Assembly: GCA_031267485.1 (NCBI GenBank)
Contig: JAIRYY010000342.1
Span: 1 to 23,623 of the forward strand
Origin: Tannerella sp.
Lineage (GTDB): Bacteria > Bacteroidota > Bacteroidia > Bacteroidales > Tannerellaceae
Direction of reading: 5' to 3'
DNA: 23,623 bases
Position 1 is the first letter of the stretch; each line of letters starts with the position of its first letter. Below are positions 1-23,623 of this stretch, piece by piece. The notes beneath the pieces are model-generated. The model was not told where the DNA came from. It did not search any database and saw nothing but the letters and a program-made list of their open reading frames with translations. The position numbers and the translations under genes are program-made.

Positions 1-560
1 TCTGCTATCTTTTTGTCGTGAACACTTCCCTGAAGAGTTTGGCTGACAAAGAGTATCATACAACTGCAACCGATGATAACTGCATTCTTTACTGTATGCC
101 TTTTCTTCTTGCCGCTGTACTTTTCCTTTTGGACTTCTTCATCCTGTGGACGGGGAATTTCACGTTCCGTACCGTCGTGCAAAAGAATCCTCTCTTCCGC
201 TCCATGCAGAACGGAAAGTACCTCCTGCAGTTCCGTATTATTACCCGCAGGTATGTTGCCGCTGTATTCCAGAGCACGTTGAAGAATCACTCCAAGTCCA
301 TGTACAAATTCATAACACTGTTTCTGCTCTATATCGAAAAGGTCTGCCTGTGCTTCCTGTATCGAATTCAGTTTCAGATACGACAGTATAAACGCCAAAC
401 GCTCTTCGATACTGCCAAGAGGTGCATTGCTGTACATAACGTATCGCCGGTAACCTCTACGGCGTTTCCCGTTCAGATGATACTCAGACAAATATTCATC
501 ATGCGCTTCCTTAAAAAAGGTTGCTAATGCATTAAATTCATCTATCGTATAACCGGTCAT
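1..560 (-). CDS. IS5-superfamily transposase (DDE_Tnp_4 type), N-terminal part, cut by window edge
   Basis: The minus strand is open from an ATG at 558-560 to the left edge without a stop, so about 186 residues of a longer protein are visible. An in-frame TAA at 585-587 and no earlier ATG fix the start. The first ~90 residues are helical and resemble the helix-turn-helix region that precedes this DDE domain. The domain then begins with HDGTEREIPRP, whose Asp is the expected first acidic residue of the catalytic triad, followed by YSGKKKRHTVKNAVI, a typical run of this transposase family. The remaining catalytic residues and the right-hand inverted repeat lie outside the window. I could not identify the terminal repeat at this end. 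The protein would excise and insert its own IS element. Family placement is from motif recognition; the subgroup is not certain. Confidence 0.85.
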   Translation of the reverse strand, partial: MTGYTIDEFNALATFFKEAHDEYLSEYHLNGKRRRGYRRYVMYSNAPLGSIEERLAFILSYLKLNSIQEAQADLFDIEQKQCYEFVHGLGVILQRALEYSGNIPAGNNTELQEVLSVLHGAEERILLHDGTEREIPRPQDEEVQKEKYSGKKKRHTVKNAVIIGCSCMILFVSQTLQGSVHDKKIA

Positions 561-912
561 TGCGATAAAACGCTCCGGCCTTTTTTACCATTCCCCGTAT
601 TTCATTCTGCTAAGATCACGCTTACACGCGTAATATTCAATTTTAATCGGACTTAATGTCTAATATTCGGAATCAACCAACACAAATGTGTTAATTAATT
701 CAAAACAGGACGAATATTTTACTTTTACAGAGAACATATAATATGTAATTTTTTAAAAATTTGCGCTGCAAATGTAGTGCATTTTTTTATAAACAAAACA
801 AAAACATAAAAAAAATATCGCTGTTAGGCGAAAAAAAAATCAACATATCCGGCTGGAAACAAAAAATGCTCCTGATATCAGGTAATCGACAGTCGAAAAC
901 CACCGTATAACG
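561..912. other. AT-rich gene-free stretch between transposase and regulator
   Basis: No credible coding frame is seen on either strand. The stretch is rich in A and T runs. It holds a short near-palindrome (AACACA-AA-TGTGTT, 679-692) and a minus-strand TACATTTG (769-776, reading toward the transposase) that matches the Bacteroidota -7 consensus, but without a well-placed -33 box and ~200 bases from the transposase start. The outer end of the IS element probably lies somewhere here, but no terminal inverted repeat can be assigned with only one end in view. Confidence 0.5.
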
Positions 913-1125
913 TTACTCTCCCGTGTTTTTACTCGAAACAAGCAAATCTTTTATATCCACATCCAATAACCCGGCTATTTTATATAAAACTTTAAGCGGA
1001 GGCTGTGTCACGTTGGAACACCAGCGCGAGACGGTTGCCACATCATAACCAATGGTTTCAGCCAGCCATTTACCTGTCCTCTTTTGTTCAACCAGAACAA
1101 CTTTCAGTCGATTTATCTGCTTCAT
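913..1125 (-). CDS. Small XRE-family helix-turn-helix transcriptional regulator
   Basis: A 70-residue protein consisting almost entirely of one HTH_3/Cro-C1 domain. The segment WLAETIGYDVATVSRWCSN reads as helix-turn-helix, followed by QPPLKVLYKIAGLLDVDIKDLL, the usual closing helices of the fold. The start at 1125 is preferred over an in-frame codon at 1152. The minus-strand -7 box at 1150-1157 places the transcript start near 1143, downstream of 1152, giving a leader of about 18 bases. Close relatives in Bacteroidota are stand-alone DNA-binding proteins, often next to restriction or methylase genes; none is visible here. It is divergent from the dar-like operon and shares an overlapping promoter with it, so autoregulation and control of that operon are plausible but inferred. 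Confidence 0.85.
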   Translation of the reverse strand: MKQINRLKVVLVEQKRTGKWLAETIGYDVATVSRWCSNVTQPPLKVLYKIAGLLDVDIKDLLVSSKNTGE

Positions 1126-1149
1126 TGCTTTTTCTTTTGATATTAGGCG

Positions 1150-1180
1150 CAAAGGTATTGATGATTTTTGGATTTACAAA
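1150..1180 (-). promoter_or_regulatory. Promoter of the XRE regulator
   Basis: Read on the minus strand, TACCTTTG (1157-1150) matches the Bacteroidota -7 consensus TAnnTTTG. A TTTG box (1180-1177) lies exactly 19 bases upstream. The transcript would start near 1143, just before the regulator's ATG at 1125. It overlaps the opposite promoter at 1167-1197. Confidence 0.7.
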
Positions 1181-1197
1181 AAAATGCTATACCTTTG
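1167..1197 (+). promoter_or_regulatory. Promoter of the dar-like operon
   Basis: TTTG (1167-1170), a 19-base spacer and TACCTTTG (1190-1197) form a complete Bacteroidota promoter reading into darA. The predicted transcript start is near 1204, about 60 bases before the darA start. Its -33 box lies inside the opposite promoter, so two polymerases could not bind at once. Confidence 0.7.
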
Positions 1198-1254
1198 CGC
1201 CGAGTTTTTTGAAAACAGTGGAAAACGAAGCAAAGTAAAGAAGATAAATTTAAT

Positions 1255-1269
1255 ATGGCGAGACAGTGA
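1255..1269 (+). CDS. Possible four-codon leader ORF overlapping the darA start
   Basis: An ATG at 1255 opens a tiny frame encoding MARQ. Its TGA (1267-1269) overlaps the darA GTG (1266-1268) as GTGA. It lies downstream of the predicted transcript start. This arrangement would allow termination and re-initiation at darA. With so few codons it could be chance; there is no other evidence that it is translated. Confidence 0.3.
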   Translation: MARQ

Positions 1270-2183
1270 AGAAATACAGGATAGCGCTGTTTTATTATAC
1301 CCAGACGGGGCAGGCGCTTGCCGTTGCAGACAGGATTTGCAAACCTTTTGTTCAGGCCGGATATGATATTGTGCGCAAGGAGATTGTTCCCGAAGAGCCG
1401 TATCCATTCCCGTGGTCTGCCGCGGATTTTTTCCAGGTTTTTCCCGAATCCCGCCTTGGCGTGCCGTGCGGACTGAAACCCATCGACCTGAGCGATGTGG
1501 AAGATGCCGATCTGGTTCTCATTGCCGGGCAAAGCTGGTATCTGTCGTGTTCCGTGCCGCTTCATGCGTTCTTTCAGTCGGACGATATCCGGAATTACCT
1601 GAAGGGACGCCCTGTCGTCGTGGCGCTGGGATGCCGCAACATGTGGGCGATGGCTCAGCGCAGGATGCGCGAATACATCCGTCAGGCGGGCGGACGCTAT
1701 GCCGGTTTTATCTCCCTGCAGGACAGGGCGGCTAATCTGGTTAGCGTGATTACGGTTGTACGGTGGCTGTTCTATAACAAAAAGGCTGCCACGCGCCTTT
1801 TGCCCGCCGCGGGGATTTCGCCCGGCGACATGGAACATGCGGAGGTGTTCGGACATATCATCCGGGATGCGCTGGAGCGCGGCGACTTTGCCGGACTGCA
1901 GGCCGCCCTGATGCGCGAGCGTGCCGTCACGTTCCTGCCGACCGTCTGGTTCATCGAGAAAAACGGCTACCGGCTCTGGGGGCAGTGGGCAAAGTTCATT
2001 ATCGCGAAAGGCTCCTACAGGGATGCCGGGCGAACGCCCTACCTGCGCCTGTTCTGCGTTTATCTGTTTTTCGTGTTATACGTCGTGTCGCCGGTCGGGA
2101 TGATTTTCTTCTTCCTTACCTGGCCGTTTCGCAGGGCCTCGCTACGGAAAGCGCGGCAGGAACTGTGCTATGAACTTGATTAA
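1266..2183 (+). CDS. darA: DarA-like dialkylresorcinol biosynthesis protein (flavodoxin-like)
   Basis: 305 residues, resembling proteins annotated as dialkylresorcinol condensing enzyme DarA in flexirubin clusters. The N-terminus has a flavodoxin-type phosphate loop (FYYTQTGQA, residues 9-17). Conserved-looking segments include PYPFPW (46-50 region), AGQSWYLS (87-94) and GCRNMWAMAQ (122-131), and a hydrophobic helix (about 260-287) may anchor it to the membrane. With DarB it would make the 2,5-dialkyl-cyclohexanedione/resorcinol ring; a redox or aromatising role fits the fold but is inferred, and published naming of Dar subunits varies. It starts with GTG; an in-frame TAA at 1251 rules out a longer start. 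It is the first gene of the operon, 20 bases before darB. Family call is from motif memory, not a search. Confidence 0.72.
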   Translation: MKKYRIALFYYTQTGQALAVADRICKPFVQAGYDIVRKEIVPEEPYPFPWSAADFFQVFPESRLGVPCGLKPIDLSDVEDADLVLIAGQSWYLSCSVPLHAFFQSDDIRNYLKGRPVVVALGCRNMWAMAQRRMREYIRQAGGRYAGFISLQDRAANLVSVITVVRWLFYNKKAATRLLPAAGISPGDMEHAEVFGHIIRDALERGDFAGLQAALMRERAVTFLPTVWFIEKNGYRLWGQWAKFIIAKGSYRDAGRTPYLRLFCVYLFFVLYVVSPVGMIFFFLTWPFRRASLRKARQELCYELD

Positions 2184-2203
2184 TCTATGTATGTAAAAAA
2201 AAT

Positions 2204-3349
2204 ATGATGAATGAGACCGTCTATATAAACCGCCTCTCCGCATTTTTTCCGAACCGGCCGGTCGGGAACGACGAAATGGAACAGTATATCGGCCTTGTTA
2301 ATGAAAAGTCGCTGCTGGCCAAACGGCTGGTACTGGCCAAAAACGGGATAAGGCAACGCTATTACGCGCTTGACAGGGAGGGGCGGGTGACGCACACCAA
2401 CGTTGTCATGGCGGCCAATGCCGTCAGGGGACTGCTGGACGCGGAGCTGACGCTGGACGGGATTGACCTGCTGTCGTGCGCGACGGCTTCGCCCGAGCAG
2501 ATCATGCCCTCGCACGGGGTCATGGTGCACGGCGAACTGCAGGGCAGCCGGCATACCGAGGTCGTTTCGTTCGCCGGCTCGTGCTGCACGGGGATGCAGG
2601 CTCTGAAATACGCCTGCTATGCCACGCTGGCCGGCGATGTCCGGAACGCGGTATGCGTGGCGTCCGAGCGCCTGTCGGCCTGGATGATGGCCCGCTATTT
2701 CGAAAGGGAATCGGAGTTGATCAACCGCCTGAGCGATCAGCCGATACTTGCGTTTGAAAAGGAATTTCTGCGCTGGATGCTGTCGGACGGAAGCGTCGCC
2801 CTGCTGCTGCAGGCCAAACCGGCGGAGAACGCGCTTTCGTACCGCATCGAATGGATTGAGCTGACTTCGTTCGCAAACGAGACGGAAACATGCATGTACG
2901 CCGGCGGCGATAAGGACGGGCACGGAAACCTCCGGGGATGGACGCAGTTCGCGGAACAGGAGTGGATCGACCGCTCGCTTTTCTCGCTGAAGCAGGACAC
3001 GAGGATGCTGGAAAGCCATATCGTGAAACTCGGCGGGCGCTTCCTGCGGGAGATAGCCGGCAGGCGTCATTTCGACCCCTCTTCCGTCGACTGGTTCATG
3101 CCCCACCTCTCGTCCATGTATTTCGGGAAGAAGATTGAGGATGAGCTGAAAGTATGCGGCTATGACATCCCCGCGGAGAAATGGTTCGTTAATCTGCCGG
3201 AAATAGGGAACGTCGCGTCGGTCTCGGCATTTGCCATGCTGGACGGCCTGCACCGTTCGGGACGGGCGAAAAAGGGCGACCGCATACTGCTGATGGTGCC
3301 CGAAAGCGCGCGCTTTTCATACGCATACGCTTTGCTGACGGTCTGTTAG
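2204..3349 (+). CDS. darB: DarB-like beta-ketoacyl-ACP synthase III (resorcinol-forming ketosynthase)
   Basis: 381 residues of thiolase fold, KAS III (FabH) type. The nucleophile Cys128 sits in SCCTGMQALK, matching the CAG motif of FabH. His301 in PHLSS and Asn336 in EIGNVAS complete a Cys-His-Asn triad. Known DarB enzymes join two beta-ketoacyl thioesters and cyclise them to a dialkylcyclohexanedione. The protein is more divergent than a housekeeping FabH: the PHQAN and GNTSA motifs are altered, and its neighbour is DarA-like, so a specialised role is likely. Two adjacent ATGs (2204, 2207) could start it. Substrates would have to come from ordinary fatty acid synthesis, since no acyl carrier protein gene lies in the operon. 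The enzyme class is firm; the resorcinol product is inferred. Confidence 0.8.
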   Translation: MMNETVYINRLSAFFPNRPVGNDEMEQYIGLVNEKSLLAKRLVLAKNGIRQRYYALDREGRVTHTNVVMAANAVRGLLDAELTLDGIDLLSCATASPEQIMPSHGVMVHGELQGSRHTEVVSFAGSCCTGMQALKYACYATLAGDVRNAVCVASERLSAWMMARYFERESELINRLSDQPILAFEKEFLRWMLSDGSVALLLQAKPAENALSYRIEWIELTSFANETETCMYAGGDKDGHGNLRGWTQFAEQEWIDRSLFSLKQDTRMLESHIVKLGGRFLREIAGRRHFDPSSVDWFMPHLSSMYFGKKIEDELKVCGYDIPAEKWFVNLPEIGNVASVSAFAMLDGLHRSGRAKKGDRILLMVPESARFSYAYALLTVC

Positions 3350-3352
3350 GAA

Positions 3353-3387
3353 ATTAAGAATCAGGAATTAAAAATTAAAAGTTGACA
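3353..3387 (+). repeat. Degenerate heptamer repeat before the small HTH-like gene
   Basis: Five consecutive 7-base units fill the gap between darB and the next gene. The two central units are identical ATTAAAA; the flanking units are ATTAAGA, ATCAGGA and GTTGACA. The last unit ends directly at the GTG start at 3388. A second array with the same 7-base phase and a related unit lies at 20221-20255. An AT-rich leader here may aid translation, which in Bacteroidota does not depend on a Shine-Dalgarno sequence (inference). Confidence 0.6.
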
Positions 3388-3795
3388 GTGAAGACAGAAG
3401 ATGTGCCGCAGGATTTGAAATACTTCAAGGACAGGATTGTCCGCGACCTGATATATGCCGTGGACGGGGACGGCCATTATACGCCCGTGCTCAGCGACGG
3501 CTGGAGCGTGAAGAACGATGCGCTGAATGCCGTCTGGGACGACATCCGCGAACAGTGCGGCGAAATCCGCCGGCAGGTGCTGGCAAAAGAGGCCAGTCCG
3601 CTTGCCTATCACATGAAAAAGGCGCTGCAGGACGTGGGGATGCTGGCCTCCTATTCCGGCGTTCCGAAAAGAAAAATCCGCAAACATCTGAAATATGATG
3701 AATTTGTGAAATCGGACGGGGAGACCCTGCGGAGATATGCGGATGCGTTGCGCATCACGGTTGACGAACTAAAACGCGTGGATGAATGGAGATAG
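3388..3795 (+). CDS. Small HTH-like protein of the dar operon, unknown role
   Basis: 135 residues from GTG at 3388; a TTG two codons upstream (3382) is the alternative. The N-terminal half carries YFKDRIVRDLIYAVDGDGHY and a WDDI segment, which I recall from small hypothetical proteins next to darB in flexirubin clusters. The C-terminal half looks like an XRE-type fold: MLASYSGVPKRKIRKHLK could be helix-turn-helix, followed by ETLRRYADALRITVDELKR. It could bind DNA and regulate the operon, or be an accessory protein that only shares the fold. Its end overlaps the next gene by 10 bases, so the two are probably translationally coupled. No enzymatic motif is seen. Confidence 0.7.
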   Translation: MKTEDVPQDLKYFKDRIVRDLIYAVDGDGHYTPVLSDGWSVKNDALNAVWDDIREQCGEIRRQVLAKEASPLAYHMKKALQDVGMLASYSGVPKRKIRKHLKYDEFVKSDGETLRRYADALRITVDELKRVDEWR

Positions 3796-4802
3796 ATTTT
3801 GAACACCGCACCGCCGCCCATTGCGAAAACGGGGTGACGGCCAATCTGCTTCGCTTTTACGGATACGACTATTCGGAGCCGCTTATTTTCGGCCTTTCCG
3901 CTTCGCTCTACTTTGTCCATCTGCCGTTTATCCGGCTGGCGGGATTCCCCGTCACCTCTTTCCGCCCCCTGCCGGGCGTCATCTTTGCGCGCGTCACGCG
4001 GCTGCTCGGATTCAAAATACACAAGACCGTTTTCCTGAACAGGAAGAACGCGGTGCGCCGGCTGGACGCGCTCATCGAACGGGGTATCCCGGCAGGCTGC
4101 GTCGTCGGGATGTATTTCCTGCCCTACATGCCGCTGGAATACCGGTTCCATTTTAATGCCCACAACATCTGCGTCATCGGGCGGGAGGAGGATGACTACC
4201 TTGTCAGCGACCCCATTGCAACGGAAAAAGTGACAATCTCGTCGCGCGATTTGCTGCGCGCGCGCTTTTCGAAGGGCACATATCCGCCGTTCGGGAAGCT
4301 TTACTGGATAAAATCGCTGCCCCGCAAGGCGCCCAATCTCGAAAAACTGGCGACGGCGGCAATCCTGAAAAACTGCCACCGTATGATTCACGAGCCGGGG
4401 CCTGTGCCTTTCGTCGGAGTGAACGGGTTTAACTACCTCGGCAACAAGATACCGCAATTCCCGTCAATCTATGGGGAGCGGAAAGCCGCCCTGCATCTGG
4501 TGCAGCTTATCCGCATGATGGAGGAAATCGGGACGGGAGGCGCCGGATTCCGTTTCCTCTATGCGGCATTCCTGCAGGAGGCGGCGGAGATAACGGGTAT
4601 CCGCGGGTTGAATGAGTTTTCGCTGCACCTCACGGACATCGGCGACCAGTGGCGTATTTTCGCCTCGGAAGCCGGACGCATTTACAAGAACCGCTCGCAG
4701 GAGGGCGTGGATTATCAGACGATAGGCAATCACCTGAAAGCTATCGGCGGACAGGAGAAACTGTTTTTTACCGGCCTCGAGAAACTAATCAAAAGCAAAT
4801 GA
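3786..4802 (+). CDS. BtrH N-terminal domain protein (acyltransferase-like)
   Basis: 338 residues. The N-terminal ~170 residues match the BtrH/DUF4872 pattern: HCENGVTANLLRFYG with Cys13, FHFNAHNICVIG with His126, and YLVSDP with Asp142. These suggest a papain-like Cys-His-Asp triad. BtrH of butirosin synthesis moves an acyl group from a carrier protein to an aminoglycoside. By analogy this protein could acylate, or release, the product of DarA/DarB. In flexirubin clusters related proteins sit beside dar genes, where resorcinol is esterified to an aryl polyene acid; no polyene genes are present here, so the acyl donor and acceptor are unknown. The C-terminal half (about 175-338) is helical and unrecognised. 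Its TGA overlaps the next gene's start as ATGA. Confidence 0.72.
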   Translation: MEIDFEHRTAAHCENGVTANLLRFYGYDYSEPLIFGLSASLYFVHLPFIRLAGFPVTSFRPLPGVIFARVTRLLGFKIHKTVFLNRKNAVRRLDALIERGIPAGCVVGMYFLPYMPLEYRFHFNAHNICVIGREEDDYLVSDPIATEKVTISSRDLLRARFSKGTYPPFGKLYWIKSLPRKAPNLEKLATAAILKNCHRMIHEPGPVPFVGVNGFNYLGNKIPQFPSIYGERKAALHLVQLIRMMEEIGTGGAGFRFLYAAFLQEAAEITGIRGLNEFSLHLTDIGDQWRIFASEAGRIYKNRSQEGVDYQTIGNHLKAIGGQEKLFFTGLEKLIKSK

Positions 4803-5536
4803 TGGAAAATCCCCTGATAACGATCCGGAATCTGCGCAAGACATACGCCGGAGCGTCGCATCCCTCGGTTGACGGACTGACGCTGCAGGTGGGACAGGGC
4901 GCGTTCTTCGGATTGCTGGGGCCTAACGGCGCGGGAAAAACGACGACGATTTCGATACTGTGCGGCCTGCGTTCTTACGATGGCGGGGAGGTTGCGGTCG
5001 GCGGGTTTGACGTGCGGCGCAAAATGAAATGTATAAAACCGCTGATAGGCGTTGTGCCGCAGGACATCGCCCTGTATCCCGAACTGACGGTCGGCGAGAA
5101 CCTCCGGTTTTTCGGCGGGATGTACCCCGTTCCGCCGCATGAACTGAACGGACGTATCGCCTCCTACCTGGAAGATTTCGGGTTGATGGCGCATCACGGG
5201 AAGAAAACGGGCCACCTTTCCGGAGGCATGAAACGCCAGGTCAATCTTATTGCTGCACTGCTGCACCGGCCTGCGCTGCTTTTTCTGGATGAGCCGACGG
5301 TCGGCGTCGACGTACATTCGCGCCGGGTTATCCTCGAAAACCTGCAGCATCTTCACCGCAACGGCATGACGATTGTCTACACTTCGCACGACATGAAGGA
5401 AGCGGAACAGCTCTGCACGCACGTCGTACTGATGAATCACGGGCGGACGGTCTGCGAGGGCGTCCCCCGGCAACTCGTTGGCGAAGCCTCCGTTTCTTCA
5501 CTCGAAGAACTGTTCATAAGTAAAACACTGCCGTAA
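4799..5536 (+). CDS. ABC transporter ATP-binding protein (ABC-2 type exporter)
   Basis: 245 residues, a complete nucleotide-binding domain. Walker A is GPNGAGKTT (41-49), the Q-loop Gln is 88 (VPQD), the signature is LSGGM (140-144), Walker B is LLFLDEP (160-166) and the H-loop His is 197. The sequence is of the CcmA/NatA-like exporter group that pairs with ABC-2 permeases. The ATG at 4799 overlaps the upstream stop by four bases; a second ATG follows directly at 4802. The permease gene follows after 14 bases. It would energise export of the operon's product; the substrate is inferred from context only. Confidence 0.93.
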
Positions 5537-5550
5537 ACCCGGTTGCCACG

Positions 5551-6873
5551 ATGAGGAATTTTATAAATTTGCTGCGCAGGGATTTTCTGCTGCTTATCCG
5601 CGACGTCTGGGGCATTGTACTGCTCTTCCTGATGCCGTGGGCGCTGGCGCTGATGATGACGTATCTCCAGGACAGTACGTTCCGTTCGATTAACGAGAAT
5701 CGCGTCGCGCTCTACCTGCTCGACAGCGACCGCGATTCGCTGGGCAGCATGGTCGGCCGGCATCTGTCGGCAAGCAGCATTTTCGAGGTGTCAACCGAAG
5801 CGGGCGGACACATTCTTTCGGAGAATGAACTTGAAGAAGCCGTCTCGCGCGGCGACTACCTGATCGGCGTCGTCATACCGGAACATGCGACGGCGCACCT
5901 GCGGGCGGAAGTCGTCCGCGACGTCGAAAAAGCTTTCAACGGCGGCGAAGACGGCGGCGGCAGTGAAAGCGAAGGAAGCGGCGAAGATGGTTTCGGCAGT
6001 GGAAAACCGGAAAGTAACCGTTCCCGTCCCGAGATAAAAATCTTTGTCGACCCGAAAGCCAAACCGTCGTTTCGCACATCGCTGATACGGGCTGTGCGCG
6101 AAAATGCGCTGACGATACAGAACCGGCTTCTTCTCGGCGAAATAACGCGGCAGGTGAACCGCATCGTCCCGATACCCGTCAACCTCGACATCGACGCCGG
6201 CGAACTGATTGCGATAAACGAATCGTATGCGCGGCCGGACAAGACGAAAATCATTCCCAACTCCACCCAGCACAACGTGCCCGCCTGGAGTATGTTTGCG
6301 ATATTCTTCATCGTGATCTCGCTGGCCGGCAATATGATTCGCGAGCGGGAGATCGGCTGTTTCAACCGCCTGATGACGATGCCCTGTTCCTTTCATTTAT
6401 ACATCCTGAGCAAGGTCGGCGTCTATTTGTGCGTATGCCTGCTTCAGCTTACACTGATGATTCTGACGGGCATGTACGTCATACCGCTGTTCGGTCTGCC
6501 CGCGCTGGAACTCGGACACAGCCTGTCCGCCCTGCTCGCCATGTCGGTCTCGTCCTCGCTGGCCGCCATCGGCTACGGGCTGGCCATCGGAAGCGTTGCC
6601 CGCACAAATCAGCAGGCGAGCGTTTTCGGCGCGGTGTCGGTCGTCATCCTGGCCGCCGTCGGAGGCGTGTGGATACCCACCTTTGTCATGCCGCGCCTGA
6701 TGCAGGCCATGAGTAACATATCGCCCTTAAACTGGGGATTGAACGGGTTCAATGACATTTTCGTCCGCGATGCGGGTTTCCGCGAAATATGGCCTTACCT
6801 GTCCGCGTCGCTGCTCTTCTTCGCCGTCGCGCTGATCATCTCCCGTCATGGCAACCGAAAGAGACGGAGATGA
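5551..6873 (+). CDS. ABC-2 type transporter permease
   Basis: 440 residues. One membrane helix lies near residues 17-38 and five more at about 243-263, 284-311, 327-348, 357-378 and 415-431, the layout of ABC-2 permeases with a large extracytoplasmic domain between helices 1 and 2. The GNMIREREIGCFNRLMTMP segment (260-278) is the coupling-helix region typical of the family. Residues 129-157 are an odd low-complexity insert of Gly, Ser, Glu and Asp. It is the last gene of the operon, which has no obvious hairpin terminator before the next promoter. Partner of the preceding ATPase. Confidence 0.9.
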   Translation: MRNFINLLRRDFLLLIRDVWGIVLLFLMPWALALMMTYLQDSTFRSINENRVALYLLDSDRDSLGSMVGRHLSASSIFEVSTEAGGHILSENELEEAVSRGDYLIGVVIPEHATAHLRAEVVRDVEKAFNGGEDGGGSESEGSGEDGFGSGKPESNRSRPEIKIFVDPKAKPSFRTSLIRAVRENALTIQNRLLLGEITRQVNRIVPIPVNLDIDAGELIAINESYARPDKTKIIPNSTQHNVPAWSMFAIFFIVISLAGNMIREREIGCFNRLMTMPCSFHLYILSKVGVYLCVCLLQLTLMILTGMYVIPLFGLPALELGHSLSALLAMSVSSSLAAIGYGLAIGSVARTNQQASVFGAVSVVILAAVGGVWIPTFVMPRLMQAMSNISPLNWGLNGFNDIFVRDAGFREIWPYLSASLLFFAVALIISRHGNRKRRR

Positions 6874-6892
6874 GGTAAAATATGTCAAACAG

Positions 6893-6923
6893 TTTGTCCG
6901 GTCGGAAAGAATTGTTATATTTG
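6893..6923 (+). promoter_or_regulatory. Promoter of the single-domain DUF1080 gene
   Basis: TTTG (6893-6896), a 19-base spacer and TATATTTG (6916-6923) match the Bacteroidota consensus exactly. The transcript would start near 6930, leaving an AT-rich leader of about 80 bases before the ATG at 7010. Confidence 0.75.
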
Positions 6924-7009
6924 CGCCCACAAACGGTTGTATGATAACAAATCCGCAAGTTGAAAATTATATTTACACTCAGTTATAACTTAAAAAAAAT
7001 TAATCAATC

Positions 7010-7732
7010 ATGAAACAGAGAATTTTATCATTAATGTTGTGCGCATTTATTTCATCCGTATTCGTATCGGCACAGAACAATACGTTGAGTCGGAAAGAAA
7101 AAAACGAGGGCTGGCAACTTTTGTTTGACGGCAAAACCCTTGAGGGATGGCGCAAATGCAACGCCACGGAGATGGCCGCCAACTGGGAAATCAGCGAAGA
7201 GGCCATGAAAGTGAAACGCGGAGCAAAAGCCGGACAGGGACAGGGCGGCGACATCCTGTTCGCCACTGAAAAGTATTCGAATTTTGAACTGTCCGTGGAC
7301 TGGAAAATCGAAAAGGAAGGCAATTCGGGCATATTCTATTATGTGGTGGAAGAACCCGGACAGCCGATCTATTATGCGGCGCCCGAAGTGCAGGTGCTTG
7401 ACAACTGGAACGCGTCGGACAACAAACTGACAAACCACCTGGCCGGCTCGCTGTATGACATGCTTTCCGCATTGCCCCAGAACGCAAAACCCGCCGGAGA
7501 ATGGAACACCATACTGATCCGCGTGAAAGACGGGAAAGCGACGCACACGCAAAACGGCGTGAAAGTAGTCGAATATACCCTCTGGACGCCGGAATGGTAC
7601 GAACTGGTCGCGAAAAGCAAGTTCAAGGACTGGCCCGGCTTCAAGACCGGCCCCGCAAAAGAAGGCTACATCGGCCTGCAGGATCACGGTTACGACTGCT
7701 GGTTCCGCAACATCAAGATAAGAAAACTGTAA
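7010..7732 (+). CDS. Secreted DUF1080 protein (3-keto-disaccharide hydrolase family)
   Basis: 240 residues. A signal peptide ends near residue 21 (VSAQ), so it is exported to the periplasm or beyond. The rest is one DUF1080 (PF06439) domain of concanavalin-like fold, with LLFDGKTLEGW (38-48), NFELSVDWKIEKEGNSGIFY and a closing LQDHGYDCWFRNIKI. Family members cleave 3-keto-glucosides after oxidation of a sugar by a Gfo/Idh-type enzyme; no such oxidoreductase lies in this window, so the natural substrate is open. It has its own promoter and is convergent with a tandem paralogue. A hairpin (AACAGC 7796-7801 with GCTGTT 7813-7818, then T residues) plus the stronger one at 7838 end its transcript. 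Confidence 0.9.
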   Translation: MKQRILSLMLCAFISSVFVSAQNNTLSRKEKNEGWQLLFDGKTLEGWRKCNATEMAANWEISEEAMKVKRGAKAGQGQGGDILFATEKYSNFELSVDWKIEKEGNSGIFYYVVEEPGQPIYYAAPEVQVLDNWNASDNKLTNHLAGSLYDMLSALPQNAKPAGEWNTILIRVKDGKATHTQNGVKVVEYTLWTPEWYELVAKSKFKDWPGFKTGPAKEGYIGLQDHGYDCWFRNIKIRKL

Positions 7733-7837
7733 TCCGCGTTCCTGCTGCAAATGTAAATCGACAAAGGATGCAGAGCATGATAAATGAAAGAATATAACAG
7801 CGCTTCATGATAGCTGTTTTAGATTCTTATAAGGGAA

Positions 7838-7864
7838 ACTCCCCAGCCGGAATGGCCGGGGAGT
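7838..7864. terminator. Hairpin terminator between convergent DUF1080 genes
   Basis: ACTCCCC (7838-7844) pairs with GGGGAGT (7858-7864), and the stem continues with GCC/GGC around a GGAAT loop, with one A-C mismatch. It sits in the 142-base gap between two convergent stop codons and may serve both strands. The T tract is weak on each side. Confidence 0.7.
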
Positions 7865-7874
7865 CCTTTCGCAG

Positions 7875-9158
7875 TTATAAAGTTTTCAGTTTCAGGTTTC
7901 TCCAGAGGACGCGGATGCCGCCGCCGTCATGTATCTGGAGGGCGATGCGGCCTTTGCCGGCGCCGATTTTTTCGTCGCTGATATTCACCATTTCTTCGCC
8001 GTTGAGCCAGGTTGTGACGTTGTCGGCCTGTACTTTTATGCGCATCACGTTCCATTCGCCTTCTTTGAGGATGTTTTCTTTTTCGTCGGGGATTTGGACA
8101 AGCCATCCGCGTCCGTATGATTCGTAGATACCGCCTGTGTCGTGGTTTTTCGGGGCGACTTCGACCTGCCAGCCGTTTATTTTGACGCCCTGTTCGATGA
8201 ACGAACGTATGAACACGCCGGAATTGCCGTCCGCTTCCTGCTTAAATTCGAGCGTAAGGTCGAAGTTATCGTAGTATTCGCGGGTGGCGAGGTAGCCGTA
8301 TTGTTTGTCCGGGCCGCTTTCGCAAATCAGGAAGCCGTTTTCGACATACCATTTCTCTGTCCCGTAAACTTCCCAGCCCGTCAGGTCGACGCCGTTAAAC
8401 AGGTCGATGTCTGTTGTTTTGCCCGGCAGTTCCTTTATTTTTATGTTGCGGAATGATGCCGGATAACCGTGATCCTGCAGGCAGACGACGCCTTTGCGAG
8501 CCAGTCCGTATTCCGGCGCATGCGCCCATTTGCCGCTGTTTTTGCGTTTGAACCAGTCGTCCGTCCAGGCCTCGAACTCAAGTATTTTGGCCCCGTTGAG
8601 CCAGTGCTCCACGTGTCCGTTGTCGAAGACGATTTTTGAGTTGTTCCATTTGCCGGCCGGGTTTACCCTCATCAGGTTTTGGTCGGGCAGATACATCGCG
8701 TAGTCGACGCCGAGTTTTTGCCACTCCTCCAGCGCCTCCGGGAAGTTCGGCTCATCTATCAGCTGATATTCGGGGCCGGTAACGTAAGGGACTTTAAACA
8801 GCGGATTTTCCACCACATGATAAAGCATGCCGCTGTTGCCGCCCCTGGACAGTTTCCAGTCCCACGACAGCTCGAAATTCCCGTATTCCCTTTCCGTGAC
8901 GATATATCCGTCGGAATCGCTGCCGTCGCCTTTCGCCTGTATGCAGCCGTCCACGACATGCCAGGGCTGTGTGAGTGCAGGTTTGTTATAATCTTTCCAG
9001 CCATTCATCGTTTCCCCGTCGAAGAGTAACGCCCAGCCTTCCGCTTTTTCCTGTTCGGTCAGCGTGTTGTGCCGTTCCCTGCAGGATGAAATAAATAATG
9101 ATGCACATGCAATGAGTACAAAATTACATAATCCGTTCATTTTTCCTTGTGAATACAT
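7875..9158 (-). CDS. Tandem DUF1080 lipoprotein
   Basis: 427 residues with two DUF1080 domains. A lipoprotein signal ends at Cys26 (lipobox FISSC). Domain 1 (about 41-243) is close in pattern to the neighbouring single-domain protein: LLFDGETMNGW, NFELSWDWKLSRGGNSGMLY and LQDHGYPASFRNIKI. Domain 2 (about 252-427) is more diverged: DLFNGVDLTGW, NFDLTLEFKQEADGNSGVFI and ALQIHDGGGIRVLWRN. The family acts on 3-keto-glycosides; one domain could bind rather than cleave, but this is not decided by the sequence. ATG at 9158 is used; an ATG at 9140 would give a shorter signal peptide. A -7 box at 9186-9193 precedes it. Confidence 0.88.
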   Translation of the reverse strand: MYSQGKMNGLCNFVLIACASLFISSCRERHNTLTEQEKAEGWALLFDGETMNGWKDYNKPALTQPWHVVDGCIQAKGDGSDSDGYIVTEREYGNFELSWDWKLSRGGNSGMLYHVVENPLFKVPYVTGPEYQLIDEPNFPEALEEWQKLGVDYAMYLPDQNLMRVNPAGKWNNSKIVFDNGHVEHWLNGAKILEFEAWTDDWFKRKNSGKWAHAPEYGLARKGVVCLQDHGYPASFRNIKIKELPGKTTDIDLFNGVDLTGWEVYGTEKWYVENGFLICESGPDKQYGYLATREYYDNFDLTLEFKQEADGNSGVFIRSFIEQGVKINGWQVEVAPKNHDTGGIYESYGRGWLVQIPDEKENILKEGEWNVMRIKVQADNVTTWLNGEEMVNISDEKIGAGKGRIALQIHDGGGIRVLWRNLKLKTL

Positions 9159-9185
9159 AATGATTTATTTTTAAATTAACAGGTG

Positions 9186-9193
9186 CAAATGTA
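9186..9193 (-). promoter_or_regulatory. -7 element before the tandem DUF1080 gene
   Basis: On the minus strand this reads TACATTTG, followed by C, matching TAnnTTTG. The predicted start near 9179 gives a short AT-rich leader before the ATG at 9158. No TTTG box is found at the expected -33 position, so it is weaker evidence than the other promoters. Confidence 0.45.
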
Positions 9194-9201
9194 ATCTTTT
9201 T

Positions 9202-9909
9202 TTAGTTTTCCATTGCGATTGCCAGCGAAAATATGCTGATGACTATATCCGGTATTTCCGACAGTATTTCGATGCATGCGGAAGTAGTCGCCCCTGTCGT
9301 CATCACATCGTCGACGAGAAGAATATGTTTCCCGGAGAGATGCTCCGCATTGGTCAGTTTGAAAATTTTTTCCATGTTGACATGACGCTCGTAAATGGAT
9401 TTGCGGGTTTGTGTTGTCGTATCCGCAATACGTATTATCGACGTCCGGTCGACGCTGCATCCGCAGACGGAGGAGATGCCGTTTGCGATAAGCCCGGACT
9501 GGTTGTATCCGCGTTTTTTTTCCTTATTGGGATGCAGGGGCACGGGGATTATGGCGTCGATGGAGGCGAAAAATCCATACTCTTTCAGTTCGATAGCCGC
9601 TATGCGCCCCAGATATTCCGCCAGCGAACGGTTGCCGTAATATTTGAAAGCATGTATCAGCTGCTGCGTTTTTCCGTCTTTTTCGAAGAACAGGAAAGCC
9701 GTCGCCGCTTCCATCCGCGAAAATCCGGCGAATAATGCCCATGCCGGATTATCTTTGCCTGTACGAAAACAGGTTCTGGGCAAATCGCACAAACATGTCA
9801 GGCAGAGATGCTGCTCGTTCTCAATCAGCGGATTTTGACATAAGCAGCATAACCGCGGATAGAACAGGTTGACGAAATCATTCAGAAAGCGCTTAATCAT
9901 AGCCGTCAC
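9202..9909 (-). CDS. comF: ComF-family phosphoribosyltransferase-like protein
   Basis: 235 residues. The N-terminus has a four-cysteine zinc ribbon (CCLC at 21-24 and CLTC at 36-39). The C-terminal half is a type I phosphoribosyltransferase fold with IIPVPLHPNKEKKRGYNQ (120-137) and the PRPP loop VDDVMTTGATTS (199-210). ComF proteins take part in DNA uptake in competent bacteria; in Bacteroidota the role is less clear. It is the last gene of the prmC-recX-comF operon and overlaps the end of recX by 17 bases; a second ATG at 9900 still overlaps. Length and motifs are complete. Confidence 0.92.
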   Translation of the reverse strand: MTAMIKRFLNDFVNLFYPRLCCLCQNPLIENEQHLCLTCLCDLPRTCFRTGKDNPAWALFAGFSRMEAATAFLFFEKDGKTQQLIHAFKYYGNRSLAEYLGRIAAIELKEYGFFASIDAIIPVPLHPNKEKKRGYNQSGLIANGISSVCGCSVDRTSIIRIADTTTQTRKSIYERHVNMEKIFKLTNAEHLSGKHILLVDDVMTTGATTSACIEILSEIPDIVISIFSLAIAMEN

Positions 9910-10378
9910 AATCCATACCGCCGCCGGACAAATCCTTCAGGCATTTGATGACAAGAGGAGCCTCAAATCCGCGTGACAGGGCGAAACGGTATAATTTCTG
10001 AAAAACATCCTGCGCCGAACGTCCTTTGACCAGACGTTTTTTGCTTTTGAGCAAATCGTTTAAGACCGACAGGTACTCGTCTTCGTCAATGGCGTCAATG
10101 GCCTCTGAATAAATTTCGGGGTCTATATTCCTCATTCTAAGCTCATAACCCGTTTTTATGCGTCCCCAGCGATTGAATTTCAATTTGTCGCTGACAAAAC
10201 TGCGGCAGAAGCGCCGTTCGTCGATGAATTTTTCCCCTATGAGGCGGTTTACGATTCGATTCTCCGCATCGTCTGTCAGGCCGGCTGCCTTTATCTTTTT
10301 CCTGACATCGTCGACACACCGTTCCGCCTGCGAACAGTATCCCGCCAGAGCGGCCAGCATTTCGGATTCCGTTTTCAT
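9893..10378 (-). CDS. recX: RecX regulatory protein
   Basis: 161 residues, mostly helical three-helix repeats of the RecX family, which bind and restrain RecA filaments. Recognisable segments are YCSQAERCVDDVRKKI near residue 20, LIGEKFIDERRFCRSFVSDK (46-65) and WGRIKTGYELRMRNID (70-85). The ATG overlaps the prmC stop by one base (TAATG), and the end overlaps comF, so the three genes are probably cotranscribed and coupled. No recA gene is in the window. Confidence 0.9.
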   Translation of the reverse strand: MKTESEMLAALAGYCSQAERCVDDVRKKIKAAGLTDDAENRIVNRLIGEKFIDERRFCRSFVSDKLKFNRWGRIKTGYELRMRNIDPEIYSEAIDAIDEDEYLSVLNDLLKSKKRLVKGRSAQDVFQKLYRFALSRGFEAPLVIKCLKDLSGGGMDCDGYD

Positions 10379-11256
10379 TATCTTTTTATTTTTTTTGCGG
10401 TGACAAACCTGTTTTTCCCGGACAAATCGCGTATTATTTCCGTATCGGCAAATCCTTCACGGTGCAACATCCCGGTTATGAGCGTGTTACATGCGGGATT
10501 TATTTCGAAATAAACCGCGCCTCCGGCCGCAAGTTTTTCCCGGGCGAAAACGGCGATTGCCCTGTAAAACAGCAGCGGGTCGTCGTCGGGGACAAACAGT
10601 GCGCCGTGAGGCTCGTAGTCAAGCACGTTTGAACTCATCGCCCGCCGTTCGCTGTTTTTGACGTAGGGCGGATTGCTTACTATCACATCGAAATCGCCGG
10701 TTACGAGTGAAACGGCCGAACGGGTGTCAAGTATGTCCGACTGCAGAAACCGGATACAGGTTTTGTTCATCCGTGCGTTCATCCGGGCCGTTTGCAGGGC
10801 TGCTTCGGAGATATCCGTTGCCGTCACTTCGGCGCGGGGCATGCGTCCGGCAAGCGCAATCGCGATGCATCCGCTTCCGGTCCCGACGTCAAGTATTCCG
10901 GTTCGGGAATCATCCGGACAGCATTTTGCCGCCGCCGCCGATTTTATGATTAGGTCAACCAGTTCCTCGGTCTCGGGGCGCGGAATCAGGACGGAGGGGT
11001 TTACTTTCAGGGGGAAACTGTAAAATTCCGTTTCGCCCAAAATGTACTGTACCGGCTCCTGTTTTTTCAACCTTTCGGCGATGGCATAAATCCGTTTTTT
11101 TTCGTTCTCGGAGATTTGTTTATCTTTGCATAAAATTTGCTGATGATGGGATAGTCCGCATACGTGCGAAAATATCAGGCGAATGAAACATCGAGTTTCT
11201 TCCGGCGGATAAATGTCTGCAAGCGTATGCTTTATGTATGCTGTCGTATCTTTCAT
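10378..11256 (-). CDS. prmC: PrmC/HemK peptide chain release factor N5-glutamine methyltransferase
   Basis: 292 residues. Helical N-terminal domain (1-90), then a Rossmann methyltransferase with the SAM loop DVGTGSGCIAIAL (123-135) and the catalytic NPPY motif (195-198). It methylates the GGQ glutamine of release factors RF1 and RF2. The frame is open upstream to 11412, but the start at 11256 is chosen. It fits family length, and a complete promoter at 11274-11304 puts the transcript start near 11267, downstream of the longer start. It is the first gene of the prmC-recX-comF operon and divergent from ribD. Confidence 0.95.
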   Translation of the reverse strand: MKDTTAYIKHTLADIYPPEETRCFIRLIFSHVCGLSHHQQILCKDKQISENEKKRIYAIAERLKKQEPVQYILGETEFYSFPLKVNPSVLIPRPETEELVDLIIKSAAAAKCCPDDSRTGILDVGTGSGCIAIALAGRMPRAEVTATDISEAALQTARMNARMNKTCIRFLQSDILDTRSAVSLVTGDFDVIVSNPPYVKNSERRAMSSNVLDYEPHGALFVPDDDPLLFYRAIAVFAREKLAAGGAVYFEINPACNTLITGMLHREGFADTEIIRDLSGKNRFVTAKKIKR

Positions 11257-11273
11257 TCTCAGTATGTTTCCGG

Positions 11274-11304
11274 CAAAGATAGCATGAGTTGGGAGGAATA
11301 CAAA
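11274..11304 (-). promoter_or_regulatory. Promoter of the prmC-recX-comF operon
   Basis: On the minus strand, TTTG (11304-11301), a 19-base spacer and TATCTTTG (11281-11274) match the consensus exactly. The transcript begins about 11 bases before the prmC ATG. Confidence 0.75.
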
Positions 11305-11317
11305 ATATTTTTGAAAG

Positions 11318-12424
11318 ATGGATGTTTCCGGGGAATATATGTCCAGATGTCTGGAGCTGGCGGGGAACGGTAAGGGGAATGTAGCTCCGAACCCGATGGT
11401 AGGCGCCGTCATTGTGCGGGACCGTCTGATTATCGGCGAGGGATATCACCGGCGTTACGGAGAAGCGCATGCCGAAGTGAACGCCATTGCGTCCGTGCGC
11501 GATGAAACGCTGCTGCGCGACGCCACGATGTACGTGAGCCTTGAGCCATGTTCGCATTACGGGAAAACGCCGCCCTGCGCCGAACTTATCATACGGAAAG
11601 GCATCCCGCGCGTGGTCGTTGCCTGTCCGGACCCTTTTCCCGAAATAGCCGGGCGGGGTATCAGAATGTTGCGGGATGCCGGCGTTGAGGTTGTGACCGG
11701 CGTTATGGAACGCGAAGCGACCGCATTGAACCGTTTTTTTATGACCCTGCATGAAAAACGCCGCCCTTATGTCATACTCAAGTGGGCGCAGAGCGAGGAC
11801 GGCTTTATCGACGGCCGGAGAGGCGGCCGGGAGGAAGCGCCGGCGTTGCTGTCAACGCCCGTTACACGCCTGATGGTGCATAAGCTGCGCTCGGAAGTTC
11901 AGGCGATAATGGTGGGGACGAATACGGCCGTCCTTGACAACCCTTCGCTGACGGTGCGTTATTGGGCCGGCGCTTCGCCCTTGCGCGTCACGATAGACAA
12001 TCATGCGCGAATTTCCGGTAATGCCCGTTTGTTTGACGGCAATCCTCCCGCACTGATTTACCGGAAACGGGAGGAAGATGCGGAAGATTGCACCGCCGTG
12101 CGTTCGTCGCCGGGAGGAAACCGGGAATATGTAACGATTGATGATTCCGCACATTTTCTGCAAAAGATAGTGGCCGATTTACACGCGCGGAACATCGGTT
12201 CCCTGCTGGTCGAAGGCGGCGCGCGGCTTCACCGTTCTTTTCTTGAGGAAGATATCTGGGACGCGTTAATCGTGGAAACCGCTCCGGCGAGACTGGGGAG
12301 AGGCGTGCCTGCCGTTGATTTTCGGGCTTATTACGGCGTGCAACGGTCTGCTGTAAAGACCGTTCCCTCTTTTCATCCGGATGATGGCAAAACCTCGTTG
12401 ATAGAGACGTATACACGCGATTAA
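11318..12424 (+). CDS. ribD: RibD bifunctional riboflavin biosynthesis deaminase/reductase
   Basis: 368 residues. The N-terminal deaminase domain (about 1-145) carries the zinc site HAEVNAI (His51, Glu53) and PCSHYGKTPPC (Cys78, Cys87), and APNPMVGAVIV (23-33). The C-terminal reductase domain (about 148-365) has LKWAQSEDGFI, GTNTAVLDNPSLTVR and LVEGGARLHRSFL. Together they convert the first pyrimidine intermediate of riboflavin synthesis to the ribitylamino form. No other rib gene and no FMN riboswitch is seen nearby. The ATG at 11318 fits the N-terminal alignment of the family; an ATG at 11339 is possible. Divergent from prmC. Confidence 0.95.
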   Translation: MDVSGEYMSRCLELAGNGKGNVAPNPMVGAVIVRDRLIIGEGYHRRYGEAHAEVNAIASVRDETLLRDATMYVSLEPCSHYGKTPPCAELIIRKGIPRVVVACPDPFPEIAGRGIRMLRDAGVEVVTGVMEREATALNRFFMTLHEKRRPYVILKWAQSEDGFIDGRRGGREEAPALLSTPVTRLMVHKLRSEVQAIMVGTNTAVLDNPSLTVRYWAGASPLRVTIDNHARISGNARLFDGNPPALIYRKREEDAEDCTAVRSSPGGNREYVTIDDSAHFLQKIVADLHARNIGSLLVEGGARLHRSFLEEDIWDALIVETAPARLGRGVPAVDFRAYYGVQRSAVKTVPSFHPDDGKTSLIETYTRD

Positions 12425-12502
12425 GTTCTTAAAAATAAAGCGCATTACACTAAAATATTATAAATAAATGACGGAGATGTAGACTAATACAAAAAATGTT
12501 GT

Positions 12503-12510
12503 TACTTTTG
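12503..12510 (+). promoter_or_regulatory. -7 element before the DUF6242 gene
   Basis: TACTTTTG followed by CCCAC matches TAnnTTTG and the downstream context of other promoters here. The -33 box is not recognisable at 19 bases upstream. The leader to the ATG at 12535 would be about 18 bases. Confidence 0.5.
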
Positions 12511-12534
12511 CCCACTCGAAAAAAAGAAAAATAG

Positions 12535-13887
12535 ATGAGAAAGATTAAATTTTGCGGGTTGCTGATTGCCGGATTGGCGTGTTTGATGTCTTCTTGCCTT
12601 GGAGGCGATGAGTCGACGATTGACGATTGGAGCCTCAGCAATGCACAAATAGCTTCGTTCTCGCTGTCGAATGATTCGATAGCGGGCCTGTCAAGCGTGA
12701 TATTCACGATTGACCAGGTGAACGGAAAGATATACAACCGCGATTCCATGCCATACGGGACGGCCATAGAAGAGAAAGTCCTTTGTGCCATGGATTTTGA
12801 GATGGTGGTTTCCGGCGTGCTTATTGTCAATCAGGCGACGAATGACTCCGTATACTGGAATACCGAAGACTCCGTGGATTTCTCATCGCCTGTTACGATT
12901 ACGGTTTATTCATACAATGGCGTCTCGACCAAAACATATGAGGCGAAAATCAATATTCATCAGGTAAATCCCGATTCCATGGTTTGGACGCTCCATTCCG
13001 GTCCGGCTCCCGGGAAATCATTTGACGAAATGAAAGTGGTATCATATAACAGCGCTTATTATATGTATGGGACGGATGCCGTTGCCGCCTGTCTGTACAA
13101 AACGGACAGGCCGGAGTTGAACGGCTGGACGGAAATCCCGTTATCCGGTTTCCCCGCCGGCGCCGTGCTGCAACAGCTGACGGAATATGGGGGCGCTCTG
13201 TATGTGTTTGACGGGAAAGGCCTGCTGTACCGTTCGGCTGACGGACAGGCCTGGTCGCCGGTTGCAAATGCGCCGGAAATAAAATCGTTACTGGGTTCTG
13301 TTCCCGGAGGCCGTGCCAGAGTGGACACCGTCTTGTCGGTTATTTCGAAAGTCGGCGAAGCGTTGACGTTTGCCGTTATGGATAAAAATATGAAATGGCG
13401 GCCGGGCGACGAAATTCCCGCCTCATTCCCGGTGTCGGGTTTTGGCGCGTTGAATCACGAGGTGATGTATTATCCGTATTTAACGGTATCGTCCGGACGT
13501 GACGGCCGCAATGAGTTGTCGAATATGGCATGGTCTACGATAGACGGTTCGACCTGGGTTCCTCTGACCAATGAACAGGCGACGTTTTCGAAACGCGAGG
13601 GCGTGGCGTTCTTTCAGTACGACGGACTTTTTTATGTCACGGGAGGAATCGACGAAACGGGAACGGCGTTGAGCGATGTCTATTATTCGAAAGACCGGGG
13701 CGTCACATGGCAGCAGGACACGGTTCATGTAATGCCCGAAGAATATGAAGCCAGAGGCTTTTCTTCGGTTATTGTTGATAAGAATGATTATGTACTGCTT
13801 TTCGGCGGAAAGGCAGGTAAAGATACGAATATTTTGAACGAATTGTGGCGCGGACGGATTAACTGTCTTGGCTTCGGGAAAGAATAG
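12535..13887 (+). CDS. DUF6242-type lipoprotein, predicted beta-propeller
   Basis: 450 residues with a lipoprotein signal ending at Cys21 (LMSSC). An acidic run follows (GGDESTIDD), which may favour surface display as in Bacteroidota lipoprotein export signals. Residues about 35-145 resemble an Ig-like domain (FSLSNDSIAGLSSVIFTID, then ITVYSYNGVSTKTYEAKI). The rest holds repeated blade-like units (GALYVFDGKGLLYRSADGQAW, GLFYVTGGIDETG, VLLFGGKAGKDTN) of a kelch-like propeller. Function unknown; the family is regularly found ahead of the DUF6089-uppS-bamA genes in Bacteroidales. Its own promoter lies just upstream and terminator-like hairpins follow. Confidence 0.85.
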   Translation: MRKIKFCGLLIAGLACLMSSCLGGDESTIDDWSLSNAQIASFSLSNDSIAGLSSVIFTIDQVNGKIYNRDSMPYGTAIEEKVLCAMDFEMVVSGVLIVNQATNDSVYWNTEDSVDFSSPVTITVYSYNGVSTKTYEAKINIHQVNPDSMVWTLHSGPAPGKSFDEMKVVSYNSAYYMYGTDAVAACLYKTDRPELNGWTEIPLSGFPAGAVLQQLTEYGGALYVFDGKGLLYRSADGQAWSPVANAPEIKSLLGSVPGGRARVDTVLSVISKVGEALTFAVMDKNMKWRPGDEIPASFPVSGFGALNHEVMYYPYLTVSSGRDGRNELSNMAWSTIDGSTWVPLTNEQATFSKREGVAFFQYDGLFYVTGGIDETGTALSDVYYSKDRGVTWQQDTVHVMPEEYEARGFSSVIVDKNDYVLLFGGKAGKDTNILNELWRGRINCLGFGKE

Positions 13888-13893
13888 AAGTCT

Positions 13894-13921
13894 GCATAAT
13901 ATAATTTTATGCGGGTTTTTC
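13894..13921 (+). terminator. Terminator-like hairpin after the DUF6242 gene
   Basis: GCATAA (13894-13899) pairs with TTATGC (13907-13912), followed by GGGTTTTT. A second weak hairpin, GTCAAA (13936-13941) with TTTGAC (13949-13954) and then GGTTTTTG, lies before the next gene. Both stems are only 6 bp, so read-through into the DUF6089-uppS-bamA genes is likely. No promoter is evident between them. Confidence 0.45.
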
Positions 13922-13978
13922 CGTTAGAAAGAAAGGTCAAATGCGAACTTTGACGGTTTTTGTAAAACTAAAAGACGG

Positions 13979-14692
13979 ATGAAATTAACTTTTTTTCGGC
14001 GGACGGGTATTCTTCTGTTTTTGTGCTTCTCCCTTTTCAGGCTGGGGGCGCAGGAATACCTTTACGAAATAGGAGGCATGCTTGGGGGGGCGTTTTATAT
14101 GGGCGATGCCAATAAGAACGCCGCATTCAGAAACATGAACCCGTCGGCAAGCGTTCTGTTTCGCTACAATGCCAATTTTCGCGTCGCTTTTAAGGCGAAT
14201 CTTGCCTGGGCGCGCGTTACCGGTTCGACGGAAGGCCTTGCGAATGTTTTTCCCAATAATGCGCAGGCCGATTTCGACCGGAACGTCATTGACCTGGGAG
14301 GGCAGGCGGAATTTAACTTCTTCCCGTACAGCGACAAATATCAGTATCTGTATACGAAACGGATTGCGCCGTATATAATGGGAGGACTGGGACTGTCGGT
14401 CGCGCCCGGTGGCGGAGAAACTTTCTTCAGCCCCCACATTTCGGTCGGTACAGGCGTTAAGTACAAACTTAAAAACCGTATCAATATTGGTGCGGAATGG
14501 TCTGTTCGCAAACTGTTCGGGGATGGGCTTGATGTAAACGGAGGAAACGGTTTGCTGGACAATCCGTATGATATGAGGAGCAGCCCCTGGAAAAACAAGG
14601 ACTGGTACTCTATGTTGGCAATTTCGGTCTCGTATGACTTTGGTCTTCGCGACTGTAATTGCAACAAGAATGATAAAAACGGAATATATTAG
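13979..14692 (+). CDS. DUF6089-family outer-membrane beta-barrel protein
   Basis: 237 residues. The signal peptide ends near residue 24 (RLGAQ). The mature part has alternating aromatic strands and glycine turns of a small outer-membrane barrel (YEIGGMLGGAFYMGDANKN, PYIMGGLGLSVAPGG, INIGAEWSVRKLFGDGLD). The C-terminal tail carries a Cys-rich CNCNKND end after the last strand (ISVSYDFGL). The exact role is not known. Its place just before uppS and bamA in Bacteroidales suggests a link to envelope assembly. It ends 11 bases before uppS. Confidence 0.85.
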   Translation: MKLTFFRRTGILLFLCFSLFRLGAQEYLYEIGGMLGGAFYMGDANKNAAFRNMNPSASVLFRYNANFRVAFKANLAWARVTGSTEGLANVFPNNAQADFDRNVIDLGGQAEFNFFPYSDKYQYLYTKRIAPYIMGGLGLSVAPGGGETFFSPHISVGTGVKYKLKNRINIGAEWSVRKLFGDGLDVNGGNGLLDNPYDMRSSPWKNKDWYSMLAISVSYDFGLRDCNCNKNDKNGIY

Positions 14693-14703
14693 ACGTCGAT
14701 AAA

Positions 14704-15450
14704 ATGTCACTGAGAGAAGAAATAGATTATGGTAAACTGCCGCAGCATGTGGCTATCATTATGGACGGGAACGGACGCTGGGCCAGGAGCCACGGACGGG
14801 AACGGAGCGAGGGGCACCGCGAAGGCGTCGTCTCTGTCCGCAGGGTAGTGGAGGCTGCAGTTGCCATAGGGCTTAAATACCTGACCATCTATACCTTTTC
14901 CACGGAGAACTGGCGACGTCCCGACGAAGAAGTAAATGTGCTGATGTCTATCATGATTGCTGCCATACTTCGCGAAACGCCGGATTTGATGAAGAATAAC
15001 GTCCGCCTGACGGCTATCGGAGATATCAGGCGTTTGCCTGCCGATGTTCGCGGCACGCTGGCGGAATGTCTGGAAAAAACGTCGGTCAATACCGGGACGA
15101 CGCTGGCGCTGGCGCTCAGCTATTCTTCCCGCTGGGAGATTGTCCGGGCGGCAAGGCGCATGACGGAAGATGTACGGGAAGGCAGACTGAATCCCGAAGA
15201 TGTGGACGAAGCGCTTTTTTCCTCTTATCTGACGACGGGCGACATGCCGGACCCCGACCTGCTGATAAGAACCGGGGGGGAAAAGCGGATAAGTAATTTC
15301 CTGCTGTGGCAGCTGTCTTATGCGGAATTATATTTTACGGACATTTACTGGCCTGATTTCAGAGAGAATGAATTTTATGAATCCATATTGTCTTACCAGC
15401 AGAGAGAGAGACGTTTCGGCAAGACAAGTGAGCAAATAACTAAATCCTGA
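14704..15450 (+). CDS. uppS: Isoprenyl transferase, undecaprenyl diphosphate synthase
   Basis: 248 residues of the cis-prenyltransferase family. IIMDGNGRWA (18-27) holds the catalytic Asp21 and the diphosphate loop; FSTENWRRP and DLLIRTGGEKRISNFLLWQ are the other family signatures, and YFTDIYWPDF is near the C-terminus. It condenses isopentenyl diphosphate onto farnesyl diphosphate to make the C55 lipid carrier for peptidoglycan and surface glycans. All motifs and the length are normal. It lies three bases before bamA, so the two are cotranscribed. Confidence 0.97.
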   Translation: MSLREEIDYGKLPQHVAIIMDGNGRWARSHGRERSEGHREGVVSVRRVVEAAVAIGLKYLTIYTFSTENWRRPDEEVNVLMSIMIAAILRETPDLMKNNVRLTAIGDIRRLPADVRGTLAECLEKTSVNTGTTLALALSYSSRWEIVRAARRMTEDVREGRLNPEDVDEALFSSYLTTGDMPDPDLLIRTGGEKRISNFLLWQLSYAELYFTDIYWPDFRENEFYESILSYQQRERRFGKTSEQITKS

Positions 15451-15453
15451 CAT

Positions 15454-18183
15454 ATGGATAAAAAAACATTGTTGCTTTTTACATTTTTGAGCTTTTCTTT
15501 TTGGGGATTATCGCAAAACGCCGATAGCGTGCCGGTGACGGATCTTCTTCCCGATACGGCGGTCTTGACTGTTCAGGATACGGTTCCTGAAGAAGAAGCG
15601 CCGGAAATTTTGTATACCTTTATTCAAAAGAAATATAAAATTCAGAACATTAAGATTACCGGAGCCACCAATTATGAGGACTATGTCCTGATCGGATTTT
15701 CCGGGCTGAAGGTTGGCGATGAGGTCAATGTTCCCGGCAGTGAAATCACGGATGCGGTGAATCGTTTCTGGCGCCAGGGACTGTTTTCCGACGTGAAAAT
15801 CCTTGCCTCAAAAATAGAAGAGGATAAAGTGTGGCTCGAAATACGCCTCAGGCCGCGCCCCCGTATCTCGGAAATCAGTTACAACGGAGTGAAAAAAGGC
15901 GAACGCACGGATCTTGAGGCGAAGCTGAACCTGCGTAAAGGCCATCAGATCACGCCTCATATCATTGACCGTGCGAAGACGCTCATTAAAAAGTATTTTG
16001 ACGACAAGGGCTTCAAGAATATCGATGTGGATATCGTGGAAAAACCTGACCCGAACAAGGACGGGGAGGTGAGCGTCGATATAAATATTGATAAGAACGA
16101 GAAGACGAAGATACAGAAGATTTATTTTACCGGAAACAGCATGCTTACCGATTTCCAGCTTCGCAAGGCGATGAAGAAAACGAACGAGCGTTTTAGCATG
16201 ATGGAGCGTTTCCGGAACAGCTGGCTTGAACTGTTCAGCACGAAAAAATTCACATCCGTTGAATACGAAAATGACAAAACGAATCTGATTGACAAGTATA
16301 ACGAGTTTGGATATCGTGATGCGGTTATTCTTTCCGACAGCGTTGTGCCGTTTAATGAAAAGCGCGTGAACATCTACCTTACGATTGACGAAGGGCAGAA
16401 ATACTACCTTAAAGATGTCCGGTTCGTGGGTAACACGAAATATTCGTCCGACTATCTCGAAACGTTGCTGAATATGAAGTCCGGCGATGTTTACAATCAG
16501 AAAAAACTGATGGACAGGATGTACTCGGACGAAGATGCGGTGATGAACGTATATTCGAACAACGGATATATGTTTGCGCAGGCCGATCCGGTGGAAGTGG
16601 ATGTCAATAACGATTCCATCGCTTTGGAAGTGCGAATCCTGGAAGGGCCGCAGGCGTCGATAAACAAGGTGGTTATCAACGGTAACGACCGTCTGTATGA
16701 AGATATTGTCCGGCGCGAACTGCGCACAAAGCCCGGCGATCTGTTCAGCCGCGACGCGCTGATGCGTTCTTTTAGGGAGCTGGCTCAAATGGGACATTTC
16801 GATCCCGAGGCAATGAAGCCCGATTTCAGCACGAATCCCGATAACGGAACGGTCGACCTTATTTATAATCTTACGTCCAAGGCGAACGACCAGGTCGAGT
16901 TTTCGCTCGGCTGGGGACAGACGGGTATTATCGGCAAACTTGGCCTGAAATTTACCAACTTCTCCTTTAAAAATCTGATAAACACGAAGACCTATAAGGG
17001 AATCATCCCGCAGGGCGAAGGCCAGACCCTCAATATCAGCGGACAGACGAACGCCCAGTATTATCAGGCATACAGCATCTCCTTCCTTGACCCCTGGTTC
17101 GGCGGCAAACGGCCAAACTCGCTCTCCCTCAGCGCTTATTTCTCCCGTTATACCGATATAAATACCCGCTATTACAACCAGTTGCAAAGCCAGGCTATGA
17201 ACAGCTATTATAGCAATTATTACAGCGGATATAGTGGATACAGCGGTTATGGCTATGATTATGGCGCTTCTTATGAAAGCGCCTACGACAAGAGCAAATA
17301 CATGCAGATTCTCGGTTTCTCCCTGGGATACGGAAAACGCCTCGACTGGCCGGACGACTATTTCCAGTTTATGGCAACGATGAATTATCAGATGTATATG
17401 CTGCATGAATGGACGAGCGGTTATTATCAGCTGGGACTGTCGGAAAACGGCAAATACCACGATATTAACCTGGAACTCGTTCTGCAGCGCAATTCGATAG
17501 ACAATCCGCTTTATACCCGTTTCGGCTCGCAGTTTATGATTTCGGGAACATCCACGCTGCCTTATTCGCTGTTTGACGGCAAGGATTATAAAAACATAAC
17601 CTCCGATGCGCTAAAATATAAATTGGTGGAATATTACAAGATAAGATTCAAGAGTAAAACGTTCATACCCCTTTTGACGCTTCCTCAGTACGGCGGCCCG
17701 CAACGCACGCCCGTGCTTATGTCGCGCGTTGAACTCGCCTGGATTGGCGACTACAACAGATATAAGAAATCTCCGTTCGGCACTTTCTATGTGGGAGGCG
17801 ACGGCATGACGGGCGGCTACAGCTACTATCAGGAAACGGTCGCATTGAGGGGATATGACAACGGGGCAATAGCCGGAAATAATTCGTCGATGCCCAATGC
17901 CCGTGCATATTCGCGCCTGTCGCTCGAATTGCGGTATCCGCTGATTCTTGAACCTTCGAGTACGATCTACGGACTCGTATTTGGCGAAGCCGGAGATGCC
18001 TGGAACAGTATCGCAGATTTCAAGCCGTTCAACCTCAAGCGTTCGTCCGGCGTCGGAGTGCGTATCTTCCTGCCCATGATCGGCCTTATGGGGATTGACT
18101 GGGCGTACGGTTTCGACCGTCCTTACGGCTCGTCGAACAGGGGAGGCAGCAACTTCCACTTCATACTCGGACAGGAATTTTGA
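15454..18183 (+). CDS. bamA: BamA outer-membrane protein assembly factor
   Basis: 909 residues. A signal peptide (1-21) and an acidic, proline-rich linker are followed by about five POTRA domains (roughly 60-480; for example IQNIKITGATNYEDYVL and LKDVRFVGNTKYSSDYLETLL). A 16-strand Omp85 barrel (about 490-909) carries SFLDPWFGGKRPNSLS, VALRGYDNG in loop 6, and ends with Phe as outer-membrane proteins do. It inserts beta-barrel proteins into the outer membrane and is essential. An extracellular loop at 570-611 is unusually rich in Tyr, Ser and Gly, including tandem YSG units. It is followed by two Skp genes, periplasmic chaperones for the same clients. Confidence 0.97.
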   Translation: MDKKTLLLFTFLSFSFWGLSQNADSVPVTDLLPDTAVLTVQDTVPEEEAPEILYTFIQKKYKIQNIKITGATNYEDYVLIGFSGLKVGDEVNVPGSEITDAVNRFWRQGLFSDVKILASKIEEDKVWLEIRLRPRPRISEISYNGVKKGERTDLEAKLNLRKGHQITPHIIDRAKTLIKKYFDDKGFKNIDVDIVEKPDPNKDGEVSVDINIDKNEKTKIQKIYFTGNSMLTDFQLRKAMKKTNERFSMMERFRNSWLELFSTKKFTSVEYENDKTNLIDKYNEFGYRDAVILSDSVVPFNEKRVNIYLTIDEGQKYYLKDVRFVGNTKYSSDYLETLLNMKSGDVYNQKKLMDRMYSDEDAVMNVYSNNGYMFAQADPVEVDVNNDSIALEVRILEGPQASINKVVINGNDRLYEDIVRRELRTKPGDLFSRDALMRSFRELAQMGHFDPEAMKPDFSTNPDNGTVDLIYNLTSKANDQVEFSLGWGQTGIIGKLGLKFTNFSFKNLINTKTYKGIIPQGEGQTLNISGQTNAQYYQAYSISFLDPWFGGKRPNSLSLSAYFSRYTDINTRYYNQLQSQAMNSYYSNYYSGYSGYSGYGYDYGASYESAYDKSKYMQILGFSLGYGKRLDWPDDYFQFMATMNYQMYMLHEWTSGYYQLGLSENGKYHDINLELVLQRNSIDNPLYTRFGSQFMISGTSTLPYSLFDGKDYKNITSDALKYKLVEYYKIRFKSKTFIPLLTLPQYGGPQRTPVLMSRVELAWIGDYNRYKKSPFGTFYVGGDGMTGGYSYYQETVALRGYDNGAIAGNNSSMPNARAYSRLSLELRYPLILEPSSTIYGLVFGEAGDAWNSIADFKPFNLKRSSGVGVRIFLPMIGLMGIDWAYGFDRPYGSSNRGGSNFHFILGQEF

Positions 18184-18206
18184 CATTTATTATAAATTAT
18201 ATAGGT

Positions 18207-18728
18207 ATGAAACGAGTATTTTTAACATGGAGTATGGTGTTGTTCAGTTCGCTGGCAATGACAGCCGTAGCGCAGAAATTCGCGCTTATAGACATGGAAT
18301 ATATATTTAAAAATATTCCGGCGTATGAAATGACAAACGAACAGCTCAGCCAGCTTTCCGAGAAATGGCAGGGCGAGATTGAAGTACTGCAGCAGGAAGC
18401 GCAGAATATGTACAAGAACTATCAGAGCGAACTTGTATTTCTCTCCGCCGAGATGAAATCCAAACGGGAGGAAGAAATCATAAAAAAGGAGCAGGAGGCG
18501 CAGGAACTGAAACGCAAGTATTTTGGCGCGGAAGGCGAGCTTTACAAAAAACGCGAATCGCTGATGAAACCCATACAGGACGAGATTTATGAAGCCGTCA
18601 AGGCGATTTCGGAAGATAAGGGATATCAGGTGATTGTCGACCGCGCGTCGGCGGCGAGCGTCATTTATGCCTCTCCCAAAATAGATATTAGCAATGAAGT
18701 GCTCGCAAAATTGGGATATTCAAAATAA
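18207..18728 (+). CDS. OmpH/Skp-family periplasmic chaperone, first copy
   Basis: 173 residues. Signal peptide ends near residue 22 (TAVAQ). The mature protein begins with KFALIDMEYIFKNIP, the family's first strand, and then has a long charged coiled coil (about 40-130) forming the tentacles of the trimer. It ends with the usual DRASAASVIYASPKIDIS strand. Skp proteins carry unfolded outer-membrane proteins through the periplasm to BamA. The start at 18207 is preferred because an in-frame codon at 18180 would put nine residues before the signal peptide. The gap from bamA is 23 bases. Confidence 0.93.
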   Translation: MKRVFLTWSMVLFSSLAMTAVAQKFALIDMEYIFKNIPAYEMTNEQLSQLSEKWQGEIEVLQQEAQNMYKNYQSELVFLSAEMKSKREEEIIKKEQEAQELKRKYFGAEGELYKKRESLMKPIQDEIYEAVKAISEDKGYQVIVDRASAASVIYASPKIDISNEVLAKLGYSK

Positions 18729-18742
18729 TTATTTTACCTTTG
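18711..18742 (+). promoter_or_regulatory. Promoter of the second ompH gene
   Basis: TACCTTTG (18735-18742) followed by CGCAC is a strong -7 match. A TTG (18711-18713) lies 21 bases upstream as a weaker -33 box. It would give the second chaperone gene its own transcript beside read-through from bamA. Confidence 0.6.
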
Positions 18743-18787
18743 CGCACTTTGTTTTACGAACGAAATAATTAATTAAACAGGAATAAA

Positions 18788-19285
18788 ATGAAAAATCTTA
18801 TCGTATCAGTATTGCTGCTTTTTCCATTGGGATTGGCAGCTCAGGAAATGAAAATCGCCGTAGTTAATCAACAGGAAATCTTTAACCTTTTACCTGAACT
18901 TTCGGAGGTGGAAAAAGAAATGGCCGCGTATGCCAAGCAGTATCAGGATGCCATGAAAACCATGGAGGATGAATATACCCGTAAATATTCCGATCTGACG
19001 GCAAAAGGCGACTCGCTGACTGAAAATATCAGAGTGCTTCGCATGCAGGAAATTGAGGAACTGCGGACGCGTATAGAAAATTTCGTGCCGATGGCGCGGG
19101 AAGAAATAGATAAAAAACAGGGTGAGCTGATTACTCCTCTGAATGAAAAAATACTCAAGGCGATTAAGGAAGTGGGCGATGAAAACGGGTATGCCTACGT
19201 CACTTCTCCCCAGATGATGTATTATATTGGAAGTAATGCGATTGATGCGACGGATAAGGTGAAAGCCAAACTGGGACTGAAATAG
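18788..19285 (+). CDS. OmpH/Skp-family periplasmic chaperone, second copy
   Basis: 165 residues. Signal peptide ends near residue 19 (GLAAQ). The mature protein starts with MKIAVVNQQEIFNLLPEL, continues as a coiled coil (about 40-125) and ends with YAYVTSPQMMYYIGSNAIDATDKVKAKLGLK, the same layout as its neighbour at 18207-18728. The copies are diverged, so the duplication is old. It is preceded by its own promoter at 18735 and followed by a strong terminator, which closes the bamA block. Confidence 0.93.
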   Translation: MKNLIVSVLLLFPLGLAAQEMKIAVVNQQEIFNLLPELSEVEKEMAAYAKQYQDAMKTMEDEYTRKYSDLTAKGDSLTENIRVLRMQEIEELRTRIENFVPMAREEIDKKQGELITPLNEKILKAIKEVGDENGYAYVTSPQMMYYIGSNAIDATDKVKAKLGLK

Positions 19286-19331
19286 ATTCATGTTTTTTGT
19301 AATAATAGGGATGTGAAATTGCCATAGTGTG

Positions 19332-19373
19332 TCGGATGCCTGTACCTTTAAGGGAGCAGGCATCCGAGTTTTT
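19332..19373 (+). terminator. Rho-independent terminator after the ompH pair
   Basis: TCGGATGCCTG (19332-19342) pairs perfectly with CAGGCATCCGA (19357-19367) as an 11-bp stem, followed by GTTTTT. It separates the bamA-ompH block from murI. Confidence 0.88.
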
Positions 19374-19394
19374 ATAAACGGGAGTCTTTTTTTT

Positions 19395-20225
19395 ATGAAC
19401 GGAAAATGTCCTTTGGGTATATTTGATTCGGGCTATGGCGGACTGACCATATTCGATGATATACGCCGTCTGTTGCCGGAATATGACTATCTGTATCTTG
19501 GCGACAATGCCCGCGCGCCTTATGGATCCCGTTCTTTCGAGATTGTTTACCGGTTTACCCGCCAGGCCGTGATGCGACTCTTCGGCGAGGGATGCCCGTT
19601 AGTCATACTTGCCTGCAACACGGCATCGGCAAAGGCGCTGCGCACGATACAGCAGCTTGACCTGCCCGTGTCGGACGACGCTTCCCGCAGAGTGCTGGGT
19701 ATCATACGGCCTACGGTGGAAATGCTCGGCCCGCTGAGCCGGACGCGGCATATCGGCATTCTGGGAACTGCCGGCACTATTTCTTCCGGTTCGTATTCCC
19801 TGGAGATTGCCAAACTTTATCCCGATATGACGGTGACCGGCGAAGCCTGCCCGATGTGGGTGCCGCTTGTGGAAAACCGGGAGCACGACAGCGCCGGCGC
19901 CGATTATTTCGTCCGCAAAAACATGGAACATCTGTTTGCGGCCGATTCGCTGATTGACACCTTGACGCTTGGCTGCACGCATTATCCGCTGCTCGAAGCC
20001 AAAATACGCAAGTATCTGCCCGGAGGAGTTCATCTGTTTTCTCAGGGGCCTTGTGTGGCGAAAAGCCTGAAGGATTATCTCATGCGCCATCCCGAAATGG
20101 CACGCCGCTTGTCGAGGAACGGGGAATGTCGGTTTATGACCACCGAATCGGAAGAGAAATTTTCGGAAGCGGCTTCCTTTTTCCTGAAACGTTCCGTCAA
20201 TGTGGAACGGACGGTAATCAATTGA
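19395..20225 (+). CDS. murI: Glutamate racemase
   Basis: 276 residues. The two catalytic cysteines are Cys74 in ACNTASAKA and Cys194 in LGCTHYPLL. FDSGYGGLT (10-18) and GDNARAPYG (36-44) form the rest of the active site. It makes D-glutamate for peptidoglycan stems. The start at 19395 matches the family N-terminus; an upstream in-frame codon at 19329 lies before the terminator hairpin and is rejected. Eight T residues stand directly before the ATG. No clear promoter is seen between the terminator and the gene, so its transcription is unexplained. A heptamer array begins in its last codons. Confidence 0.95.
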   Translation: MNGKCPLGIFDSGYGGLTIFDDIRRLLPEYDYLYLGDNARAPYGSRSFEIVYRFTRQAVMRLFGEGCPLVILACNTASAKALRTIQQLDLPVSDDASRRVLGIIRPTVEMLGPLSRTRHIGILGTAGTISSGSYSLEIAKLYPDMTVTGEACPMWVPLVENREHDSAGADYFVRKNMEHLFAADSLIDTLTLGCTHYPLLEAKIRKYLPGGVHLFSQGPCVAKSLKDYLMRHPEMARRLSRNGECRFMTTESEEKFSEAASFFLKRSVNVERTVIN

Positions 20226-20255
20226 TAATTGATAATTGACAATGGATAATTGATA
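20221..20255 (+). repeat. Five-copy heptamer tandem repeat (unit ATTGATA)
   Basis: Five head-to-tail 7-base units start in the last codons of murI. Three are exactly ATTGATA; the third is ATTGACA and the fourth ATGGATA. The array lies just ahead of the M15 peptidase start (20283). It has the same period and AT-rich character as the array at 3353-3387. Copy number could vary by slippage. Confidence 0.8.
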
Positions 20256-20282
20256 CGGTACGATTTGAAATCCCGACTTTTT

Positions 20283-20978
20283 ATGAAATATTTCCGCATA
20301 TTCATCATTGCATGCCTGTGTCTGTCTGCTTCGCGCGGCAACGCCCAAAATAAGAAAACCGTCGAATACGACTGGGATGCGAAGATGAAAAAACTGGGCT
20401 TTGTCGATGTATGTTTCTGGGAACCGGCGATACAGTATTACCTTGTATACGGGACTGCGGATAACTTTACCGGGAAACCCCTGTATAATTCCAAACTGAC
20501 AAAGGCCTGGGTTCACCCGCGTGCAGCCCGGATGCTCATCCGCGCGCAGGATTTATTGCGAAGCGAACGGCCGGACCTCTCCCTTCTGATTTACGATGCG
20601 GCGCGTCCGATGGAAGTGCAGCGGAAAATGGACGAATGGGCAAAAAAGACCGATAACGGATATTATGTGGCCGATCCCGTGAAAGGCGGAGGACTGCATA
20701 ATTACGGCCTGGCCGTTGACGTCACGCTGGTGGACAAAAACGGCGAATGGCTGTCCATGGGAACGCCCTTTGACTTCTTCGGGCCGGAATCGCATACGGA
20801 CAGGGAGGACGATCTCCTGAAAAGACGCCGCATCACCCCGTCGGAATATAAAAACCGAAAACTTCTCCGGCGCATCATGGAAAAAGCCGGCTTCAAATCC
20901 GTCGCAAGCGAATGGTGGCACTTCAACGCCTGTTCACGCGAAGAAGCGCGGGAAAAATATCCGCTGATAGAACGCTAA
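20283..20978 (+). CDS. Secreted D-Ala-D-Ala dipeptidase-like metallopeptidase (M15D, VanX/DdpX type)
   Basis: 231 residues. Signal peptide ends near residue 21 (GNAQ). The zinc site of the family is present: His139 and Asp146 in LHNYGLAVD, and Glu210 and His213 in SEWWHF; the 7-residue His-Asp spacing equals that of VanX. Arg108 in DAARP matches the conserved substrate arginine. The family cuts D-Ala-D-Ala or related cell-wall dipeptides; being exported, and with no van regulators nearby, a role in peptidoglycan recycling is more likely than vancomycin resistance. The start at 20283 is chosen because the signal peptide begins there. It is convergent with the YccF gene, 11 bases apart. Confidence 0.9.
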   Translation: MKYFRIFIIACLCLSASRGNAQNKKTVEYDWDAKMKKLGFVDVCFWEPAIQYYLVYGTADNFTGKPLYNSKLTKAWVHPRAARMLIRAQDLLRSERPDLSLLIYDAARPMEVQRKMDEWAKKTDNGYYVADPVKGGGLHNYGLAVDVTLVDKNGEWLSMGTPFDFFGPESHTDREDDLLKRRRITPSEYKNRKLLRRIMEKAGFKSVASEWWHFNACSREEAREKYPLIER

Positions 20979-20989
20979 AAAACGGACTG

Positions 20990-21358
20990 TCAGGAAATCG
21001 TTTTGCCGAAAGGAGTGAGCGCCAGCCCCGCCATTTTGAAATGTTGCACGCCGAAAGGTATGCCGATGATGGTGACGCACAGCAGCAGGCCGAAAAACAG
21101 GTGGGTAAGGCAGATGCAGAATCCCCCGCATACGATCCACAGTACGTTCATTATGACGTTCAGGCAGCCGCCGGACTTTACGCTGTCCGCGACGTTGCTG
21201 CCGAAAGGCCACAGTGCAAGTCGTGCAAGTTTCAGCGACTGCAGCCCGAACGGGATGCCAATGATTGTAACCATCAGCAGAATGCTTGATACGGCGTATT
21301 CAATGGCGGTTATAATGCCTCCGAATATAAGCCAGATGATGTTTCCAAATATTTTCAT
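20990..21358 (-). CDS. YccF-domain inner-membrane protein
   Basis: 122 residues made of two similar halves, each with hydrophobic helices followed by the family motif IIGIPFG (about residues 32-38 and 97-103), plus LALWPFG and LALTPFG. This is the YccF (DUF307) duplication. Function is unknown; it is predicted to sit in the cytoplasmic membrane. It follows the M23 gene by 15 bases on the same strand and is probably cotranscribed with it. No separate promoter was found. Confidence 0.9.
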   Translation of the reverse strand: MKIFGNIIWLIFGGIITAIEYAVSSILLMVTIIGIPFGLQSLKLARLALWPFGSNVADSVKSGGCLNVIMNVLWIVCGGFCICLTHLFFGLLLCVTIIGIPFGVQHFKMAGLALTPFGKTIS

Positions 21359-21373
21359 AACTATATTTATTGA

Positions 21374-22627
21374 TTAGTTTTTTATTACATTTTGCAGGCT
21401 GTCCATTTCGGCCAGCACGTTCTGTTTAACGGTCTCGAAACTGCTTCGCAGTTCCGTTTTGACAGGGTGGGAGGGGGGCGATTCCATTTTCAGCGGATCA
21501 ATCGGCTGTCCGTTTTTGTGTACGCGGAAATCGAGATGCGGTCCGGTGGAAAGGCCTGTCGAGCCGACGTAGCCGACGACAGCGCCCTGCCTGACGTGCG
21601 CGCCGTTTTGTATCCCGCTGCCAAAACGGCTCAGATGCATGTAGGTGGTCGTATAAACGGAATTATGTTTTATTTTCACAAAATTGCCTCCCCCATTCGA
21701 ATCAAAACCTTTCGCCACGACCGTCCCGTCGCCGATGGTTTTTACCGGCGTTCCGACGGGGGCGGCATAATCGACGCCGTGATGAGCGCGGTACCGTTTG
21801 AGTATCGGATGAAAACGGGCGTTGGAGAATCTCGATGTTATCCGGAAAAAGTCCAGCGGCGCTTTCAGGAACGCCCGGCGCAGACTGTTCCCCTGCGCGT
21901 CGAAATATTCGCGCGTACTGTCCTGCGTAAAGGGGATTGCGGTAAATTCCCTGCCCTGATGCACGAAAACAAGCCCTTCGACGGATGATATATTCAGCTC
22001 CGTGGTGTCGTCGATAAACGCCGCATCATATGATACGCGAAAGGAATCGCCCGCTTTCACATCGAAGAAATCAACCTGCCATGCGAGAATATCCGATATT
22101 TTCAGCGCCAGCAACGGGTTGCCCCCGTTGTTTTTTATCAGGTTCCAAAGGGACGATGTTATTTCGCCCTCCATATAGCGGCGTTCCAGCCGGACTTCCT
22201 TGATATATTCGTACGCTTTGATACTGTCGCCCGTGATGTCGATGACGGAAAAACCGGTCAGTGATTTTGCGAAGACGATGTATTGAATGGCAGCAAGACT
22301 GTCCTGCGCGGTAATGGTCGTATAGGTCATGCCGGCCCGCAGCTTTTTAGGGTCGAGCGCTTCGGCGGACGCCCTGCACAGTTTGTCGGTCATGACGGCC
22401 GAAAACCCGAGTTGTCGGAATATGGCCGAGGGGCTGTCTCCGCTTTTGATGGTGTAGTTCGTTACGTCAAGCGAATCCACGCAGATGCCATATTCGTAGA
22501 TGTGGCTTTGATTGCCGACCCATTCGGAATCCACCTCTTCGTCATTGCCTTTCTCCCTGCAGGAGATAAGCGCCGAAAATATGACGGCCGCACGGAAATA
22601 TCTGCCGCATTTATCTGTAAAAGTCAT
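21374..22627 (-). CDS. M23-family peptidase lipoprotein (peptidoglycan endopeptidase-like)
   Basis: 417 residues. A lipoprotein signal ends at Cys23 (LISC), followed by an acidic run. Residues about 55-240 resemble the LysM/OapA-like and Csd3-type N-terminal domains of MepM relatives (YTIKSGDSPSAIFRQLG near 58). The M23 domain (about 265-380) has the zinc ligands His282 and Asp286 in HHGVD, a catalytic His331 in MHLS and GPHLDFRV (362-369). In that last motif the usual second His (HxH, a zinc ligand) is Asp366. This may be a clade variant or may weaken activity. The start overlaps the end of namZ by 17 bases, so translation is coupled. It would cut peptide cross-links in the periplasm. Confidence 0.92.
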   Translation of the reverse strand: MTFTDKCGRYFRAAVIFSALISCREKGNDEEVDSEWVGNQSHIYEYGICVDSLDVTNYTIKSGDSPSAIFRQLGFSAVMTDKLCRASAEALDPKKLRAGMTYTTITAQDSLAAIQYIVFAKSLTGFSVIDITGDSIKAYEYIKEVRLERRYMEGEITSSLWNLIKNNGGNPLLALKISDILAWQVDFFDVKAGDSFRVSYDAAFIDDTTELNISSVEGLVFVHQGREFTAIPFTQDSTREYFDAQGNSLRRAFLKAPLDFFRITSRFSNARFHPILKRYRAHHGVDYAAPVGTPVKTIGDGTVVAKGFDSNGGGNFVKIKHNSVYTTTYMHLSRFGSGIQNGAHVRQGAVVGYVGSTGLSTGPHLDFRVHKNGQPIDPLKMESPPSHPVKTELRSSFETVKQNVLAEMDSLQNVIKN

Positions 22628-23623
22628 CGTACAGGAGGTATTTTTTACGTGTTTTTTTATAGGCGTCCAACTCCGGTCGCCAGGATGCGCGGATTTTCTC
22701 CTCGCTCAGGCCTTCCGTGATCTGCCGGCGGAGCATGTCCGTCCCCGCCAGCAGGTCGAACCAGTCGGGACGTGCAAAGAACGTTTTCCCGTCGCGGCCG
22801 GATTTTTCGAAAAAGCTGATGAGGAACTGCAGGGACAGTCCGCCTTTAAACGGACTGTTTCTGAGGTCAACGCCGTAGCACGTTTTCCCTTTATGCATGG
22901 GATTTGTGTCCATACCCGCCAGCGGCTGCGGCATGAAAATGAAACTCCCGTACTTTCTGTCGGGATTGCCCAGTACCTGAAACGGAAAGTGCGTACCCCG
23001 CCCGACACTGATGTTCGTGCCCTCGAAGAGACACAGGGATGGATATAACCGGACGGACACGTCGTTCGGCAGGTTGGGCGACGGTTTGACCGGCAGGCGG
23101 TATGGCTGGCCGTGACGCCAGTTTTTCATCGGAACGACCGTCAGGCGGCAACTGTTTCTCCCCGTCGACAGCCACCCCTCTCCGTTTATCATGCGGGCAA
23201 GTTCCCCCACCGTAAGTCCGTGAAGAACGGGTATCGGGTCTACGCCGACAAACGATGAAAACCCTTTGGCGCGAACCGGCCCGTCTATATAGTCATTGGG
23301 ATTGGGACGGTCGAGCACGATAAAATCCTTCCCGTTTTTGGCGCACGCTTCCATCGCATAGTGCAGAGTACTTATGTAAGTGTAAAACCGTACGCCCACG
23401 TCCTGAATGTCGAAAATGACGGCGTCGATGTCGGACAGCTGCGAGAATGTCGGCCTGTTGTTTTTGCCGTAAATGGAAACAACCGGCAAGCCCGTTCGGC
23501 CGTCAATGCTGTTCTTCACGTTCGCTCCCGCCTCCTCCGTCCCGCGAAACCCGTGTTCGGGAGCCAAGACTTTTTTCACATGGAATCCCTCCCTTATCAG
23601 GGCGTCCAGGAGGTGCGTGCCGT
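22611..23623 (-). CDS. namZ: DUF1343 / NamZ exo-beta-N-acetylmuramidase, N-terminus outside window
   Basis: About 337 residues are visible; the frame stays open through the right edge, with GTHLLDALIREGFHVKKVLAPEHG across the point where a GTG (23577-23579) could be mistaken for the start. Family signatures include APEHGFRG, IFDIQDVGVRFYTYISTL, LDRPNPN, EGTNISVGRGTHFPFQ and PFKGG. NamZ enzymes (GH171) release MurNAc from the non-reducing end of peptidoglycan fragments and were described in Bacillus and in Tannerella, a relative. The signal peptide and first strand lie beyond the window. It heads the visible namZ-M23-yccF set, consistent with cell-wall turnover or recycling. Confidence 0.93.
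   Translation of the reverse strand, partial: GTHLLDALIREGFHVKKVLAPEHGFRGTEEAGANVKNSIDGRTGLPVVSIYGKNNRPTFSQLSDIDAVIFDIQDVGVRFYTYISTLHYAMEACAKNGKDFIVLDRPNPNDYIDGPVRAKGFSSFVGVDPIPVLHGLTVGELARMINGEGWLSTGRNSCRLTVVPMKNWRHGQPYRLPVKPSPNLPNDVSVRLYPSLCLFEGTNISVGRGTHFPFQVLGNPDRKYGSFIFMPQPLAGMDTNPMHKGKTCYGVDLRNSPFKGGLSLQFLISFFEKSGRDGKTFFARPDWFDLLAGTDMLRRQITEGLSEEKIRASWRPELDAYKKTRKKYLLYDDFYR

Follow-up and report, generated by a model that had tools for sequence, protein, structure and literature searches.

A compact set of dialkylresorcinol genes with its own exporter, and with no polyene genes beside it, raises the question of whether the locus is a stand-alone route to an exported resorcinol lipid, as the original prediction held, or one part of a longer pathway. 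The window, the whole stretch of 23,623 nucleotides analysed here, is contig C103 of a Tannerella sp. MAG. The genome also encodes polyene-making genes, on other contigs, and for that reason a stand-alone signal-lipid system is improbable. We consider it likely that the operon supplies the dialkylresorcinol-forming, ester-forming and export steps of a known orange-pigment pathway, of the flexirubin type, whose genes are divided among three or more places in one Tannerella-like Bacteroidales genome.

The six-gene operon and its boundaries

Six co-directional genes on the plus strand fill positions 1266–6873 in the order darA-darB-darG-darH-ABC ATPase-ABC permease, with gaps of 20 (darA-darB), 32 (darB-darG), -10 (darG-darH), -4 (darH-ATPase) and 14 bases (ATPase-permease), which confirms the compact operon with exporter that had been predicted. 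A darG start at GTG 3388, suggested by the DarG relatives, would widen the darB-darG gap to 38. The features are as follows:

913..1152, minus strand: XRE-type regulator, divergent from the operon (domain match)
1167..1197, plus strand: promoter-like site TTTG-N19-TAnnTTTG ahead of the operon (motif scan)
1180-1150, minus strand: promoter-like site of the XRE-type regulator, overlapping the operon's site (motif scan)
1266..2183, plus strand: darA, dialkylresorcinol aromatase-like, with a flavodoxin-like start and a C-terminal hydrophobic segment (place, identity to relatives)
2204..3349, plus strand: darB, StlD/DarB-family ketosynthase (NCBIfam match, StlD alignment)
3388..3795, plus strand: darG, with a predicted C-terminal HTH-like domain (DarG_fam match); the ORF runs from 3382, GTG 3388 being the likelier start
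3786..4802, plus strand: darH, BtrH-related acyltransferase with C13, H126 and D142 (NF053550, residue conservation, predicted fold)
4799..5536, plus strand: ABC transporter ATPase (ABC_tran)
5551..6873, plus strand: ABC-2 type permease (ABC2_membrane_3)

TTTG-N19-TAnnTTTG is a promoter type of Bacteroidota. Positions 1101–1266 hold two such promoter-like sites, one per strand, against 0.0075 expected from simple shuffles, and the whole window holds 6 against 0.3 in simple shuffles. Another site at 6893–6923 precedes the gene after the permease, making an operon end at 6873 plausible. To the left, the XRE-type regulator is followed by a partial DDE transposase at the contig end; to the right lie 3-keto-disaccharide hydrolase (DUF1080) genes. 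Control of the operon by the XRE-type regulator is a guess, and no relatives of this regulator were found in the other fetched loci.

About four imperfect AT-rich heptamers, the array noted earlier, can be counted by eye in the darB-darG spacer (3350–3381). TRF at default score does not report them, and the corresponding spacers of 17 relatives share no common array, their lengths varying between -29 and 90 bases (over-long ORF calls may account for the negative lengths), so we rejected the array as a conserved element. The only tandem array that TRF reports in the window at default score is AATTGAT (5.1 copies, 20220–20255).

The dialkylresorcinol assignment is supported. DarB scores 504 bits against the StlD/DarB model NF005293 (cut-off 450) and 514 bits against the narrower resorcinol_DarB model, whose cut-off of 550 is not reached. 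Residues C127, H301 and N336, which we take to be the ketosynthase triad, align with StlD and are conserved in 95% or more of 46 relatives. Housekeeping FabH, considered as another identity for this protein, was rejected (67 bits, fabH cut-off 292). DarA has no NCBIfam match and reaches 21.5 bits against Pfam flavodoxin, below the 25-bit threshold; we call it DarA because it precedes darB and shows 34–39% identity to the gene at the same place in named Bacteroidota records (L178–L182). Its hydrophobic C-terminal segment is present in 34/34 full-length relatives. The nearest named DarA proteins (81–82% identity) come from Tannerella sp. MAGs, whose isolate codes suggest termite guts. The Bacteroidales host that had been proposed is supported.

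DarG scores 119 bits against DarG_fam NF053536 (cut-off 70) and 128 bits against the narrow flexirubin_DarG model NF053545, short of its cut-off of 170. The shortfall on both narrower models, for DarB and for DarG, counts against the flexirubin-type assignment. For DarG, Foldseek returned short HTH-domain matches, none at E ≤0.001. DarH, the sole DarH of its MAG, scores 387 bits against NF053550 (cut-off 300), in line with the predicted BtrH-like acyltransferase, and its C13, H126 and D142 are invariant in 48 sequences. Searches by sequence at E up to 1 found no solved relative of DarA or DarH.

Several relatives of these genes were seen in other settings. DarA-like genes without an adjoining darB match in the stretch occur in L171–L176 and L183 (43–54% identity), and the DarA-like gene of L172, interrupted by the contig end, shows 82% identity. 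Seven plasmid records carry DarB relatives, all below 60% identity. On plasmids of Bacteroides ovatus (L185) and Prevotella nigrescens (L186), a regulator gene stands just before a darB-like ketosynthase gene, with no other dar gene in their gene table, which is incomplete.

Polyene and Flx genes elsewhere in the genome

Search profiles were aligned from loci found via DarH or DarB in other genomes, with 21 rows for CLF (A1), 10 for the ammonia-lyase (A2) and 13 for the CLF-adjoining KS (A3); being built from 21 loci found in this way, A1 may favour CLFs linked to DarH or DarB. None of the three profiles matched anywhere on the window's contig, as had been predicted for the surroundings of the operon. 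The genome-wide search did find polyene genes on other contigs, one of two findings that together had been named as refuting a stand-alone route (the other being their co-regulation with the operon): C192 carries a CLF (340 bits) and a KS (510 bits), and C347 carries an ammonia-lyase (820 bits, against 285–325 bits for the second, HutH-level matches of five other genomes).

C192 comprises 12 genes, in gene direction KR, KS, ACP, LpxL-like acyltransferase, methyltransferase, dehydratase-like, thioesterase, KS, an unknown gene (c10), ACP, KS and CLF. By NCBIfam, its methyltransferase is FlxJ (603 bits, cut-off 560), while the tyrosine ammonia-lyase of C347 is FlxA (849 bits, cut-off 700) and has the ligase FlxY (615 bits, cut-off 520) near it. 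These genes tell against a stand-alone system, in which a free or fatty-acylated dialkylresorcinol would leave the cell as a signal or antioxidant and have nothing to do with the polyene cluster. Such a system would fit a window contig without polyene genes; given what the rest of the genome encodes, we consider it unlikely.

A dar locus apart from its polyene genes has counterparts in the literature. In Chitinophaga pinensis, as given in the available text of PMC3992019, the dar genes (Cpin_6850/6851) lie apart from a polyene cluster that includes FlxA and FlxY (Cpin_1853–1877), and the available part of PMC6767994 also speaks of two clusters; adjoining polyene genes are thus not required for a flexirubin-type pathway. 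The former source further reports that DarA and DarB of C. pinensis, expressed elsewhere, yielded the flexirubin resorcinol and that a darB mutant of Flavobacterium johnsoniae made no flexirubin. The genome studied here shares the split of dar locus from polyene genes with C. pinensis, but its FlxA and FlxY lie on a different contig from the polyene synthase. In Azoarcus sp. BH72, the accessible text of PMC3949708 describes a dar locus of darA, darB, a BtrH-like gene and an ABC ATPase and permease, two unlinked polyene loci and a product, arcuflavin, proposed to be a polyene-resorcinol ester. The likeness lies in the dar-BtrH-like-ABC locus and the separate polyene loci; unlike the pathway considered here, arcuflavin starts from hydroxybenzoate rather than coumarate, and the Azoarcus dar locus has extra ACP and KS genes, with just 20 or so locus tags separating it from one of the polyene loci. 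Among titles and abstract beginnings on Tannerella with flexirubin or aryl polyene, none concerned this operon.

With a MAG of 351 contigs (2.73 Mb) that is 77% complete and has 1.5% contamination, contig membership rests on binning, and the polyene contigs might be foreign to the window's organism. However, CLF is present in 39 of the 41 genomes of the genus set (DarH in 27, DarB in 21), the two genomes without CLF are 67% and 59% complete, and the congeners G370 and G371 both carry dar, CLF and FlxA, so we regard foreign polyene contigs as extremely improbable. In G371, which is closed, dar is found at about 2.40 Mb, a KS-CLF pair at about 2.005 Mb and FlxA at about 0.834 Mb; with three places this far apart, mis-binning is not the general cause of the split. 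Its dar locus has a radical-SAM gene ahead of darA-B-G-H-ABC-ABC, and FlxY is convergent to it. No other gene of the polyene set of the window's genome was found in the 19.9 kb fetched around the KS-CLF pair, and the G371 set may therefore be scattered further.

Gene order and co-occurrence in relatives

Loci were mapped by tblastn with the proteins of the window's genome over 68 fetched loci, and all six genes stand in order in 26 of them. Polyene genes flank the operon to left and right in four of these 26 (L037, L039, L043 and L046) and adjoin it in the opposite orientation in two (L069 and L107), and some have ACP-KS-CLF downstream (e.g. L050, L052 and L054). Among the 42 loci with both DarB and DarH, at least three polyene genes were found in 8 and none in 26, many of the stretches stopping at contig ends. 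A single contig of G312, a genome of the same family, carries the dar operon together with polyene genes, FlxA and FlxY. Several Bacteroidales thus have the six genes, ordered as in the window, inside one flexirubin-type cluster, whereas the window operon is without polyene neighbours; this neighbourhood comparison, too, went against the stand-alone prediction. The Flavobacteriia clusters of Flavobacterium humi (L180) and Aquimarina intermedia (L181) also share the DarA-DarB-DarG-DarH-ABC-ABC order of the window, flanked by FlxA, KR, KS, ACP and LpxL-like genes on one side and more KS, ACP and CLF on the other; they differ in these flanking genes, which the window operon lacks, and in the dehydratase-like gene that separates darB from darG. 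The flexirubin cluster of F. johnsoniae is of this linked Flavobacteriia type in the available text of PMC3992019.

Within the window's genus, 12 of 23 loci have the full six-gene order, and polyene KS, CLF or FlxA was found in 0/12 of these stretches, an arrangement that would suit a stand-alone route. The species of these 12 loci carry CLF elsewhere, except G381 (67% complete). Because these pathways scatter, the contig that carries such an operon does not suffice to judge it.

Co-occurrence was counted in sets of 295 genomes (order), 123 (family) and 41 (genus), all of them of related genomes, so that the counts are not independent events. In the order set, 45 genomes have a DarH and 38 a DarB above the cut-off, and 74 have a CLF match with E no higher than 1e-40. 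CLF is present in 43/45 genomes with DarH, against 31/250 without it, which again argues against a stand-alone role; DarB is accompanied by CLF in 35/38 genomes, and DarH by DarB in 33/45. In the family set, DarH occurs with CLF in 29/30 genomes, and DarB with full-length CLF in 23/25 and with DarH in 23/25. Setting apart 13 weak or partial CLF matches in this set lowers CLF without DarH from 30 to 17 and leaves DarH with CLF at 29/30.

The exceptions speak against a simple one-pathway rule. DarB and DarH without CLF occur in G141 (83% complete), G161 (95%) and the family's G381. The best KS matches of G141 and G161 reach 279 and 264 bits, against 387–654 bits for polyene-type KS matches, and a genuine stand-alone route, if there is one, is most likely in these two genomes. 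Two further genomes, G189 (99% complete) and G413 (98%, its darB containing a stop codon), have DarB but neither DarH nor CLF; they would also favour a stand-alone resorcinol, but the lack of DarH, too, in these complete-looking genomes tells against it. DarB and CLF without DarH over cut-off are found in G165 (99% complete), G263 (79%) and the family's G374 (76%), while G083 and G187 have DarH pieces only. Finally, DarH occurs without DarB over cut-off in 12/45 genomes of the order, including G170 with darB in pieces, and in 7/30 of the family.

The last group bears on a further alternative, namely that there are two products: a resorcinol that stays free and an aryl polyene served by DarH and the ABC pair with some other acceptor. 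The family genomes with DarH and no DarB are consistent with this, among them G369 (99% complete, CLF present), where darG-darH-ABC-ABC (L149) stands in the same setting as in L117 of G370 but with darA-darB absent, as are G397 and G398, in which darAB lies apart from darGH-ABC. Against it stand the constant order of the six genes, seen in 26 of the 68 loci, and the published flexirubin and arcuflavin, which, in the available texts, join both parts (PMC3992019, PMC3949708). We judge two separate products to be very unlikely. A polyene cluster with FlxA and darG-darH-ABC-ABC, and no adjoining darAB, was also seen in L047, L048, L049, L065, L070 and L073; DarB lies elsewhere in G097, G198 and G283 (L047–L049), and none is over cut-off in G100, G200 and G285.

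Proposed pathway

Our preferred reading, a flexirubin-type pathway divided among three loci, builds on the genes themselves, curated family matches where a model exists, DarH residue conservation, gene order and co-occurrence, together with a predicted DarH fold; from these we infer each chemical step, the DarH acceptor, the transporter cargo and the joint action of the three loci. DarB would condense and cyclise two fatty-acid-type thioesters, and DarA would aromatise the ring to give a 2,5-dialkylresorcinol. FlxA and FlxY, encoded on C347, would make and activate coumarate, on which the type II synthase of C192 (KR, ketosynthases, CLF, ACPs, dehydratase-like protein and FlxJ methyltransferase) may build an aryl-polyene acid held on ACP. 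DarH, via C13-H126-D142, would then move this acid from ACP to a phenolic hydroxyl of the dialkylresorcinol, and the ABC pair would export the ester towards the outer membrane.

DarH is thus the likely catalyst of polyene-resorcinol ester formation, a joining step that the available text of the initiation paper assigns tentatively to the ligase-like FlxW (PMC3992019). In the predicted structure, DarH shares its fold and the placing of Cys, His and Asp with the carrier-protein-dependent acyltransferases CtaG (closthioamide) and CcbD, at 12–15% identity. CtaG is proposed to move hydroxybenzoate onto a peptide-like chain (PMC6772006, available text), whereas for DarH we propose ester formation.

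The flexirubin-type pathway itself is already known, and the window operon would be another instance of it; its Tannerella host, the scatter over three places and the occurrence of darGH-ABC apart from darAB are less expected. The persistence of DarH with polyene genes where darAB is absent leads us to float, tentatively, that darG-darH and the ABC pair form a separable aryl-polyene transfer-and-export device with various acceptors, dialkylresorcinol being one, whose product might act against oxidative stress or serve the envelope in gut and oral anaerobes rather than act against light. The prediction thus shifts from a signal lipid to a pigment pathway, which can be tested clearly. Flexirubin-type compounds may be made by Tannerella of the gut and mouth, where light protection is an unlikely purpose.

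A B12-binding/radical-SAM protein is encoded near FlxA/FlxY in the window's genome (L134, 7585–8865); it falls below the Pfam cut-offs, and no NCBIfam model scores over cut-off. A radical-SAM gene directly precedes darA in L113, L116, L117, L119, L123 and L129, follows the operon in L121 and L125, and precedes darG-darH-ABC-ABC in L149. Its place beside FlxA/FlxY in L134 and beside dar in congeners ties the two loci together, and we would guess at a tailoring step on the pigment. A B12/radical-SAM gene (c15; domain scan in L065) likewise belongs to clusters of the L065 type, which have polyene genes, FlxA and darG-darH-ABC-ABC.
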